Source: Planctomycetaceae bacterium
Lineage (GTDB): Bacteria > Planctomycetota > Phycisphaerae > Phycisphaerales > Zrk34
Direction: 5' to 3'
Length of the DNA: 64,000 nt
Assembly (NCBI GenBank): GCA_002685935.1
Contig: NYZD01000168.1
Location: forward strand, 1 to 64,000
In this document: piece after piece, positions 1-64,000 of the stretch
Numbering within the stretch: the stretch's first letter is position 1
How the letters are laid out: each line of letters opens with the position of its first letter
The notes under the pieces: model-generated
What the model was told of the DNA's origin: nothing
Databases searched by the model: none
The model's input: the letters and a program-made list of their open reading frames with translations, nothing else
Position numbers and translations under genes: made by a program

Positions 1-2
1 CC

Positions 3-1067
3 ACCTGGACCCGCGCGGTGATCGAGAAATTACCCCTCCTGCTCATCGCCGGCGCTGCCATCGCGCTCACCATCCATGTGCAGAAACACGCAGGAGCCAC
101 CACGGGGATCTCAAGCGAATCCAGTATCGGCATGCGGCTTGCCAACGCGGCCACCGCCTACGCGAAGTACCTCGGCAAGCTCTTTTGGCCGTTTGAATTG
201 GCCGCGTTCTATCCCCATCTCGCTTACACAGGGAACCGAACGATCGCACCGCTGAGTCTCGCGTTCGTCGTCGCCATCCTCGCACTGGCCTCCACGATAA
301 TCACATGGCTCACGTGGCGCTTGCGGCGAGGCTATTTGCTGATCGGCTGGCTGTGGTTCGTTGGTACGATGGTGCCGGTCATCGGGATCATTCAGGTCGG
401 TGGCCAGGCCATGGCCGATCGGTACGCCTACGTCCCGTTCATCGGGCTCTACGTGCTGTTGGTTTGGGTCGTCGCAGCGCTGCTCGATCGCGTCGGCGCG
501 CCGCGCGCGGTGGGGGCCGGAATCGTTATTGTTGTCCTCGCCCTTTTGGCTTGGCGCAGTTCCGATCAGCTTCTCCACTGGCAGAGCAGCATCGATCTGT
601 TCAAGCACACCAACAAGGTGACGGAGAACAACTGGCGCGCCCATTTCGGCTTAGCCACCACGTTTTACGACCAGGGCATCCGCGCGAAAGACGCACACGA
701 ACGGACCGTTCTCCTGGAGCAGAGCGTTGACCACGCGCGCGCGGCCGTGGATATCGCCCCAACCCATTACCCCGCGCTGCGCCATGAAGGCATGGCGCTG
801 TGGCAACTGGGCCACTATGACACCGCAATTCTCAGGCTGCAACAAGCGAGAGCGACCCGGCCGGACGATCAATTCACGATCGAGGTGCTCGTCCAGATGT
901 GCTTCGATCTCAACCGATACACCGATGCCATTGAAGCGGCCGGGAGTGTGGACGAAGCCGTGCGCATCATTGAGGCAACGCTTCCGCAGGACGCCTCACC
1001 CGCAGATGTCGCAGCCTACAAACGGGATTTGGAGCGACTCATGTCCAGCGGTCGATTCTCGCCGTAG
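3..1067 (+). CDS. Polytopic membrane protein with C-terminal TPR repeats (5' truncated)
   Basis: The frame is open to the left edge, and the GTG at 18 is probably internal because the upstream codons still read as protein. The visible part has about five hydrophobic segments. Motifs such as YLGKLFWP, GWLWFVGT and MADRYAYVP are typical of planctomycete O-mannosyltransferase-like/TMTC-like membrane proteins. The last 150 residues form two or three TPR-like helical pairs (around WRAHFGLA and YPALRHEGMALW). The family is thought to transfer sugars from polyprenyl donors at the membrane. No catalytic acidic loop is visible because the N-terminal half lies outside the window, so the function is inferred from the family only. 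Confidence 0.75.
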   Translation, partial: TWTRAVIEKLPLLLIAGAAIALTIHVQKHAGATTGISSESSIGMRLANAATAYAKYLGKLFWPFELAAFYPHLAYTGNRTIAPLSLAFVVAILALASTIITWLTWRLRRGYLLIGWLWFVGTMVPVIGIIQVGGQAMADRYAYVPFIGLYVLLVWVVAALLDRVGAPRAVGAGIVIVVLALLAWRSSDQLLHWQSSIDLFKHTNKVTENNWRAHFGLATTFYDQGIRAKDAHERTVLLEQSVDHARAAVDIAPTHYPALRHEGMALWQLGHYDTAILRLQQARATRPDDQFTIEVLVQMCFDLNRYTDAIEAAGSVDEAVRIIEATLPQDASPADVAAYKRDLERLMSSGRFSP

Positions 1068-1164
1068 CAGGGAATCGAAGGGATTCCGTTCCATCGCGGC
1101 GATCGGTACACTGATCCCGCTACCGATCGCTTATGTCCCGATGCCCGCCCCGGGAGGTGCTTCC

Positions 1165-2235
1165 ATGCCGAGGATGAACTGTCGCGAACGCTGGCTGGCG
1201 CTGCTCGAAGGTCGCCGGCCCGATCGCATCCCGACCGACTACATGTCCACCGATGAGTTTCATGGTCGCTTCAAGCGCGATCTCGGCTGCGAAACCGATG
1301 AAGCGATGTTCGAGCAACTGCACGTGGACTTCCCCGCGAGCATCAACGTTGCGCTTGAGCCCAAGCGTGAACACGAACCGTCAACAGACGATACTGTCGA
1401 TATGTGGGGCATTGGCCGCGCGTCGGTCGCCTACGGCACCGGCGCGTATAACGAGGTCGTCCACAATCCGCTCGGCCAGGCGCAAACCATCTCGGACGTT
1501 GAGGCGTTCGACTGGCCCGAAGCCGATGACTTCACCTGCACCATCAATGCGTCTCCATCGCCCACGCCCCACGATACGCGCATTGTGCGCGGCGGCGTCT
1601 ATGAACCGTTCCTCCTCGTCTGTGCGATGCGCGGTCTGGAGCGGGCCTTCGAAGATCTGATCCTCAATCCACCGATTATCGAAGCGATGCTCGATCACAT
1701 CTTCGCGTTCAATTACGCGATCAATCGCCGACTGTTCGAGGCCGCCGGTGACAAGATCGACCTGTTTTACCTCGCTGAGGACCTCGGCGGCCAGCACGGC
1801 CCGCTCATGAGTCTGGAAATGTACCGACGCTTCCTCCTCCCGCACCAGGTGCGCATGGCCGAGCTCGCCCGCCAACACGATGTTCACGTGTATTATCACA
1901 CCGACGGCGCATCACGAATCTTCCTGCCCGATCTGATCGACGTCGTCGGCATCGAGGTGCTCAACCCGATCCAGTGGCGCTGCCCGGGCATGGAATGCGC
2001 GTCACTGGTGCGGGATTTCGGCGATAAAGTCGTCTTTCACGGTGCGATGGACAATCAGCAGACACTACCATTTGGAACTGTGGACGACGTCCGGGCAGAA
2101 GTGCGGGACCACATCAAAGCGTTCGAGAACGCGCGGTGGGTCTGCGCACCGTGTCATAACATCCAGGCGAATACGCCAACGCAGAATGTCGTTGCCATGT
2201 ATGAAGCGATTCACGAGTTGGGCGCGCTGACTTGA
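1165..2235 (+). CDS. Uroporphyrinogen decarboxylase-fold (URO-D family) protein
   Basis: This is a 356-residue protein of the URO-D superfamily, resembling the stand-alone planctomycete and Firmicutes members related to methyltransferases (MtaA/CmuA-like) rather than HemE. The start at 1165 is chosen because GGAGG lies 7 nt upstream; an in-frame ATG at 1141 lacks this. Family features include the N-terminal RERWLALLEGRRPDRIP block, the middle DLFYLAEDLGGQHGPLMS segment and the late HYHTDG-like stretch (YYHTDGASR). A C-terminal CAPCHNIQANTP segment could bind a metal or cobamide-linked substrate. It stands alone, about 100 nt after the TPR gene. HemE activity is unlikely given the divergent N-terminus; the substrate is unknown. 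Confidence 0.8.
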   Translation: MPRMNCRERWLALLEGRRPDRIPTDYMSTDEFHGRFKRDLGCETDEAMFEQLHVDFPASINVALEPKREHEPSTDDTVDMWGIGRASVAYGTGAYNEVVHNPLGQAQTISDVEAFDWPEADDFTCTINASPSPTPHDTRIVRGGVYEPFLLVCAMRGLERAFEDLILNPPIIEAMLDHIFAFNYAINRRLFEAAGDKIDLFYLAEDLGGQHGPLMSLEMYRRFLLPHQVRMAELARQHDVHVYYHTDGASRIFLPDLIDVVGIEVLNPIQWRCPGMECASLVRDFGDKVVFHGAMDNQQTLPFGTVDDVRAEVRDHIKAFENARWVCAPCHNIQANTPTQNVVAMYEAIHELGALT

Positions 2236-2304
2236 TCTGGGCGAGTCACGTGCCTGACATGCTTGACTGTCAAATCTTGATTCGGCCGACATGTACCGCC
2301 GGCA

Positions 2305-3957
2305 TTACGGCGCCAACTGCTCAGCGGGAATTGCGCGAGCTTCGATCCGCGCGTCGGTCACCGTCCCGTTGAAGCGCGCCCCGCCCGCCGGAAGCGCTCC
2401 GATCGTGACCGGCGCATCGCAGTTCTGAATCAGCCCTGACGCGTCACGTGCCGCCACGCACTTCCGATCCACGTATAGACGCAGTTGCTGTCCGTCGTAG
2501 ACCCCCGCCAGGTGGTGCTCGCCCTCGTCAGGCGCATGATGCCAGGCGATGCTGATGACACCGGTTGTCGTGTTCACCAGGAAGCTCGGCCCGGGCGCCG
2601 CCGCGCAAAGCCCGCCGTTGTGTCCCAGATCGCCGTATCGCAGACTGAATGACCCATGCTCGCCCAGCGTGTCGTGTCGCAACACATTGCCGTGGACGCC
2701 GATCTCGTCATCGGCCTCCTTCAAACGCCAGGGCGCCGAATAGAAATATCGCCCGTCAAACGCCCCGCCGTTGTAACCGTAACTCGCGATGCCGCTGGTG
2801 TGGGCGTGATCGATCGCGCTCCACGATTGCGGATCATCAAACGTCCCCGCCGTGTCGTAACGCAACAGATTGCCGTGGAGTTTGAACTCCGCAGGTCCAG
2901 CATTCTCACGAATGAAGGGAATGAAACAAACGAAACGCCCGTCAAAATAGGCGCCGTCGAATCCCGCCGTGCGCAATCCGTCCGTGTGATCGCCGTCGTA
3001 ACAACTAAAGGCCGACGGATCGTCAAAGTCGCCGGTCGTGTCGAAACGCACCACCCGGGGATTCTGATACGGTGCGTAATAGATGTACCGGCCGTCGAAC
3101 ACCGCACCCACGCACATGCCCATTCCCCGCGGCGCCAAATCCTGACACTGCCAACTACCTGCGTCATCGAACGCGCTGGTCGTGTCGTAGCGCGCCGCCA
3201 CGCTCTGATTCAGCGGCACGAAATAGATCCAGCGCCCGTCAAACGCCGCGCCGTCGAAACACGCCGCGTCCGGCCCACCCACCGTCGTGGCATCAAACCA
3301 CGCGTAACTCGACGCGTCATCAAACGGCGCGTGCGTGTCATAGCGAATCACCTCACCGCTGTGATTGCTAACGTCTTCCTCGCCGCCGTAGCCCGGGCAC
3401 AGGTATAGGTACCGCCCATCGAACGCGGCGCTCTGCGATGAATGGTCTCGTCCAATGTCGAACGCGGCCCACGCTTCCGTGGCGCTGAATTCCGCCCGTG
3501 TGTCATAGCGCAACAGTCGCGTGTGAAATCCGCCCGCGTGACTATGCCGCGGAACGAAATATACGAACCGCCCATCAAACCCGGCGCCGTAATATCCCCG
3601 GCAATCCAGACCGCCGGAACTCGATGCGTCGTACGCCGCATAGCTGGCCGCATCCTCGAACGGCGCGTGCGTGTCATAGCGCAACACGTTGCCGTGCGCG
3701 ATCAGCCCTTCATGCTGCTCGGGACTGAAATACACATACCGGCCGTCGAACACCGCCCCGAAGTAACCGGTGCAATTCAGCCTGCCGATCGCCGACGCGT
3801 CAAACGCATCGAAACGGCCAAACTCCCGAGGGGGTGCCCACTTCGATACCAATGTCTGCATCTTCTCAACGCGGCGAGCGCCGGCCCGCACCCACGCCTG
3901 AACGGTAAGTTGATCCGTGAGCGTCGGACACGCAGGTGCTTCGCAATGCTCTGGCAT
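2305..3957 (-). CDS. LamG-like protein interrupted by a seven-repeat beta-propeller
   Basis: The 550-residue protein has no signal peptide. Residues 18-40 (LTVQAWVR..QTLVSKW) look like the first strands of a LamG/concanavalin jelly-roll. Residues 435-550 (GSFSLRYGD, HHLAGVYDGQQLRLYVD, APVTIGALP) look like the rest of that fold. Between them lie seven repeats of about 50-60 residues, each with a core of the type GAxFDGRYVYFxP followed by RYDTxxxFDD. Seven such units would suit a seven-bladed propeller. The start follows an in-frame TGA, so it cannot extend upstream. It lies 73 nt after dnaK on the same strand. A carbohydrate or surface-binding role is inferred from LamG only. Confidence 0.7.
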   Translation of the reverse strand: MPEHCEAPACPTLTDQLTVQAWVRAGARRVEKMQTLVSKWAPPREFGRFDAFDASAIGRLNCTGYFGAVFDGRYVYFSPEQHEGLIAHGNVLRYDTHAPFEDAASYAAYDASSSGGLDCRGYYGAGFDGRFVYFVPRHSHAGGFHTRLLRYDTRAEFSATEAWAAFDIGRDHSSQSAAFDGRYLYLCPGYGGEEDVSNHSGEVIRYDTHAPFDDASSYAWFDATTVGGPDAACFDGAAFDGRWIYFVPLNQSVAARYDTTSAFDDAGSWQCQDLAPRGMGMCVGAVFDGRYIYYAPYQNPRVVRFDTTGDFDDPSAFSCYDGDHTDGLRTAGFDGAYFDGRFVCFIPFIRENAGPAEFKLHGNLLRYDTAGTFDDPQSWSAIDHAHTSGIASYGYNGGAFDGRYFYSAPWRLKEADDEIGVHGNVLRHDTLGEHGSFSLRYGDLGHNGGLCAAAPGPSFLVNTTTGVISIAWHHAPDEGEHHLAGVYDGQQLRLYVDRKCVAARDASGLIQNCDAPVTIGALPAGGARFNGTVTDARIEARAIPAEQLAP

Positions 3958-4030
3958 TCACCAACCTGTGTAACACGGGAACTCATTCACGGGATTGATA
4001 CGGACAACGCCTGCAGTCCGTCTTCACGCG

Positions 4031-5977
4031 TCATTCCTTCACTTCGTAATCCGCGTCAATCACGTCGTCATCTTTCTTGCCGCCGCCTGAAGACTCGGCG
4101 TCCGCCGCGGCGCCAGCCGGCTCGGGGCCGGCCTCCTGCTGCGCCTTGGCGGCCTCGGCGGCCTCGGCGGCCTCGGCTTCATACATGGCCTTACCCAGCT
4201 CCTGCGCGGTCTTCTGGAGGTGCTCGACGGCTCCGTCAATCGCCGCCTTGTCGTCGCCCTTGATCGCTTCCTCAACGCCGCTCAATGCCGACTCAATGTC
4301 GCCGCGGATCTGCTGGTCCACCTTGTCGCCGTGCTCTTCGAGCGTCTGCCGTGTTGAATGCACCAGGGCGTCGGCTTGATTCCGCGTATCAATCAACTCT
4401 CGCCGCTTGCGGTCCTCATCGGCGTGCGCCTCGGCGTCCTGTTTCATCCGATCGATCTCTTCGTCGCTCAACCCCGAGCTGCCCGTGATCTCAATCGACT
4501 GTTCCTTGCTCGTTGCCTTGTCCTTGGCTGTCACGTTGAGAATGCCGTTGGCATCGATATTGAATGTCACTTCGACCTGGGGCATGCCGCGCGGGGCCGG
4601 TGCGATGCCCGTCAGATTGAACTGTCCCAGCGTGCGATTGTCCTGTGCGAACTCGCGCTCGCCCTGCAACACGTGAATCGTCACTTCAGTCTGATTGTCC
4701 GCCGCGGTCGAAAATGTCTCGCTCTTCGACGTCGGGATCGTCGTGTTCCGCTCAATCAGCTTCGTCATCACGCTGCCCAGCGTCTCGATACCCAAGGTCA
4801 GTGGCGTGACGTCCAACAATAAAATGTCCGAGTCCTTGCCCTTGTTCAGCTCGTTGGCCAGCACCGCCGCGCCCACGCCGACCACCTCATCGGGATTGAT
4901 CGACCGGTTCGGCTCTCTGGCGAACAACTCGTGCGCCAGCTCCTGCACCTTGGGAATACGGGTCGAGCCACCCACCAACACGATCTGGTGGATATCGCTT
5001 GGCGAAAGGCCCGCATCTTCCAACGCCCGCAGACACGGCTTGCGCAAACGCTCAATCATGTCCCCGATCAGCGATTCAAGCTTCGCCCGAGTGATCGTCA
5101 ACTGCAGATGCTTCGGCCCGGATTGATCGGCGGTGATGAACGGCAGGTTCACCGTCGTCTCCAATTGCGTCGACAGCTCACACTTGGCCTTCTCCGCCGC
5201 TTCCTTCAACCGCTGCAACGCCATCGGGTCCTCGCGCAGGTCGATGCCCTGCTGCTTGCGGAACTCCTCGGCGATGTGACCGATCACGACCTCGTCAATG
5301 TCATCACCGCCCAGATGTGTGTCGCCGTTCGTTGCTTTGACCTGGAACGTGCCCACCTCCGGGTCGATCTCGAGGATCGACACGTCAAACGTGCCGCCGC
5401 CGAAGTCAAACACTGCGACCGTCTCTTCCTTCTTCTTGTCCAACCCGTATGCCAGCGCGGCCGCGGTGGGCTCGTTGATGATGCGCGTCACATTGAGCCC
5501 GGCGATCTCGCCTGCTTCCTTCGTCGCTTGGCGTTGTGAATCGTTGAAATACGCCGGCACCGTGATCACCGCGTCCGTCACCTCCTCACCCAGATAGTCC
5601 TCCGCGGTCTTCTTGAGATCCTGCAGCACCTTCGCCGAGATCTCCTGCGGCGTGTAGACCTTGCCGTCCACCTCCACCTTGACCAACTCATCAGCCCCGC
5701 CGACCACGGCGAAAGGCACGATCTTCTCTTCGGCCTGCACCTCGTGATGCCGCCGACCCATGAATCGCTTGATCGAGTAAACGGTTCGCTGTGGGTTGGT
5801 CACCTGCTGGTGACGCGCCGCCTGGCCGACCAGCACCTCGCCCTTGTCGGTGAACGCCACCACCGACGGCGTAATCCGATTGCCCGAACTGTTGACCAGC
5901 ACCTTCGGCTGATCGCCCTCCACCAGAGCCACCACCGAGTTGGTCGTTCCAAGATCAATGCCAATGGTCTTTGCCAT
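4031..5977 (-). CDS. dnaK: Molecular chaperone DnaK (Hsp70)
   Basis: At 648 residues this is full-length Hsp70. The start [14 protein letters not shown] is chosen over an upstream in-frame ATG because it is the universal DnaK N-terminus. The ATPase domain (about 1-385) shows the phosphate-1 motif IDLGTTNS, phosphate-2 [11 protein letters not shown] and the adenosine motif [13 protein letters not shown]. The linker [10 protein letters not shown] is followed by the substrate-binding domain and a helical lid. The C-terminus ends in a Gly/Asp-rich tail with the DVIDADYEV motif that binds TPR-type partners. It folds cytosolic proteins with DnaJ and GrpE, neither of which is adjacent. No CIRCE inverted repeat is visible upstream. 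Confidence 0.98.
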
Positions 5978-6297
5978 GATGAACCTCGTTCCTCTTGATA
6001 AGTGCCTGCGACCCGGATCAGCCCAAACAGCGTTCGCCGCCGCCTCGGCCGAGGTCGATACATATTGTCCCATCCCGATTGGCGCAACGCACATGCCATC
6101 ACGGATCATGATAAACCGCTATGTACCAACATTTTACGGTTAATACGGTTTCTGGTTGTGCTGCCAACGACCCCGATCCAGGCTCAGACATCTGCCAATC
6201 TGACATACAAAGTGCTGGCGCGACTCGCGTTGTATGTTGTCTCCCAGCCCCGACCGCAACGGCCCAATCGGCGAATCACCGCCCCTGTGAACGAGGT
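5978..6297. other. Intergenic region upstream of dnaK
   Basis: This 320-nt gap separates the dnaK start from the stop of the PhyH gene, both on the minus strand. It is AT-richer than its surroundings around 6110-6150, where the minus strand carries a short direct repeat AACCGTATT / AACCGTAAA. It must hold the dnaK promoter, but no clear -35/-10 pair or heat-shock operator could be assigned. No credible gene is present. Confidence 0.5.
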
Positions 6298-7032
6298 TCA
6301 CACCGGCTGCCCGCCGCGCAGCACCGGGTGTTGGTCGCCCATCAGTTCGCCGGTGTCCGCCCGCACGACGCCCGGCACGTGGTATTGGGGCACGTATCCC
6401 AGCCGCACCTCGTCCGAGGTATTGGCCCCGCTGCGATGCAACATCAGGGAACTGAACACCGCGACCTGGCCCGCTTCCATCTCCACGGGGATCGCCCCGC
6501 TGTCGTCGGCAAATTGCGCCACCAATGCGTTCAGTTCCTGATCGCGCACGTGTTCGACCAATCCCAACTTGTGCGAGCCGGGAATAATCCAGATGCACCC
6601 GTTGTCCACAAACGTGCGGCTCACCGCCGTCCAACAAGTGATGTATGCCTGGGGCACCGTGATCACGTAACCCGAGTCCTGATGCCAGGCGAATGATTGG
6701 CCCACCTCCGGCGGCTTGATCACGACCTGATTGAAATATAGATCCGCGCCCGGCCCAACAAATCGCGCGCAAGCCTCAACATAGATTGCCTGCTTGACGA
6801 ATCGCGCCAGCACTTCGCTCCGCCCGTGCGCCCCACCAATGAACGGTCGATACAGCGCCAACTCCACAGCCGTCGCATCCCCTTTCCGTCGGCACTCCTC
6901 TATCCAATCCTCATGCAACCGCTCGAATTCAGCCGACGCCTCCGCCAACGTCTTGGCATCAAACATCGGTTCGGTGACGAAATAGCCCAGCTCGTCAAAC
7001 TGTTTGGCTTGTGCATCGGTAATCAATGACAT
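6298..7032 (-). CDS. Phytanoyl-CoA dioxygenase (PhyH) family protein
   Basis: This 244-residue protein belongs to the Fe(II)/2-oxoglutarate-dependent PhyH superfamily. The metal triad is visible as WHQDSGY (His and Asp) and the distal His in LMLHRSGAN, with an Arg shortly after (DEVRLGYV) for 2-oxoglutarate. An N-terminal helix reads FDELGYFVTE, a common opening of the family. The start at 7032 is preceded by GGAGG at about 12 nt, a long spacing. It lies 40 nt downstream of the AsmA-like gene and may be cotranscribed. Planctomycetes carry many paralogues of this family with unknown small-molecule substrates, so none is assigned here. Confidence 0.88.
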   Translation of the reverse strand: MSLITDAQAKQFDELGYFVTEPMFDAKTLAEASAEFERLHEDWIEECRRKGDATAVELALYRPFIGGAHGRSEVLARFVKQAIYVEACARFVGPGADLYFNQVVIKPPEVGQSFAWHQDSGYVITVPQAYITCWTAVSRTFVDNGCIWIIPGSHKLGLVEHVRDQELNALVAQFADDSGAIPVEMEAGQVAVFSSLMLHRSGANTSDEVRLGYVPQYHVPGVVRADTGELMGDQHPVLRGGQPV

Positions 7033-7072
7033 GCGCGCAAGAAACCTCCAGACAATGACCCAGGACTTCAAT

Positions 7073-10000
7073 CTACTTAAACAGCTGCCGCAGACCTTCC
7101 TTGATCAATCGGTCACGAATATCTTCCTCGTCTTCTTTCTCCTCGCCGTCGCCCTGCGGTTGCTTATTCTCCTCCGGGGTCGGCTGCTCCTGTCCGTTTT
7201 CGGGGGCGGGCGGCGCGTCCCCATCCTGCCCGCCGCCAATAATGTCCAGCACGTTGCCGATGATCTCGCCTTCGTCGCCGCCGAGTTGCTTCTTGGCGAC
7301 CAGCGCCGCGATGCGCGTCGTCGCCGCGCCAAAGTCCACTTGCGGATCGTCAATCGTGCCCCGCATCGGGATCTGCAGGATGTAATCCTCCGCCAGACCC
7401 TCAAGACCGAACGCATCGTCCAGCGTTTGCGCCGTGAGGCCCAACACCATATCGATGCGGTTTCGATTGAAATCAGCCTTGCCCCATGTGGCGATGCGGA
7501 AGCTCTCGGCCAAGATGATGTCCATCCGATCATACGTGGCGATGCCGCCTTGCAGATGCGCCACCAGCGGTGTGAACCGCGCGGTCAACTGCTTGCCGCC
7601 TCCCCGTTTGAGCAGCAGCATGAGCTTCTGCAGGATATCCCCGTTATCCATCACGATCGTGCCCAGCTCGAGCCGCGCTTCGGGAATCGTGGCTCGCTTG
7701 ATGTCAAATCCCCACGCCCCTTCCTTGTCCGCCAGATTGATCTCGGTCAGTCGACGCTTGGGTTTGCCCCCGTCCGTCGCCGGAATCTCCATGTACGCCG
7801 GTACCGTTAGACGAATCGGCTTCTCGGCGCTCACCGCCTGCACGAGCAACGGATTGATATTCTTCAGCACCTTGGCGCCAATCTCGCGATTCACCAGCGT
7901 TTCCGCCACCACTTCCTTGCGAAGCGTCACCCGCTGATCGCGCAACTGAATCGGCACCTCCGCTGCGCCGTTCAGCCCCGCGATCGACGCGTTGATCGGG
8001 CCGTCCATCTCCTTCAGATCCGCCGAAAGATCCACACGGAACATGCGGCCCACAATCACCATGACTTCTTCACTGGCCCCGGGCACCAAGCTCATCGGCA
8101 CCGGACCCGCCACCCCGTCGATCTTCACCGTCGCTGAATCAAGATTGAGTTTCCCATCAGGACCGAACAGCTTGACGAGGCGGCCCTGAATCTCGATCTT
8201 CTCCGGATCAGTCGACTTCTTCGTCGGGGCCTTCGCGTCGGGTCGAACCGTAATGAACGTAATTGCCGGAGGCGGCTTCACCGCGGCGCCGGCTGTACCG
8301 CCCGTCATCACATCCGTCGCGGCCACCATCGCGGACGTCGCGTTGTGGCCCTTCATGTCGAACGCAACCACCTCGGAAAGCCTCTCACCGACGAGCTCCG
8401 CCCTGAATTGCGTCAGATCCATGCGCTGCTTGCCGACAACGTCGTGCAACGACAGCTTCTCACTGGCGACCGTCAGACTCACCGCCGCCTGCGTCGCATC
8501 AAATCCAAACGCCCCACTGTCCGGCTTCGCCGGCATCACCAGTTCATCCACCGTCACGACGATGATCGCCGGTTCCAGCAGATCGATCTGTTTCGCTTTA
8601 TCCCCGACCAACGATCGATACGTCTCCGGCTGCATCGTCCATTGGATGCGACCGGGCTTCACGAATCGAAAATCCCGAGCCGCTCTGAACGCCGTGTCCG
8701 CGGTCAGATAATCGCCGCGCACCGCCAGCGTCCCCGTGCCCTGCATCGGTCGCATGCCCGTAAGCTTCGCCCGGCCGTCGACCGACACCAGCGCCCCCAC
8801 GATCGGCTCCAGATCCGACAACTGCCCGCCCGCCAGCGCCAAGACCCCCGTCGGCAGTCGTTCCACCTTGATTGTCGCTTCGATCGGCGCTTCGGAGATG
8901 GCCAATGCCCCATCGCGCAATACATCTGACAGCGTGGCATCCACCACTAACGACCCCGCATCGTCGCGCTGCGGAGTCTGTGTTTCGCCGGAGACGTGAA
9001 GTGCAAGTTGATTCGTCGACCCGTCAAGTCCGAACGTCGCTGTCGTGTTCGTCAGTCCCATGCCAACATATCTCGGATCGCCGGCCAGCATCAGCCGATC
9101 GATCCTGGCCCCGCCCGTCACCCGCGCCGTCGACAGATCACCGCCACCCAGCGGCCACGCCAGCGCGTCCACTGTCAGCTCAACCGGTGTGTCGCCCGCA
9201 AGCGTTGGCTGACCTTCAACAGCAAAATCCAATGCCGCTAGCATCTGCGGCCCGGCCAGTAATTTCGCGATCGTCGCCGGCTGGTTGGATTGCAGTGTCA
9301 CTCGACTCGAAGTCACATGCAGGTGCGATGTCACATCCGCCCGCGGCGCGCTGGCGATGATGTCCACGCCAAACGCCTCGATGCCCCCATCCGACCCAAG
9401 ACCCCCATTCGCCGTGATATTCACATCGACCACACCACCCGCCGTCGACGCCAGTTGACTCGTCGGTGCCGTCGGCTCCAGTCGACCCTTCAGCGTGGCC
9501 GACATCGCGGTCAGGGACGCGCCACCGACGTCCGCGCGCACGTCGATCAGGCGCACGCCGCCGAGTTCCGCCACATCGCCAATGACCGCATCGCCCAACT
9601 CCAATGATGCCGCCAGCCGTGACGCCGCCGGCTGCAACGTCGGATCTCCGTCCCCGGGGATCGGCAGCCGCAGATCCGTGATCGTCAGCACATAGTCGAC
9701 CGGCGCCGCCAGTTGGCCGATTTGCCCGGTTGGAACGAGCGCCGCCACCAACGCCGGCGTTGCCTGACCCTTGATAATCGCCGGCGCGTCACCGATGCGC
9801 AGCACGCCCTCAATTATCTCCACCGGAAGACGCCCGCTGAAGCGCCTCGGCGTGTGCGACCGAACATCCAGCGTCAGCAACTGCCGCGCGCCGGCCGTGG
9901 ACGTCAGATCAACGTCACAATGCGACCCCAACATCTCTTCCAGCACGCCGCCCATGTCGATCACTCGATCCACCAGTGCCGACGGTACCTGTTCCAGGTG

Positions 10001-11425
10001 GCCCACGATATTTGTTGTCAGCCGATCGAGTTGTAGCCGACCGTCAGCGTCAACCGCATCGCTAATTGTGCCGTTGAGCTGAAGACCGCCGCGATCGCTG
10101 CCCTGCAGAATGTCACCTGAAGCGGCCAATGTGATCGCATCCGCCAGCCGCTGCGTGCCTACCGAGCCGCTCAATCCCTCGATCACGATATCTCCGAGCG
10201 TCGGATCGCCCGTCAATTCCACATCCCCGATGCCCAGAACAATCTCCGCCGCAGCCGCCGCCAGATCAATGTGAACTCGCCGTGTCGGCGCATCGATCAC
10301 CGCCGGCACTGACAATCTGTTGACCTTCAGTTCGACCTCCACGCGGCCCGCGAGTACCAGGGGATTCTCCCGGCCCATGCGTGTCTGAATCACGTGTGCC
10401 AGGGCGGGCTGCGCGTACCACACGCCCTGGCCTTTCGTCACCTGCAGCACACCCCCGGCCCACTCGACGGTGAACTCCTGCCGTCCGTTCGTGGTTTTGA
10501 GCAACACCGATTGAGTCGCACCTTCGATGCCGTTTGCACATTTCAAATGACTTGAAAAACTGACAGATTCGCCCGTCGCCGCATGCAATACGCCGTTTTG
10601 CCCGAGCAACATGTCAAGGGCCTCGGCCGGAAGATCCTCGACCTCCGCATCGACCTCCGCGCTCACCCGATCCAGATGCAAGACACCCTCGGCATTGAAT
10701 CCGCTGAGCGTGCCGGCGACATGAACCGAGCCGGTCAGCTTGCCCTGTTTGGCCGTCGCGTCAAGCGAAAGCGCCATGGGTCGGCTGATGTCTTCGATGG
10801 TCAGCTCGGCATCGCCGTGGATCTCCGTCGTTTGGACGCCGTCGACCCGCAGGATCAGGTCCGTCACCTTGATCTGCCCCGACAGCGACGGAGGCACATG
10901 CATAATCCCGCCGCTATCCATTCGATCATTCGCCTGTTCGTCTTCTGCCTCGTCCGACGGGTCGCGCCCCAGGGCAAGATCGAGATTCAGCTGCTCATTT
11001 GCGTCACGCGTGATTGAAATGACCGGCTTGCTCAGTTCTGTTAAACCAAGGTCGTAATCGCCGCGCGTCAGTTTGACCAGTGAAGCGCCAATCTGCAGAC
11101 GTTCAAATTCGACTACCGGCTCGCCCGACGGATCAAGCAGCTTAAACCCCGTGACCCGCTGATCGCCTAGCCAACTCAGACGAATGCCTTCGATCTCGAC
11201 CGACCCGGGTATGCTTCCGTTGATGCGCCCTACCACGATGCCGCGCACCAGGCCGCTCGATGCGATCAGCGGCCCGAACACCACCAACAAGACCACCACC
11301 AGCACGACGAGCGCAACCAGCCGCCGCCAACGACGCTTGCGCGGTTTGGCCGGCTTGGCCGAAGCTGGTGTCGCAGCCGCTGGGTCTTTCGCGGGCGGTT
11401 CCGTTGAACGTTCTTCGTTGGCCAT
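7073..11425 (-). CDS. Large AsmA/YhdP-like inner-membrane-anchored protein
   Basis: The 1450-residue protein has a charged cytoplasmic N-terminus (about 35 residues, Pro/Ala/Lys-rich), one transmembrane segment at about 36-55 and a very long extracytoplasmic part made of beta-strand-rich, Gly/Asp/Val-rich repeats. The opening after the membrane segment (GRINGSIPGSVEIEGIRLSW) and the C-terminal IPMRGTIDDPQVDFG block are typical of AsmA-like proteins. The tail is acidic and Gln/Pro-rich, with a final basic helix. In Proteobacteria this superfamily forms hydrophobic-groove bridges for phospholipid transport to the outer membrane. That role is inferred here. AGGGG lies 7 nt before the ATG. Confidence 0.75.
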   Translation of the reverse strand: MANEERSTEPPAKDPAAATPASAKPAKPRKRRWRRLVALVVLVVVLLVVFGPLIASSGLVRGIVVGRINGSIPGSVEIEGIRLSWLGDQRVTGFKLLDPSGEPVVEFERLQIGASLVKLTRGDYDLGLTELSKPVISITRDANEQLNLDLALGRDPSDEAEDEQANDRMDSGGIMHVPPSLSGQIKVTDLILRVDGVQTTEIHGDAELTIEDISRPMALSLDATAKQGKLTGSVHVAGTLSGFNAEGVLHLDRVSAEVDAEVEDLPAEALDMLLGQNGVLHAATGESVSFSSHLKCANGIEGATQSVLLKTTNGRQEFTVEWAGGVLQVTKGQGVWYAQPALAHVIQTRMGRENPLVLAGRVEVELKVNRLSVPAVIDAPTRRVHIDLAAAAAEIVLGIGDVELTGDPTLGDIVIEGLSGSVGTQRLADAITLAASGDILQGSDRGGLQLNGTISDAVDADGRLQLDRLTTNIVGHLEQVPSALVDRVIDMGGVLEEMLGSHCDVDLTSTAGARQLLTLDVRSHTPRRFSGRLPVEIIEGVLRIGDAPAIIKGQATPALVAALVPTGQIGQLAAPVDYVLTITDLRLPIPGDGDPTLQPAASRLAASLELGDAVIGDVAELGGVRLIDVRADVGGASLTAMSATLKGRLEPTAPTSQLASTAGGVVDVNITANGGLGSDGGIEAFGVDIIASAPRADVTSHLHVTSSRVTLQSNQPATIAKLLAGPQMLAALDFAVEGQPTLAGDTPVELTVDALAWPLGGGDLSTARVTGGARIDRLMLAGDPRYVGMGLTNTTATFGLDGSTNQLALHVSGETQTPQRDDAGSLVVDATLSDVLRDGALAISEAPIEATIKVERLPTGVLALAGGQLSDLEPIVGALVSVDGRAKLTGMRPMQGTGTLAVRGDYLTADTAFRAARDFRFVKPGRIQWTMQPETYRSLVGDKAKQIDLLEPAIIVVTVDELVMPAKPDSGAFGFDATQAAVSLTVASEKLSLHDVVGKQRMDLTQFRAELVGERLSEVVAFDMKGHNATSAMVAATDVMTGGTAGAAVKPPPAITFITVRPDAKAPTKKSTDPEKIEIQGRLVKLFGPDGKLNLDSATVKIDGVAGPVPMSLVPGASEEVMVIVGRMFRVDLSADLKEMDGPINASIAGLNGAAEVPIQLRDQRVTLRKEVVAETLVNREIGAKVLKNINPLLVQAVSAEKPIRLTVPAYMEIPATDGGKPKRRLTEINLADKEGAWGFDIKRATIPEARLELGTIVMDNGDILQKLMLLLKRGGGKQLTARFTPLVAHLQGGIATYDRMDIILAESFRIATWGKADFNRNRIDMVLGLTAQTLDDAFGLEGLAEDYILQIPMRGTIDDPQVDFGAATTRIAALVAKKQLGGDEGEIIGNVLDIIGGGQDGDAPPAPENGQEQPTPEENKQPQGDGEEKEDEEDIRDRLIKEGLRQLFK

Positions 11426-11492
11426 CGACTACCCCTGAAAGGACTCAATTCACGACATCGGTCCATTCTATGCAGGAAAATGCTCTGATATG

Positions 11493-12779
11493 TCAGCGTG
11501 CAATGGCCGGCTCGGCCTGCCTCGCCCCGCCTTGTCCACCGGTGAGTGCCAGCATCCGCCGCAGCGCCACCAGCGACCACCGCCGCACACCCGGCGGCAC
11601 GGTGATCCGATTCACCACCCGCCCCGCCGCCAACTCGTCGAGCGTCCACAACAGATGCGACGGATCGACCCGGTACATCGTCGTGCATAAGCACTGACAG
11701 TCTGAAAGGATGCGAACGTGCTTGTCCGGGTGCCGCGATGCCAGGCGATTGCCCAGATGCACCTCCGTGCCCACCGCCCAGGCTGATCCGGGCGCGCCCG
11801 CGTCAATCGCCTTGATGATCCCCTCCGTCGACGCACTGATGTCCGCTCTTTGCACCACCTCGTACTCACATTCGGGATGCACGATCACCGTCATGTCCGC
11901 CTGCTGCACCTTGATCTGATCGACGTGCTCCGGCCGAAACAGCTTGTGCACCGAGCAATGCCCCTTCCACAGAATCACGTCGCTGCCCTCGATCGTCGCG
12001 GCGTCATTGCCGCCAAGCGGTTCTGACGTTTGCGGATCCCACAAACACATTTGCCTATGAATGTCGTATCCCATCGCTGCCGCTGTGTTGCGCCCCAGAT
12101 GCTGATCCGGCAGAAACAGAATCCGTATCGACTCGCCTTCCCGCTTGGGCGCGGTCCCGCCGGCAAACGCCCATGCCATCACCGCTTCGGCATTGGACGA
12201 CGTGCACACCGCCCCGCCGTGTTCACCGACAAACGCTTTGATCGCGGCGGAACTGTTCATGTACGTGATCGGCACCACGCGCACGTCTGACCCCGCCCCA
12301 TCCCACACCTCATGGATCTGCCGCCACGCCTCAACCGTGTCGTCATAGTCGGCCATATCCGCCATCGAGCATCCCGCCGACAGATCCGGCAGGATGACCG
12401 CCACGTCCTCCGGCGTCAGCACGTCCGCGGATTCAGCCATGAAGTGCACACCGCAGAAAATGACGTACCGCGCCCCCACTTCATTCACCTTTTCCGACGC
12501 CAGTTGGGCCAGCTTGAATGAGTCACCCGTGAAATCGGCGTGACGGACCACGTCATCCTGCTGATAATGGTGACCGAGAATCACCAACTGATCGCCCAGT
12601 TCCTCCCGGCGCGCGGCGATCGCTTCGGCAAGCTGCCCTTCCGTCATTCCTGCGTATTGGGGGCCCAACGGCGGCTGCCACAGCATGTCCAAGTTGCTCC
12701 TGCCGAGGTGTCCTGTCGCCGCCGGATTATACGGCAACTTCGACGCCTGGCGTTGATTGGGCCCAATATTCCCCGCCAT
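11493..12779 (-). CDS. nadA: Quinolinate synthase NadA
   Basis: The 428-residue protein condenses iminoaspartate with dihydroxyacetone phosphate to quinolinate in de novo NAD synthesis. The family signature LGHHYQQDDV and the three-repeat fold are visible. The three [4Fe-4S] cysteines are the likely residues in LSAGCSMADMAD, in the VHPEC motif and in SDCQCLC. Other signatures are FCGVHFMAE, YMNSSAA and FLPDQHLGRN. It has an N-terminal extension of about 45 residues compared with short bacterial forms. It is monocistronic; nadB and nadC are not adjacent. Confidence 0.96.
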   Translation of the reverse strand: MAGNIGPNQRQASKLPYNPAATGHLGRSNLDMLWQPPLGPQYAGMTEGQLAEAIAARREELGDQLVILGHHYQQDDVVRHADFTGDSFKLAQLASEKVNEVGARYVIFCGVHFMAESADVLTPEDVAVILPDLSAGCSMADMADYDDTVEAWRQIHEVWDGAGSDVRVVPITYMNSSAAIKAFVGEHGGAVCTSSNAEAVMAWAFAGGTAPKREGESIRILFLPDQHLGRNTAAAMGYDIHRQMCLWDPQTSEPLGGNDAATIEGSDVILWKGHCSVHKLFRPEHVDQIKVQQADMTVIVHPECEYEVVQRADISASTEGIIKAIDAGAPGSAWAVGTEVHLGNRLASRHPDKHVRILSDCQCLCTTMYRVDPSHLLWTLDELAAGRVVNRITVPPGVRRWSLVALRRMLALTGGQGGARQAEPAIAR

Positions 12780-12893
12780 TACCGGACCACGATCCCGTCA
12801 ATCAATCCTGATCGGGGCGTTTTCGGTTAAGCGCGGCGCGGATTGGCCCGACGTACTGATCGGGTCAGTGCGCCAGGTGAACAGGAGTTTCTG

Positions 12894-13823
12894 ATGGGAC
12901 GAACCGCCGCTAAACGAACGGCAAAAGCCGATGCGAAATCCCGCGCGCGGCGCGCCAATTCACCCGTTCAAAGCACCATGCAAATGTACCTGCGGGAGAT
13001 CAACCAGACCCCGCTGCTGACCGCCGACGAAGAGAAACAGCTCGCCTGGCGCATCATCCATGACAACGACGCCGACGCCCGCGAACACATGGTCACCGCC
13101 AACCTTCGGCTGGTCGTTGCCATCGCCAAGAACTTCACCAACCGCGGCATGTCTCTTCAGGATCTGATTGAAGAAGGCAATCTCGGCCTGATCCGCGCCT
13201 CGGAGAGCTTCGATCCCTCCCAGGGCGCTCGATTCAGCACCTACGCTTCATGGTGGATCAAACAGGCGATCAAGCGCGCGCTGATCAACGCCGGTCAGCC
13301 CATTCACATCCCCGCCTACATGGTTGAACTCATCGCCCGGTGGAAGCGCGCCGGTCGCGAACTTGAAGGCAAGCTCGGCCGCCCCGCCACAATCGAAGAA
13401 CTCGCCGAGGCCATGGAAATGCCGCCGCACAAGCTGCGGTACGTCCGTCGCGCCGTCCGCGCACACCAGCGGCCCACCCAGATGTCGCAACACGTCGGCG
13501 CCGAAGACATGACCCTCGGTGATCTGCTACCCGACGAAAACACGCCCGCCCCCCACGACGCTTTGCTGGCCGAGGATGAACTCGAGACGTTGCGCCGTTT
13601 GCTCGACGCCATCGACGATCGTGAGTCCATCATTCTTCGTTTGAGATTTGGCCTCGACGGTGAAGAGCCCATGACACTTCGTGAGATCGGTAAGCGCATT
13701 GGCTTAACACGTGAGCGCGTCAGGCAGATCGAGATCGCCGCATTGAGAAAACTTAACAGTCGATTGGTGCGCGAACTTGAACCCCCCGCGATTCCTCGCC
13801 GGCGACAGAAAATGGCATCCTGA
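12894..13823 (+). CDS. RNA polymerase sigma-70 factor, RpoD/SigA family
   Basis: This is a 309-residue primary-type sigma factor without region 1.1. The start at 12894 is chosen because AGGAG lies 6 nt upstream. Region 1.2 ([15 protein letters not shown]), region 2 ([30 protein letters not shown]), region 3 and region 4.2 ([20 protein letters not shown]) are all present. Its short length and basic N-terminal tail ([15 protein letters not shown]) suggest a group 2 sigma or an additional SigA paralogue, although a primary role cannot be excluded. It sits upstream of the winged-helix gene and dnaA on the same strand. Confidence 0.93.
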
Positions 13824-13990
13824 CACGCTTCGCGCCTGAATTTGCATTGACGTCGTTGTGATTGCCCGCGTCCTACCTCGGCATGTCCGCAATGCGGACC
13901 CCTTGATTTATCTCCACGCATGTATAGACTGGCCCACCGTTTTTCCGAGATGGGATCGCCGGTCTAAACCCCGGGGTAGTGGAGGTTTTC

Positions 13991-14401
13991 GTGGCCAAGA
14001 GAGCGTTGTCGAACGTCAGTACTGTCGAAATACAAGCCGAGTTGCGGCGGCGACAGCAAAAGTTACCCGCCCTCAAGCGCAAACAAAAGAAATTGCTCGC
14101 CGACCTCGCCGAAGTTGAAAACCAACTCGCCGCGCTTGGCATATCGGCCTCAAAACGCGCGGCAATCAGTTCCGCCCCAAGGGGCCGCCGACCCAAGAAC
14201 AAGAAGAATCTCGCCGATACCCTCGCTTCCGTGCTCAGCAAGACCAAACCCATGCGCGTCATCGAGGCCGTCGCCGCCGTGAAAAAGGCTGGCTACAAGA
14301 CCACATCCAACAACTTCAACACCATCGTCAATCAAACACTGCTGAAGGACAAGAAACGCTTCAAGCAGACCGGCCGCGGAAAGTACGTCGTAAAAGCGTA
14401 A
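13991..14401 (+). CDS. Small basic protein with coiled coil and winged-helix-like C-terminus
   Basis: The 136-residue protein has an N-terminal Lys/Arg/Gln-rich coiled-coil helix (about 10-50, LRRRQQKLPALKRKQKKLL) and a basic linker (GRRPKNKKN). The C-terminal domain of about 60 residues (PMRVIEAVAAVKKAGYKT...FKQTGRGKYVVK) has the helix-helix-wing pattern of HARE-HTH domains. The GTG start at 13991 is preceded by GGAGG at 5 nt; the in-frame GTG at 13979 has no such site. The gene ends in a strong hairpin terminator. A DNA-binding, possibly nucleoid-associated, role is inferred from fold and charge only. Confidence 0.75.
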   Translation: MAKRALSNVSTVEIQAELRRRQQKLPALKRKQKKLLADLAEVENQLAALGISASKRAAISSAPRGRRPKNKKNLADTLASVLSKTKPMRVIEAVAAVKKAGYKTTSNNFNTIVNQTLLKDKKRFKQTGRGKYVVKA

Positions 14402-14430
14402 TGTGCACGGCTTCTCGGGTTCACGCGACA

Positions 14431-14461
14431 GGCAAAGGCCCGCCAGAGCGGGCCTTTGCTA
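14431..14461 (+). terminator. Rho-independent-type terminator hairpin
   Basis: A perfect 12-bp inverted repeat (GCAAAGGCCCGC at 14432-14443, GCGGGCCTTTGC at 14448-14459) encloses the loop CAGA. It lies 30 nt after the winged-helix gene stop. The T-run after it is weak, so it could act in both directions. Confidence 0.8.
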
Positions 14462-14840
14462 TTGCCTCCCATGCGCGATCGTGCACCATAACCTGAAGCC
14501 ACAACCACATCATCGATACATCAGTGCTCCAGGCACAACATGTCGCACTGCCGGTTCGTGGAACACGAAGCCTTGGTTGCGCCAGCCTTGAGCCGCTAGT
14601 TGCACGCATCACCATCCGCCAGCAGGGGCGCCGACCGGCATTCGACAAACATCCTGAACCTGCTTCGCGTCCAACTTCAACTCCGCAAAGCGCAATAAAA
14701 CCATTGACAGCTACTGTCCCTATGCGTTAGCTTTGGCAGTCGTCAGTCAGGGATGCGTTGCGACGGCTATGCACGGAAGCGAAGTTCGTTGGTCCGCCGT
14801 TGCAGCAGAGCAACACCCATGCAATGAAACGAGGTCGTTG
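14462..14840. other. Non-coding leader region upstream of dnaA
   Basis: This stretch of about 380 nt has no supportable gene. A TTGACA at 14704-14709 is followed after 17 nt by TTAGCT, a poor -10 match, and may be part of the dnaA promoter. No DnaA box matching TTATNCACA was found here, unlike the region after dnaA. Confidence 0.4.
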
Positions 14841-16178
14841 ATGGCTTTGGCCGACCCCGCCGTTTGGCGGGATATGCAGTCCTACCTGTGCCGATATCAC
14901 GGTGAGCTGTGCCGGCAGTGGTTTGATGAGCTGGAACCAATGCGCCTCGATGGTGGAATCCTTGAGATCACCGCGCGCAATTCCACACAGATCAATTACC
15001 TGCAACAGCGCTGTCGCGACCCCTTCACCGAGGCCGCCCAAAATATCACCGGCGCCCTGGTCGTCGTCAATTTCATCGGCCCCAACGGAGCGACCACACC
15101 CCAAGGCGGTCCAACTCGGTCTACCGGTGACCTCGGTAGCGATGAGTTGTTGCTCAGCCCCGACCACACGTTCGCCAATTTCGTCGTCGGCCCGGGCAAT
15201 CAGTTGGCCTGCGCCGCCGCCAAGGCCGTCTCCGAGCAATTAGGCCGCGCCTACAACCCCCTGTTCATCCACGGCGGCGTTGGACTTGGCAAGACGCATC
15301 TCCTGCAGGCAATCTGCCATCAGATCAATGACGCGCATGCCGACGCTACGACCTATTACGTCAGTTGCGACACGTTCATGAACGAGTTCATGCAATGCGT
15401 GCAAAACGGACAGATGCATACCTTCCACCAACGCTATCGCCACGTCGACCTGCTCATGATCGACGACATCCATTTTCTGACCAACCGAGAACGTACCCAG
15501 GAAGAATTCTTTCACACCTTCAACACCCTCTACCAGAATGACAAACAGATCGTCTTATCGAGCGACTCGCCGCCCAGCGAGATCCCCCAGCTGGAAGAAC
15601 GTCTGATCTCACGCTTTAACTGGGGCCTGGTCACCCGCGTCGACCAGCCCTGCTACGAAACGCGCGTCGCGATCGTCCAGAAGAAGGCCGAACTGCGCGG
15701 CCTGCCCCTGCCCAACGATGTTGTCTACTTTATCGCCGCCAAAATCGAATCCAATACTCGTGAACTTGAAGGCGCCATCACCAAGGTCCAGAGCCTCGCT
15801 GCGTTGCGCCAACTGCCCATCGAACTCAAACTCGCCCAACAGGCTCTCGGTGACCAACAGACCATCGTCGTCAACCCGCAACCGTCGATTCAGAATATCA
15901 TCGACGCGGTCACCAACTACTACGGCGTCAAACTCGCCGACCTGCAATCCAAACGCCGCCATCGCTCGATCACGATCCCCCGTCAGGTGTGTATGCATCT
16001 CGCGCGCAAGCGCACCCGCTACAGCCTCGAAGAGATCGGCGGCTATTTCGGTGGCCGCGATCACACCACCGTGATGCACGCTTGCCGCACGATTGAGGGC
16101 CGGGCTCAATCGGACGTTTCCTTCGCCGCCCAACTCGATGAGATTGACGAGCAACTTAGCCTTGCGTCGAACAACTAG
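14841..16178 (+). CDS. dnaA: Chromosomal replication initiator protein DnaA
   Basis: The 445-residue protein binds DnaA boxes and opens oriC. The start at 14841 (MALADPAVWR) is preceded by GAGG at about 6 nt. Domain I is about 1-75, with an ordinary SYLCRYHGELCRQWFD segment, followed by a short linker. The AAA+ domain III has Walker A GGVGLGKTHLL, Walker B LLMIDDIHFL and the sensor region ERLISRFNWGL. Domain IV carries the box-recognition helix-turn-helix signature GGRDHTTVMHACRTI. dnaN, recF and gyrB are not adjacent, unlike in the classical cluster. The gap after the gene has DnaA-box-like sites. Confidence 0.98.
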   Translation: MALADPAVWRDMQSYLCRYHGELCRQWFDELEPMRLDGGILEITARNSTQINYLQQRCRDPFTEAAQNITGALVVVNFIGPNGATTPQGGPTRSTGDLGSDELLLSPDHTFANFVVGPGNQLACAAAKAVSEQLGRAYNPLFIHGGVGLGKTHLLQAICHQINDAHADATTYYVSCDTFMNEFMQCVQNGQMHTFHQRYRHVDLLMIDDIHFLTNRERTQEEFFHTFNTLYQNDKQIVLSSDSPPSEIPQLEERLISRFNWGLVTRVDQPCYETRVAIVQKKAELRGLPLPNDVVYFIAAKIESNTRELEGAITKVQSLAALRQLPIELKLAQQALGDQQTIVVNPQPSIQNIIDAVTNYYGVKLADLQSKRRHRSITIPRQVCMHLARKRTRYSLEEIGGYFGGRDHTTVMHACRTIEGRAQSDVSFAAQLDEIDEQLSLASNN

Positions 16179-16532
16179 GCGCTGTCTGTTTTCCTGTGGG
16201 TAAGTTGTGGGTAAAGTGGTGGCAGCGAACACTGGCTGGCGAGGCCCCGAAACACTAAACACACGATGAGCCGTCTGTTCCTTCTTTTTTGGCCTGCCCT
16301 GACCAGCCGACACCAGTTGATCCGCCAGTTTGCCATGGTTTTCGATCGGCAATAACCATCGTCGCTAACATTCCTTATCGAATTCGCCTTCGTGGTTATG
16401 CACAAATTGACAAAGCTTATTACTATGATGAACTAGAAAGGTAACCTCATCGTTATATAGTCCGGCGGCAAATCCCGGTAACTCAACCACCAGCACCGTC
16501 AGATCGGTGACGTAACTCAAACGGAGGACGCC
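16179..16532. other. Candidate replication origin (oriC) downstream of dnaA
   Basis: This non-coding region of about 350 nt has one perfect DnaA box, TTATGCACA at 16396-16404. Two near-boxes, TGTGGGTAA at 16195-16203 and 16206-16214, lie in tandem 2 nt apart, each one base off the reverse consensus. Immediately after the perfect box the DNA becomes clearly AT-rich (about 16405-16460), a candidate unwinding element. The position next to dnaA fits a bacterial origin. Strand-skew data would be needed to confirm it. Confidence 0.55.
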
Positions 16533-17582
16533 ATGTCAGGCGATCCGCAAAACGATCTTTCCCAACTCACCGCCAAGGTTCAGGAAGCACACGACAAGCT
16601 GACCGAGCAAATCGGCCGAATCATCATCGGCCAAAATGAAGTCGTCGATCAGATGCTTATCACGCTGTTCTGCCAAGGCCATGCTGTGCTCATGGGTGTG
16701 CCCGGGTTGGCCAAGACGCTCCTGGTCTCAACCATCGCGCGAGCCCTGTCTCTCGACTTCTCTCGTATCCAGTTCACGCCCGACCTGATGCCTTCGGATA
16801 TCACCGGAACCGAGGTGATCGAGGAAGATCGGAGCACAGGTCGTCGCGAGTTGCGTTTTGTCAGAGGCCCGGTCTTCGCCAACGTCCTGCTCGCCGATGA
16901 GATCAATCGCACCCCGCCCAAGACTCAGGCCGCCCTGCTGGAGGCCATGCAGGAGCATCAGGTCACCGCGGGCGGCGACCGCCATCACCTGCCCGAACCG
17001 TTTTTCGTGCTCGCCACTCAGAACCCCATCGAACAGGAAGGCACGTACCCTCTGCCCGAAGCGCAACTCGACCGGTTCATGTTTATGATCAATGTCCAGT
17101 ACCCTTCCGAAGATGAAGAGCTGGAGATTGTACGACGCACCACCGGCCGCTTTGATACCGGTGTTGACGCCGTCCTCGACGCTCAGCAGGTCCTCGACCT
17201 CCAGCAACTCGTGCGCGATGTTCCCGTGGCCGATCACGTGATCCGCTATGCCCTGCGGCTCGTGCGGACAACGCGCCTTGGATCTGAGGGCCTCCCGGAA
17301 TTCATTCAGCGTTATCTTAGCTGGGGTGCCGGCCCGCGCGCCAGCCAGTTCCTCATCCTCGCGGGCAAAGCCCGGGCGATCCTCAGTGCCCGCAGCCACG
17401 TCGATATTGAAGATATCCGCGCCGTGGCCCATCCTGTGTTACGTCATCGGCTGATCGTGAACTTCAACGCCGAGGCCGATGGCATCGATTCAGACCACAT
17501 CATCGATCAGTTGCTCAACGAAATTGCCATCGACGGCACCGATCCCGCAACCCAGCGGCAGGTCGATCAGGTCCTGCGGTAG
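16533..17582 (+). CDS. MoxR-family AAA+ ATPase
   Basis: The 349-residue ATPase has Walker [12 protein letters not shown], Walker [12 protein letters not shown], sensor [18 protein letters not shown] and the C-terminal lid domain typical of MoxR. GGAGG lies 5 nt before the ATG. MoxR proteins act as chaperones that insert metals or remodel partner proteins with VWA domains. Here no VWA or DUF58 partner is adjacent, and nuoD follows after 86 nt. A second, clearly distinct MoxR is encoded at 43387-44406 in a full operon. Confidence 0.93.
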
Positions 17583-17668
17583 CTCGTGGTCGCAGTCGAC
17601 GCATTTTGCTCGTCCGTCTATACTTTGCCTCCCGATTCTGCCTAGGCTAGGCGAAGGGCTGCTGGGTT

Positions 17669-18949
17669 ATGCCGTACGAATTAGAGCCGTTTGATGTAGA
17701 TGTCGAAACGCTGCCCTACCTCGAGGATCAAGCGACCCCCGGGGACCGGTGGACGCTGAACTTCGGCCCCCAGCACCCCGCCACCCACACCACCCTTCGC
17801 CTCGTGCTCGAACTTGATGGCGAGCGCGTCGCTCGCGCCATGCCTCACATCGGGTATCTCCACTCCGGATTCGAGAAAATCGCCGAGCATCACGACTACA
17901 ACCAGTATGTCGTCGTGACTGATCGGATGAACTACGTCAGCCCGATCGCCAACAACATCGTCTGGCATCACGTCGTCGAGAAGCTCTTCGATATCGAGCT
18001 CACGCCCCGCTGCAAGGTGCTCCGCACCATCATGGCCGAGCTGGCCCGCATTCAGGATCACCTGCTGTGCTGTGGTGCCGCCGCACTCGATCTCGGAGCG
18101 TTCACCGCCTTCCTCTACGGCTTTAACGAACGCGAGACCATCTACGACATCTGCGAGTACGTCAGTGGCGCTCGCTTTACCACCAGTTGGACCCGTGTCG
18201 GCGGCCTCTGCGGCGACCTGCCCGATGAACAGGTCTTCAAGAACAAGGTCAAGACGTTCATCAACGACCAACTGCCCAATGCCATCGCCGACATCGAAGG
18301 CCTGCTTAACAACAACCGCATCTTCATCGACCGCACCGTCAATATCGGGACAATCACCAGCGACGACGCGATTGCCTGGTCGCTCTCCGGTCCGGTCGCG
18401 CGATCCGCCGGTGTTCGCCGCGATCTCCGCAAGGATCAGCCCTATCTCTGCTACGAGGAGAACTGGGACGGCCAAGGCGCCGCGCCGGTTGAATTCAAAG
18501 TGCCCATCATGGACGGCGGCGACGTCTACTGCCGTTACCGCGTCCGCCTCGAGGAAATGAAACAGTCCGTCAGCATCATCAATCAGCTCATCGACCGCAT
18601 CCCCGAAGGCCCCGTCAATGTCCACCCCGACGACAAAATGCACATTCCCTCGAAGGACGAAGTCTACGGGTCCATTGAAGGACTCATCCATCATTTTGAA
18701 CTGATCATGACCAACCGCGGTTGGGAAGCCCCCGTCGCCGAAGTCTACGGCGCCAATGAAACCGCCAACGGCGAACTGGGGTTCTACATCGTCTCCGACG
18801 GCGGCCCGCGCGTCTGGCGCTCCCGCTGTCGGCCCCCCTCGTTCATCAATTACCAATGCTTCCCGAAAATGATGGAAGGACATCTGCTCGCCGACGTCGT
18901 CGCCGTCCTCGGATCGCTGAACGTCATCGCCGCCGAGCTGGATCGCTGA
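17669..18949 (+). CDS. nuoD: NADH-quinone oxidoreductase subunit D (NuoD)
   Basis: The 426-residue 49-kDa subunit of complex I helps form the quinone site with NuoB at the membrane-facing arm. Family blocks are clear: NFGPQHPATHTTLRL, IGYLHSGFEKIAE, the YVSPIANN segment, TRVGGLCGDLP, and a C-terminal RCRPPSFINYQCF with LLADVVAVLGSLN. It begins a run nuoD-nuoE-61-residue ORF-nuoF on one strand. The gap to nuoE is 38 nt. nuoA, nuoB, nuoC and the membrane subunits are not in the window. Confidence 0.97.
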   Translation: MPYELEPFDVDVETLPYLEDQATPGDRWTLNFGPQHPATHTTLRLVLELDGERVARAMPHIGYLHSGFEKIAEHHDYNQYVVVTDRMNYVSPIANNIVWHHVVEKLFDIELTPRCKVLRTIMAELARIQDHLLCCGAAALDLGAFTAFLYGFNERETIYDICEYVSGARFTTSWTRVGGLCGDLPDEQVFKNKVKTFINDQLPNAIADIEGLLNNNRIFIDRTVNIGTITSDDAIAWSLSGPVARSAGVRRDLRKDQPYLCYEENWDGQGAAPVEFKVPIMDGGDVYCRYRVRLEEMKQSVSIINQLIDRIPEGPVNVHPDDKMHIPSKDEVYGSIEGLIHHFELIMTNRGWEAPVAEVYGANETANGELGFYIVSDGGPRVWRSRCRPPSFINYQCFPKMMEGHLLADVVAVLGSLNVIAAELDR

Positions 18950-18987
18950 ACCCCATCACCCGCGGCACGCATCGCAAGTGAGTCACC

Positions 18988-19512
18988 ATGGCTTGGATCA
19001 CCAAAAACGCCGGCACCATGCAGATCGATCGGCGCGAGGAGCCGTACCTCTCGGATGAAACCAGGGCGAAGCTCGAAGCCGAAGTCATCCCCCGCTACGC
19101 CACCCGACAGGCCGCCACGCTGCCTGTCTTGCATGAGATTCAGCACCAGCACAACTGGATCCCCTATCAGGCCCTCGAGGAAGCCGCCGAGTTTCTAGGC
19201 CTCTCCGCCGGCGAGGTCATCGACTGCGCCACCTTCTACGAGGAGTTCTTCTTACACCCCAAGGGACGACACCTCGTGCAGATGTGCCAGTCCCTAAGCT
19301 GCGAACTGTGCGGCCACGAGCCGATCCTCGAAAAGATTCAGCAGAAGCTCGACATCATGCCCGGCGAGACCACCGACGACGACCGCGTCACCTTGATGAC
19401 CGTCGAGTGCCTTGGCTCCTGCGGCACCGCACCGGCCTTGATGATCGACGGAACCTTGCACGAAAACGTAACGTGGGAGCAGGCCAAGAGGCTTCTGGAC
19501 GATCTGGCATAA
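18988..19512 (+). CDS. nuoE: NADH-quinone oxidoreductase subunit E (NuoE)
   Basis: The 174-residue 24-kDa-type subunit has a thioredoxin-like fold that carries the N1a [2Fe-2S] cluster. Four ligand cysteines are visible in the expected spacing: CQSLSC (first and last Cys) and CLGSC. The N-terminal helical part (LPVLHEIQHQHNWIP, IDCATFYEEFF) is typical. It partners NuoF in the NADH-dehydrogenase module. It lies between nuoD and a 61-residue ORF only 4 nt downstream. Confidence 0.97.
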   Translation: MAWITKNAGTMQIDRREEPYLSDETRAKLEAEVIPRYATRQAATLPVLHEIQHQHNWIPYQALEEAAEFLGLSAGEVIDCATFYEEFFLHPKGRHLVQMCQSLSCELCGHEPILEKIQQKLDIMPGETTDDDRVTLMTVECLGSCGTAPALMIDGTLHENVTWEQAKRLLDDLA

Positions 19513-19516
19513 CGCC

Positions 19517-19702
19517 ATGACCACCCCGCGCCAAAACTGGTTCACGCGGTTGTGCCGCAACGCCGGGCTGGCCGTACACGGCGCCACCAAAACCGGCCAG
19601 CGCAAACAGACCGTTCGCCATGAAACAGTCGAACAGCAGCGCGGAAACATCACCCTCAGACGCACAACGATCGAGGAAGTCGAAGTCAAAGATCAGAAAT
19701 AG
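19517..19702 (+). CDS. Small basic protein between nuoE and nuoF, unknown
   Basis: The 61-residue reading frame begins 4 nt after the nuoE stop and ends 66 nt before nuoF. It is rich in Arg, Lys, Gln and Thr (about one quarter basic) with a WFTRLCRNAGLAVHG opening and a charged C-terminus ending EEVEVKDQK. It has no membrane segment or known motif. The tight spacing suggests translation with nuoE. It could be a complex I accessory or assembly factor specific to this lineage, or simply an unrelated small protein. No function is assigned. Confidence 0.55.
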   Translation: MTTPRQNWFTRLCRNAGLAVHGATKTGQRKQTVRHETVEQQRGNITLRRTTIEEVEVKDQK

Positions 19703-19768
19703 AACGTTCAGCCGCATCGCAAACCGTCGGGCGTTCCCCGAATCGCGACGCCATCAGGAAATCTCACC

Positions 19769-21121
19769 GTGGCACTAGCAGAACCCGTACTCCTCAAACG
19801 CATCCCCCCCCCCCCCTGGGGCAACGTGGCCGATCGCAAACTCGTCACCTACAGCGACTACGTCGCCACCGGCGGGTACGAGAGCCTCAAGAAATCTCTC
19901 GAGATGCCGCCCGGCGAACTCGTCGATCTCGTCAAAGCATCGGAATTGCGCGGCCGCGGCGGCGCGGGGTTCAGTGCCGGCCTCAAGTGGTCGTTCCTGC
20001 CTGCACCCGATGGCGAGCGCCGCTACCTCGCCGTCAACGCCGATGAATCCGAGCCCGGCACGTTCAAGGATCGCCTGCTCATCGATTTCGATCCCCACCT
20101 GCTCATCGAAGGCATCGCGATCTGCTGCCACGCCTGCCAGCTGGACACCGCCTACATCTACATTCGCGGCGAGTACCACCACCAGGCCCGGGTCCTCGAA
20201 GCCAGCCTCACAGAAGCCTACGACAATCGGATCTTCGGCCCCAACTCGCAGCTCGGTCAGATCAACGGTCGCGACGTGCACTGTTATGTCCACCGCGGCG
20301 CCGGCGCCTACATCTGTGGTGAAGAAACCGGCTTGCTCGAGTCGCTCGAAGGCAAACGCGGATGGCCGCGCATCAAGCCACCCTTCCCCGCCGTGGCCGG
20401 CCTCTTCCAGCGCCCCACCGTCATCAACAACGTCGAGACCCTCGCCGACCTGCCCGATATCCTCAGCCGCGGCGTCGATTGGTTCCGATCCATCGGCCGC
20501 GCCTCAACTCTTGGCGAAAACGTCCCGGGATCCTACGGCCCGAAACTCTACGGCGTGTCCGGCCACGTCAACATCCCCGGCGTCTATGAAGAAGAGCTCG
20601 GCGTCCCCATGTCGCAGCTCATCGAGAAACACTGCGGCGGCATGCGCAACGGAAAGAAATACAAAGCCGCCGTCCCCGGTGGTATCTCCATGGGCGTACT
20701 GGGTACCGATCAATACGATGCCGAACTCGATTTCGACATCGGCCGGCGCTACAACGTGCTCGGCCTCGGCACCGCCGGCGTCATCGTCATGGACGAAGAC
20801 ACCGACATGGTCGCCGTTACCCGCAACATCGCGCGGTTCTTCAGCCACGAATCCTGCGGACAGTGCACGCCCTGTCGCGAAGGCAGCGGATGGGTCTATC
20901 AGATGCTCTGCCGGATTGAGCAGGGCGATGGCAAATACAAGGACCTCGACCTGCTCGATGAGATCGCACGGTCCATGGGCGCGATGCCCGGTACCACCAT
21001 TTGCGGTCTGGCCGACGGCACCAACTGGGCCGTCCGCACGATCCTCGAAAAATTCCGTGATGAGTTCGAGTCCCGATGCACCGCATCGCTCGTGCAGGTC
21101 GGCGTCCCCTCCTCCGCCTGA
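19769..21121 (+). CDS. nuoF: NADH-quinone oxidoreductase subunit F (NuoF)
   Basis: The 450-residue 51-kDa subunit oxidises NADH with FMN and passes electrons to the N3 [4Fe-4S] cluster. The FMN/NADH motif RGRGGAGFSAGLKW, the YLAVNADESEPGTFKDR block, the GAGAYICGEET segment and the cluster motif ESCGQCTPCREG are all present. The GTG start has AGGAA upstream. Codons for Pro 13-16 sit in a 13-base C run (19804-19816) that is in frame here but prone to slippage. nuoG does not follow; a convergent gene ends 3 nt away. Confidence 0.97.
   Translation: MALAEPVLLKRIPPPPWGNVADRKLVTYSDYVATGGYESLKKSLEMPPGELVDLVKASELRGRGGAGFSAGLKWSFLPAPDGERRYLAVNADESEPGTFKDRLLIDFDPHLLIEGIAICCHACQLDTAYIYIRGEYHHQARVLEASLTEAYDNRIFGPNSQLGQINGRDVHCYVHRGAGAYICGEETGLLESLEGKRGWPRIKPPFPAVAGLFQRPTVINNVETLADLPDILSRGVDWFRSIGRASTLGENVPGSYGPKLYGVSGHVNIPGVYEEELGVPMSQLIEKHCGGMRNGKKYKAAVPGGISMGVLGTDQYDAELDFDIGRRYNVLGLGTAGVIVMDEDTDMVAVTRNIARFFSHESCGQCTPCREGSGWVYQMLCRIEQGDGKYKDLDLLDEIARSMGAMPGTTICGLADGTNWAVRTILEKFRDEFESRCTASLVQVGVPSSA
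19804..19816 (+). repeat. 13-base poly-C tract inside nuoF
   Basis: An uninterrupted run of 13 cytosines encodes the end of an Ile codon and four prolines of NuoF (KRIPPPPWGN). It is the longest homopolymer I saw in the window. The reading frame stays open through it. Confidence 0.95.
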
Positions 21122-21124
21122 ATT

Positions 21125-21430
21125 TCAAGCGTCTTCCAGCACCTTGGCCGTCACCCGTTCCACGAGATCCTTCACCTGCTCGCGAAACGTCAGCATGTGC
21201 GGCGCTTCAAGATGTGCCTCCAGCGCCGACAGGCTTGACCACTTCTCAATCACTGTCACCACGCGCTCTTCCACAACCTGAAACGCCGGCCCATCCGCCA
21301 CATCGACCGCCGGTGCATATTCAACGCACCCATCCTCCGCCAGCACATTGGGCACGTTGCCCTTGAAAAGCTCGATGAACTCCGCCCTCTTCCCCGGTTT
21401 GACTTCAATCGATGCAAGCACATGGATCAT
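21125..21430 (-). CDS. Antibiotic biosynthesis monooxygenase (ABM)-like dimeric alpha-beta barrel protein
   Basis: The 101-residue protein starts MIHVLASIEVKPGKRAEF. The start at 21430 has AAGGAG 8 nt upstream; a longer reading exists but lacks this. The pattern of a beta strand, KPGKRAEFIELFK helix, strand (FQVVEERVVTVIEKWSS) and EAHLEAPHM helix matches the ABM/YgiN family of about 100 residues. Members are small oxygenases or heme-degrading enzymes that act without cofactors, often on quinones. The precise substrate is unknown. It converges with nuoF, sharing only a 3-nt spacer. Confidence 0.8.
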   Translation of the reverse strand: MIHVLASIEVKPGKRAEFIELFKGNVPNVLAEDGCVEYAPAVDVADGPAFQVVEERVVTVIEKWSSLSALEAHLEAPHMLTFREQVKDLVERVTAKVLEDA

Positions 21431-21485
21431 GCGGTGGGCTCCTTTGATTGGGCAACGGTACACGAATCGACGCGAAATGGAAGAG

Positions 21486-22466
21486 CTATTCACCCAAGTC
21501 CAGATGAATCACCGCATTGACCACACCATCGACGACATTCGCCATCCGATCGTAATCCAGCGTATCAGGCCTGTCCGTGGTCCTGTGATAGTTTGAGTTC
21601 CTCAAAAATGCCGTATCGGTAATCATCACCGCGCTGATGTCATTGGCCCAGTAGTTACGATGGTCCGAAAGATCCGTCCCCATCGAGGTCGGGCCGCAAT
21701 AGCTGCGCGCATCGAGGTCCGACGCCCCTCGGAAGCTCCGCTTGATGTCCGCGATCAACGGTCGATCCCGCCAACGTCCGGCGATCATGATGAAATCGCC
21801 GCGACCGGGATAGAACAGTCGTAATGGGCTGGACCACGAAGATTGCTCCCCCGAGAAATAACCGATCATTTCAAGGCAGATCATTGCCTTGACCGGTGTC
21901 TTAGCTTCAATCAATGACGCGGCGTGGACCGCGCTTCCCATCTGCGGCGAAGCGAAGAACGGCGGCTCCTCGGTCGAGTAGGCAACCAACTCAACCGGCA
22001 CCGAAATATCACGGGATGCCAAAACGCGTGCGACCTCCAGAAGCCCCGCCGTGCCGCTGGCGTTGTCGTCCGCCCCGGGAAGTTCGCCGAACACGTCGTA
22101 ATGCGCCCCCACGATAATCCTCGGCCCATTCTTGCCACCCAATCGCGCAATCACGTTACGAAACGTATCTCCCCCCGCCTCGTAGGTTTGCTCGGTAACT
22201 TCCGCGCCGGTGGCCCCAAATGCGTCTCGAATGTAATCCGCGGCACGGGACAGATTCTCCGGTCGCCCGTAATACCGAGGCTTCACGTCTTCGCAAAGGA
22301 ATAGAACGCGACCTCGCAGCGCTTCGGGATCGGCCTGCGCTCCGCTGGGCAATGGATCGCGCCCGGTCATCGGCTGCGTGATCGCGACGCGCAGGCCGAC
22401 GACACCAAGTACAAGAACGACCAGAATCCCGACCAACATTCTGACTATGCGCCGTTTGATCCGCAT
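21486..22466 (-). CDS. M28-family zinc aminopeptidase, membrane anchored
   Basis: The 326-residue protein has an N-terminal signal anchor (VRMLVGILVVLVLGVVGLRVA) and an M28 peptidase domain. The metal ligands are seen as GAHYDVFGELPGADDNASG (His and Asp) and the catalytic glutamate pair in YSTEEPPFF. A later Asp ligand is probably in LEMIGYF, with the final His in DLSDHRNYW. It likely trims peptides or amino-acyl groups outside the cytoplasm. AAGGA precedes the ATG. It lies 55 nt upstream of the ABM gene on the same strand. Confidence 0.88.
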   Translation of the reverse strand: MRIKRRIVRMLVGILVVLVLGVVGLRVAITQPMTGRDPLPSGAQADPEALRGRVLFLCEDVKPRYYGRPENLSRAADYIRDAFGATGAEVTEQTYEAGGDTFRNVIARLGGKNGPRIIVGAHYDVFGELPGADDNASGTAGLLEVARVLASRDISVPVELVAYSTEEPPFFASPQMGSAVHAASLIEAKTPVKAMICLEMIGYFSGEQSSWSSPLRLFYPGRGDFIMIAGRWRDRPLIADIKRSFRGASDLDARSYCGPTSMGTDLSDHRNYWANDISAVMITDTAFLRNSNYHRTTDRPDTLDYDRMANVVDGVVNAVIHLDLGE

Positions 22467-22498
22467 GTTGGTCCTTCAATTCACGCGCGACCCTAACA

Positions 22499-22530
22499 GA
22501 AAAACCCACCCGCGCCGGGCGCGAATGGGT
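22499..22530 (-). terminator. Terminator of the thioredoxin gene
   Basis: On the minus strand, after the thioredoxin stop, an inverted repeat reads ACCCAttCGCGCCcGGCGCGggTGGGT and is followed by TTTTTC. The stem is imperfect but long and the T-run is in the right place. It separates trx from the M28 gene. Confidence 0.8.
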
Positions 22531-22562
22531 CTATCAATCATGTAATGGAGCGGGAGCACCGT

Positions 22563-22898
22563 TCACACACTGGCCGATTCTTCCAGCGCCGCCGCCATGT
22601 CTTCCTTCGACGTGATACCCACAAACTTGCGTGCCTCCTGGCCGCCGCTGAACAGGATTACCGTCGGAATCGCCTGGATGCCGTACTTCACCGCCGTGTC
22701 GAGGTTGGAATGGGTATCAAGCTTGCCCACCTTCACCTTACCGGCGAAATCGCCCGCCAGTTCCTCGATCACCGGCGCGAGCATCTTGCAGGGCATGCAC
22801 CACTCCGCCCAGAAGTCCACCAGTACCGGCTGATCCGACTGCAAGACCTCAGCCTCAAAATTGTCATCGGTGATTTCCAACACTGCGTCGCTCGCCAT
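22563..22898 (-). CDS. trxA: Thioredoxin with WCMPC active site
   Basis: The 111-residue thioredoxin-fold protein has the order ITDDNFEAEVLQSDQPVLVD, then the redox site FWAEWCMPCKM, and the cis-proline loop GIQAIPTVILF. The usual Trx site is WCGPC; the Met in place of Gly changes the first spacer residue and could alter redox potential. It has no signal peptide, so it is cytoplasmic. It reduces disulfides using thioredoxin reductase, which is not adjacent. It lies 86 nt downstream of folP. Confidence 0.93.
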   Translation of the reverse strand: MASDAVLEITDDNFEAEVLQSDQPVLVDFWAEWCMPCKMLAPVIEELAGDFAGKVKVGKLDTHSNLDTAVKYGIQAIPTVILFSGGQEARKFVGITSKEDMAAALEESASV

Positions 22899-22984
22899 GA
22901 CCCGCTCCTTCCATACGACGGGGTGTGATGTCTACTCGCAAGGCACGCGATTCTAGGAAGCACTGCCCTCCCGATCAAACCGAC

Positions 22985-23830
22985 TCACTTGCCCTGCGCT
23001 TCTCGCACCGCTGTTACGACGTCCGCCGCTTCACGGTTCATCCCCACGTCATGCACACGGAACATCTGCACGCCCGCCATCACGCCCAACACCGTCGTAG
23101 CCGCCGTGCCCACCGCGCGTTGCGCTGGATCGTCCTGGCCCGTGATCTGGCCAATGAACCGCTTACGCGACGCCCCAAGCATCACCGCCTGCCCCGTCGC
23201 CACAAACACATCCAGATGTCGCAATAGCACCAGATTGTGAGCCGTGGTCTTGCCGAATCCGATCCCCGGATCGATCACGATCTGTTCCTGCCGCACGCCC
23301 GCCGCGCCCGCCGCCTCCACCCGCCGCATTAGAAAGTCGCGCACCTCGGTCACCACATCTCCATACTGCGGATCATCCTGCATCGTGGCTGGCTCACCCA
23401 GCATATGCATCAGCACCAGCGCCGCCCCACGATCAGCCGCGACTCGAAACACGTCCGTGTCGTCCCGCCCGGCGCTCACGTCGTTCACCATCACCGCACC
23501 GGCATCGAGCGCGCGCTCCGCCACGACCGACCGCGTCGTGTCAACGCTCAATGAAACGTCCGTCTCGCCCGCCAGCCTTTCGATCACCGGAATCACGCGG
23601 CGGCACTGCTCATCGGCATCAATGCGCTGCGCGCCGGGACGGGTTGATTCCCCGCCAATGTCGATTGCGTCGGCCCCCTGCTCGACCATTGACATCGCAG
23701 CGCCCACGGCCCCATCCGCGTCGCCGTAAGCCCCGCCGTCGGAAAAACTGTCCGGCGTCAGATTCAAAATGCCCACAATCACCGCGCGGTCCAGATCCAA
23801 CGCCGCGCGATCCGGCAGGTGCAGTCTCAT
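22985..23830 (-). CDS. folP: Dihydropteroate synthase
   Basis: The 281-residue TIM-barrel enzyme joins p-aminobenzoate to hydroxymethyl-dihydropterin pyrophosphate in folate synthesis. The pterin-binding signatures are ILNLTPDSFSDGG, DIGGESTRPGA, SVDTTRSVVAE and VIDPGIGFGK. The C-terminal LGASRKRFIG motif and RVHDVGMNREA are conserved. The start at 23830 (MRLHLP) is chosen because a TACACT hexamer lies exactly 6 nt upstream with no Shine-Dalgarno, which suggests a leaderless message. An upstream in-frame ATG would start inside that promoter. Confidence 0.95.
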   Translation of the reverse strand: MRLHLPDRAALDLDRAVIVGILNLTPDSFSDGGAYGDADGAVGAAMSMVEQGADAIDIGGESTRPGAQRIDADEQCRRVIPVIERLAGETDVSLSVDTTRSVVAERALDAGAVMVNDVSAGRDDTDVFRVAADRGAALVLMHMLGEPATMQDDPQYGDVVTEVRDFLMRRVEAAGAAGVRQEQIVIDPGIGFGKTTAHNLVLLRHLDVFVATGQAVMLGASRKRFIGQITGQDDPAQRAVGTAATTVLGVMAGVQMFRVHDVGMNREAADVVTAVREAQGK

Positions 23831-23842
23831 GACAATAGTGTA
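23831..23842 (-). promoter_or_regulatory. Candidate -10 hexamer of a leaderless folP transcript
   Basis: On the minus strand TACACT (23842-23837) is followed by 6 nt and the folP ATG at 23830. The expected start site is about 7 nt past a -10, which places it at the ATG. No clear -35 is seen. Confidence 0.45.
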
Positions 23843-23932
23843 AGGCCAACACGCAAAGTGCAGCACAACCCCATCAGAAGATCACCCATCGCGCTCGGTC
23901 ATCACCCCCGAAATCTGTTCGCTGTGCACAGA

Positions 23933-25675
23933 CTACTGCACTTCAATATGCACGGGCGCTTCAAGTGATTTCAGTTGCATCAGCGCGAAGACCAACTCTC
24001 GAAGCAGTGCCTGCGGCGCCTGAACTTTGCCCAGAACGTTGCTGTCGTGGACTGACAGCGAAAACGCCGTCGGCGGCAGGCCCGTCGGTAGCTGAATCTG
24101 CTCGATTCGACGGTCCACCCGCACCAGATGTCCGCGTAGAAATTCAAACGCTCCCGCAAGGTTCACGTATCCCTCCACCACGCGGTGAGGCGGCATCGTG
24201 GACCGCAGCTCAGCGACGCCCGACGATTGGTCCATCGCGCCCGACCCGCCCGAACTGGCGATCGCCGCATCAACCAGCGGTTGGCTGGGCTCGGAACTCA
24301 AGATCAGCGCCCCCCGCGCGGTCGTCGCGTAGCCGCTGTAGCCGTGCGTAATCAGCATTGCCAACGTGCCGTAATGTGCCAGTCCCGATGCCGGGATGTT
24401 GATACCCGCATCAAGGTGATCGATGCGGTATTCGTGCTTTTCACCGCTCAGCATCACACGCTCGGTGTATTCAACGTGCATGCCCCAGCCATTGGGCGCC
24501 GCCGCGGAGTCCGCGAATGTGTCAATGAAAGCCGTCGCATTGGGCGACTCAGCCACCACCACGTTCGCCATCACGTCTCGCGTCTCCTCTGACGGCACGT
24601 ACCAGGCGTGCTGTACCACGCCGCCGCGGTGCGGCGCCAACTTCGCGACGTGCTGAAGCATCCGCCCGTACGGATTGTCCGACGGCACACGATCCTGCAA
24701 ATTCCGCACCCACGCATCAATCGGAAGCGAACTCAGATCGGTCGACATCGCCATCATGTACGGCAGTGCCGGCAGGCGATTCAGCAGCAGCGGCTTGTCC
24801 GACCCACCGACAAGATCCTTGCCCAGTGGGCTGTCCGGCTTCATCTGCATATCGACCGTCAACTCCAGACGATCATCGCCGATCATCAATCCAAACATGG
24901 CCCCCCGTCCGTCACGCAAAATCGCAATGCCCATATCCAGCATGGCATTCTGGAACACGTTCTGCATCATCGCTTCATTGGCGTCGACCAATCCCAGTTG
25001 CACTTCCTGGCGGGTCTGTTCGGCCATGAGCGGTCTCAAATACGGCAACTGAACGCCCACCGTCTTGTTCAGCGCTTCCAGATTGAAGTAGAACGACAGA
25101 TGTCCTTGTTCCAGCGCCGCTCGACCCCCCGGCCCCAGTTGATCGCCCACCGCCTGCGCGCGCGACGGGTTCGCGGTCTGGATGCTTTGGGCCCATGCGC
25201 GATCCGTGCTGACCACCGCGTAACCCCCAAGGGGTCGCAGGTACAGTTCCTGGGTGACCGAGCCATAGCCCGTCGCCCGGCGCAGGTCGCCCTGATCGCT
25301 CACCACGTTCTGGAATGATCCAGCCAGCGCATCAAAATCGCTGATTGGCACGATGATCACCGTCGTCGCGGGATTCTCGGTAAAGCCCAGGCCCTTGCTG
25401 ACCACCACCAGCCCACCGTCCATGCGAACGCCGGGCCCCTGGCCGATCACCGCGTCCAGCGCGAGAGCCGCCACCGCGTTAGTGCCCTCGTCACCGGGCT
25501 CAATCTCCGGCAACTTCGCCGCCAGCGCCGCCAGATTCGGCACGACCACCGCCATCTGCGCATCAGCCGGCACATGCCCCACCACCTCAGGCATCGCGCC
25601 TCGGGCCGGACCCCCCAGCAGCAAGGCACTGATCAACACCAGAACAGTGCGTCGAATATCAAGATTCCTCAGCAT
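23933..25675 (-). CDS. Large secreted protein of unknown function, DUF3352-like
   Basis: The 580-residue protein has a signal peptide (LVLISALLLGGPARG) with cleavage probably near residues 26-28. The mature part opens with MPEVVGHVPADAQMAVVVPN. This resembles the start of DUF3352-type planctomycete proteins, in which a VPADAxxxVxVPN block precedes alternating alpha/beta segments. No catalytic motif is visible. The GGGAG site upstream supports the start at 25675; a reading 14 residues longer is less likely. The function is unknown. Confidence 0.7.
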   Translation of the reverse strand: MLRNLDIRRTVLVLISALLLGGPARGAMPEVVGHVPADAQMAVVVPNLAALAAKLPEIEPGDEGTNAVAALALDAVIGQGPGVRMDGGLVVVSKGLGFTENPATTVIIVPISDFDALAGSFQNVVSDQGDLRRATGYGSVTQELYLRPLGGYAVVSTDRAWAQSIQTANPSRAQAVGDQLGPGGRAALEQGHLSFYFNLEALNKTVGVQLPYLRPLMAEQTRQEVQLGLVDANEAMMQNVFQNAMLDMGIAILRDGRGAMFGLMIGDDRLELTVDMQMKPDSPLGKDLVGGSDKPLLLNRLPALPYMMAMSTDLSSLPIDAWVRNLQDRVPSDNPYGRMLQHVAKLAPHRGGVVQHAWYVPSEETRDVMANVVVAESPNATAFIDTFADSAAAPNGWGMHVEYTERVMLSGEKHEYRIDHLDAGINIPASGLAHYGTLAMLITHGYSGYATTARGALILSSEPSQPLVDAAIASSGGSGAMDQSSGVAELRSTMPPHRVVEGYVNLAGAFEFLRGHLVRVDRRIEQIQLPTGLPPTAFSLSVHDSNVLGKVQAPQALLRELVFALMQLKSLEAPVHIEVQ

Positions 25676-25767
25676 GGAACTCTCCCTGATTGGCCGCAGA
25701 CCACTGCATGGTATCATCGGTTAAAGGGCATTCCAAACATCGGCCCCCAATTTCCTGGAGTTTCCCC

Positions 25768-26424
25768 GTGTCCGCCGCCAAGCGACTGTTGATCACCGCC
25801 GGGCCCACCCACGAGCCCATCGACGCCGTGCGTTACCTGGCCAATCGCTCCAGCGGCCGCATCGGCGTGGCCCTGGCCGCCGCCGCGAAGTGCACCGGAT
25901 GGGCCGTCACCCTCCTGCTCGGGCCCGTCGCAGACGATATCCACGCCCTGGCCGCCGCACAGGGCGCCACCATCCATCGATTCACGACCGCCGACGATCT
26001 GGCCGTCCTGCTCAATCAGCATTTCCCCCAGGCCGATGTCCTGATCATGGCCGCTGCCGTCGCTGACTACCGCCCCAGCCGCCCCGCGACTGGTAAACTC
26101 CCGCGCCAGGATGGCATACAACAGATCGAGGTCGAGCCCACGCCGGACCTCGTCGCCCGGATCGCCTCAACCCGCCGATCCGACCAGCAGATCGTCGCCT
26201 TCGCCCTTGAGCAGCCCGATCTACTCGAATCCCGTGCCGCCGAGAAACTCAAACGCAAAGGCGTCGACGCCATCGTCGCCAATCCCCTGTCCACGATGGG
26301 CTCCGACCGAATCAAGCCGATCCTCCTCACCGCTCGCGGCCAACGTGACGCCCCCGGCGATATGGACAAAGAGGATTTCGCCGACTGGCTGATTCAGAGA
26401 ATCAGCCAGGGATTCAGCCGCTAG
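25768..26424 (+). CDS. coaB: Phosphopantothenate-cysteine ligase (CoaB) domain protein
   Basis: The 218-residue protein matches the C-terminal half (CoaB) of bacterial Dfp/CoaBC. Signatures are LLITAGPTHEPIDAVRYL, the NRSSGRIG motif, MAAAVADYRPS and the KLKRKGVDAIVANPL segment. It catalyses ligation of cysteine to 4'-phosphopantothenate in coenzyme A synthesis, using a nucleotide. No CoaC decarboxylase domain is fused, and none is seen nearby, so the decarboxylase must be separate. The GTG start at 25768 is chosen because GGAG lies 7 nt upstream. It is convergent with trmB. Confidence 0.88.
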   Translation: MSAAKRLLITAGPTHEPIDAVRYLANRSSGRIGVALAAAAKCTGWAVTLLLGPVADDIHALAAAQGATIHRFTTADDLAVLLNQHFPQADVLIMAAAVADYRPSRPATGKLPRQDGIQQIEVEPTPDLVARIASTRRSDQQIVAFALEQPDLLESRAAEKLKRKGVDAIVANPLSTMGSDRIKPILLTARGQRDAPGDMDKEDFADWLIQRISQGFSR

Positions 26425-26454
26425 CCGCACGGCCGCCGCACGCCATTCGCACCC

Positions 26455-27129
26455 TCAATCGATCCGCCGCAGCGTCATCGCATGGAACGGCCGTCCCTCA
26501 CGCCGATACTTACGCTCGAAGTTCGTGCCCACCATCTCAACGCCGTCCGCGGCATCCGATCGCTCGAACGGCTCGACCGTGAACTGATCCGCAACCTCCG
26601 CCGCGTGTTCCGCCATCCACGTGAAATAACCATCGTGATCCGTCACCAGCCGCACCTCACCGCCGGGTGACAGCACCCGATGCAGTTCGCGCAGAAACGG
26701 AGCCTGAATCAACCGCCGCTTCTGATGCCGTTTCTTCGGCCAGGGATCAGGAAAATACACGTGCACCACACGCATCACCCCGTCAGGCATCCGCCACGAC
26801 ACAAATGTGCCCGCGTCCTCATGCACGAGTCGCACGTTCGTCAGCCCGCGTCGGCGACACCGGTCCGCCGCGTGCAGCCAATACGCCCGTGCATATTCAA
26901 TCCCGATATAGTTGACCCCCGGCTGGGCCTCCGCCTGTTGCACCAGGAACGTGCCCTTGCCCGATCCGATCTCCAAATCCAGCGGCAGGTCCCGACGATC
27001 CGCGCCGAACCACGTCCGTGGATCCAATCGTGACGTCTCGGGCGAATCGCCCAACCCCGGCAACCCATCAAGATCGATACCCACCGCGCCGACATCCTGC
27101 GCCTTGCCGTGGGATAACGATCCGCTCAT
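26455..27129 (-). CDS. trmB: tRNA (guanine-N7-)-methyltransferase
   Basis: The 224-residue protein methylates G46 of tRNA using S-adenosylmethionine. The SAM-binding loop LEIGSGKGTFL, the IGIEYARAYW helix, the substrate motif YFPDPWPKKRHQKRR and the C-terminal GTNFERKYRREGRP are typical TrmB features. The ATG at 27129 is preceded after 6 nt by TACAAT and by no Shine-Dalgarno, so the transcript is probably leaderless. An acidic repeat protein is encoded upstream on the same strand, 45 nt away. Confidence 0.96.
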   Translation of the reverse strand: MSGSLSHGKAQDVGAVGIDLDGLPGLGDSPETSRLDPRTWFGADRRDLPLDLEIGSGKGTFLVQQAEAQPGVNYIGIEYARAYWLHAADRCRRRGLTNVRLVHEDAGTFVSWRMPDGVMRVVHVYFPDPWPKKRHQKRRLIQAPFLRELHRVLSPGGEVRLVTDHDGYFTWMAEHAAEVADQFTVEPFERSDAADGVEMVGTNFERKYRREGRPFHAMTLRRID

Positions 27130-27141
27130 GTGTGTATTGTA
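27130..27141 (-). promoter_or_regulatory. Candidate -10 hexamer of a leaderless trmB transcript
   Basis: On the minus strand TACAAT (27141-27136) is followed by 6 nt and the trmB ATG at 27129. It matches five of six positions of TATAAT. No clear -35 is seen. Confidence 0.5.
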
Positions 27142-27174
27142 ATGCGATCCGCGCCCAATCCCCGTCCAGTCGCC

Positions 27175-28326
27175 TCAGCGACCCAGCAAGGCCAACACGA
27201 TCAGAGCCAGGCCCAGCACCGTCTGACCAATCCCGATCAGGCCCAGCCGCGTCCGCCACACCGGCGACAGATGTGCCGCCGGCCGATTGATGACGACCAA
27301 GACGTTCGTAGCCAATTCCGACAGTCGCCGCGAACCGATCGCCTCCAGCGTTGGATCAAACGTGTCGTCGGGCAATTCGTCAGTCGCCTCGACCGGCGGC
27401 GCCTCCTCCGGCTCTGACGAAGCATCCACAGCCTGCGGCGCCGGCTCCTCAGCGCCGACCGACGCCTCATCCGCATCCAGTTCCGTGGCCAGATCCGAGA
27501 AGTTACCCTCGGGCTGGACTTCCGCCGTTTCATCCGCGGCGTCCGTTGGCGCGTCCGCCGCGGCCTCGGCCGCCTGCGCCGCATCAGCCTGTTCAGCGAC
27601 CCCCGCCAACTCGTCAATCGATTCAAACTCGCCGCCCGGCAAATCATCATCATCCGTCTCGACCGTTGCCACGACCGGCGCGTCCGTATTCACCAGATCA
27701 TCAATCGATTCAAACTCAGCGCCGGGCAGATCGTCATCCTCATCACTCGCTTCCAGCGCTTCATCCGCTTTCGAGGCCAGCATCTCGTCAATCTGTTCAA
27801 TCAACACCGCATTCGAATCCGACGGCCCCCCCCCGGAATCCTCGGCCGAGACCGGCGCCTCAGTCGTTGGGGCCGTTGCCACATCCGACGTATCAACCGA
27901 TCGTGTTGACTCCACCACCGGCGCCGGTGCCGCATCCGCCCCCTGCGTCACCTCATCCACCGTGTCGAATTCACCGTCGATGCCGAGCGCATCGTCGTCC
28001 GACGCTTCTTCCGCGCCCTCACTGAGCATCGCGTTAGCCTGTTCCACCGTGTCGAAATCACCGTCGATGTCGAGCGCATCGTCGTCCGAGGTCTCTTCCG
28101 CAGCCTCATTGAGCATCGCGTCAACCTGATCCGGCACATCAGCGCTGCCGGCGGCGGCAATGTCGACCTCCCCCGCTGCCGGCTTCACCGGCTCATCAGC
28201 GGGCGCCCCCGCCTCCGGTGCCGCGCCCTCTGGCACGACCGCCTCACCTTCAGTCAAAGGTGCTTCAGCGATTTCCTCAAGCAGCTCGTCAATCCGGGCC
28301 TCAATGTCACCGGCGTTTTCGTCCAC
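27175..28326 (-). CDS. Highly acidic repeat protein with C-terminal membrane anchor
   Basis: This protein of about 383 residues starts at the GTG at 28326, with AGGAG 8 nt upstream; a TTG reading is longer by 6 residues. It is dominated by Asp, Glu, Ala and Ser. A loose repeat recurs: a VDAMLNEAAEE-type helix followed by DDDALDIDGDFDTVEQ. Related copies read IDEMLASKADE, then DEDDDLPGAEFESIDDL, and DDDDLPGGEFESIDELA. The C-terminal 25 residues (LGLIGIGQTVLGLALIVLALLGR) form one hydrophobic segment, suggesting a tail anchor with the acidic part in the cytoplasm. A run of nine C (27827-27835) encodes GGG in frame. No known family is recognised. Confidence 0.6.
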   Translation of the reverse strand: MDENAGDIEARIDELLEEIAEAPLTEGEAVVPEGAAPEAGAPADEPVKPAAGEVDIAAAGSADVPDQVDAMLNEAAEETSDDDALDIDGDFDTVEQANAMLSEGAEEASDDDALGIDGEFDTVDEVTQGADAAPAPVVESTRSVDTSDVATAPTTEAPVSAEDSGGGPSDSNAVLIEQIDEMLASKADEALEASDEDDDLPGAEFESIDDLVNTDAPVVATVETDDDDLPGGEFESIDELAGVAEQADAAQAAEAAADAPTDAADETAEVQPEGNFSDLATELDADEASVGAEEPAPQAVDASSEPEEAPPVEATDELPDDTFDPTLEAIGSRRLSELATNVLVVINRPAAHLSPVWRTRLGLIGIGQTVLGLALIVLALLGR

Positions 28327-28432
28327 CGTGTGTGCTCCTGCCAAGATCGCATCCGTCGATACAATTGGGCCTCAACCAGACCCGCACGAGTTATCGGCCC
28401 GATCCAAACGCCACTTAACCCCGAATCGAACC

Positions 28433-29131
28433 ATGCCCGCACCCAGATTCTACTGCACCAATATCGGTCATCACTCGGCGGAGATTGACGACGACGAAGC
28501 CACACACGCCCGTCGCGTCCTCCGCCTCACCCCCGGTGCCCGGGTCGAACTGTTCGACGGTCGGGGTACGTTCGCCGTCGGCGAGGTCCAATCCGTTGCC
28601 AAATCAATGTTTGTGCAGATCGATGATCGCCGGACCCTCCCTCCCCAACGCCCACGGATCGATCTGGCCGTCGCGATCCCCAAAGGCGACCGGGCCGCAG
28701 TGCTGGTCGAAAAGGCCGCCGAACTCGGGGCCGACCGTCTTATCCCAATGATCACCGACCGCAGTGTCGTCAACCCAGGCTCGGGCAAACGCCAACGGTT
28801 CGAGCGCATCGCCCTCGAAGCCGCCAAACAGTGCAATCGCCCCTGGCTCATGCAGATCGCGCCGCCCATCGCATTCAGTCAACTGCTCGACGACACCGAC
28901 GCGGACCTGCGATTGATCGCCGACACGAGCGCCAACAGTGAACCGGCGAAGCCGCAGATCGCATCAGATGCTTCGATCATCATACTCATCGGCCCCGAAG
29001 GCGGGTGGACCGATCTCGAGCGCCGAGCAGCTCGCGACGCCGGCTTCACGCCCTGGCACTTCGCCCCCCACGTGCTCCGCATTGAAACCGCCGCCATCGC
29101 CGCGTTGGCCATCCTCCGCTACGGCGCGTAG
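28433..29131 (+). CDS. rsmE: 16S rRNA (uracil1498-N3)-methyltransferase
   Basis: The 232-residue protein is a SPOUT-class methyltransferase that modifies U1498 of 16S rRNA. The PUA-like N-terminus (ATHARRVLRLTPGARVELFDGRG), the KGDRAAVLVEKAAELG helix, the ITDRSVV loop and the SAM knot motifs IGPEGGWTDLE and LRIETAAIAAL are all seen. The start at 28433 gives the standard length. It is divergent from the acidic repeat protein with an 88-nt promoter region between them. Confidence 0.95.
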   Translation: MPAPRFYCTNIGHHSAEIDDDEATHARRVLRLTPGARVELFDGRGTFAVGEVQSVAKSMFVQIDDRRTLPPQRPRIDLAVAIPKGDRAAVLVEKAAELGADRLIPMITDRSVVNPGSGKRQRFERIALEAAKQCNRPWLMQIAPPIAFSQLLDDTDADLRLIADTSANSEPAKPQIASDASIIILIGPEGGWTDLERRAARDAGFTPWHFAPHVLRIETAAIAALAILRYGA

Positions 29132-29176
29132 GGTTGTGTAACATCGCCATGCCGCCGAGCTCTGGGAGGTCCGCCC

Positions 29177-30391
29177 GTGAAACCAACACCAATCGCCCTG
29201 ATGATCGTATCGGTGACACTGTTGTCGGTGACCGCCCCGACCCGTGCACTGGACGACGCAGCCAGAGCCGAGGGTCGCGCCGCGGTCAAACGCGCCATCG
29301 AATTCCTCCGCGCCACCCAGCAGCCCGAAGGATGCTGGACGCCCCAGCCCGGCCCCGCCGTCACCGCCCTCGTCGCCGCCGGCATGCTCCGCAGTCCCAC
29401 CATCGATCGCAAAGATCCGACCGTCGCCAAAGCCATCGACTACATCCTCGCCCACCAACAGGACGACGGCGGCATCTACAACCGCATCCTCGCCAACTAC
29501 AACACGTCAATCGCACTGATGGCCCTGGGGATGATCGACGACGATCCGCGCATCAAGAGAGTCGTCACCCGCGCTCAGAACTTCCTTCGCGACCTACAGT
29601 GGTCCGATCAGACCGACCCATCCGGCGACCCCATCAACACCGATCATCCCTGGTTTGGCGGGGCCGGCTACGGCAGGCACGGACGTCCCGACCTGTCCAA
29701 CACCCAGATCATGCTCGAAGGGCTTTACGACTCAGGCCTCGAATGCGATGACCCCGCGTTCATCCGCGCCCTGGCGTTCATCACCCGGTGTCAAGGCGCC
29801 AAAAGCAACACCCGTTACGCCGACCGCATCGCGCCCGATGGCGGGTTTGTCTACGCCACCAGCGAAGACAAGCAATCCATCGGGGTACCCCAATCACCCG
29901 CCGGCAAGATGACCGACGAACACGGCGTCAGCCGCCTGCGCACCTACGGATCAATGACCTACGCCGGCTTCAAAAGCTACCTCTACGCCAAACTCAAACC
30001 CAAAGACCCCCGCGTCCTCGACGCCATCAAATGGATCCGCGCCAACTACACGCTCGACAAGAACCCGCGCATGGGCATGCAGGGCTACTACTACTATCTG
30101 CACACCTTTGCCCGTGCCATGCACGCATGGGGCAAACCCACCATCACCACAGCCGATGGCAAGATCCATGACTGGCGCGCCGACCTGATCGTCGCGCTGG
30201 CCAAGCGCCAGAATGACAACGGCTCATGGGTCAACCCCGCCGACCGCTGGATGGAATCCGACGCGAATCTCGTCACTGCCTATGCCCTGCTCGCGCTTCA
30301 GTTTGCGCTGGAGGAGACTCCAAAAACCCGCCCCGGACCATCGCCGACTCCCGATTCAACCTTGACCGATGGCGGGCCAAACATAGAATAG
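29177..30391 (+). CDS. Secreted alpha/alpha-toroid protein, prenyltransferase/squalene-oxidase repeat-like
   Basis: The 404-residue protein starts at a GTG with GGGAGG 7 nt upstream. The signal peptide (MKPTPIALMIVSVTLLSVTAPTRA by position) is followed by helix pairs with QxxxGxW-like turns: AIEFLRATQQPEGCWTP, YILAHQQDDGGIY, and a late LAKRQNDNGSWVN. These repeats match the (alpha/alpha)6 barrel of terpene cyclases and protein prenyltransferases. It carries no DXDD catalytic motif that I could find, and secretion argues against lipid cyclisation. Such proteins are abundant in planctomycetes with unknown function. Confidence 0.75.
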   Translation: MKPTPIALMIVSVTLLSVTAPTRALDDAARAEGRAAVKRAIEFLRATQQPEGCWTPQPGPAVTALVAAGMLRSPTIDRKDPTVAKAIDYILAHQQDDGGIYNRILANYNTSIALMALGMIDDDPRIKRVVTRAQNFLRDLQWSDQTDPSGDPINTDHPWFGGAGYGRHGRPDLSNTQIMLEGLYDSGLECDDPAFIRALAFITRCQGAKSNTRYADRIAPDGGFVYATSEDKQSIGVPQSPAGKMTDEHGVSRLRTYGSMTYAGFKSYLYAKLKPKDPRVLDAIKWIRANYTLDKNPRMGMQGYYYYLHTFARAMHAWGKPTITTADGKIHDWRADLIVALAKRQNDNGSWVNPADRWMESDANLVTAYALLALQFALEETPKTRPGPSPTPDSTLTDGGPNIE

Positions 30392-30471
30392 ATAATTCAG
30401 ATGTGTATATCCGTTTATTTCCATGCGCCCGCGAGTCTGTTCGGGAAAGCCGACACGGAGGAAGCGTCGTG

Positions 30472-31260
30472 ATGATCCGGACCACACTGCTTGCCGCCGT
30501 CATCGTCGCCGCGATCAACACCTCGGCGTTCGCGGTGAACCCTCATTTCACCGTGCACACCTTCAAAGACCCCAACGCAGCCCAACAGGTGAAAGTTGAC
30601 GGCCGAAAAGCCCTGCGCATGAAGTCCGAGGGAGAACTGCCGCTGAGCATCAACCTCTCGGGGGCGTCGGTGATCTGGTACCCCAAGCATGAGGTGCTCT
30701 GGAAGGATGTCTCGCACATCGAAGCCGTCTACAAGGGCGAGCGGGGCGGCATCGGCGGCGGGGCGCCGCTCTTCACCGCCCTGCTTGATCTCAACCGCAA
30801 CGGTGAGATCGACGTCGATTACGATCCCAACACCGACACCTGGACCATCGAAGACGGCACCGTGTCCGCCTACTGGGGCTCAGGCGTCGCCCCGTGGCGC
30901 GAACCGTTCTCCGGCGACTGGGAGTCGACCGGCAACGTAATCACCGATGGCGCCGCGCGCTGGGACAGCGGCATGCCCGGTAGCCCGTTCCCCTCACCCC
31001 AGACCTATGCTGACACTCTGGCTTACGCCGGCGATCTGCAGGTGTTGTGGCTCGGCATCGACCTGGAATCCGGCTGGTTCGAGGACAACGAACCCGACGA
31101 CATCGTGCAGATGCTCGTCAGCGAGATCAATTTCCAAGGGATGCAATGGGGCGGCGGCGGGGCGTTCGCCGAGGTGATGATTATCCCCGAGCCGACCACA
31201 TTTGCCATCTTTGGCGCCGCGGGACTCGGCGCGTTCGCGCGCCGCCGCCACCGCGGTTGA
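30472..31260 (+). CDS. PEP-CTERM sorting-domain secreted protein
   Basis: The 262-residue protein has a signal peptide (IRTTLLAAVIVAAINTSAFA) and a C-terminal tail IPEPTTFAIFGAAGLG followed by a basic cluster FARRRHRG. This Pro-Glu-Pro motif, hydrophobic helix and Arg-rich end define PEP-CTERM proteins, which are recognised by an exosortase and attached outside the cell. The mature part is beta-rich with a DLNRNGEIDVDYD Ca2+-loop-like segment. It has no recognised enzymatic domain. The ATG at 30472 has GGAGG 10 nt upstream; a GTG 3 nt earlier is also possible. Confidence 0.8.
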   Translation: MIRTTLLAAVIVAAINTSAFAVNPHFTVHTFKDPNAAQQVKVDGRKALRMKSEGELPLSINLSGASVIWYPKHEVLWKDVSHIEAVYKGERGGIGGGAPLFTALLDLNRNGEIDVDYDPNTDTWTIEDGTVSAYWGSGVAPWREPFSGDWESTGNVITDGAARWDSGMPGSPFPSPQTYADTLAYAGDLQVLWLGIDLESGWFEDNEPDDIVQMLVSEINFQGMQWGGGGAFAEVMIIPEPTTFAIFGAAGLGAFARRRHRG

Positions 31261-31314
31261 CGCGCTGTTGCCTTGATCTGACTCAGACCACCAGGAATTG
31301 ATTTCGATCTTGGT

Positions 31315-32678
31315 TCACGCCGACCGGCGCGACCGTCGACCCAGCGCCGGGACGATCAACGCGATTCCCCCCATCCACACCGCCGCCGGATTCGGCACCG
31401 CCAGTGACGTTCCGGACAGTCCACCCCCGCCGCTCGGGGTCCACTGTGAGCCGACAATCGCCATGTCCGCGATGTCCACAATCCCGTCCCGGTTGGCGTC
31501 CGCATGGTGGGGCCACACGCCCGCCGTCCCCCACTGGGTCCCGAGCAGAGCGAAATCCGACACGTCCACCACCCCGTCCAGATTCAGATCGCCTGCCACG
31601 TGGTTGTAAGTCTCGCGCAGGTACTCCCAAGCATACCGCTCGCCGATCTCGATGTAAGCCGGGCCGTCATAGTGCAATTCGTTGAACAGCGGGATGTCAT
31701 CAATGTCAACGGAGATGCTGCCGTGCGGATCGTCGTCAGCAAAGCCGTCCATGGCGTTGCGCACGTTGATCAGGTTGGGCTCCCATTCGCTGCGCAGACC
31801 CCACGCCGTGCTCCCCTCGATGTTCCAGCCGATGCGCGTCAACACAGCCGGAAAATCAAACCCGTCAATTCCCTCAGACCCGTCGAATACGCCGCCACGT
31901 CGTCCTCCGGCACGCCGGGATAGTCGGGCTGACCATCGTCATCCAGATCCCACCATTCCGTCCGCGGCGTCCAGCCCGTGATCAGGTCATCCAACCATTG
32001 ACGATAGTTCTCGCCGCCCAATGGTGTTGCCACGTCACCTTCGCCCTGCCACCACACCAGCCCATCGACCGTGTACGGATCCGTCAGGTCCGCCAGCGCC
32101 GCCGTCACCCGATCAGTCAACGCCGTGTGTAGAAACCCCTCGGCGTACGGCGGGCTGCCGGTCGCCGCGGGCTGGGAGTCGCGCCCGCCCGGATTCCATT
32201 CAAGCTGCAATTGCGTGGCGCTCTTCTTGACCTTGATGATTCCCACGCGGTCCTGGATGCCGTGCGCACGTAGGTAGTTGGTGACCCGCCACGCGAAAAT
32301 GTGTTCCTGTGAGATGTGCTCATGCGTCCAGTGCGTCTGGCCGACATTCAGCACCGCATCAAGTGGCACCCAGCCGTCTGATTCGTCCACCCCGCTGGGC
32401 AGCAGATGACGCTCGTACGAATAAAGCACATCATTATCCGGACCATCCAGCCAATTTTTGAATGCACCCCCCTCATAGCTGTAGAAATCGAGCGGCTCGA
32501 CGCTCCAGGAAAGATTCGACTGACCGGCAAAGATGAACACCTGAACCGGCGTATTCGCGACCGTTGGCGCCGCGGGCACCAGAACGGCGCCCGCCAGAAT
32601 CAATGCACTCACCACGCACAACCGGTATGGGGCACGCCAATGAGTCCGGCGCATCCCATCGCCGGCGGCTCGAACCAT
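31315..32678 (-). pseudogene. SASA-family acetylesterase with dockerin-like repeats, frame-disrupted
   Basis: Two overlapping frames encode one protein. The 5' frame (32678 to 31839) has a signal peptide, the esterase nucleophile block VFIFAGQSNL and VWWQGEGD. The 3' frame (to 31315) continues with LTRIGWNIEG, the catalytic-His-like ELHYDGPAYIEIGERYA, two EF-hand dockerin-like repeats (DLNLDGVVDVSDFALLG, DANRDGIVDIADMAIVG) and a VPNPAAVWMGG sorting tail with basic end. The shift is at about 31853-31863; adding one base to the GGG restores LRELTGFDFPAVLTRIG. The site reads GGGTTTG, a slippery-type heptamer, so programmed -1 frameshifting is an alternative to mutation or sequence error. The enzyme would deacetylate sugars outside the cell. 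Confidence 0.75.
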
Positions 32679-32690
32679 GCATGTATTGTA
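32679..32690 (-). promoter_or_regulatory. Candidate -10 hexamer of a leaderless esterase transcript
   Basis: On the minus strand TACAAT (32690-32685) is followed by 6 nt and the ATG at 32678. The spacing is the same as for trmB, folP and exbD. Confidence 0.4.
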
Positions 32691-32759
32691 CCCGACTCCG
32701 GAAGATCGAGCACTACATTATCCAGAAATCCACGCCGCATATCAGATAAAAATAGACGA

Positions 32760-34113
32760 TTAATTCGATGTGTCTTGTGGCGCTCCTCCGGCTCGCCAGG
32801 TTCCGCGACCCGAGCACAGCACCAGCACAATCACCCCTGATGCCACCGACAGGCCCCCCGGCAGGGGAACTGAAGCCGCCCCCTCCGAACTCGGACCCGC
32901 CGAAGTCGACCAGCCGCCGCCGACGAGCGCCAAATCCGCAATATCAATCACACCATCAAAATTGATATCCGCATTGAGCATGAGACGACCCGGTGTCGAC
33001 CATTGACCGCCCACCAGTCCCAAATCTGCGACGTCAATCACGCCGTCCGCGTTGACGTCCGGATCGGCCGTCCCGGCGATCCAGCCCGTGACCGGATCAA
33101 ACCACAGCGCCGCATGCGCATTTAATCCCGACTCATTAAAGTGAACGCCGATTCGATACTCAGAACCCAGCGTGTCCGTGTTCGCCCCTTCAAACACCAG
33201 CGGATCACCGTTGATCACGATCTGCTGACCGGCCTGATTCGTTACCAGCGCCACGCCCCAGGGGATATCGGTTTGTGCAGCCGTGCGCGATTGGGCGATC
33301 AAGCTGTTTAGATCATCTGCGTAGTCCTGCGCCGGGGTCGACGCATCGCTTTCGCCCTGATGCCAAAGCACCGCGCGGGCGCGCCCTTGCCCAAACACTT
33401 CCATGGCCTTGGTCAGTCGCTCGTTCAACACGTTGTTGGCATCAGCCCACTGCTCGACCTTGGTGCTGCCCACAGCCGTGCCGGTGAACCCGATCGGCAC
33501 GTCGAAGTGTGCGGCGAGCAGGTCGCCCAATTCCGGCCATGGACTGCCCCCCCCACCCGGTACTGATGGGCTGTGGGTCCGTTGCAAATGCCCACTCGCC
33601 CGTTTCCGCCCAGTTGTCACGGTAGGGCGGAAACGGTGGGGGAAAGTCCAAGGCATGGGCCGTTACGCGTTCGTCATCGGGTGTCTGTTTCGGGCTGCCG
33701 TGACTCCCCGCGTTCGATTGCCCCGCGATCACGAACATCTCGCCCACGCCGACGCGCTCGATCGTCGCCGTATCCGGGTCCAGCGTCGATCGCACCTCAA
33801 TGTCGTACCACCCCCGAAGCACCGGCAGCCCACCATCAAACGTGCCGTCCGCCGCCGTCGCGATCGCCTGCCACTCCGTCGCGATCCCTGAATCATCACG
33901 CGGAACAGCGCGCGCCTCAGCCACTGACCCCGCCAGGGATGTGCCCGATACCGGCACCCACGCCTTGTTACGTGCATCGCGCTGATGGACCGACCACTCC
34001 AACGGCCCAGTCACAATCGCCGCCGCGTCAAGCGCGCCAATCCCAGCGACCCATAGCACACCACTCGCGCAAACCACTCGCGCCGCCGCCCGGCAGCCCC
34101 ATCGAATTGACAT
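32760..34113 (-). pseudogene. SASA-family acetylesterase with dockerin-like repeats, disrupted at an 8-G run
   Basis: The 5' frame (34113 to 33442) has a signal peptide, an N-terminal beta domain (EWSVHQRDARNKAWVPVSG, LRGWYDIEVRS), then GEMFVIAGQSNAGSHG. The 3' frame (to 32760) continues with SPWPELGDLLAAHF, VLWHQGESDAS and VHFNESGLNAHAALWF. It also carries two dockerin-like repeats (DVNADGVIDVADLGLVG, DINFDGVIDIADLALVG) and a VPLPGGLS sorting tail. The frame changes at 33547-33554: eight G on the coding strand where seven would read GWGGSPWPELGDL. The start has AGGGG 6 nt upstream. It is a paralogue of the disrupted gene next to it, 81 nt away. Confidence 0.78.
33547..33554. repeat. 8-base poly-C tract at the frame break of the esterase gene
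   Basis: Eight C on the plus strand are eight G in the gene. Removing one base restores the reading frame and the conserved esterase block. Confidence 0.85.
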
Positions 34114-34454
34114 GTCAAACCCCTAAGAGCGGGCGCAGGAAGGGAACCGGACCCCTTGTTCCCGTCAGCACCCCGGGCCCCGTGTGGACCTTCGCTCCCA
34201 AGGTATCAGGCAATGGCGCGCCCCCGCAATACACACTTCACGGTATTCTGGCGTACCCAATTGACCTGACATCGATCGCCGGCGGGCCGCCGAATTCCCC
34301 TTTTTGACACGCCCGACATCACCGGGCCCAATCCGCCCTCGCCTCGATACCAGGACCCCAGCCCCACGCGATCCATGGGAATCCCCCGCCACGGACATGC
34401 CCGACTGGCCGCCGCCCCCCTTGTAACGCATCCGCCCCGCCCCTCACATCAGCT
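34114..34454. other. Intergenic region between the esterase gene and the DUF4159 gene
   Basis: This gap of about 340 nt is GC-rich and G/C-run-rich, and both flanking genes lie on the minus strand. A TTGACA occurs near 34304 on the plus strand without a partner. I see no gene, no clear terminator and no repeat in it. Confidence 0.4.
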
Positions 34455-35153
34455 TCAGTGCGTCAGTGCGTACGCCAGCAGATTCACGTTGAGTTGCTTC
34501 GCCGACCGAATCTCATTGCCCCCACAACAACAGCAATCCTCCTCCGCGTTGCCCGTGTCGTTCAATCCGTCCGGCGAATAAATCAGCACGATCCGATCGT
34601 CCAGCGTGAGCCCTTCCAGATGCGGCAGCTTGTTGTCGCCGCTCTTGTATTTCGATGACGTAATGTCATACACCGTGTGAAACACCTCGTGCCCGCCGTC
34701 GAGCCGTTCCAATGCCTTCGCGGCAAACACCCGCGCGATCTCGCGCTCAAAGCTCTCGTTCCATGATTCGGAACTGCATCCCGCCGACGCCACGATGAAC
34801 CCGCCCGCTTCCAGATACGTCCGCATCTGTTGGCGCTGCGCCTCGGTCAGCGTGAATTCACCCTCGCCCGTCATGATCGCGAATGGATAATCAAACAGAC
34901 CCGCCGATTCCAATCGAACCGGCCTGAACACCGGATCCGTCCGAATCTGCGTATCCGCCTCCATCTGTTCAAGAAATTGACTTGCGAAACATTCCGATGC
35001 CTTGTTCTTGCCATAGATCAGACTGGCGCACCGTACCACCGGCGGCCCACCCACCGAGCGACTCAAAGCATCCGTCTTCAACCCCGATGTCACGCCCAAC
35101 AACGCCGCGATCAGCGAGATCATCACCGCCCGTCGCAATAGATGATGTGTCAT
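34455..35153 (-). CDS. DUF4159 domain protein
   Basis: The 232-residue protein has a signal peptide (VMISLIAALLGVTSG) and the DUF4159 fold. The block PFAIMTGEGEFTLTEAQRQQMRTYLEAGGFIVAS is the core (positions about 90-125), and a DRIVLIYSPDGLN segment follows. DUF4159 is related to glutamine-amidotransferase-like domains and is typical of the end of MoxR/VWA operons in planctomycetes. An unusual run of four cysteines (EEDCCCCGGNE) sits near the C-terminus. The start MTHHLL has AGGGG upstream; an ATG 6 residues earlier is possible. It is the last gene of the operon, 60 nt after its neighbour. Confidence 0.8.
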   Translation of the reverse strand: MTHHLLRRAVMISLIAALLGVTSGLKTDALSRSVGGPPVVRCASLIYGKNKASECFASQFLEQMEADTQIRTDPVFRPVRLESAGLFDYPFAIMTGEGEFTLTEAQRQQMRTYLEAGGFIVASAGCSSESWNESFEREIARVFAAKALERLDGGHEVFHTVYDITSSKYKSGDNKLPHLEGLTLDDRIVLIYSPDGLNDTGNAEEDCCCCGGNEIRSAKQLNVNLLAYALTH

Positions 35154-35213
35154 GGACGGACCCCTATTCATCAGCCAGCCGCTTCATTATAGACCCACAC
35201 CCGCGCACCCCGC

Positions 35214-38024
35214 TCACTCGTTTTCATCGGCGATGCGTTTGAAGTACGCGTCCGTCAGCGCTCGATACCGAGCCGGCACCACGTAGATCACGCCCGCCCG
35301 TCCACCCGATCCCTCCGCCGTCTCCGGATTGATCTCCTGGCTTTCGCTGTAATCCTGATGCTCGCCCGCCGTGCCGCCGCTGGCCTCACCGTCACCCGGC
35401 GACCCCAATCGCGAACTCGCCCGGCTCTCACCCCCGTCAAAACTGCGCGGCCCAACAACCGACACCGTCGCCGACTCGCCCTGATACCCGCCTCCCTGCC
35501 CCCCCGTCTTCCCCTGCAACCCGCGCGGCCACCCCGCCGCCATCTGCCGCATTGCCTCGGCCAATTCCTGTTCACTCAACGACAACGCCCCGTCCAGATC
35601 ACCCATCGCCGCGCCGCCCATCGCCTCGCATTCACCGATCAGCGATTCAAGTTTCTCCGCCGCCATCGCCGCCGCCGCGTGTGCCCCCCGCCCGTCACCG
35701 GCGAACGCCAGCCGCTCCGCGTCAGATTGATCCGCCGCCACATCCAACCCATCGATCGCGTCGGCCAGCCGCTCCGCCGAGGCGCTCATCTTCGGCAGCT
35801 CTTCCCGCGCCGCTTCGCCAAGCTGACGCAATCGCTGCGTCGCATTCGCCAACTGTTCTCTCAACGCCGCCTGCTCCGCCGCCAGCCGATTCGCCCGCAT
35901 CTGATCCGACAGATCCAATCGCTCTTCATCCCGATACACCGCCAGCCGCTCCGCAAGATCACGCTGTTGTTCAATGATCCGTTTGATCCGGTCTGCCTGC
36001 TCCATCATCGCGTCCGCCTGCGCCATCCGCTGCAGATCCGCCTCCCCCGCCGCCAACCCGCCCTCGAACGGCTCATTCATCTCAGCAAACCGCGCAATCG
36101 CATCATCCGACATCGGCGCGCGCGCCAGCGCCTCCGCCAGCTCTGCCTGCCCGCGCAGCTGCTCGGCTGTCTCCGCCAGCGCCTGCTGATACGGCTGCTC
36201 AAAGTCAAACAGCCGTGGCTGATCCGCGCGCTCCCGCATGTCCGCCGCCAGTTCACGCGCCTCCTCTGCGTAGGCCTCAAGCGACTCTATTAGATCTTCC
36301 TGGTCCTCCTGCGTCGCACCTTCAGCCCCGTCCGCCAACTGCTCAAGCAAGGCCTCCCGCTGATCGCCTAGCGCATCAAGCCGATCACCCAACGCCTGCG
36401 CTTCCGCCGCGAGGTCCGCCATGCGTGTTTGCTGACGCGCCAGTGCCAGATACTCATCCATCGAGATCACCCGCAACATCTGTACCGCCGTGTCCGCCGA
36501 CTGCCGCGTCGGAGATCGGTTGTCATACGCCGTCGCGAAATAACCCACCGTATCGCCCGCCTTTGCCCCCATCGCATTCAGCGCCAATGAATGACCCGCT
36601 GCCGCCCTTTCCGGACGGTCCGCTGACCGTTCCATCACCGTCCGCACCGCTGATCGATCATTCACGCGATGCTGTAAATCCAACTCATCAATGCCCACGT
36701 CATCGCGCGCCGCGACCATCGTCGGCACCGTCCACCCTTCGACCGCCAACACCACCGCGCCCGGCTCATCAAACCACACCGTCGGCGGCTGATCCGGCTC
36801 GCAGATCACACGCCCGCCGACCGGCGATTCACTCAACGTCCCGTCCCGGCCGATCAGCGTCAGCACGAAGCGCCCGCTCGCTCGCACCGGCAACGCCCCG
36901 CGGGCCATCGTCGAGTCGTCATCGTGCGGATCGATCGACAAGACCTCCACCCCCCCTTCCGCCACATCGTCCGGCTCAAAGTGAATCCGCCCGCCCGACA
37001 GCGCCACGTTGCTTTGAATCTCAAACGTCAGCACCGTCCCCGCCAGCGCGCGAAGATCCGCCGAAGTCAATCGATGCGTCCGCACCGGCCAACCGGTGTA
37101 CGCCGGATAGCGGTATGCCACCTCGACCGATTCAAACAACGGAATCGGATGAACATCCATCCGGTATCGCCGACTCCGTCCGCCCGGCGTATCGATATAG
37201 AACTCAACCGACGTCGTCGCCCGATCGATCCGCAACACAAACGTCGCGACATCCGCCCCGTCTTCTGAATCAACACCACTCCTGCTCGCTACGGGATAGC
37301 GGCGCTTCATCGGGACCCGATGCCCCGACCGCCGTCCTTCGACAAAAACCACCGCGGCCCGGTCCGGCATCGCGATCGGCCCGCTCAGCGACACCGCGAT
37401 CTCCGCCGGCTTTCCGTACATCACCCGATCCGGAGCAACCCGCACATCAAATCCAATCAACGTGAACGGCGGATGATCCGCGCCCGGATCCAGAAGCCGC
37501 GGCACAACCGCCCCGAACACGCCCGGCATCAGCACGTACGCCAACACCATCAAGCCAACCGCGCCCCCGCCCACCCGCATCGCCCGCACCAGCGCCGCCC
37601 GCCCCACGCCCGACACCGGTGACATCGTGCCCGCCAACGCATCACCCCGCGCCACCACCGCGTCTGCCAGCGCGCCGCTCGTCAGCGACCCACCTTCCGC
37701 CGCCAATGTCACCGCATTGATCAACCGGTTGTCATCAACATCCAACCGCCCTTCCAATACCACCGCCGCCCGCCGCGCGTCATACCGGTGACACAGCCCC
37801 CGATAGATCACAAACCCCACCCCGCCCGCCAACACGCCGCACAACATCGCGTCGAGCACCGCCAACCCGCCCGTCCCCAGCCCGAGCCCCGCATCGATCA
37901 CCAACACCATCAGCAGCGCCGCCGTCACCGCCCCGATCACCCACATCACCGCCCGCGCGACGTCCGCCCGCCGCGTGCGACGATGCGTGCCCCGCAACAA
38001 TGGTTCAAGATGCACCGTCGTCAT
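35214..38024 (-). CDS. Large membrane protein with beta domains and long coiled coil, DUF4175-like
   Basis: The 936-residue protein has two N-terminal hydrophobic hairpins (AVMWVIGAVTAALLMVLVIDA, AMLCGVLAGGVGFVIYRG) and a third near residue 180. These precede an extracellular beta part with Ig-like blocks (GFDVRVAPDRVMYGKPAEIAV). From about residue 590 to 830 it is an Ala/Glu/Arg-rich coiled coil (LAAEAQALGDRLDAL, EALEQLADGAEG by position). The end is Gly/Ser-rich. This architecture resembles DUF4175 proteins that follow VWA genes in MoxR operons. Its ATG overlaps the upstream stop as ATGA (38021-38024), so translation is likely coupled. Confidence 0.75.
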   Translation of the reverse strand: MTTVHLEPLLRGTHRRTRRADVARAVMWVIGAVTAALLMVLVIDAGLGLGTGGLAVLDAMLCGVLAGGVGFVIYRGLCHRYDARRAAVVLEGRLDVDDNRLINAVTLAAEGGSLTSGALADAVVARGDALAGTMSPVSGVGRAALVRAMRVGGGAVGLMVLAYVLMPGVFGAVVPRLLDPGADHPPFTLIGFDVRVAPDRVMYGKPAEIAVSLSGPIAMPDRAAVVFVEGRRSGHRVPMKRRYPVASRSGVDSEDGADVATFVLRIDRATTSVEFYIDTPGGRSRRYRMDVHPIPLFESVEVAYRYPAYTGWPVRTHRLTSADLRALAGTVLTFEIQSNVALSGGRIHFEPDDVAEGGVEVLSIDPHDDDSTMARGALPVRASGRFVLTLIGRDGTLSESPVGGRVICEPDQPPTVWFDEPGAVVLAVEGWTVPTMVAARDDVGIDELDLQHRVNDRSAVRTVMERSADRPERAAAGHSLALNAMGAKAGDTVGYFATAYDNRSPTRQSADTAVQMLRVISMDEYLALARQQTRMADLAAEAQALGDRLDALGDQREALLEQLADGAEGATQEDQEDLIESLEAYAEEARELAADMRERADQPRLFDFEQPYQQALAETAEQLRGQAELAEALARAPMSDDAIARFAEMNEPFEGGLAAGEADLQRMAQADAMMEQADRIKRIIEQQRDLAERLAVYRDEERLDLSDQMRANRLAAEQAALREQLANATQRLRQLGEAAREELPKMSASAERLADAIDGLDVAADQSDAERLAFAGDGRGAHAAAAMAAEKLESLIGECEAMGGAAMGDLDGALSLSEQELAEAMRQMAAGWPRGLQGKTGGQGGGYQGESATVSVVGPRSFDGGESRASSRLGSPGDGEASGGTAGEHQDYSESQEINPETAEGSGGRAGVIYVVPARYRALTDAYFKRIADENE

Positions 38025-40255
38025 AGCAATCCCCCCAACCGCCGTATCATCCACTCCAGACCCACCCAAACCAACACAACCACCATGACCCACCCGCGAT
38101 CCCACAGAAACACCAGCCCCGCCGGTCCCGCGCGCACCGCCTGCTCCCGACGTAGCGCCCCCTCAAACGCGCCTGCTTCATCCGGGCCGAAAAACGTCCC
38201 GCCCGTTTGCTCCGCCAGCAGCCGCAACACCGCCGGATTCGCACTGCTCTGCAGTCGCTCCACGTCAATCTGATAGACCGTGAACCGATCTTCCATCAAC
38301 ACATGTTCCGATTCCCCCGTCAGCGTCACACGATGCACGCCCGTCTCGCGCGGCTCGAACATCCCCCGCTGATGAATGTCCCCATCCACTTGCCGCAGCG
38401 CCGCCTGATGCACCTCGCCGTTCGGTGACGTGATCGACAACGTCATCGCTTCCACCTCGCCCACGTGCAGCCGACTGAACACGTCAAACATCGCCGCATC
38501 ACCAAGCCTCACGCTACGGCTCGACGGGCGCAGCGTCACATCCCGCCCCGGCGCAAAGTCGCCGCCAAACACCGCCCAACGCACCGTGTTCGACCACCAT
38601 CGCCCAAACACGCCGCGCAACGCCCGATGATCCGCGTCCAATATCTCCCATCGCCAGATCCCCTCTCCCAGCACCACCGCCGTTCGCCCGCGGCCGTACG
38701 CCATCGTTACCATCGCCGGCGCATCGCCCGTCGTCGCATCGCCCCGCGCCAACACTATGGCCGTCGGCTTCACCCCCGTTACCCGTGTCAACCCGTCCCA
38801 TCGCGGCAACCCCGCTACAATCGCGTCGGCCGACTGTCCGCCATCACTCAGGGCGAACACCGGGTTCACCCGCCCCGCCGCCGTCAATCCGACCGCCGGC
38901 TCGTGCCATCGACCCGATCCCCAAACCACCGGCTCCACCGCGCCCAGTGACTCGGCTAGCGCCGCCCCCACCGCCGTGTCCGGGTCGTACGCCCTGCCCC
39001 GCGCGAAGATCACACTGCCCCCCGATTCTTCCACGTAATCGCGCAGCAATCCCGCCAGTTCCGCATCGACCACCCGATCGATACCTCGGCCGAGGATCAC
39101 CGCGTCAAACCGACTCAGTTCCTCACGATCATCCGGCAGCCGCGCCGCCGACCCATCCCCGCGCGTCACGATCCGCTGCTGACGATCCGCCGTGATCCGC
39201 GAAATCTGCGTCAATTCCACCCGCGGATCGCCCCGCAGTGCCTGCGCCAGAAACTTCGTATCCCAGAACGGCTCGCCCTCCACCAATAGCACCCGCATCC
39301 GTCGATCCGTCACCCGCACAAACACGCGCTGCTCGTTGTTCGTCGCTTCCACCTCGCCCGACAGCGGATCAACCGACAACGTGTATTCATACAAGCCTGA
39401 TGTCGACTGCTGAATTGGGACCTCCACCGTTGTCCCCATGCTTCCGTCGAATCGCACCGGCATGTCCATCGGCTCATCCCCGCCCCGCACATGCAGGATC
39501 ACCGCATCACGCGACAGACCCGCCTGGATGATCTGCACGTGAATCGCCCCGGGTTCATCCACGAACAACACTTCCTGCATCGGCACCGCGACCAGCGCCG
39601 TGTCCAGTCGGCGACTCAACCCGCCGAACGCTGCCGTGTGCACCGGCGTGCCGCGCGCTCGCGCCCGCGAGACCGCCGACTGGACCGAGGCGTTCTCCGT
39701 GTCCCGTCCATCCGAGAGCACCAACACCGCCGAACCACGCGCTGGCCCATCCACCTGATCCAGCACCTGCCCCACGCTTCGCATGATGTGCGATCGCGAC
39801 CCCCCCGCGATTGTGTCACCCCCCTTTTGCAGGACGCCGTCCCCCAACCCGCGCGGCGACGCATCGAACCCCACCAGACGAACATCGTAATCCTCACGCC
39901 ATCCCGCCAGACGCTCCGCGCTCAGCCACCGCCGCGCCAGCCATGCAATCCGCGACCCACGCGGCATGTCTTCGGTCTGCATCGACGCCGAAGTATCCAC
40001 CATGATCGTCAGTTGCGGACGCGCCGCCTCATCCAACGCCGCCTGCCGCGCGCTGGGCCCCATCAACAGCCCCGCCAGCGCGACGATCAGTCCCAGCCGC
40101 ATCACCAGCATCGCCACGCTCAACACCGGCGCCGCGTCAAACGCCCGCCGGCATGCCCAACTCGCCAACCCGATCATCACGACCGCACCCACCCCGATCG
40201 CCACCGGCGTGACGAACGGTTGCCAGATCACGCTGATCCAGATCGTAAAACTCAT
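38021..40255 (-). CDS. VWA-domain membrane protein with GATase1-like domain
   Basis: The 744-residue protein has two N-terminal membrane segments, then a von Willebrand factor A domain whose MIDAS motif reads MVDTSASMQ, with LVLSDGRDTENA later. A middle beta domain is followed by a class I glutamine-amidotransferase-like block (RMRVLLVEGEPFWDTKFLAQAL), which lacks an obvious Cys-His-Glu triad. It ends with one more membrane segment (RGWVMVVVLVWVGLEWMI). The start is fixed by the 4-nt ATGA overlap with the upstream gene stop (40252-40255). The MIDAS site suggests metal-dependent partner binding controlled by the MoxR ATPase. Confidence 0.8.
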   Translation of the reverse strand: MSFTIWISVIWQPFVTPVAIGVGAVVMIGLASWACRRAFDAAPVLSVAMLVMRLGLIVALAGLLMGPSARQAALDEAARPQLTIMVDTSASMQTEDMPRGSRIAWLARRWLSAERLAGWREDYDVRLVGFDASPRGLGDGVLQKGGDTIAGGSRSHIMRSVGQVLDQVDGPARGSAVLVLSDGRDTENASVQSAVSRARARGTPVHTAAFGGLSRRLDTALVAVPMQEVLFVDEPGAIHVQIIQAGLSRDAVILHVRGGDEPMDMPVRFDGSMGTTVEVPIQQSTSGLYEYTLSVDPLSGEVEATNNEQRVFVRVTDRRMRVLLVEGEPFWDTKFLAQALRGDPRVELTQISRITADRQQRIVTRGDGSAARLPDDREELSRFDAVILGRGIDRVVDAELAGLLRDYVEESGGSVIFARGRAYDPDTAVGAALAESLGAVEPVVWGSGRWHEPAVGLTAAGRVNPVFALSDGGQSADAIVAGLPRWDGLTRVTGVKPTAIVLARGDATTGDAPAMVTMAYGRGRTAVVLGEGIWRWEILDADHRALRGVFGRWWSNTVRWAVFGGDFAPGRDVTLRPSSRSVRLGDAAMFDVFSRLHVGEVEAMTLSITSPNGEVHQAALRQVDGDIHQRGMFEPRETGVHRVTLTGESEHVLMEDRFTVYQIDVERLQSSANPAVLRLLAEQTGGTFFGPDEAGAFEGALRREQAVRAGPAGLVFLWDRGWVMVVVLVWVGLEWMIRRLGGLL

Positions 40256-42378
40256 CGATGCCACCAACTCAAAACCGCCAGCTCCACCGCCAACAAGGCT
40301 GCCGCCGCCGCGATCATCCATCCCCACAGCGGACGGCCGCCCCGCGCGCCCGATGCCGCCATGTCATCACGCTGCCGGACTTGTACGTCCATTCCCGACC
40401 CCGCGAACTGCGCCGCCAGGTCCGCCCCGTCCACGCGCCGCAAATCGCTTTCCCGCGGGTCGAGATTCACCGCGCCCCGGCCCACCACACCATCGCCCGT
40501 CGCCCACGTATAGAACCCCGTCATCCGCAGCCGGTCGACGTGAACCGCCAACCCATCCCCTTCCACCAACACCCGTCCATCCGCCACCAGTCGGTCCATC
40601 GGATCCAATACATACATCGCCGTCTCTGACCCATCGCTCGGCAAATCAGCCGTGAACACCCCCGACCGCCCGGCGATCGCCACTGGTGCCCGCGATGAAT
40701 TCTCTGTCAGGTCCTCAACCGCCGCGTGGACCAGTGCCACGAACGATCCATACTTGCCCAGATCGCTGTCGCTCAGCGCCGGCGAAAAGTTCGCAACCCA
40801 CATCCGCCCCAACCCCACGTCCCGCCCGCCCAGCGCCGCCGCGCCGTCGTTGAACCGCAGCATCACCCGCGCCTCCGCGTGCGGCCGCCCCGTCGACCAG
40901 ACGTGATAGAAATGAATCTGACCCAACGCCATCAAACTGCGCGCATCAAGCCCTGCCAGCGTCGAATCCGTCACGTCCGCCGCAAACCGCAATGCCTCAG
41001 CCCGCCGATCGAATCCACGCGGCGCGCCGATTGGCCACGGCAACACGCTGGCCTCATGGGCCTCATCCAGCGCCCGCAGGTTCCGCACCGTCGCGCCCTG
41101 TCCACAGAACCCAAGCACGTTTCCGCCCCGCATCAGGTGATCGCCCAGCCCGGCAATCGCTTCCGGATCCATCCGCTCCGTGTCGCTCAACACCACAACC
41201 GCCGCCCCCGTCAGCGCGCTCTTCGTCAATTCCCATGACCGCACATGACGCACCCCGTGCCGATTCCCTTCACCCACGTGCGGCACCAACGCTCGCATCA
41301 AAAAATACGACGCCGTCCCCGCCTCATCCGGATCGTCATCACCCACCAACACAATCGGCACCCGCCCGGTCGGCCGCACGCTCAGATACGCCCGGTTATC
41401 CGCCGCCAGGCCGTCGTCACCCACCGAAAAAGCCACCGCGTGATCCCTCATCGCCCCAAACCGGTACGGAAACAGAATCTCACGCGCCTCACCCGGTCGA
41501 ATCGAGACCGACTGACTGCCCATCACCGCATCATCCACCCACATCCGCACCGTCGTCTCTGCCATTTCACCTCCGTGATTCGTCAGCCGCACCGACAACA
41601 CGGTCGCCTCACCAACCAGCACGCGCGACCGATGAATCGTCGCGTCACTCAATGCCAGATTGCCCGGCTCCGATTCATCCAACCGAACGATCGTCACCGC
41701 CGTGCCCCGCGGAACCGCTTCATCCGCGTCGATCTGCGCAGCCACATCCTCCCAGTTCGACCGTTGAAGATCCGACACGATCACCAGCCGTCCCCGCCCG
41801 CCGTGTTCACCCAACAGCCGCCCCGCCAGCCCAATTGCCCCGACCAGATCAGCCCGCTCATGCGTCGGCGCCAACCGACCCAGCTCGTCGCGCACCACAT
41901 CAACATTCCTCACCATCTGATCGAACACCGCGTGCGGCCGCGCATCGGCGACCACCAGATTCACCTCACCGCCCTCACCCACCAACCCCCCCAACATCTC
42001 CGACAGCGAATTACCCAGCAGTTCCCACGCCGATGGCCCCCCGGCGCGCTGGCCCGCCGAGGCGCTCACGTCAGCCACCACAACCACCGCACCGCCGCCG
42101 GCGTCAACATCCCCCGCCGCATGCCACATCGGCCGCGCGAACGCCAACACGATCAACGCCACCGCCGCACAACGCAAAACCAACAGCAACCATCGCCGAA
42201 GCTGGAACAACTGCGCCTGGCTCGCCGCCGTTGCCCGCAGCAGTTGAATCGTGGGAAATACGATCTGACGCCGCACGCGCCGGTTCAGCAGGTGCGCCGC
42301 GATCGGCAGCGCAATCAGCCCCAACCCGCCGAGCATGGCGGTCGTCGTCAGCGACATGGCGGCCAAAACTTGCATCAT
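40252..42378 (-). CDS. BatA-type N-terminal domain protein (aerotolerance-like)
   Basis: This protein of about 708 residues starts with a BatA_N-like block (LGGLGLIALPIAAHLLNRR...RRWLLLVLRCAAVALIVLAFARP, two membrane segments). A degenerate VWA domain follows, with VVVADVSASAGQ where the MIDAS motif should be. A later region has VLVGDDDPDEAGTASYFLMRAL, similar to an amidotransferase-like fold. A C-terminal membrane segment is present. The exact start is uncertain: ATGs at 42378, 42375 and 42357 are all possible. Its stop overlaps the next gene by ATGA. It is one of the two large membrane proteins of the MoxR operon. Confidence 0.75.
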   Translation of the reverse strand: MMQVLAAMSLTTTAMLGGLGLIALPIAAHLLNRRVRRQIVFPTIQLLRATAASQAQLFQLRRWLLLVLRCAAVALIVLAFARPMWHAAGDVDAGGGAVVVVADVSASAGQRAGGPSAWELLGNSLSEMLGGLVGEGGEVNLVVADARPHAVFDQMVRNVDVVRDELGRLAPTHERADLVGAIGLAGRLLGEHGGRGRLVIVSDLQRSNWEDVAAQIDADEAVPRGTAVTIVRLDESEPGNLALSDATIHRSRVLVGEATVLSVRLTNHGGEMAETTVRMWVDDAVMGSQSVSIRPGEAREILFPYRFGAMRDHAVAFSVGDDGLAADNRAYLSVRPTGRVPIVLVGDDDPDEAGTASYFLMRALVPHVGEGNRHGVRHVRSWELTKSALTGAAVVVLSDTERMDPEAIAGLGDHLMRGGNVLGFCGQGATVRNLRALDEAHEASVLPWPIGAPRGFDRRAEALRFAADVTDSTLAGLDARSLMALGQIHFYHVWSTGRPHAEARVMLRFNDGAAALGGRDVGLGRMWVANFSPALSDSDLGKYGSFVALVHAAVEDLTENSSRAPVAIAGRSGVFTADLPSDGSETAMYVLDPMDRLVADGRVLVEGDGLAVHVDRLRMTGFYTWATGDGVVGRGAVNLDPRESDLRRVDGADLAAQFAGSGMDVQVRQRDDMAASGARGGRPLWGWMIAAAAALLAVELAVLSWWHR

Positions 42379-42409
42379 CCTCACATGCTGCCTGACGCCG
42401 CCGCGCCCG

Positions 42410-43372
42410 TTACCCCGTGGCGGCCCGTCTAAATAGGTAGTCCTCCAACGCCCGTGCCGGCGGGTCCGCGACATTCACCATGCGGTAATCCATCCCGCGC
42501 GAGCGAAACACCGCTGACCAGCCATCCAGAAAATCGCGCATCCGCGCTGTGTAATCACGCCGCACGTCGCGCACGTTCAGCCGCACGCCGCCGCCCGTCT
42601 CGCTATCCACAAACCGCGCTTCATCAACGCGCGGCAGATTCAATTCATCACCGTGAAGCACGTGAAACACGATCACTTCGTGACGCAGATGTGTAAACCG
42701 GGAAATCGCCCGCATCGTCGCGTCACGGTCATCCAGCAAATCACTGATCAACACCAGCAACCCGCGCCGCTGCGCCGTCTCCGACAGATCATCAATCGCC
42801 CGCGGCAGGTCCGCTTCACCCGTCGGCTCCGTTTGTTCCATCGCGCCGAGCATGCGATGCAGATGCGCATACGATCCGCCCGGCTCCTGCCTCACCGCCA
42901 GACCCCTCTGCGCGATCGCGAATCCCGCGCGATCCTGCTGGCTGATCGTGAGAAACGCGATCGCCCCCGCGATCCGGCACGCCGTGTCATACTTGCGATC
43001 CGATTCACCAGGTCTCGGTGAACGAAGGACAAGCGACCGCCGCGCCGGCCCACCCATCCCCGAATACGCCATCGACGCCGATCCATCCACCAGAATCCGA
43101 ATCGTCAAATCCGACTGATGCTCGAAAAGCTTCACATATAGCCGATCCGACCGCCCGTACACCTTCCAGTCAATATCCCCCACCTCATCGCCCGGCATGT
43201 AAGGCCGATAGTCGGAAAACTCCACGCTCCGCCCGCGCTGTAACGATCCGTGCCGACCCGCATAGAGGCCCTCCACCGGCCGACGTGCCGAGAACACCAG
43301 TCGGCGCAAGCGCCGCAAATCCTGCACTCGCAGGTACCGATGCCCCGTTAAATGATCGCTTCCATCCGCCAT
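42410..43372 (-). CDS. DUF58 domain protein
   Basis: The 320-residue protein has the DUF58 signature FSDYRPYMPGDEVGDIDWK with the LYAGRHGS and VEFSDYRPY motifs ahead. A VWA-like fold follows (LVDGSASMAYSG), with a conserved GLLVLISDLLDD block. DUF58 proteins always accompany MoxR ATPases. It lies 14 nt after the MoxR gene and 31 nt before the BatA-like gene. A role in assembling or activating extracytoplasmic complexes is proposed for the family, but no substrate is known here. Confidence 0.9.
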   Translation of the reverse strand: MADGSDHLTGHRYLRVQDLRRLRRLVFSARRPVEGLYAGRHGSLQRGRSVEFSDYRPYMPGDEVGDIDWKVYGRSDRLYVKLFEHQSDLTIRILVDGSASMAYSGMGGPARRSLVLRSPRPGESDRKYDTACRIAGAIAFLTISQQDRAGFAIAQRGLAVRQEPGGSYAHLHRMLGAMEQTEPTGEADLPRAIDDLSETAQRRGLLVLISDLLDDRDATMRAISRFTHLRHEVIVFHVLHGDELNLPRVDEARFVDSETGGGVRLNVRDVRRDYTARMRDFLDGWSAVFRSRGMDYRMVNVADPPARALEDYLFRRAATG

Positions 43373-43386
43373 GCTTCAATGAACAC

Positions 43387-44406
43387 CTAAACGTACGTCG
43401 GCTCGTCAATCCTTTCGAGCACATGATCGATGATCTCCTTCGCACCGATGCCCTCCCCCGTCGCGTTGTAGTTCGGCAAGACGCGATGCCGCAACACCAA
43501 CGGCGCCGCGTCACGGACGTGCCCCGCCGTCACCGTCGGTTCCCCGTCCAGCACCGCCAGCGCCTTACCTGCCAGGACCATGTGCTGACCCGCACGCGGC
43601 CCGGCGCCCCATTCGACGTACCGCCGAACGTACTCATCCGCATCGTCCGTCGGCCGTGTCGCCCGCGCAATGTCCACCGCGAAACGCACCACGTGCGATG
43701 ACACCGGTACACGACGTGTCAACGTCGCGAACCCCCGCATCTCATCGACGCTAAACGCCTGCTCCACCGCCGCCCCGCCCGGCTCCGTCGTGGTCGCCAC
43801 GATCGCCCGCTCCTCCTCCGCGCTCGGATAGTCCATCCACAAACTCAGCATGAACCGATCCAACTGAGCCTCCGGCAACGGATACGTCCCCTCCTGCTCA
43901 ATCGGATTCTGCGTGGCCACCACGATGAACGGCTCTTCAATCGCATGCGATTGCCCCATGCTCGTCACCGTGTATTCCTGCATCGCCTCCAGCAATGCCG
44001 CCTGCGTCTTCGGCGGCGTCCGGTTGATCTCGTCCGCCAGGATGATGTTCGCGAAGATCGGACCCGGCACGAAACGCATCTGCCGCGACCCCGTTCCCGC
44101 ATCCTCCTGCAGCAACTCCATGCCAATGATGTCCGCCGGCATCATGTCCGGCGTGAACTGAATCCGCCGAAACCGCCATCCCAACACCCCCGCCAGCGTC
44201 TTGACCATCAGCGTCTTCGCCAATCCCGGCACGCCCACCACCAGCACGTGCCCACCGCTGAACACCGCCGCCAGCAGCGGACGAACAATCGCTTCCTGTC
44301 CGATGATCACCCGCCCCATTTGCTCACGCAGCCGCTCGTAGCCCGACGCCGCCTCGCGCAACAGCGCCACGTCATCGATCTTCATTGCCGTATCGCTTAC
44401 ATCCAT
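43387..44406 (-). CDS. MoxR-family AAA+ ATPase (operon leader)
   Basis: The 339-residue ATPase has Walker [13 protein letters not shown], Walker [15 protein letters not shown], the [18 protein letters not shown] sensor block and the MoxR lid domain ([18 protein letters not shown]). It is the first gene of a leftward run: MoxR, DUF58, BatA-like, VWA, coiled-coil membrane protein, DUF4159. It probably drives conformational work on the VWA partner. It is similar to, but distinct from, the MoxR at 16533. Confidence 0.94.
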
Positions 44407-44433
44407 GATGCATTCCCATCGTGTCAGTTCTTT

Positions 44434-45586
44434 TCAATTCGATCGCGCCAGCGCCGCGTCCAGCGCCTCACTCAGCGCCTCTCGCGACGCCGCCCGCCCG
44501 ATGATCGGCCGCATCCCCGCCGCCAACAACACCGGCACGCGCTCCACGTCTAACGCACCCCACGCATCAACACCGCGCTTCAGCATGTCGTCCACCCACG
44601 GATCAGCCCGGGCCGACGCGAACCGATCCTCGCCCACCCGCCGCGCCGCTTCCGCCGCCCCCGCTTCCGGTGCGCGCGGACCCTTCGACGCATACAACCA
44701 TCGCCCAAACGAATCATACGCATCCGGATCCGCCCGCCACACCGCCAGCGCCACCCGCGCCAGCTCGCACGCGTGCTCGAACCGTGCATCCTCGAAATCA
44801 GTGTACCCGTTGCAGTCCCCGTTCATCGGCACCGGAAGCACAATCAATCGATACCGCGCTGGCTCCGCTTCCATCACCTCATGCACGACACCGTGCGTCG
44901 TTTGACAATGCGGACAACAGTAATCAAGCATCATGACAATCGTCTGCGCCGCGCGATCCCCACCGACAGTCGGCGCATCAGCAAACAACACCGCAAGTTC
45001 GCCGGCCTCCGTGCCGCCCGCGGCATCCAGATGATGCAGCGCCTCACGATCCAGCATCTGCCCCACCGCCCCCGCCGCGACAATCACGACGCCCACCACC
45101 ACCGCGCGGCCGCCGCCCCGAATCCCTCCCCCCACGAACGTCACCCCCGCGATCGCCGCACCGAGCCCATGCTCAGCCAGACACCAGCGACACCACGCGC
45201 CGACCTCAATCCATTGCAACCCCACGAACCACACCGCCGCCCCCGCCAGCGCCGTCGCTCCGGCCTGTACCATCCACCATGCCCGAGGATGAATCGCAAC
45301 TGCCCCGCCCGCGCGCACCCGCAGCAGCGCCGCCAGCATCACGGCATACAACACCACCGCCCCCCCCGCTGACAGGCACGCCCCACAGCCGCGCCCACTT
45401 GCTCCCGAATACCAGCCCGCACCCCGTCTCCGCGCCGCACCCCGCCGGCGCCCCGCCCCGCTCCCACGACACCACCGTCAAATACCCCGCCGCGATCAGC
45501 CCGGCCACCACCATCCCGCGCAGCAACCACAACCGCGCGACGCCCAGCCGTCGATCGTCCGCGCCGTGTTGAACCGTCTCAACCAT
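44434..45586 (-). pseudogene. VKOR-DsbA fusion disulfide-bond protein, disrupted at an 8-G run
   Basis: The 5' frame starts at 45586 (MVETVQHG, GGGGG upstream) and encodes the first VKOR membrane segments and the Cys pair in GCGAETGCGLV. It then runs into an 8-G tract (45360-45367) after VPVS. The continuation in another frame (from VLYAVMLAALL) has the VKOR CXXC active site CRWCLAEH, more membrane segments, and a C-terminal thioredoxin-fold DsbA-like domain with DYCCPHC. One G fewer restores SGGAVVLYAVMLA. Intact, it would make disulfides in the periplasm: VKOR draws electrons from DsbA into quinone. Error, mutation and slippage are all possible causes. Confidence 0.78.
45360..45367. repeat. 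8-base poly-C tract at the frame break of the VKOR-DsbA gene
   Basis: The plus strand has eight C (eight G in the gene). Seven would keep the VKOR reading frame open. This is the same length and direction of excess as in the esterase gene at 33547. Confidence 0.85.
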
Positions 45587-45654
45587 AAGACCCCCGAACC
45601 AAACTACCACAGACTAAGTCGCCCGCGCGCCGCGGGCGCACTCCCGGCCGTCCA

Positions 45655-46293
45655 TCAAACCCAGCGCGCCGCGCTGCGATCAGCGCTCTCCAATCCATTA
45701 TCCGTCATCGTCCAACCGCGACCGTCCTGCACCAGCGCGATCCGACAACACAAGCCCACCCAGATGTCCGGCTTGTCTACACCCAGCAGCGACCGCACCA
45801 TCCCCCAAATCGATCCGCCGTGCGCTACGATCAGCAGATTGCCGTCAAACGCACCGAGCAAACTCTGCATCGCGTGGCTTGTCCGACGCCACGCATCATC
45901 CTCGCTCTCGGGGAACTGTGGCCGAATCACTGACTGATAAGCCGTGTTGATCCGCGGAAAATCACGCCCAAGCGCCGCCGCCTCCGAGAACTTCGGCGGT
46001 AGCTCAAACCACTCGTCAAAATACAACTCGCCGACCCCATGCTCCACGTGCATCGGCTTGTCGATCAACCCCGCCACCTCGTTGGCCGTCTGCAAACATC
46101 GCGTGAATGGCGAGCAGATCAAGTGATCCACCTGATCCCCAACAAACGATCGCCCCAGCACCCGCGCCTGCTCGAACCCATCATCCGACAGCGGTGAATC
46201 AAACGGCCGGCCCGCGTCCCGCCATTGTGAGTCCACGAAATCCCGACGATTGCCGTGCCGACAAAGCCAGATCGTCCGCGATGGGTCACCCAT
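45655..46293 (-). CDS. Histidine phosphatase (phosphoglycerate mutase-like) family protein
   Basis: The 212-residue protein has the catalytic RHG motif (LCRHGNRRDF) and the second conserved block CSPFTRCLQTA. The C-terminal LLIVAHGGSIWGMV carries the second catalytic His. These mark the histidine phosphatase superfamily, which works through phosphohistidine. Several substrates are known in the family, including sugars and nucleotides, and no specific one can be chosen. It is divergent from the SpoIIE-type phosphatase gene. Confidence 0.9.
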   Translation of the reverse strand: MGDPSRTIWLCRHGNRRDFVDSQWRDAGRPFDSPLSDDGFEQARVLGRSFVGDQVDHLICSPFTRCLQTANEVAGLIDKPMHVEHGVGELYFDEWFELPPKFSEAAALGRDFPRINTAYQSVIRPQFPESEDDAWRRTSHAMQSLLGAFDGNLLIVAHGGSIWGMVRSLLGVDKPDIWVGLCCRIALVQDGRGWTMTDNGLESADRSAARWV

Positions 46294-46423
46294 GCCGTTC
46301 AGCCCTCAGTATGCGATGGACATCACCAGACATTATTGCCAATCCACGCCGCGCTGCCCACATCAGTGAAGCAATCACCCCATCCCGGGCACATCATCCG
46401 TGAAACACACGTCTGCTCAGTCT

Positions 46424-46452
46424 TTGGCGTCCGCGTTGGCCTCGTGTAACAT
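46424..46452 (+). promoter_or_regulatory. Candidate sigma-70 promoter of the SpoIIE-type phosphatase gene
   Basis: TTGGCG (46424-46429) is followed by 17 nt and TAACAT (46447-46452). This is a plausible -35/-10 pair. The start codon lies 28 nt downstream, after AGGAG, leaving room for a short leader. Confidence 0.45.
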
Positions 46453-46480
46453 CACTCCGCTGTCGGTCAGGAGTAAACTC

Positions 46481-47359
46481 ATGCCCACGACCACCGATTC
46501 ACCCGACGCCGCGCACACCCTCCAGTGTATGGAAATCTGGAACGGCAACGCCGCCATCCAAAACGCCGTGTCCGTGCCCGGCCTCGACGTCTGGATCCGC
46601 AGCCGGCCCTACCAGGACACCGACGCCGGTGGCGATGTCCACTACGTCTCCCAATGCGCCATGGGTAAAATCTCCCGCCTCTCCGTCGCCGACGTCTCCG
46701 GGCACGGCGGGGCCGTCGCCGAAGTCGCCGATTGGCTCCGCAAACAGATGCGCCATCACATCAACACCCCCAATCAGGCCGCCTTCGCCCGCGCCATGAA
46801 CGAGGAATTCACCCAACGCAGCGCGTCCGGCCAATTCGCCACCGCACTGCTCGCCACCTACTTCGCACCCAAAAAACATCTGATCATCACCAACGCCGGC
46901 CACCCCCGCCCCCTCTGGTACCGCGCCGACCTCGGCACCTGGCAACTGCTCGATCACGATTCTGATGACCTCGCCGACCGTCTGTCCAACCTCCCCCTCG
47001 GCGTCATCGAACCCACCGACTACCACCAGTTCGCCGTCCCCCTCACCAAGGGCGACATCGTCATCATCTACACCGACTCCCTCATCGAAGCCGCCAAAGC
47101 CGGTTCAACCGAGTCCGGATCGACCACCCTCCTCGGCGAAGCCGGCCTCATCCAACTCGCCGCCGCCCTCGACATCGCCAGCCCCGAGACCGTCGGCGAC
47201 GATCTGCTCCACGCCGTCGCCGCCTACGCTGGCAAGGACCAACCCGACGACGATGAAACCGTGCTCGTCCTCCACCACAACGCCGTCGACCCGCCCCACC
47301 GCGGCCCGATCCACACCGTCAAAATGATTGGCAAAATGATGGGCATCGGCGGCCATTAG
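46481..47359 (+). CDS. SpoIIE-type PP2C phosphatase
   Basis: The 292-residue protein matches the PP2C/SpoIIE family that dephosphorylates anti-sigma-factor antagonists. Metal-binding blocks are seen as DTDAGGDVHYVS, VADVSGHGG, ITNAGHPRPLWYR and YTDSLIEA, with the DDDETVLVL block near the C-terminus. The start at 46481 has AGGAG 7 nt upstream, whereas the longer reading starts in poor context. No GAF, PAS or response-regulator domain is fused, so its input must come from elsewhere. Confidence 0.9.
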   Translation: MPTTTDSPDAAHTLQCMEIWNGNAAIQNAVSVPGLDVWIRSRPYQDTDAGGDVHYVSQCAMGKISRLSVADVSGHGGAVAEVADWLRKQMRHHINTPNQAAFARAMNEEFTQRSASGQFATALLATYFAPKKHLIITNAGHPRPLWYRADLGTWQLLDHDSDDLADRLSNLPLGVIEPTDYHQFAVPLTKGDIVIIYTDSLIEAAKAGSTESGSTTLLGEAGLIQLAAALDIASPETVGDDLLHAVAAYAGKDQPDDDETVLVLHHNAVDPPHRGPIHTVKMIGKMMGIGGH

Positions 47360-47391
47360 TCCCCATCGCGCGCTCGCCGCTCCCACACCCC

Positions 47392-48096
47392 CTACCCCTC
47401 CCGTTCTTCCTCCGGCACGTCCGAGAAATCCTGCGGCTCATACCCAATCGCCCGCCGACCGTGCTCCAGGTCATACAGCGGCCAGTTGCTGTCCGACACC
47501 CCGTACACAATCTCAAACTTCACCCCCGGATGAATCACCGCCCGCTCAAACAGCCGCACCACGTCGTCGTAACTCAGATGATGTGGATGCTCCGGTAGCC
47601 TGCGCCCTCGCTTGAAGTTCCCGATCCGCAGCGCTACCACTTCCATCTCGTGTTGCTGCGCGTACAACTGCCCCATCTGTTCCAGGTAGATCTTGCTCAC
47701 CGTGTAAATCGAGTTCGGCGTGTACGGCGTGTCCACCGTCCGCTGAATGTGTCTCGGATGATCCGACACCACACCCGCTCGGCTCGCCAGCACCACCCGC
47801 TTCACGCCACGCTGACGCGCCGCCTCCAGCACGTTGTACGTGCCGATGAAGTTCGCCGGCAACAGCAGTTCCCAATAATGTTCGCGCGCGCTGACTCCCG
47901 CCAAATGCACCACGGCGTCCACGTCCGCCATCGCCTGATGCACGTCGTCCCAGTCGGCCACGTCGCCCACAACCGCGTCGCTGAGGTCCGGCGTCTCCAC
48001 GTGATCGAACCCGCGCACCGCATACCGGTCGCGCCACGCCGACACCAACTCCGTACCGATCAAACCCGCTGACCCGGTAATGAGAATGCGCATCAT
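47392..48096 (-). CDS. NAD-dependent epimerase/dehydratase, uronate-dehydrogenase-like (copy 1)
   Basis: The 234-residue short-chain dehydrogenase has the NAD-binding motif TGSAGLIGTEL and the DAVVHLAG strand. The Ser (VVLASRAGVV) and YxxxK (YTVSK) make up the catalytic triad. The pattern around NFIGTYNVLEAARQRGVKR and LRIGNF fits uronate dehydrogenases and related sugar epimerases. Its C-terminal part is nearly identical to the gene at 48209 (shared EPQDFSDVPEEE). A small palindrome (CCGCAG/CTGCGG) sits immediately upstream of its ATG. Confidence 0.85.
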   Translation of the reverse strand: MMRILITGSAGLIGTELVSAWRDRYAVRGFDHVETPDLSDAVVGDVADWDDVHQAMADVDAVVHLAGVSAREHYWELLLPANFIGTYNVLEAARQRGVKRVVLASRAGVVSDHPRHIQRTVDTPYTPNSIYTVSKIYLEQMGQLYAQQHEMEVVALRIGNFKRGRRLPEHPHHLSYDDVVRLFERAVIHPGVKFEIVYGVSDSNWPLYDLEHGRRAIGYEPQDFSDVPEEEREG

Positions 48097-48098
48097 CC

Positions 48099-48116
48099 CC
48101 GCAGTTTACTCTGCGG
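48099..48116. repeat. Palindrome CCGCAG-N6-CTGCGG before the epimerase start
   Basis: A 6-bp perfect inverted repeat with a 6-nt spacer lies 3 nt upstream of the ATG at 48096. It could be an operator or a hairpin near the ribosome binding site. A twin is absent before the paralogue at 48916. Confidence 0.4.
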
Positions 48117-48208
48117 AGGAGGTGTTGCGATACACCCCCGCCAATAGGCATGGCCCCGGGAATCCTGAATCGGTAATCCCCCGCACTGATCCCCGCCTCT
48201 GTCGCGCG

Positions 48209-48916
48209 CTACGCGCCCCGCTCCTCCTCGGGCACGTCCGAAAAATCCTGCGGCTCATACCCAATCGCCCGCCGCCCATGCTCCAGGTCATACAGCGGCC
48301 AGTTGCTGCCGGACACGCCGTAAACAATCTCAAACTTTACGCCCGGATGAATGATCGCGCGCTCGAACACGCGCACCGCATCACCGTGGCTCAGATGGTG
48401 TGGATGACCCGGCTGGTCGCGCTCGGGATTGAAGTTCCCGATCCGCACCGCGATGATTTCCATCCCGTGCCGCTCGGCGTACATCCGGCCCATCTGCTCA
48501 GCGTAGATCTTGCTGATCGTGTAATACGAATCCGGCTCCGAATACGGCAGATCCACCGTGCGCTGAACCGAGCGCGGGTGACCCCCGACCACGCCCGCAC
48601 GGCTGGCCAGCGCCACGCGCCGCACCCCGCGCTGATGCGCCGCCTCCAACACGTTGTACGTCCCAATGAAATTGTTATGCAGGATCACGTCCCAACTGTG
48701 CCCGCCGCTCGACGACCCCCCCAGATGAACCACCGCGTCGACCTCCGCCAGCGCCGCGTGTACCGTGTCGAAGTCGCCGAGGTCACCCACCACCGCATCG
48801 TCGAGTTCAACCGTGGGCTCGCGATCCAGGCCGCGCACGATGTACCGGTCCCGCAGGCCGCGCACCACCGTCCTGCCCACGGCCCCCGCCGATCCCGTTA
48901 CGAGTACACGCATCAT
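48209..48916 (-). CDS. NAD-dependent epimerase/dehydratase, uronate-dehydrogenase-like (copy 2)
   Basis: This 235-residue paralogue of the 47392 gene has TGSAGAVGRTV for NAD binding, DAVVHLGGSS, the Ser in ALASRAGVV and the YTISK catalytic pair. The last 45 residues match copy 1 almost completely, while the N-terminal half has diverged clearly. The start at 48916 (MMRVLVTG) was chosen over a longer reading. It sits between copy 1 and the zinc dehydrogenase in a leftward cluster. Confidence 0.85.
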   Translation of the reverse strand: MMRVLVTGSAGAVGRTVVRGLRDRYIVRGLDREPTVELDDAVVGDLGDFDTVHAALAEVDAVVHLGGSSSGGHSWDVILHNNFIGTYNVLEAAHQRGVRRVALASRAGVVGGHPRSVQRTVDLPYSEPDSYYTISKIYAEQMGRMYAERHGMEIIAVRIGNFNPERDQPGHPHHLSHGDAVRVFERAIIHPGVKFEIVYGVSGSNWPLYDLEHGRRAIGYEPQDFSDVPEEERGA

Positions 48917-48992
48917 CACGACCAACTCACTGTTACAGACCGCCGGCACACGAGCCGCGACATCCAGGAAACCGAAACACCCACAGTCGCCA

Positions 48993-50027
48993 CTAAGGCA
49001 CCAGCACCACCTTCAATGCCTCGCGATTATCGATCGCCGCGAATGCGTCTTCCCACTTCGCCAGCGGGAACTGATGCGTGATCACCTGCGCCGCCGGAAG
49101 CTGCCCGGTCGCCATCAGATGAATCGTCTTGTTCCACGACGTATGGCTCGTCGACAGGCAAAACGCAATATCACAAACCTTGAACGCCGCCTGCTTATAC
49201 GGGAATTCCACCATGTCCCCCTCCGGCAGGCCGATCACGCAAATCCGGCCCTTCTTGCGCACCATCCCCACCGTCGACGCGATCCCCTGCCTCGAACCCG
49301 AACACTCCACCACCAGGTCCGCGCCCTTTCCGTCGGTCAGCTCCATCACCTTCGCTTGCGCATCCTCGGCCTGAGCGTTCACCACATGCGTAAACCCCAT
49401 CTCGCGCGCCTTGGGCAGCCGTAGCGCCTCGTCCACCCCCGCGCCGATCACCATCACGTCACGCGCTCCGCCTGCCCGCGCCGTCAACGCCGCCAGCAGG
49501 CCGATCGGGCCCGGCCCAACCACCACCACGAAATCTCCCGCCTCAATCGTCGCCCGCTCAATGATGTCGTGCACCGTGTTCGCCGTCGGCTCAACAATCG
49601 CGCCGCTCACGTCATCCACGCTGTCCGGCAGCTTGTGCAGCAAGAACTCCGGCATCACCAGGTATTCCGTGAATGCCCCGTCGATGCCCCAGCCCGGCGA
49701 CCGCTTCGTGACGCAGATCTGAGGATTGCCCGTTCGGCACAACACGCAATGCCCACACGCCTGTGTGTGCGGTTCACCCACCACGCGCTCCCCTGCTTCC
49801 ACCAGCGACACGCCCGGCCCCAACGCATCCACCACCCCCGTGAACTCGTGACCCATCACCACCGGCGGCCAGTAGGGAAACGCGTCATCGCGCACGTGCA
49901 CGTCCGTCCCGCAGATGCCGCATGCTGCAACCTTGATGCGCACCTGCTTCTCGCCCGGCTCGGGGACGGGCACGTCTCGAAGTTCCAGGTGCCCTTTGCC
50001 CTTTTGGGTTTTTACCAGTCCGATCAT
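48993..50027 (-). CDS. Zinc-dependent medium-chain alcohol dehydrogenase
   Basis: The 344-residue protein has the MDR fold. The catalytic zinc site is around CGICGTDVHVRDD and GHEFTGVVDA. Structural-zinc cysteines are clustered in CGHCVLCRTGNPQIC. The Rossmann motif is GPGPIGLLAALTA. It resembles sorbitol, threonine or sugar-alcohol dehydrogenases; the substrate is not determined. The ATG at 50027 is 4 nt after the stop of the upstream M20 hydrolase gene, so the two are probably translated together. Confidence 0.92.
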   Translation of the reverse strand: MIGLVKTQKGKGHLELRDVPVPEPGEKQVRIKVAACGICGTDVHVRDDAFPYWPPVVMGHEFTGVVDALGPGVSLVEAGERVVGEPHTQACGHCVLCRTGNPQICVTKRSPGWGIDGAFTEYLVMPEFLLHKLPDSVDDVSGAIVEPTANTVHDIIERATIEAGDFVVVVGPGPIGLLAALTARAGGARDVMVIGAGVDEALRLPKAREMGFTHVVNAQAEDAQAKVMELTDGKGADLVVECSGSRQGIASTVGMVRKKGRICVIGLPEGDMVEFPYKQAAFKVCDIAFCLSTSHTSWNKTIHLMATGQLPAAQVITHQFPLAKWEDAFAAIDNREALKVVLVP

Positions 50028-50031
50028 GGAT

Positions 50032-51282
50032 TCACTTCTCCGTCGAGCACCAGCGGGCACTCAGATGCGCCAGCGCCTCGGCGGCACCGGCCAACTCGTC
50101 CAGCGGCATCACTTCCTGATTGGAGTGCGCCACCGATAAACTCCCCCCGCCGAACACCAGCGTCGGGATATCGATCTGATTGTTATAGAACCACGCATCG
50201 CACGATGCCGTCAATACGTCGATCGGTGACGTCAACCCCGCCGCACCCGCCGCGTCCCGCATCGCCGCCACCAGCGGATGGTCCGTCGCGATCACCGACG
50301 AATCATGCCGATACGTGTAATGCGATTCAAAATGCTCTGCGATATCCGCGCCTCCCTGCTCGCGAATCGCGCCGTCCATCTCCGCCATCACTTCCCGCGC
50401 CGTCTTGTTCGGCAATATCCCCGTCAACCCCTCCAGCACCGCCTCACCCGGCGATGTCGCCGGCCAGTTCCCCGCATGCAGCTTCCCGAACGTCAGCGGC
50501 ATCGGATTCTCATATTTGTCGAACATCGGATCGCCCCGCGACCCCGCCAGCAACTGCGCGTGATACTCGGTGATGATCTCCATCACCCGCACTGCACGCA
50601 GCAGCGCACTTTGCGTCTTCCCCGCCGCACCCGAGTGGCCCGGCTTGCCCTTGACCGTGAATCGAAACCACACCGCGCCCCGGCTCGCCGTGATAATCCG
50701 ATGCTCCGTCGGCTCCAACACCACGCAGCCGTCCGCCTCCTCGCCGTGACGCACCATCGCCAGCGTCCCGTTCCCGCCGTTCTCTTCCTCCACCACGATG
50801 TGCGCGATCAGATCGCCCGGCAGCGTCGCCCCCGCCTCCTTCAGCGCCGCCATCGTCAGCCACGCCGTCACCACCTGGCCCTTCGCATCGCACGATCCGC
50901 GCCCCCACATCAACCCCGCGTCATCCACCGTCGGCGTGTAGGGATTCGGCTGCCCCTGGCTCGGCGGCACCGTATCCACGTGCGTGTTCATCATCAGCCG
51001 ACGCCCGCCGCCCGACCCTTGGCGCACGATCCGCAGATTGAACCGCCCGTCATATTCGATCCCCGGGATCGGATCGCTGAAATCACGATCCGCCTTCAGC
51101 GCGTTCGACATCGCCACACGCTCCACATCTCCCACGCGAGCGAAATTATCCGCCGCCACCTCCATCGCCGCCTGCTCTTCGCCCGACAGCGAGGGCGTCG
51201 AAATCAAATCCGCCAGAAACTGCCGCGCCTCCGGCAACTTCGCTGCCACCGCATCGTGTATGTCCGTCGTCGCAATATTCAT
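50032..51282 (-). CDS. M20-family metallohydrolase (ArgE/DapE/CPG2-like)
   Basis: The 416-residue protein is a cocatalytic zinc hydrolase. The first metal block is NTHVDTVPPS, the bridging Asp is in GRGSCDAKGQVV, and the catalytic base pair is VEEENGGNGT. The dimerisation part includes KGKPGHSGAAGKT. M20 members cut amide bonds in acetylated amino acids, succinyl-diaminopimelate or peptides. The start at 51282 (MNIATTDI) is uncertain, since a GTG 21 nt upstream also fits and no clear Shine-Dalgarno is seen. It lies between the aminotransferase and the zinc dehydrogenase. Confidence 0.9.
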   Translation of the reverse strand: MNIATTDIHDAVAAKLPEARQFLADLISTPSLSGEEQAAMEVAADNFARVGDVERVAMSNALKADRDFSDPIPGIEYDGRFNLRIVRQGSGGGRRLMMNTHVDTVPPSQGQPNPYTPTVDDAGLMWGRGSCDAKGQVVTAWLTMAALKEAGATLPGDLIAHIVVEEENGGNGTLAMVRHGEEADGCVVLEPTEHRIITASRGAVWFRFTVKGKPGHSGAAGKTQSALLRAVRVMEIITEYHAQLLAGSRGDPMFDKYENPMPLTFGKLHAGNWPATSPGEAVLEGLTGILPNKTAREVMAEMDGAIREQGGADIAEHFESHYTYRHDSSVIATDHPLVAAMRDAAGAAGLTSPIDVLTASCDAWFYNNQIDIPTLVFGGGSLSVAHSNQEVMPLDELAGAAEALAHLSARWCSTEK

Positions 51283-51343
51283 CGGTTTAATCACAAACAA
51301 CACAAGGTGCGCTGCGTCTCAATTCCGTATCTGCAATCCAAAG

Positions 51344-51378
51344 CCCTTCGTGTTCTTCGTGCCCTTCGCGTCTTCGTG
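51344..51378. repeat. Tandem CTTCGTG-type short repeat
   Basis: Four near-copies of a 9-nt unit (yycTTCGTG) run as CCCTTCGTG, TTCTTCGTG, CCCTTCGCG, TCTTCGTG in the gap before the M20 gene. On the minus strand the unit reads CACGAAGGG. A similar CACGAAG family occurs in many environmental genomes (from memory, not checked). Confidence 0.7.
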
Positions 51379-51391
51379 AAAAACTCCCCGT

Positions 51392-52723
51392 TCAACCTTC
51401 CAGGCTCGTCAGCGACTTCGCCATAATGTCCAGACTCTCATTCGCTTCGTCCTCGGTGATGCACAGCGGCGGAGCCACCCGGACCACGTTCCCGTATATC
51501 CCCACCGACCCGATCAACACACCGTTCTCCGCGCAACGCTGCATCAACTGCCGCGTCAGATCCGGACTCGGCGCCTTGGTCTTCTTGTCCTCAACGATCT
51601 CCAGACCAATCACCAGTCCCTTGCCGCGCACGTCGCCCAGATAGCGAGACTTCTCCTGCATCGCCCGCAGCCGATCCAACATCAGCGGCCCAACCCGCTG
51701 CACGTTCTCCACGATCCGATCCTCCACCATCGCCTCGAGAATCGCGATCACCGCCGCGCTGCTTATCGGGTTGCCCCCCACCGTGCTCGACATCTCGCCC
51801 TTGCCCAGACAATCGATCACGTCACCCCGCGCCGCGACCGCCGCCACCGGCACGCCGTTGCCGATCCCCTTGCCGATCGAAACCAGATCCGGCGTCACCC
51901 CCTCGACCTCCATCCCCCACATCCGTCCCATGCGGCCGTAAGAACTTTGCACCTCGTCCAGCGTGAACACGATGCTCTTCTCCCGGCACCACCGCTCCAA
52001 CTCCTTCATGTATCCGTCCGGCGGGAAGATGAACCCCGCCGCCCCCAGATACGGCTCAACCATGATTCCCGCCAGCGAACCGCACGAATTCGCCGCCACC
52101 GTCTCGTCCAGTTGCGACATGTAGTAATCAATAATGCGCCCGTCGTCCCCCTGCACCGGACAGCGATACGGATACGGAAACGGCGCGCGAATCACGCCCG
52201 GCAACGCCGGCCCATACCCGCGCTTCGTCCCGCTCAACCCCCCCGCACTCGCCGCGCCCGACGTCCGTCCGTGAAATCCCCCATGAAACCCGATCGTCTC
52301 AAAACACCCCGTCTTCCGCTTCATGATCCGCAAACACGATTCCGTCGCCTCCGAACCCGTCGTCAGGAAAAAACACTTGTCCAGATGCCCCGGCAGCGCC
52401 GCCACCAGCGCCTCCGCCGCGCGAATGCGGTTCTCGTTCGCGCATTCATAGTTGTTGATCAGTCTCCCCACCGATTCCCGAACCGCCTCCACCAGCTTTG
52501 GATGGCAGTGCCCCAGATTCGTCACCAGCACGCCCGACGTCCAGTCAATGAACCGATTGCCGTCCACGTCGTCCACGGTCACGCCCCGTGCGCGGTCCCA
52601 GACCACCGGCACCTGACGGCCCGTCGTGTCCGCCTCGAATTGATGCCAGCGCTCAATCAAAGCCGCCGACTTCGGCCCGGGAATCGCCGTCGCCACGTTC
52701 GCGATCTTCGTCTGCATCGTCAT
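51392..52723 (-). CDS. Class III pyridoxal-phosphate aminotransferase
   Basis: This protein of about 443 residues is a fold-type I aminotransferase. Family marks include the GFHGGFHGRTSGA block, the FTLDEVQSSYGRMGRM segment and the PLP lysine in LVSIGKGIGNGVPV. It resembles GABA/ornithine or taurine-type aminotransferases. The start at 52723 is chosen because GGAG lies 6 nt upstream; the longer reading would overlap the upstream gene. It lies 110 nt before the M20 hydrolase and 31 nt after the 2-hydroxyacid dehydrogenase. Confidence 0.93.
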   Translation of the reverse strand: MTMQTKIANVATAIPGPKSAALIERWHQFEADTTGRQVPVVWDRARGVTVDDVDGNRFIDWTSGVLVTNLGHCHPKLVEAVRESVGRLINNYECANENRIRAAEALVAALPGHLDKCFFLTTGSEATESCLRIMKRKTGCFETIGFHGGFHGRTSGAASAGGLSGTKRGYGPALPGVIRAPFPYPYRCPVQGDDGRIIDYYMSQLDETVAANSCGSLAGIMVEPYLGAAGFIFPPDGYMKELERWCREKSIVFTLDEVQSSYGRMGRMWGMEVEGVTPDLVSIGKGIGNGVPVAAVAARGDVIDCLGKGEMSSTVGGNPISSAAVIAILEAMVEDRIVENVQRVGPLMLDRLRAMQEKSRYLGDVRGKGLVIGLEIVEDKKTKAPSPDLTRQLMQRCAENGVLIGSVGIYGNVVRVAPPLCITEDEANESLDIMAKSLTSLEG

Positions 52724-52754
52724 GGCCAACTCCATCTGCGCGTCATCCGCGCCG

Positions 52755-53753
52755 TCATCCCTTCGCCAGCGCCTCGGCATTCACCGCGATGCGAGGCCCC
52801 GTGCCCGCGATAAACATGTCAATCGCTTCCACGATCTTTTCCCGGATCGACCAACCCGCATCCTCCGAATACCAACTCAGGTGCGGCGTGATCAACGCAT
52901 TGTCCAACCCGATCAACGGAAAATCAGCGTCCGGCGGCTCCTTCTCAAACACATCCACCGCCGCACCCGCGATGCGGTCCGCCTTCAACGCCTTCGCCAA
53001 GGCCTCGTGATCCACCATGCCCCCGCGCGACGTGTTAATCAGATAGGCCGTCGGCTTCATCAACGCCAGCGTCTCGGCATTGATCAGATGACGTGTCTCG
53101 TCGTTCAGCGGCGTGTGCACCGTCACGAAATCCGACTCGCGCATCAACGTCTTCATATCCACCACGTCAATGCCGAGCTCCGCCTTGCGCTCCGAAGGCA
53201 AATACGGATCGCAGATCAGAAACTTCATGCCGAAGTGTTCAAGCTTGTGATAAACCAGCGATCCAATCCGCCCGCATCCGACGATACCCACCGTCGCGCC
53301 GTCCAACCGAAACATCGGACGCACCGGATCGAAATCCCACTGACCGCTCGCGATCGAGTCCGTCAGCACCCGCTGCGACGACATCACCTTGCGCCCCAGC
53401 GCAAACAGCAGCGCGACCGCATGCTCCGCCACCTCATGCGAGCAGTAGTCCGGCACGTATTCCAGCAAAATCCCCCGCTCCGTCAGCGCATCGACGTCAA
53501 TGTTGTCGTACCCCGCTCCGTGACGAATCACCAGTCGGCACTGCTCCCAACCATCCATGATCGTCGGCGTGATCACCACCATGTTCACCACGATGATGTC
53601 CGCATCGCGCGTCACCTCAATCACCTCCGACTCCGGCCGGTGCTTGAGTTGATGATAGGTGAACTCGATACCGCGCTGGGCAAACTGCTCGGACTCCCAG
53701 TCCATCTTCGGTTCGATGTAGTCCGTGATCACGACCTTCAGCTTCTCGGGCAT
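52755..53753 (-). CDS. D-isomer specific 2-hydroxyacid dehydrogenase
   Basis: The 332-residue NAD-dependent dehydrogenase has the GCGRIGSLV dinucleotide motif. The catalytic Arg is in INTSRGGMVD, the Glu is in DVFEKEPP, and the His is in ITPHLSWYSED. The N-terminal substrate part shows VIRHGAGYDNID, typical of the phosphoglycerate/CtBP-like branch. It could reduce or oxidise a 2-oxo acid made by the adjacent aminotransferase. It is the first gene of the leftward catabolic cluster (a leader of about 150 nt separates it from the K+ channel gene). Confidence 0.93.
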   Translation of the reverse strand: MPEKLKVVITDYIEPKMDWESEQFAQRGIEFTYHQLKHRPESEVIEVTRDADIIVVNMVVITPTIMDGWEQCRLVIRHGAGYDNIDVDALTERGILLEYVPDYCSHEVAEHAVALLFALGRKVMSSQRVLTDSIASGQWDFDPVRPMFRLDGATVGIVGCGRIGSLVYHKLEHFGMKFLICDPYLPSERKAELGIDVVDMKTLMRESDFVTVHTPLNDETRHLINAETLALMKPTAYLINTSRGGMVDHEALAKALKADRIAGAAVDVFEKEPPDADFPLIGLDNALITPHLSWYSEDAGWSIREKIVEAIDMFIAGTGPRIAVNAEALAKG

Positions 53754-53904
53754 CTCAATGCGTCCTCATCCACTTGAATCCACGTGCGCAAACAATCAGC
53801 CTATCGGCCGACCGGGCAACTCGCAATGATCCTGGTAGGTCCAATCGCAGCCGGACGGAAATGCCCGACGCCCATCGATTCCCCCCGAGTTTCCCCGCCC
53901 TCGT

Positions 53905-54948
53905 TCACCCCGCCGCCGCCGTCGCCGTCAGTCCCCTGCAGCGCTCCGCCATCCGGGCAATCGCATCCAGTTCCCCCGCCACGATCAGCACGTCGCCCCC
54001 GCCCAACGTGTCGTTCGCCCGCGGCCGAACGTGCGTCTGCCCATCCGACTTCTGAAGCGCCACGAACGTCAGCGTCGGCTCCTTCGCCCCGAATTCCGCG
54101 ATCTTCTGACCCACCAGCGACGACCCCGGCTCAACCGAGATCTCCGTCATCTGGAACCCGCTCTCGCTCGTCCGCGCACGCTCCAGGAACTCCGCCAGCT
54201 TCGGCCGGACCAGCATCGTCGCGATATCGTGACCGCTGATCATCGCCGGCGAGATCACGTGCGTTGCCCCCGCACGCTTGAACCGTGTGTCCGACTGCGG
54301 ATTGTCGATCCGCGCGATAATGTTGATATCCGGATTCAACTCCCGCGCCGTCAACGTCATCACCAGATTGTCCGAATCGCTCGGCGACGCGCACACAATG
54401 CCCCGCGCTCGCTGCACACCCGCCAGTATCAGCGCCTCGTCCTCCGTGGCTGAACCTTCCACCACCAATTGGCCCTCGTTCCGCGCCCATTCAGCCCGCT
54501 CCGCGCTCTGCTCCACCACCACCACCGGCATCGCCGCCTCGGTGAATTGGTCGGATACCGCCTGACCCACCCGACCCAGACCGCAGATGATGAAATGATC
54601 TTCCAGTTGATCGATATGCCGTTGCATCTTTTGCCTCCACGCCATCTGCCGACTCACCGCGAACTGAACCATCTGACTTAACGCATACGTGCACGTCCCA
54701 ATCCCGCACAGGATCAAACCCGACGCAAACAGCCGCGCCGTCTCGCTGATCCCCTCATCGCCGTAACCCACCGTCGATAGCGTGATCACCGTGAAATAGA
54801 ACGCCCTGCCCAGCCCCCAATCCTCTTCAATGAGCATGAACCCCAACACCCCGCTCACCAACACCAGCACGAACGCCGCCAGTGCATAAAGCAACCGGCG
54901 GGCCTCGTCGTTCTTGCGTCCTCGTGCAGTCGCTCCGGGTCCTCTCAT
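53905..54948 (-). CDS. Potassium channel with RCK (TrkA-N/TrkA-C) domains
   Basis: The 347-residue protein has the MthK-like layout. Membrane segment 1 (LLYALAAFVLVLVSGVLGFM) is followed by a pore helix, the selectivity filter TVGYGD at about 59-64, and membrane segment 2 (LFASGLILCGIGTCTYALSQ). The cytoplasmic RCK_N domain has HFIICGLGRVGQAVSD for nucleotide binding, and RCK_C follows (about 270-345, EISVEPGSSLVGQKIAEFG). It regulates K+ flow and probably forms tetramers with an octameric gating ring. The start at 54948 gives a normal length; it is divergent from the Gfo/Idh gene. Confidence 0.93.
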   Translation of the reverse strand: MRGPGATARGRKNDEARRLLYALAAFVLVLVSGVLGFMLIEEDWGLGRAFYFTVITLSTVGYGDEGISETARLFASGLILCGIGTCTYALSQMVQFAVSRQMAWRQKMQRHIDQLEDHFIICGLGRVGQAVSDQFTEAAMPVVVVEQSAERAEWARNEGQLVVEGSATEDEALILAGVQRARGIVCASPSDSDNLVMTLTARELNPDINIIARIDNPQSDTRFKRAGATHVISPAMISGHDIATMLVRPKLAEFLERARTSESGFQMTEISVEPGSSLVGQKIAEFGAKEPTLTFVALQKSDGQTHVRPRANDTLGGGDVLIVAGELDAIARMAERCRGLTATAAAG

Positions 54949-55072
54949 CGTATTGCACAATATCGGTCCAACCGCCCACCCAAATAAGCCCCCCGCCTCA
55001 CTTGAAACCCGACCCCCTTGCGGTTCTATTGATGGCGATATCCGCCACCCAGCCCCTACCCACGGAGTTCCC

Positions 55073-56137
55073 ATGAAACCCCTCGGCCTCGGCATGATCG
55101 GCCTCCACCACCAGCATCCACGCTGGTATTTCCCCCTCTGGGCACACCTCGACACCTACCAGCCTCGTGTGATCTGTGATGATGATCCCGTCTTCCTCGA
55201 ATCTGAAAACGAGTTCTTCGACCTAGACACCACCACCGACTACCACGAGGTCCTCGCCCGCGACGACGTCGACGTCGTCATCATCTGGCTCGAACACTCC
55301 CGCATGCCCGACGCCGTCGCCGCCGCCGCCGAGGCAGGCAAACACGTCATCGTCGAAAAACCCGGCGCCGCCAACGTCGCCGGCGCCAAACGCATTGTCG
55401 AAACCGCCGCCGCCCATCCGAACATCCGCATCAGCTCCCCCTACTGCTGGCGGACCCATCTGGTCAGCGATCAGATCCGCGACACGATCGCCGCCGGTCA
55501 CCTCGGCCAGCTCTTCACCGTCGAAGGCAGGCTCAACGCCGGCGGTGCCCACCGCTACATTCGTGACAACGCCCCCTGGATGCTCACCGAAGGCGAAGGC
55601 GGAGGCCCCATGTGGAACCTCGGCGTCCACTGGGTCGATTACTTCCGTGCCATGACCGGCCAGGAAATCGTCCAGGTCGCCGGCGTCGCCGCCGGGCCTT
55701 GGGGTGATCCCCCCCGCCACATCGAAGACTCCGCCCAGGCCCTGCTCAAGTTTGACAGCGGCGCCACCGGCATCCTCGATATCTCCTACACCATGCCCAC
55801 CGCCTACCCCGGCGCACGCGACATCTTCGTCTCCTTCCGCGGCACCACCGGCGATATCACCTGGGCCCCCGCCTGGGAAGGTGTCACCGACGAAGTCCTC
55901 ATCGTCTCCGAGGCCGACAATGCCCCCGAGCCCTGCCGACGCATTGCCGTCACCAGCCCCGAAATCCCCGGCTACTGCGGACACATGGCCTGGGCCTGGC
56001 TCAACGACTTCGCCCAGGCCGTCGACCAACAGCGCGACCCCATCGCCACGCCGCACGATATCCTCCGTGCCGTGCAGGTCGTCGATGCCTACTACCGTTC
56101 GCTAAAAAGTGGAAAACTCGAAGACGTCGAGCAGTAG
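55073..56137 (+). CDS. Gfo/Idh/MocA family oxidoreductase
   Basis: The 354-residue protein has a GLGMIGLHHQHP Rossmann opening and the EKPGAANVAGA motif of the family near residue 100. Later blocks are MWNLGVHWVDYFRA and GILDISYTMP. Gfo/Idh/MocA enzymes oxidise or epimerise sugars and inositols with bound NAD(P). The first glycine loop (GMIGLHHQH) departs from the standard GxGxxG, which may mean weak or altered cofactor binding. GGAG lies 6 nt before the ATG. No sugar transporter or kinase is adjacent, so the substrate is unknown. Confidence 0.9.
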   Translation: MKPLGLGMIGLHHQHPRWYFPLWAHLDTYQPRVICDDDPVFLESENEFFDLDTTTDYHEVLARDDVDVVIIWLEHSRMPDAVAAAAEAGKHVIVEKPGAANVAGAKRIVETAAAHPNIRISSPYCWRTHLVSDQIRDTIAAGHLGQLFTVEGRLNAGGAHRYIRDNAPWMLTEGEGGGPMWNLGVHWVDYFRAMTGQEIVQVAGVAAGPWGDPPRHIEDSAQALLKFDSGATGILDISYTMPTAYPGARDIFVSFRGTTGDITWAPAWEGVTDEVLIVSEADNAPEPCRRIAVTSPEIPGYCGHMAWAWLNDFAQAVDQQRDPIATPHDILRAVQVVDAYYRSLKSGKLEDVEQ

Positions 56138-56149
56138 CCCCCGTTCCCA

Positions 56150-56914
56150 TCACATCGGCGGCTGCGGCAACTTCCTCGCCCCCTGCTCAGCCACCAGCGC
56201 GTACGCGCAGTGATCCTCAGTCCAAAGCGTTACCTCATAATCGCTTCGCCCCGGCCGGGGGGTGCGGATCTTCTGTGGCGCCGCCAGATCACCGCCCATC
56301 GGGAAATCCTGCTTGCAGAACTGGTACACCGCGCAAACCTGACCGTCCCGCTCCCAACGCGTGTAAACCACCGGCTTGTCATCAATCCGACTCTTCATCC
56401 CGCCCACCAATCGATACGTCGGATCGATCATCGTCTCAGGCATCCGCACCTCTTGGGGCAGATGGCCCCGGAAACTCGAAGCGATCTCACCCGGATCAGC
56501 AGATTCAACCGTCAACCGGGGCTCGTCCAGATGCTTCTGAACCGCGCTCGCGGCGAACATCTCCGCCGCGTTCACCTCAGTGCCCCCACTCAGGATCAAC
56601 CCCACACCCACCGCCAACACTGCCGCCGCCGCAATCGCGCCGCCCCACCAGCCGCTGACCGTCCACGCACTTCCCCCCGTCGCCGGCACCTCATCCGGAA
56701 TCGAGCGCAGCCGCCGCTCCAATCCCTCCGGCAATTCGACGTGGCGCAACGCCAGCCGCCACTGTTCATCCTCGTGAAGCAGATCCAGCCAGATCTGTTC
56801 CGCCTCAGGCCCCGCCAGCAACTGACGCACCACCGCCTGACGCTGCGGATCGTCCGCTGGCAGCGCCGCCGCTTCTTCCATCTGGCATCGAAGTGATTCA
56901 AAGTGCTCATTCAT
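56150..56914 (-). CDS. Putative anti-sigma factor, single-pass membrane protein
   Basis: The 254-residue protein has an acidic helical N-terminal half (about 1-85), one membrane segment (GGAIAAAAVLAVGVGLILSGG, about 90-110) and an extracytoplasmic domain of about 140 residues with a QFCKQDFPMGG segment. It lies 4 nt downstream of an ECF sigma gene, the usual place for its partner. It lacks the HxxxCxxC zinc motif of ZAS anti-sigma factors (a single Cys in SLRCQMEE is present). The role is inferred from position and topology. Confidence 0.65.
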   Translation of the reverse strand: MNEHFESLRCQMEEAAALPADDPQRQAVVRQLLAGPEAEQIWLDLLHEDEQWRLALRHVELPEGLERRLRSIPDEVPATGGSAWTVSGWWGGAIAAAAVLAVGVGLILSGGTEVNAAEMFAASAVQKHLDEPRLTVESADPGEIASSFRGHLPQEVRMPETMIDPTYRLVGGMKSRIDDKPVVYTRWERDGQVCAVYQFCKQDFPMGGDLAAPQKIRTPRPGRSDYEVTLWTEDHCAYALVAEQGARKLPQPPM

Positions 56915-56918
56915 GTCT

Positions 56919-57521
56919 TCAGCCTCCCAGCTTTAGCCGGGGTCGATCCGTGTCGTCCCGGTGTGCCGACGCATCCGCCCGTTCGGCAGAGGCCTTCTGT
57001 TCGACCGATCCACGCAATTGTTCACGCAAAGACTGCCGCGCCCGGTGAATCCGCGACAGCACCGTGCCCAGCGGAATCTCCAGTTTCGCCGCCGCCTCTT
57101 TGCACGTCAGTCCCTCCAGAAATACCATCAAAAATGGCAGCTTAAATCGATCATCGAGCGTATCCAGCGCCCGCTGTAGCTCCTCGCTGTCCGCCAGCCG
57201 ATCCAGAGGCTGCCGATGGGCACCGTCCGCCTTCTCCGGCGCACCGTCGATCCCCGTCGTGCGGATCCGTCGCGTCCGGTCCCGGACCCAATGCGCATAT
57301 CGGTACCTCAGAATCTGGTACAGCCACGCCCGTGCCTTCCCCTGATCCTTCAGCGACTTGCGCGACCGCCACGCGTGATAAAACGCCTCCTGCACCAGAT
57401 CCTCAGCCGCTGCCGCCTGACCCACTAGCCGGTAGGCCAATCGGTACAAATCGCTGGTGTAGCCATCCACCCACGATTCATACGCCGCTCGCTGAGATTG
57501 ATCGCTGGCGCCCATGGACAT
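56919..57521 (-). CDS. ECF-type RNA polymerase sigma factor
   Basis: The 200-residue sigma-70 factor has region 2 (YRLAYRLVGQAAAAEDLVQEAFYHAW, ARAWLYQILRYRYAHWVRD) and region 4 (GLTCKEAAAKLEIPLGTVLSRIHRARQSLREQ). Regions 1 and 3 are absent, as usual for ECF proteins. The C-terminus has a tail of about 30 residues rich in charged residues. It is followed by the anti-sigma candidate after 4 nt. The start (MSMGAS) has a weak GGGAA upstream. Its target promoters are unknown. Confidence 0.93.
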   Translation of the reverse strand: MSMGASDQSQRAAYESWVDGYTSDLYRLAYRLVGQAAAAEDLVQEAFYHAWRSRKSLKDQGKARAWLYQILRYRYAHWVRDRTRRIRTTGIDGAPEKADGAHRQPLDRLADSEELQRALDTLDDRFKLPFLMVFLEGLTCKEAAAKLEIPLGTVLSRIHRARQSLREQLRGSVEQKASAERADASAHRDDTDRPRLKLGG

Positions 57522-57744
57522 CGTACTTCCCGCAAATCAGGGTCGAAATCGGACCGAAACGGCCCCCTCGGAAAATCAGTGCCCCACATCCTAGCTCCTA
57601 TTCCCCCCATCGACCCCGCCCCCGCAAGATCAACCCGACCCCCGAACATCTGATAACGGGAATAATCCCATCAAGACGGTCACAACGAACTTAAAGCATC
57701 CGAGACGCAGGCTCAGCCCGCTTCAACCGGCCCAACGCCTCCGG

Positions 57745-58794
57745 ATGCCTGAACGGACCAGACAGATGGCCGAATCAGACGCCCACAGCCCGCCTCAGAC
57801 CAAGGCCCACCAGGGCCACCTGATCCGTCTCGCCGTCCTCATCGCCGCCTTGGCCGTCATCGGCACCGGCGCTTGGGTCGTGTTCGCCGGGTCCGCCGGT
57901 GTGTCCGATCCGCTCGCCCGGCAATTCAACCTCGATGACCTGCAACTCAACCGCGCCGACATCCTCTCCGGCGGCGTCCCCAAAGACGGCATCCCTGCCC
58001 TCACCAAACCCGCCACCGTCCCCGCCGGCGACATCATGCCCCCCAACTACCGCGTCGTCAGCGTCACCATCAAAGACCAGACCCGCGCCTACCCCATCAA
58101 CATCCTCAACTGGCACGAGATCATCAACGACACGCTCGCCGGCGTCCCCATCGCCGTCATCTATTGCCCGCTTTGTGATTCGGTCAGCGTCGTTGATCGA
58201 CGCATCAACGACCAAACCCTCGAGTTCGGCGTCAGCGGCCAACTGGCCAACTCCAATGTCCTCATGTACGACCGCACCGACCAGGCCCTCTGGTCACAGG
58301 TCGCCCTCACCGCGATCAGCGGACCCAACGCCGGCAAGTCACTGAAACATCTACCGTTCGAAATCACCCGCTATCACCTTTGGCGCGACCGCCACCCCGA
58401 TGCATCCGTCATCTCTTTCGATACCGGACATCGCATCGCATACAACGTCTGGGCCTACGGTGACTACTTCCAGCACGACCGCATCTCGTATCCCCTGTCG
58501 CATCACGATGACCGACTGCCCGTCAAAACGCGCGTCATCGGCATCCAACTTGGCGACACCACACGCGCCTATCCGATCGACGCCGTGCGCCTGGCAGACG
58601 ATGGCGAATTGACCGACACCCTCGGCAAAGCGCGCATCACCCTCCGCGCCGCCGGGCCCGGAACCGTGCGCATTGTCGAAGCGCCACCTAAGGCTAAGAT
58701 CGTCCACACCTTCTGGTTTGCCTGGGCCGCCTTCCACCCCGATACCGAACTCTACGGCCAAGCTGAACGTAACAATCATGGAGCGCAACCTTGA
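57745..58794 (+). CDS. DUF3179 domain membrane-anchored protein (copy 1)
   Basis: The 349-residue protein has an N-terminal membrane segment (LIRLAVLIAALAVIGTGAWVVFA) and a DUF3179 domain. Family marks are TRAYPINILNWHEIIND and the paired-Cys motif YCPLCDSVSV. A second YPIDAVRL segment comes late. DUF3179 proteins are extracytoplasmic with unknown function, but the CPLC motif resembles a redox or metal-binding site. The start is uncertain between 57745 and 57766. A second DUF3179 gene follows after about 200 nt. Confidence 0.85.
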   Translation: MPERTRQMAESDAHSPPQTKAHQGHLIRLAVLIAALAVIGTGAWVVFAGSAGVSDPLARQFNLDDLQLNRADILSGGVPKDGIPALTKPATVPAGDIMPPNYRVVSVTIKDQTRAYPINILNWHEIINDTLAGVPIAVIYCPLCDSVSVVDRRINDQTLEFGVSGQLANSNVLMYDRTDQALWSQVALTAISGPNAGKSLKHLPFEITRYHLWRDRHPDASVISFDTGHRIAYNVWAYGDYFQHDRISYPLSHHDDRLPVKTRVIGIQLGDTTRAYPIDAVRLADDGELTDTLGKARITLRAAGPGTVRIVEAPPKAKIVHTFWFAWAAFHPDTELYGQAERNNHGAQP

Positions 58795-58894
58795 CGATGG
58801 CGCGTGGCGCCAGGATCATCCTCAAGACCCTTTCCCACCCCTTGTCCGAGGGTCACGTTCCTCAGGAGAATCGACTGGTTCCAGTCGGCCCTCC

Positions 58895-58915
58895 GAGGGC
58901 GCGGCCCTCTTTTTT
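58895..58915 (+). terminator. Terminator after the first DUF3179 gene
   Basis: GAGGGC (58895-58900), a GCG loop and GCCCTC (58904-58909) are followed by TTTTTT. A second small palindrome GACTGG-TT-CCAGTC sits just upstream (58873-58886). The pair forms a clear intrinsic terminator. Confidence 0.85.
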
Positions 58916-58991
58916 CCTTTCTCGCATACCCCAACGCCACCACCATGACGTATCACAAATCACCTCGCCCCCCTTCTCCTAAGGATCCAGG

Positions 58992-59900
58992 ATGAACTCT
59001 CCCGACCACCGTTCAGGAATCGCCCTGCTCCACGTCCTGCTCGCGGCGCTATTCGCCCTGGCTCTGACTTACGTGGCCATCGATCAGATCTTCCCCGGTG
59101 CCCTCAATCGGTTCCGCGCCCCAAAAATCGACCAGTCCGGCGACTTCAGCCGCCCGCCCGGCTACCACAACGGCATGACCGCCCTGCGCCAGCGCTTCAC
59201 CCGCGACCAGGGACGCGTCTACCTCAGTGCCGGACCCGCCCCCGAGGATCGATTCGACATCACCGATTGCAGCATCCAGGCCGTGTTCCTTGAACACGGC
59301 CTGGGCCGCGAACACTTCCCCGCTCTCATCGAGCCGCTCTTCATACCCTCCAGCCGAGAAGAACTTCACGACGACGAAATGGTCATTGCCGTCAATATCA
59401 ACAACGACGTGCGCGTCTATCCCGTCTCTCAACTCACCAAGCATGAAGTCGTCAACGACGTCGTCGGCGGACGCCCGATCTTCATCGCCTACTGTGTCCT
59501 CGCTGACCTTGGCGCCGTCTACGATCGAACCATCGGTGATCACACCTTCACTTTCGCGGTCAGCGGATACACCTATTCCCACGACGGCGTCTGGGACGCA
59601 CGCCCAGCCTTCGTTCTCTGGGATCGCGATACCCAATCGCTGTGGTGGCCGCCCGTCGGCCGCGCCGTCTCGGGATCGATGATCGACACCCCCCTCCATG
59701 TCACAGATCCTGCTCTCTGGTCACAGACCACCTGGCAGCAAATACGCGACCAACACCCCAACGCCCGCGTCCTCAAGGAGCTTCAGGATCATCAGCCTCC
59801 AATCTACTGGCCGCAATACACCCCGGGCGACGATCAGCCCCGCGCCACCGCCGCCGAACCCACCATCGCCCCGCGCTGGGGCGACAATCCCGATCTCTAG
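58992..59900 (+). CDS. DUF3179 domain membrane-anchored protein (copy 2, Cys pair altered)
   Basis: The 302-residue protein has a signal anchor (LLHVLLAALFALALTYVAI) and the DUF3179 pattern (VRVYPVSQLTKHEVVNDVVGG, FTFAVSGYTYSHDG). The paired-Cys block reads YCVLADLGAVYD instead of CPLC, so only one of the two cysteines is kept. This suggests loss or change of the redox or metal site. AGG lies shortly before the ATG. It follows copy 1 after a terminator, and exbD comes next. Confidence 0.82.
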   Translation: MNSPDHRSGIALLHVLLAALFALALTYVAIDQIFPGALNRFRAPKIDQSGDFSRPPGYHNGMTALRQRFTRDQGRVYLSAGPAPEDRFDITDCSIQAVFLEHGLGREHFPALIEPLFIPSSREELHDDEMVIAVNINNDVRVYPVSQLTKHEVVNDVVGGRPIFIAYCVLADLGAVYDRTIGDHTFTFAVSGYTYSHDGVWDARPAFVLWDRDTQSLWWPPVGRAVSGSMIDTPLHVTDPALWSQTTWQQIRDQHPNARVLKELQDHQPPIYWPQYTPGDDQPRATAAEPTIAPRWGDNPDL

Positions 59901-59955
59901 CTGGAACCGAACCGCGACTCAGCCCGACGCACTTCTGCGATGCCCGCCCATCTCA

Positions 59956-59967
59956 TAACATGACCCC
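59956..59967 (+). promoter_or_regulatory. Candidate -10 hexamer of a leaderless exbD transcript
   Basis: TAACAT (59956-59961) is followed by 6 nt and the exbD ATG at 59968. This matches the spacing before trmB, folP and the esterase gene. No Shine-Dalgarno is seen. Confidence 0.45.
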
Positions 59968-60396
59968 ATGCCGCGCTACCGGATTCAACGCCCCTCCCAC
60001 GAACCCCGCATCGAGATGACCCCCCTCCTCGATGTCATCTTCCTGCTGCTTACCTTCTTCATCTTCGCGCTCGTGTTGATGGTGCGCGCACATTGGATTC
60101 CCGTGACCTTGGCCAAGTCCGACGCCGGCGTCACCACCGGACGCACCACAAATATCGTCGATATCACCCTCGACGCTCAGGGCAAGCTCTACATCAATCG
60201 CGAGCCGATCACCGAACAACAGCTGCGCGCTCGAATCATCGAAATCGCCAAACAGCCGGACAAGCCCAACGTCTATCTGGCCCTGGATCAGAACGGGACC
60301 GTCGATCGCGCTCCGATTTATGATCGTGTCCTGGAAATGATCCTCGCCGCCGGAATTGACCAACTCAACCTCATCCGCCAGCCGGACGCCGAGTAG
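59968..60396 (+). CDS. exbD: ExbD/TolR family biopolymer transport protein, orphan
   Basis: The 142-residue protein has the ExbD fold: a short cytoplasmic N-terminus (RIEMTPLLDVIFLLLTFFIFA), one membrane segment carrying the conserved Asp (LLDV), and a periplasmic domain with DITLDAQGKLYINREPI. It would use the proton gradient with an ExbB partner to energise outer-membrane transport or envelope work. No exbB or tonB is adjacent, so the partner must be elsewhere. It is probably translated leaderlessly from TAACAT 6 nt upstream. Confidence 0.88.
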   Translation: MPRYRIQRPSHEPRIEMTPLLDVIFLLLTFFIFALVLMVRAHWIPVTLAKSDAGVTTGRTTNIVDITLDAQGKLYINREPITEQQLRARIIEIAKQPDKPNVYLALDQNGTVDRAPIYDRVLEMILAAGIDQLNLIRQPDAE

Positions 60397-60418
60397 CCCT
60401 TCGCGCCACATCCTTCCA

Positions 60419-61780
60419 TCACCGCCTCAGTCCACCCGCACGCCGCCGACCCAAAACCGCCATCATCACCCAACCCCCAAACAACGCCGACGGCGACGGC
60501 ACCAATCCCCCTGCCTCATCCAGCGAAGTGCCTCCTACCGTGCTCCCCCAGTTGTTACCCACGATCGCCATGTCCCCAATGTCCACCGTGTGATCGAAAT
60601 TCAAGTCCGCGCTCGGCGCACCGCCCGGCGTGTTCCACTGACCGCCCACCAACGCCAGATCCGCCACGTCCACCAGCCCGTCACCGTTCACATCGCCCGG
60701 CAGTCGAATCAACAAGTCCTGTCCGCTGTTAATCGAAGAGCCCGGCACCGCGCCCAATCCCAACTGACGCAGCGCCAGATTCCCCCCGTCACCATTGCGA
60801 ATCGGCTGGCCGCTCGCGTTGTAATCCGGGCGGCCCGTTCCCGGGTCCGTGCGCAACCCCGTGTTCAATGCATAAAGATCCACTCCCGCCGTCACCCCCG
60901 CGCCCCACACCAGCATCGGAATCGTATAGTTCGACGAATTGCTCGCCGTGCCGTGCCCCGTGCCAGTCCCCCCGTGATCGGCGGTCACGATCACCGTCGT
61001 CCGTCCGTTCAACGCCGCGTCACCTTCCACCAGACTCAGCACCGCCCCCAGATAATCATCCACGTTCGCCACCGACGTGTCCCACGCGCTGCCTCCCCAG
61101 CCCGACGCATGCCCCGCCGAATCCGGATCACGGTAATGCACGAAACTGTAGTCGTAATGACTCACCGCCATGTCCGCCAGATATGCCGCCTGCATCGTCG
61201 ACGCATTGCTCGGCGAGCCGCTCGCGGCATAGAAATACGTATCGATCTTGTCCATCCCGAACGGCCCTGCCCCGCCGTTTGTCCCGTCGTAGCTCTGATC
61301 GAAAATAATGAACTTGCTCTTCGACGCATAAAGCGCCGTGCTCAACCCCGCGTCCTTCGCCACGTCGAACGTGCTCGCGATGTACGACACGTTCGGATTC
61401 CCCTGATTGTGCAACGTGTCCGACCCGCCCGGCGTCGAGTTGCTCGTATACCCGTGATGCACCGTGTTCGGCTGACCCGTTGGCTGTGATACCGGCCGGC
61501 CCGTCAACATCGACGTGTGATTCGGCAGCGTGTTCGTGTGCGTGTAATCCGTCCGCGCGTTCAGCGTCGTCGCCCCCTCGTCAATAAACCGCTGAAAGTT
61601 CGCGTAATCACCCGCCACATCATTCGCCAGCAGATCCGTCAAAAACCCCGCGTTCAGCCCGTCCACGCTGATGTGGATCACGTGTTCCGCGCCCCCCGCC
61701 GGTCCCGCCCACAACAACAATCCAGCCACCAGCCACGCCCATCGATTCCGCGTGACCCTACAACGTTTCCTGCCATACAT
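60419..61780 (-). CDS. Secreted alkaline-phosphatase-superfamily protein with dockerin-like repeats
   Basis: The 453-residue protein has a signal peptide (NRWAWLVAGLLLWAGPAGG) and a type I phosphodiesterase/alkaline-phosphatase-superfamily domain (about 25-340). HVIHISVDGLNAGF carries an early metal Asp, and TNTLPNHTSMLTG holds the nucleophile-type Thr/Ser. Further motifs are YRDPDSAGHASGW and VTADHGGTGTGHG. Two dockerin-like EF-hands follow (DVNGDGLVDVADLALVG, DLNFDHTVDIGDMAIVG), and then a VPSPSALFGGWVMM sorting tail with a basic end. The start at 61780 (MYGRKR) has GGAG 9 nt upstream. It would hydrolyse phosphate or sulfate esters outside the cell. Confidence 0.8.
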   Translation of the reverse strand: MYGRKRCRVTRNRWAWLVAGLLLWAGPAGGAEHVIHISVDGLNAGFLTDLLANDVAGDYANFQRFIDEGATTLNARTDYTHTNTLPNHTSMLTGRPVSQPTGQPNTVHHGYTSNSTPGGSDTLHNQGNPNVSYIASTFDVAKDAGLSTALYASKSKFIIFDQSYDGTNGGAGPFGMDKIDTYFYAASGSPSNASTMQAAYLADMAVSHYDYSFVHYRDPDSAGHASGWGGSAWDTSVANVDDYLGAVLSLVEGDAALNGRTTVIVTADHGGTGTGHGTASNSSNYTIPMLVWGAGVTAGVDLYALNTGLRTDPGTGRPDYNASGQPIRNGDGGNLALRQLGLGAVPGSSINSGQDLLIRLPGDVNGDGLVDVADLALVGGQWNTPGGAPSADLNFDHTVDIGDMAIVGNNWGSTVGGTSLDEAGGLVPSPSALFGGWVMMAVLGRRRAGGLRR

Positions 61781-61893
61781 CACAGCGTTCTCCATTTGCT
61801 CAATCCGCGCGAAAACCACTTAGCCAATCATAGCGCTCCCCACCCCCTCGGCCACCGGATTTTCACCGTTCCACCGCGCGCCCAACCGTCCGG

Positions 61894-62253
61894 TCATTGC
61901 CCCTCGCCGAACACCTCCATCGTCTTGCGCTGCGTTTCCGTCAACTTGCCCGGGTCGATCGCGTGCGCCTTGGCATACCATTCCGCCTGCTCCTTCGCTG
62001 GCACGCCCGGATCATTCCCGATCGCCAGGTAACACTTCACCAGATTCTCATTCGCATCATCGCGAAATCGACGCGAACAGTCCTCGACAAACGTCTCCCA
62101 CGCCGTCGCCGCCTCGGAAGCGTCGGCTTCGTTCATCATCGCCACGATGCGGTTGAATTCGTTCGCCCCCGACTGCAGATTGAATCGATACACCGCCGCC
62201 CCAATGATCACCAGCACCGCGACGACCATCGTGATGACCCGGCTCTTCTTCAT
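61894..62253 (-). CDS. Small membrane-anchored protein, tandem paralogue 1
   Basis: The 119-residue protein has an N-terminal membrane segment (VITMVVAVLVIIGAAVYRF) and a helical, TPR-like domain (ADASEAATAWETFVED, ENLVKCYLAIGND, EWYAKAHAIDPGKL). It is clearly homologous to the neighbouring 133-residue protein, sharing KxVECYLAI, WYAKxxAIDP and similar spacing. GGAG lies before the ATG. The function is unknown. A 30-nt element about 58 nt upstream is almost the same as before its paralogue. Confidence 0.75.
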   Translation of the reverse strand: MKKSRVITMVVAVLVIIGAAVYRFNLQSGANEFNRIVAMMNEADASEAATAWETFVEDCSRRFRDDANENLVKCYLAIGNDPGVPAKEQAEWYAKAHAIDPGKLTETQRKTMEVFGEGQ

Positions 62254-62310
62254 CGTGTCGCTCCTGATTCAAGAGAAATGACGCAGCCCCGTGCCGACCG
62301 ATCCCCCACC

Positions 62311-62340
62311 GTTCTAATCCCCCGCGCCCCACCCCGCAAT
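62311..62340 (-). promoter_or_regulatory. Conserved upstream element of paralogue 1
   Basis: On the minus strand the element reads ATTGCGGGG...GATTAGAAC. It is 26/30 identical to the one before paralogue 2 and starts 58 nt before the ATG. Three G-runs of four or more are included. Confidence 0.55.
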
Positions 62341-62440
62341 ACACTCACACCGAACAACGCGGCCGCCACGGATGATTCACCCCGCCGCCCTGGTTCGTTG
62401 GCATCGCACCGCGGCCGTCACCCCCTTGGACCCCGGACGC

Positions 62441-62842
62441 TCACGGCCCGCTCCCGTACTTCTCCAGCATCCTGCGCTGCCAGTTATCCAGCCTGCGCGG
62501 GTCGATGGCTTCAATCTTCGCGTACCACGCCGCCTGCTCCTCCCTCGACAGGGTCGCATCGTTTGCGATCGCCAGATAACACTCGACCAACTTCCGTTCC
62601 GCGCCCTCGCGGAATCGGCTCGGCCCGTCCTCGATCAGTTCCTCCCACGCCGGCGCCGCCTCGTCGTATTCGTATGCCTCCATCAATTCAACGATCCGGT
62701 CATATTCCTTACCCCCCGCCCGCACGTTGATCCGCCACAGGATCACCCAACCGGCCGCGATCACCACCACGACAACCGCTGCGATGACCGCAATCTTCTT
62801 GATGGTCTTCCCCTCCAGTCCGATGACCGTACGCTTCTTCAT
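62441..62842 (-). CDS. Small membrane-anchored protein, tandem paralogue 2
   Basis: The 133-residue protein has a longer basic N-terminus (KKRTVIGLEGKTIKK), one membrane segment (IAVIAAVVVVVIAAGWVILW) and the same TPR-like soluble part as paralogue 1 (YEYDEAAPAWEELIED, KLVECYLAIAND, AWYAKIEAIDPRRL). GAGGAG lies before the ATG. It is separated from paralogue 1 by about 190 nt. No enzyme motif is seen; a scaffold role is possible. Confidence 0.75.
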   Translation of the reverse strand: MKKRTVIGLEGKTIKKIAVIAAVVVVVIAAGWVILWRINVRAGGKEYDRIVELMEAYEYDEAAPAWEELIEDGPSRFREGAERKLVECYLAIANDATLSREEQAAWYAKIEAIDPRRLDNWQRRMLEKYGSGP

Positions 62843-62900
62843 GGTCCGCTCCTCATCGCAGAACGATCACCCTGAGCACGCACCGCTTGACCTCACCCAT

Positions 62901-62930
62901 GTTCTAATCCCCCATCCCCCGCCCCGCAAT
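62901..62930 (-). promoter_or_regulatory. Conserved upstream element of paralogue 2
   Basis: This 30-nt element is 26/30 identical to the one at 62311-62340. It lies 59 nt before the ATG at 62842. The equal distance suggests a promoter or a shared regulator site rather than chance. Confidence 0.55.
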
Positions 62931-62940
62931 CCACCCGCCC

Positions 62941-62981
62941 AAAAAAAATCGGCCCGCGCGAGTGATTCACCCGCGCGGGCC
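62941..62981 (-). terminator. Orphan minus-strand terminator-like hairpin
   Basis: GGCCCGCGCG and CGCGCGGGCC form a 10-bp perfect stem. On the minus strand it is followed shortly by an 8-T run. It points left, yet no minus-strand gene lies to its right in the window. Confidence 0.5.
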
Positions 62982-62993
62982 TACAAACGTTGA

Positions 62994-63046
62994 GGTTGGG
63001 CTGCGTCAGCAACAACCCCGTCGGGGTTGCTTACGCGCAGCCCACC
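62994..63046. repeat. Nested inverted repeat
   Basis: GGGCTGCG (62998-63005) pairs with CGCAGCCC (63036-63043), and an inner repeat AGCAAC...GTTGCT encloses CCCCG-TC-GGGG. The structure resembles a REP-like palindrome or a small RNA hairpin. I could not compare it with other copies in the genome. Confidence 0.5.
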
Positions 63047-63425
63047 TACTACATTGACCTATCACAGGATCACCTCCCTTCGAGTGGCGCCACTCCGGCC
63101 GTCACCGACCTCAACCCGTCAAGCACAACTGCTCGCCCGACGCGTCGATCCGGCCGCCGAAAATTTGCTGCCGCGCACCGTCGCACACGGCACCTCGCGC
63201 GCCGGCTTCGAGGGACGTCGCCGACGCTCGGCCACGCCTCCTGACTCGGCCCGTAGCGGTTTTGTTCGCCCGGAGGTCCGAACCCATCAGCGTGGCACTA
63301 TTATTATTCGGTCAAAACCACCGATGTCAATCGAAAAATCCGCACATTCCCCCCGGTTTCCAACAAACGACTGGCACAACCCAACCTAACGCGATAGCTT
63401 CGCAACTTCGCGCCCGCTGGCCGGA

Positions 63426-63435
63426 CCCCCCCCCC
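63426..63435 (+). repeat. 10-base poly-C tract in the amidohydrolase leader
   Basis: Ten C lie 23 nt before the amidohydrolase ATG, close to its ribosome binding site. Length changes here could affect expression. Confidence 0.8.
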
Positions 63436-63458
63436 GCCACCCGCGAGGAGATCCACGC

Positions 63459-64000
63459 ATGTTCGAACATTACAAGCCCACCGCAGACGACGCCGCGCTC
63501 TTCGACCGCCTCCTCCGCGACTTCGTCCCCGACAACCCATTCGACGCCCACGGCCACATTTACAACACCGCCCACCTCCGGCCCGACGAAATGCCCTTGC
63601 TCCAAATCGGCCCGCAAGTCGCCACCTTCAATGCCTACCGCCAATCCAACACCCCCTGGATGGGCGACAAAGGCCCCACCGGCGGACTGTTCTTCCCCTT
63701 CGCCCACAAGACCTGCGACGTCGACGCCGCCAACCAATTCCTCATCGACGACCTCGCCGATCAGCCCGGCTCCCGCGCGCTCATGCTCGTCAAGCCCGGC
63801 ATGGACCCCGCCGCCGTCGAAAAACAGCTCGACGCCCACCCCTGGGCCGGCTTCAAGGTCTACCACGTCTACGCCGATCGACCGCGCACCATGGACGCGG
63901 CCAACGACGAGTTCCTCCCCGAATGGGTCTGGGAACTCGCCCACCAGCGCAGCCTCGCCATCATGCTCCACATGGTCCGTGATGAAGCGATGGTCGATCC
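63459..64000 (+). CDS. Amidohydrolase-family protein (3' truncated by window end)
   Basis: The reading frame is open to the right edge (180 codons seen). The start MFEHYKPTADD has GAGGAG 8 nt upstream. FDAHGHIYN is close to the HxH metal site of TIM-barrel amidohydrolases, and AGFKVYHVYA and AIMLHMVRD are consistent with amidohydrolase-2 members. The rest of the metal ligands are outside the window. Members include decarboxylases and hydrolases; the reaction cannot be given. A 10-C run sits just upstream in the leader. Confidence 0.75.
   Translation, partial: MFEHYKPTADDAALFDRLLRDFVPDNPFDAHGHIYNTAHLRPDEMPLLQIGPQVATFNAYRQSNTPWMGDKGPTGGLFFPFAHKTCDVDAANQFLIDDLADQPGSRALMLVKPGMDPAAVEKQLDAHPWAGFKVYHVYADRPRTMDAANDEFLPEWVWELAHQRSLAIMLHMVRDEAMVD

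Follow-up and report, generated by a model that had tools for sequence, protein, structure and literature searches.

The window, the stretch of 64,000 nucleotides analysed here, carries a gene whose product is very probably a nested two-domain protein, a LamG jelly-roll opened by a whole seven-bladed beta-propeller, as judged from profile comparisons and a structural model (Table 1). The host LamG domain, of the concanavalin A-like fold, would be opened at the loop after the QTLVSKW strand, with the propeller inserted at that point. An earlier sequence-only reading of this DNA had called the nesting of a propeller in a jelly-roll unusual, and we found the same build in at least 48 related proteins. 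LamG, Kelch, TIG, and DUF2341 are already known folds or domains; the novelty lies in the unusual nested order. Nested domains probe the limits of fold tolerance to insertions: here a guest over twice as large as its host has apparently entered a single jelly-roll loop, the blade count stays fixed at seven across at least 48 proteins, and one lineage shows a second propeller taken up by the first. The nested family also exposes a propeller repeat that lacks Pfam coverage and readily escapes notice, since all that automatic annotation picks up is the C-terminal half of the LamG domain.

Table 1. Features of the gene for the putative nested protein, with positions in the window.
Feature	Position	Strand	Basis
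Whole gene, LamG probably split by seven-bladed propeller	2305..3957	-	550 aa, ATG start
LamG N-half, residues 1-47, predicted strands 17-25 and 34-39	3817..3957	-	Joined-flank profile matches, model
Inserted propeller, residues 48-431	2665..3816	-	Seven blade-profile matches, model, Foldseek to beta-propellers
Velcro strand (fourth strand of blade 7), residues 49-53	3799..3813	-	Predicted strand in AlphaFold2 model; rest of blade 7 has three strands
Blade 1, residues 64-120	3598..3768	-	Model and blade profile
Blade 2, residues 121-172	3442..3597	-	Model and blade profile
Blade 3, residues 173-232	3262..3441	-	Model and blade profile
Blade 4, residues 233-280	3118..3261	-	Model and blade profile
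Blade 5, residues 281-331	2965..3117	-	Model and blade profile
Blade 6, residues 332-393	2779..2964	-	Model and blade profile
Blade 7, three strands, residues 394-431	2665..2778	-	Model and blade profile
LamG C-half, residues 432-550	2308..2664	-	Pfam LamG_3 E=7.9e-12, profile 57-150
GHNGGL loop, residues 445-450	2608..2625	-	Near-invariant across nested family

Gene context and repeat structure

The 550-aa ORF starts 73 bp after the stop codon of dnaK on the same strand, and its end lies 69 bp from a convergent gene for a UroD/MtaA-like methyltransferase (window 1174-2235, plus strand). Both the frame and the sequence of the ORF are conserved in homologues at about 43-55% identity, which identifies it as a real gene; a chimeric assembly or a chance ORF is ruled out by the 48 homologues. 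Further along the window, a 1450-aa ORF (7073-11425, minus strand), by its look an AsmA-type large protein, shares its strand with a PhyH-like gene and dnaK and lies upstream of both. Judged by eye, the window protein has no hydrophobic leader, with only 16 residues preceding LTV, in agreement with the earlier statement that no signal peptide is present.

Seven FDGR motifs (residues 70, 127, 179, 239, 287, 338, and 400) alternate with seven R[YFH]DT motifs (93-427) over residues 70-430 of the protein. Using a blade profile derived from other members of the family, the window protein being left out, we detected exactly seven blades scoring 36.6-80 bits each, and the same profile found zero blades in 100 shuffles of the window protein. 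The count of seven FDGRYVYF/RYDT units in the sequence-only reading was thus reproduced by both motif count and profile, and its insert of close to 390 residues came to about 384, more than twice the length of the host LamG. For the FDGR/RYDT repeat, no Pfam family scored above its cut-off in the window protein, the best being PD40 (E=0.004) at 17.5 bits, below its cut-off of 20.9; there was also no Kelch or WD40 Pfam match. A sequence profile search of the PDB gave no propeller relative among solved structures at E<=1 and only weak LamG matches to pappalysin.

The two flanks as a single LamG domain

The LTVQAWVR..QTLVSKW strands occupy residues 17-40 and GSFSLRYGD residues 435-443, as previously proposed for the end of the N-terminal strands (about 40) and the resumption of the fold (near 435), with the C-flank beginning at about 432. 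In the uncut protein, Pfam sees the C-half only (residues 458-548, profile positions 57-150, 46 bits). When residues 1-47 were joined to the C-half, the match to Laminin_G_3 (PF13385) extended over positions 9-150 of 151 at 54.5 bits; both scores exceed the gathering cut-off of 27.6 bits. With an independent LamG profile, based on 22 LamG domains that run without interruption in related genomes, the joined flanks scored 65.5 bits over positions 12-154 of 155, so that the concatenated flanks match two different profiles end to end, and the C-half alone scored 52.5 bits. Fifty shuffled N-flanks placed before the C-half gave a mean of 51.5 and a maximum of 53.8 bits by this profile, and propeller fragments substituted for the N-flank reached at most 52.5 bits. 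The N-half by itself covers positions 12-42 at 15.6 bits and is too short for a confident Pfam hit.

Across the family, both flanks are retained together in 48 of 48 members. The joined flanks scored above all 50 shuffles of a member's own N-flank in 36 of the 48, while 12, including the planctomycete orthologue L007, failed to exceed all of theirs. In two more distant relatives, the halves match consecutive, non-overlapping parts of the LamG profile (1-42 and 63-155 in L121; 1-40 and 66-155 in L120c). The joined flanks of L013, from a planctomycete genome, match positions 1-150 of 151 of LamG_3 at 108.7 bits, level with the best ordinary uninterrupted LamG that we found (111 bits); in this protein the first edge strand is present and the propeller is inserted at the same VSKW point as in the window protein.

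AlphaFold2, run on the full chain with an alignment of four sequences only, gave a model with a pTM of 0.80 and a pLDDT of 74, and its strand order is the one expected of a nested protein: LamG strands (17-25 and 34-39), velcro strand (49-53), six four-stranded blades, a three-stranded blade 7 (393-429), and LamG again (437-539). Together, the model, the blade profile, and Foldseek indicate seven four-stranded blades closed by velcro, and the repeats therefore form a closed propeller in the prediction, as the sequence-only reading had supposed. Foldseek matches to the model were mostly beta-propellers, including YncE (TMt 0.69) and WD40 types. Low pLDDT occurs at residues 1-8, 445-453, and 522-527. 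In the full chain, the model includes the last LamG strand (532-539) with a pLDDT of about 84; when the C-flank was modelled alone (overall pLDDT 57.5, pTM 0.56), this final strand was missing and the pLDDT there fell to 34-45. Foldseek with the C-half alone returned weak matches over about 57 residues, among them PAPP-A chains and ConA-like glucanases. The behavior of the C-half fits, indirectly, a half jelly-roll in need of its N-half; the two flanks would then pack on each other in a closed two-sheet jelly-roll, with which the strand order and the confidence values of the model agree.

Two other readings of the flanks were considered. In the window's clade the LamG domain could be an atrophied remnant, its C-half packing on the propeller as a partial sheet and its N-half no longer completing the jelly-roll. 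The first edge strand (about profile positions 1-11) is indeed absent from the window LamG, whose match begins at 9 (Pfam) or 12 (independent profile) and which is therefore slightly trimmed; in addition, L007 and some other members have an N-half with almost no profile score, and the segments of low pLDDT listed above would suit such a state. We nevertheless consider it improbable, because the joined window flanks outscore the C-half alone by 13 bits, all 34 of the 34 non-redundant members keep Q34 and W40 in the N-half, and the C-terminal strand is predicted only with the N-half present. That the flanks are two separate small elements, making the protein a plain string of domains, is highly improbable: the support for flank contact is itself predicted, from sequence and model, and the N-half alone falls short of a confident Pfam hit, yet the halves match consecutive, non-overlapping parts of one profile in the window protein, L121, and L120c, and joined L013 scores as a normal LamG does. 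The original proposal that the flanks form one domain is thus favored by the profile gain over shuffles, by L013, by the co-retention in all 48 members, and by the prediction of the last strand.

In the nested protein as modelled, the chain runs from LamG into the outer strand D of blade 7, through blades 1-6, then through strands A-C of blade 7 and back into LamG. Such a path brings both junctions next to each other in the C-D turn of a single blade, and this explains why the insertion is tolerated.

Putative function of the propeller

Among the 34 non-redundant members, several blades begin strand A with a distinct invariant or near-invariant residue (Y123, Q175, D235, D334, and N396). With the usual propeller geometry, these residues would sit on the side of the propeller away from the LamG junction, the C-D turn of blade 7. 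Such blade-to-blade asymmetry is what a single specific pocket would be expected to show. Our tentative interpretation is that a single asymmetric pocket of the propeller, facing away from LamG, may hold a small ligand, which would probably be a carbohydrate or a sugar acid; LamG would then serve as an accessory lectin or dimerisation unit.

Gfo/Idh-type genes were present at 22 of 40 family loci, whereas of 20 segments picked arbitrarily from the same genomes only 2 had them (Fisher p=0.0008, without correction); for sulfatases the counts were 14 of 40 and 2 of 20 (p=0.06). The neighbor families were assigned by eye from sequence, the control set of 20 segments is small, and syntenic copies make up many of the family loci, which means that the enrichment does not come from independent cases. 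Neither type of neighbor occurs in the window, where the gene sits between dnaK and the UroD-like gene, and for this reason the sugar-metabolism neighborhood gives weak support for function only. A UroD-like gene also follows the orthologue in L026. We rejected this neighbor (window, L007/L026) as a general link, since it was not seen at other family loci, and likewise the histidines before strand C as a metal site, since stand-alone relatives have them too, as part of the repeat, and they are thus not specific evidence.

Two different roles would be compatible with the nested architecture. The propeller could be an enzyme, for example lyase- or hydrolase-like, acting on uronic or sulfated sugars and not a binding module: the polar blade-specific invariants are predicted on one face, H88, H145, H361, and H422 are predicted on that same face, and sulfatase and Gfo/Idh neighbors occur at many family loci. 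We regard this as unlikely, given that no catalytic signature was recognised, that solved structures yielded no propeller sequence relative at E<=1, and that the histidines, which recur in the repeat of stand-alone relatives, may be structural. We are similarly doubtful of a cytosolic scaffold for protein-protein contacts like the WD40 propellers, for which the missing leader, the adjoining dnaK gene, and the WD40 proteins among the Foldseek hits would speak; dnaK is not a recurrent neighbor at the other loci examined, and distant relatives carry TIG domains and are predicted to be surface lipoproteins.

Relation to known domains and nested folds

The joined flanks resemble Laminin_G_3 over nearly the whole of the PF13385 profile; compared with that family, the window protein lacks the first strand, is interrupted after the QTLVSKW strand, and carries a GHNGGL..PGP loop that is near-invariant in the nested family. 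Secreted LamG proteins have a leader or lipoprotein signal, whereas the window protein, as judged by eye, has none. The predicted propeller, with seven four-stranded blades and velcro closure, is built like those of YncE, nitrous oxide reductase, and WD40 proteins, but unlike them its repeat has no Pfam family above cut-off and no solved sequence relative. In prolyl oligopeptidases a propeller is also nested, although the host there is an alpha/beta hydrolase in place of a jelly-roll. Bacterial sialidases show a domain inserted in a propeller blade (PMC4850393), with the guest lying within the propeller, whereas here the propeller would be the guest. Our search of literature outside the subscription journals, for LamG with a propeller or with DUF2341, found no description of the arrangement.

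Family distribution and origin

Our collection of full-length proteins with this nesting comprises 48 distinct members, a lower bound for the family. Every one of them has seven blades, and three show an additional half-hit at the velcro strand. In a genome scan, close relatives came from one Planctomycetota MAG (L026, identical in sequence to G119/L007) and from two MAGs whose deposited name is Gemmatimonadetes. Matches occur in 31 of 64 genomes of the phylum to which these two belong, with up to five per genome; of 392 sampled Planctomycetota genomes, only six, counting the window's own, match at all. In the tree, a single paralogue group of the other phylum contains both the window protein and L007 (clade support 91/86), and this moderately supported placement suggests that the nested gene probably reached Planctomycetota by horizontal transfer. 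Searches of phage, plasmid, and viral contigs gave no full-length relatives, with plasmid matches confined to the LamG part.

In at least 14 of the 48 members, the split LamG is immediately preceded by a DUF2341-like domain, an arrangement resembling that of proteins that combine DUF2341 (PF10102) and LamG, and relatives in planctomycete G092 match PF10102 above its cut-off. DUF2341-LamG[propeller] is therefore probably the ancestral build and the window form a trimmed one, the window protein and most of its clade having lost DUF2341. Two Planctomycetota proteins, L008 and L010, are stand-alone RYDT propellers with no LamG hit and the same velcro closure, L010 having a leader-like N-terminus. 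Propellers of this type may be the source of the insert: one of the same closure would have entered the LamG of a DUF2341-LamG protein, and the window lineage would later have lost DUF2341, any leader, and the first LamG strand.

A third level of nesting

Two G092 genes, L120b and L120c (L021 and L022), have six Kelch repeats (PF01344) between RYDT blades 2 and 3, although the RYDT repeat itself matches no Kelch models. The Kelch-carrying propeller, still with seven RYDT blades, is itself within LamG, giving three nested levels (LamG > RYDT propeller > Kelch). One speculative scenario would have a recurrent LamG insertion site building nesting three levels deep, with the RYDT propeller as an undescribed family whose LamG-nested form, marked by blade-specific invariants, might have been specialised for ligand binding or catalysis in the sugar catabolism of an uncultured phylum and then passed to Planctomycetota.

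Among the planctomycete relatives, a 1590-aa protein (L121:4282-9051) combines a lipoprotein-like leader, nine TIG domains, DUF2341, and a LamG-nested propeller. A third tandem gene in G092 (contig C20) is split over two overlapping ORFs (L120:1797-5234 and 847-1956), the first with four blades and nine Kelch stretches and the second with three blades and the LamG C-half, and it apparently contains two Kelch insertions.
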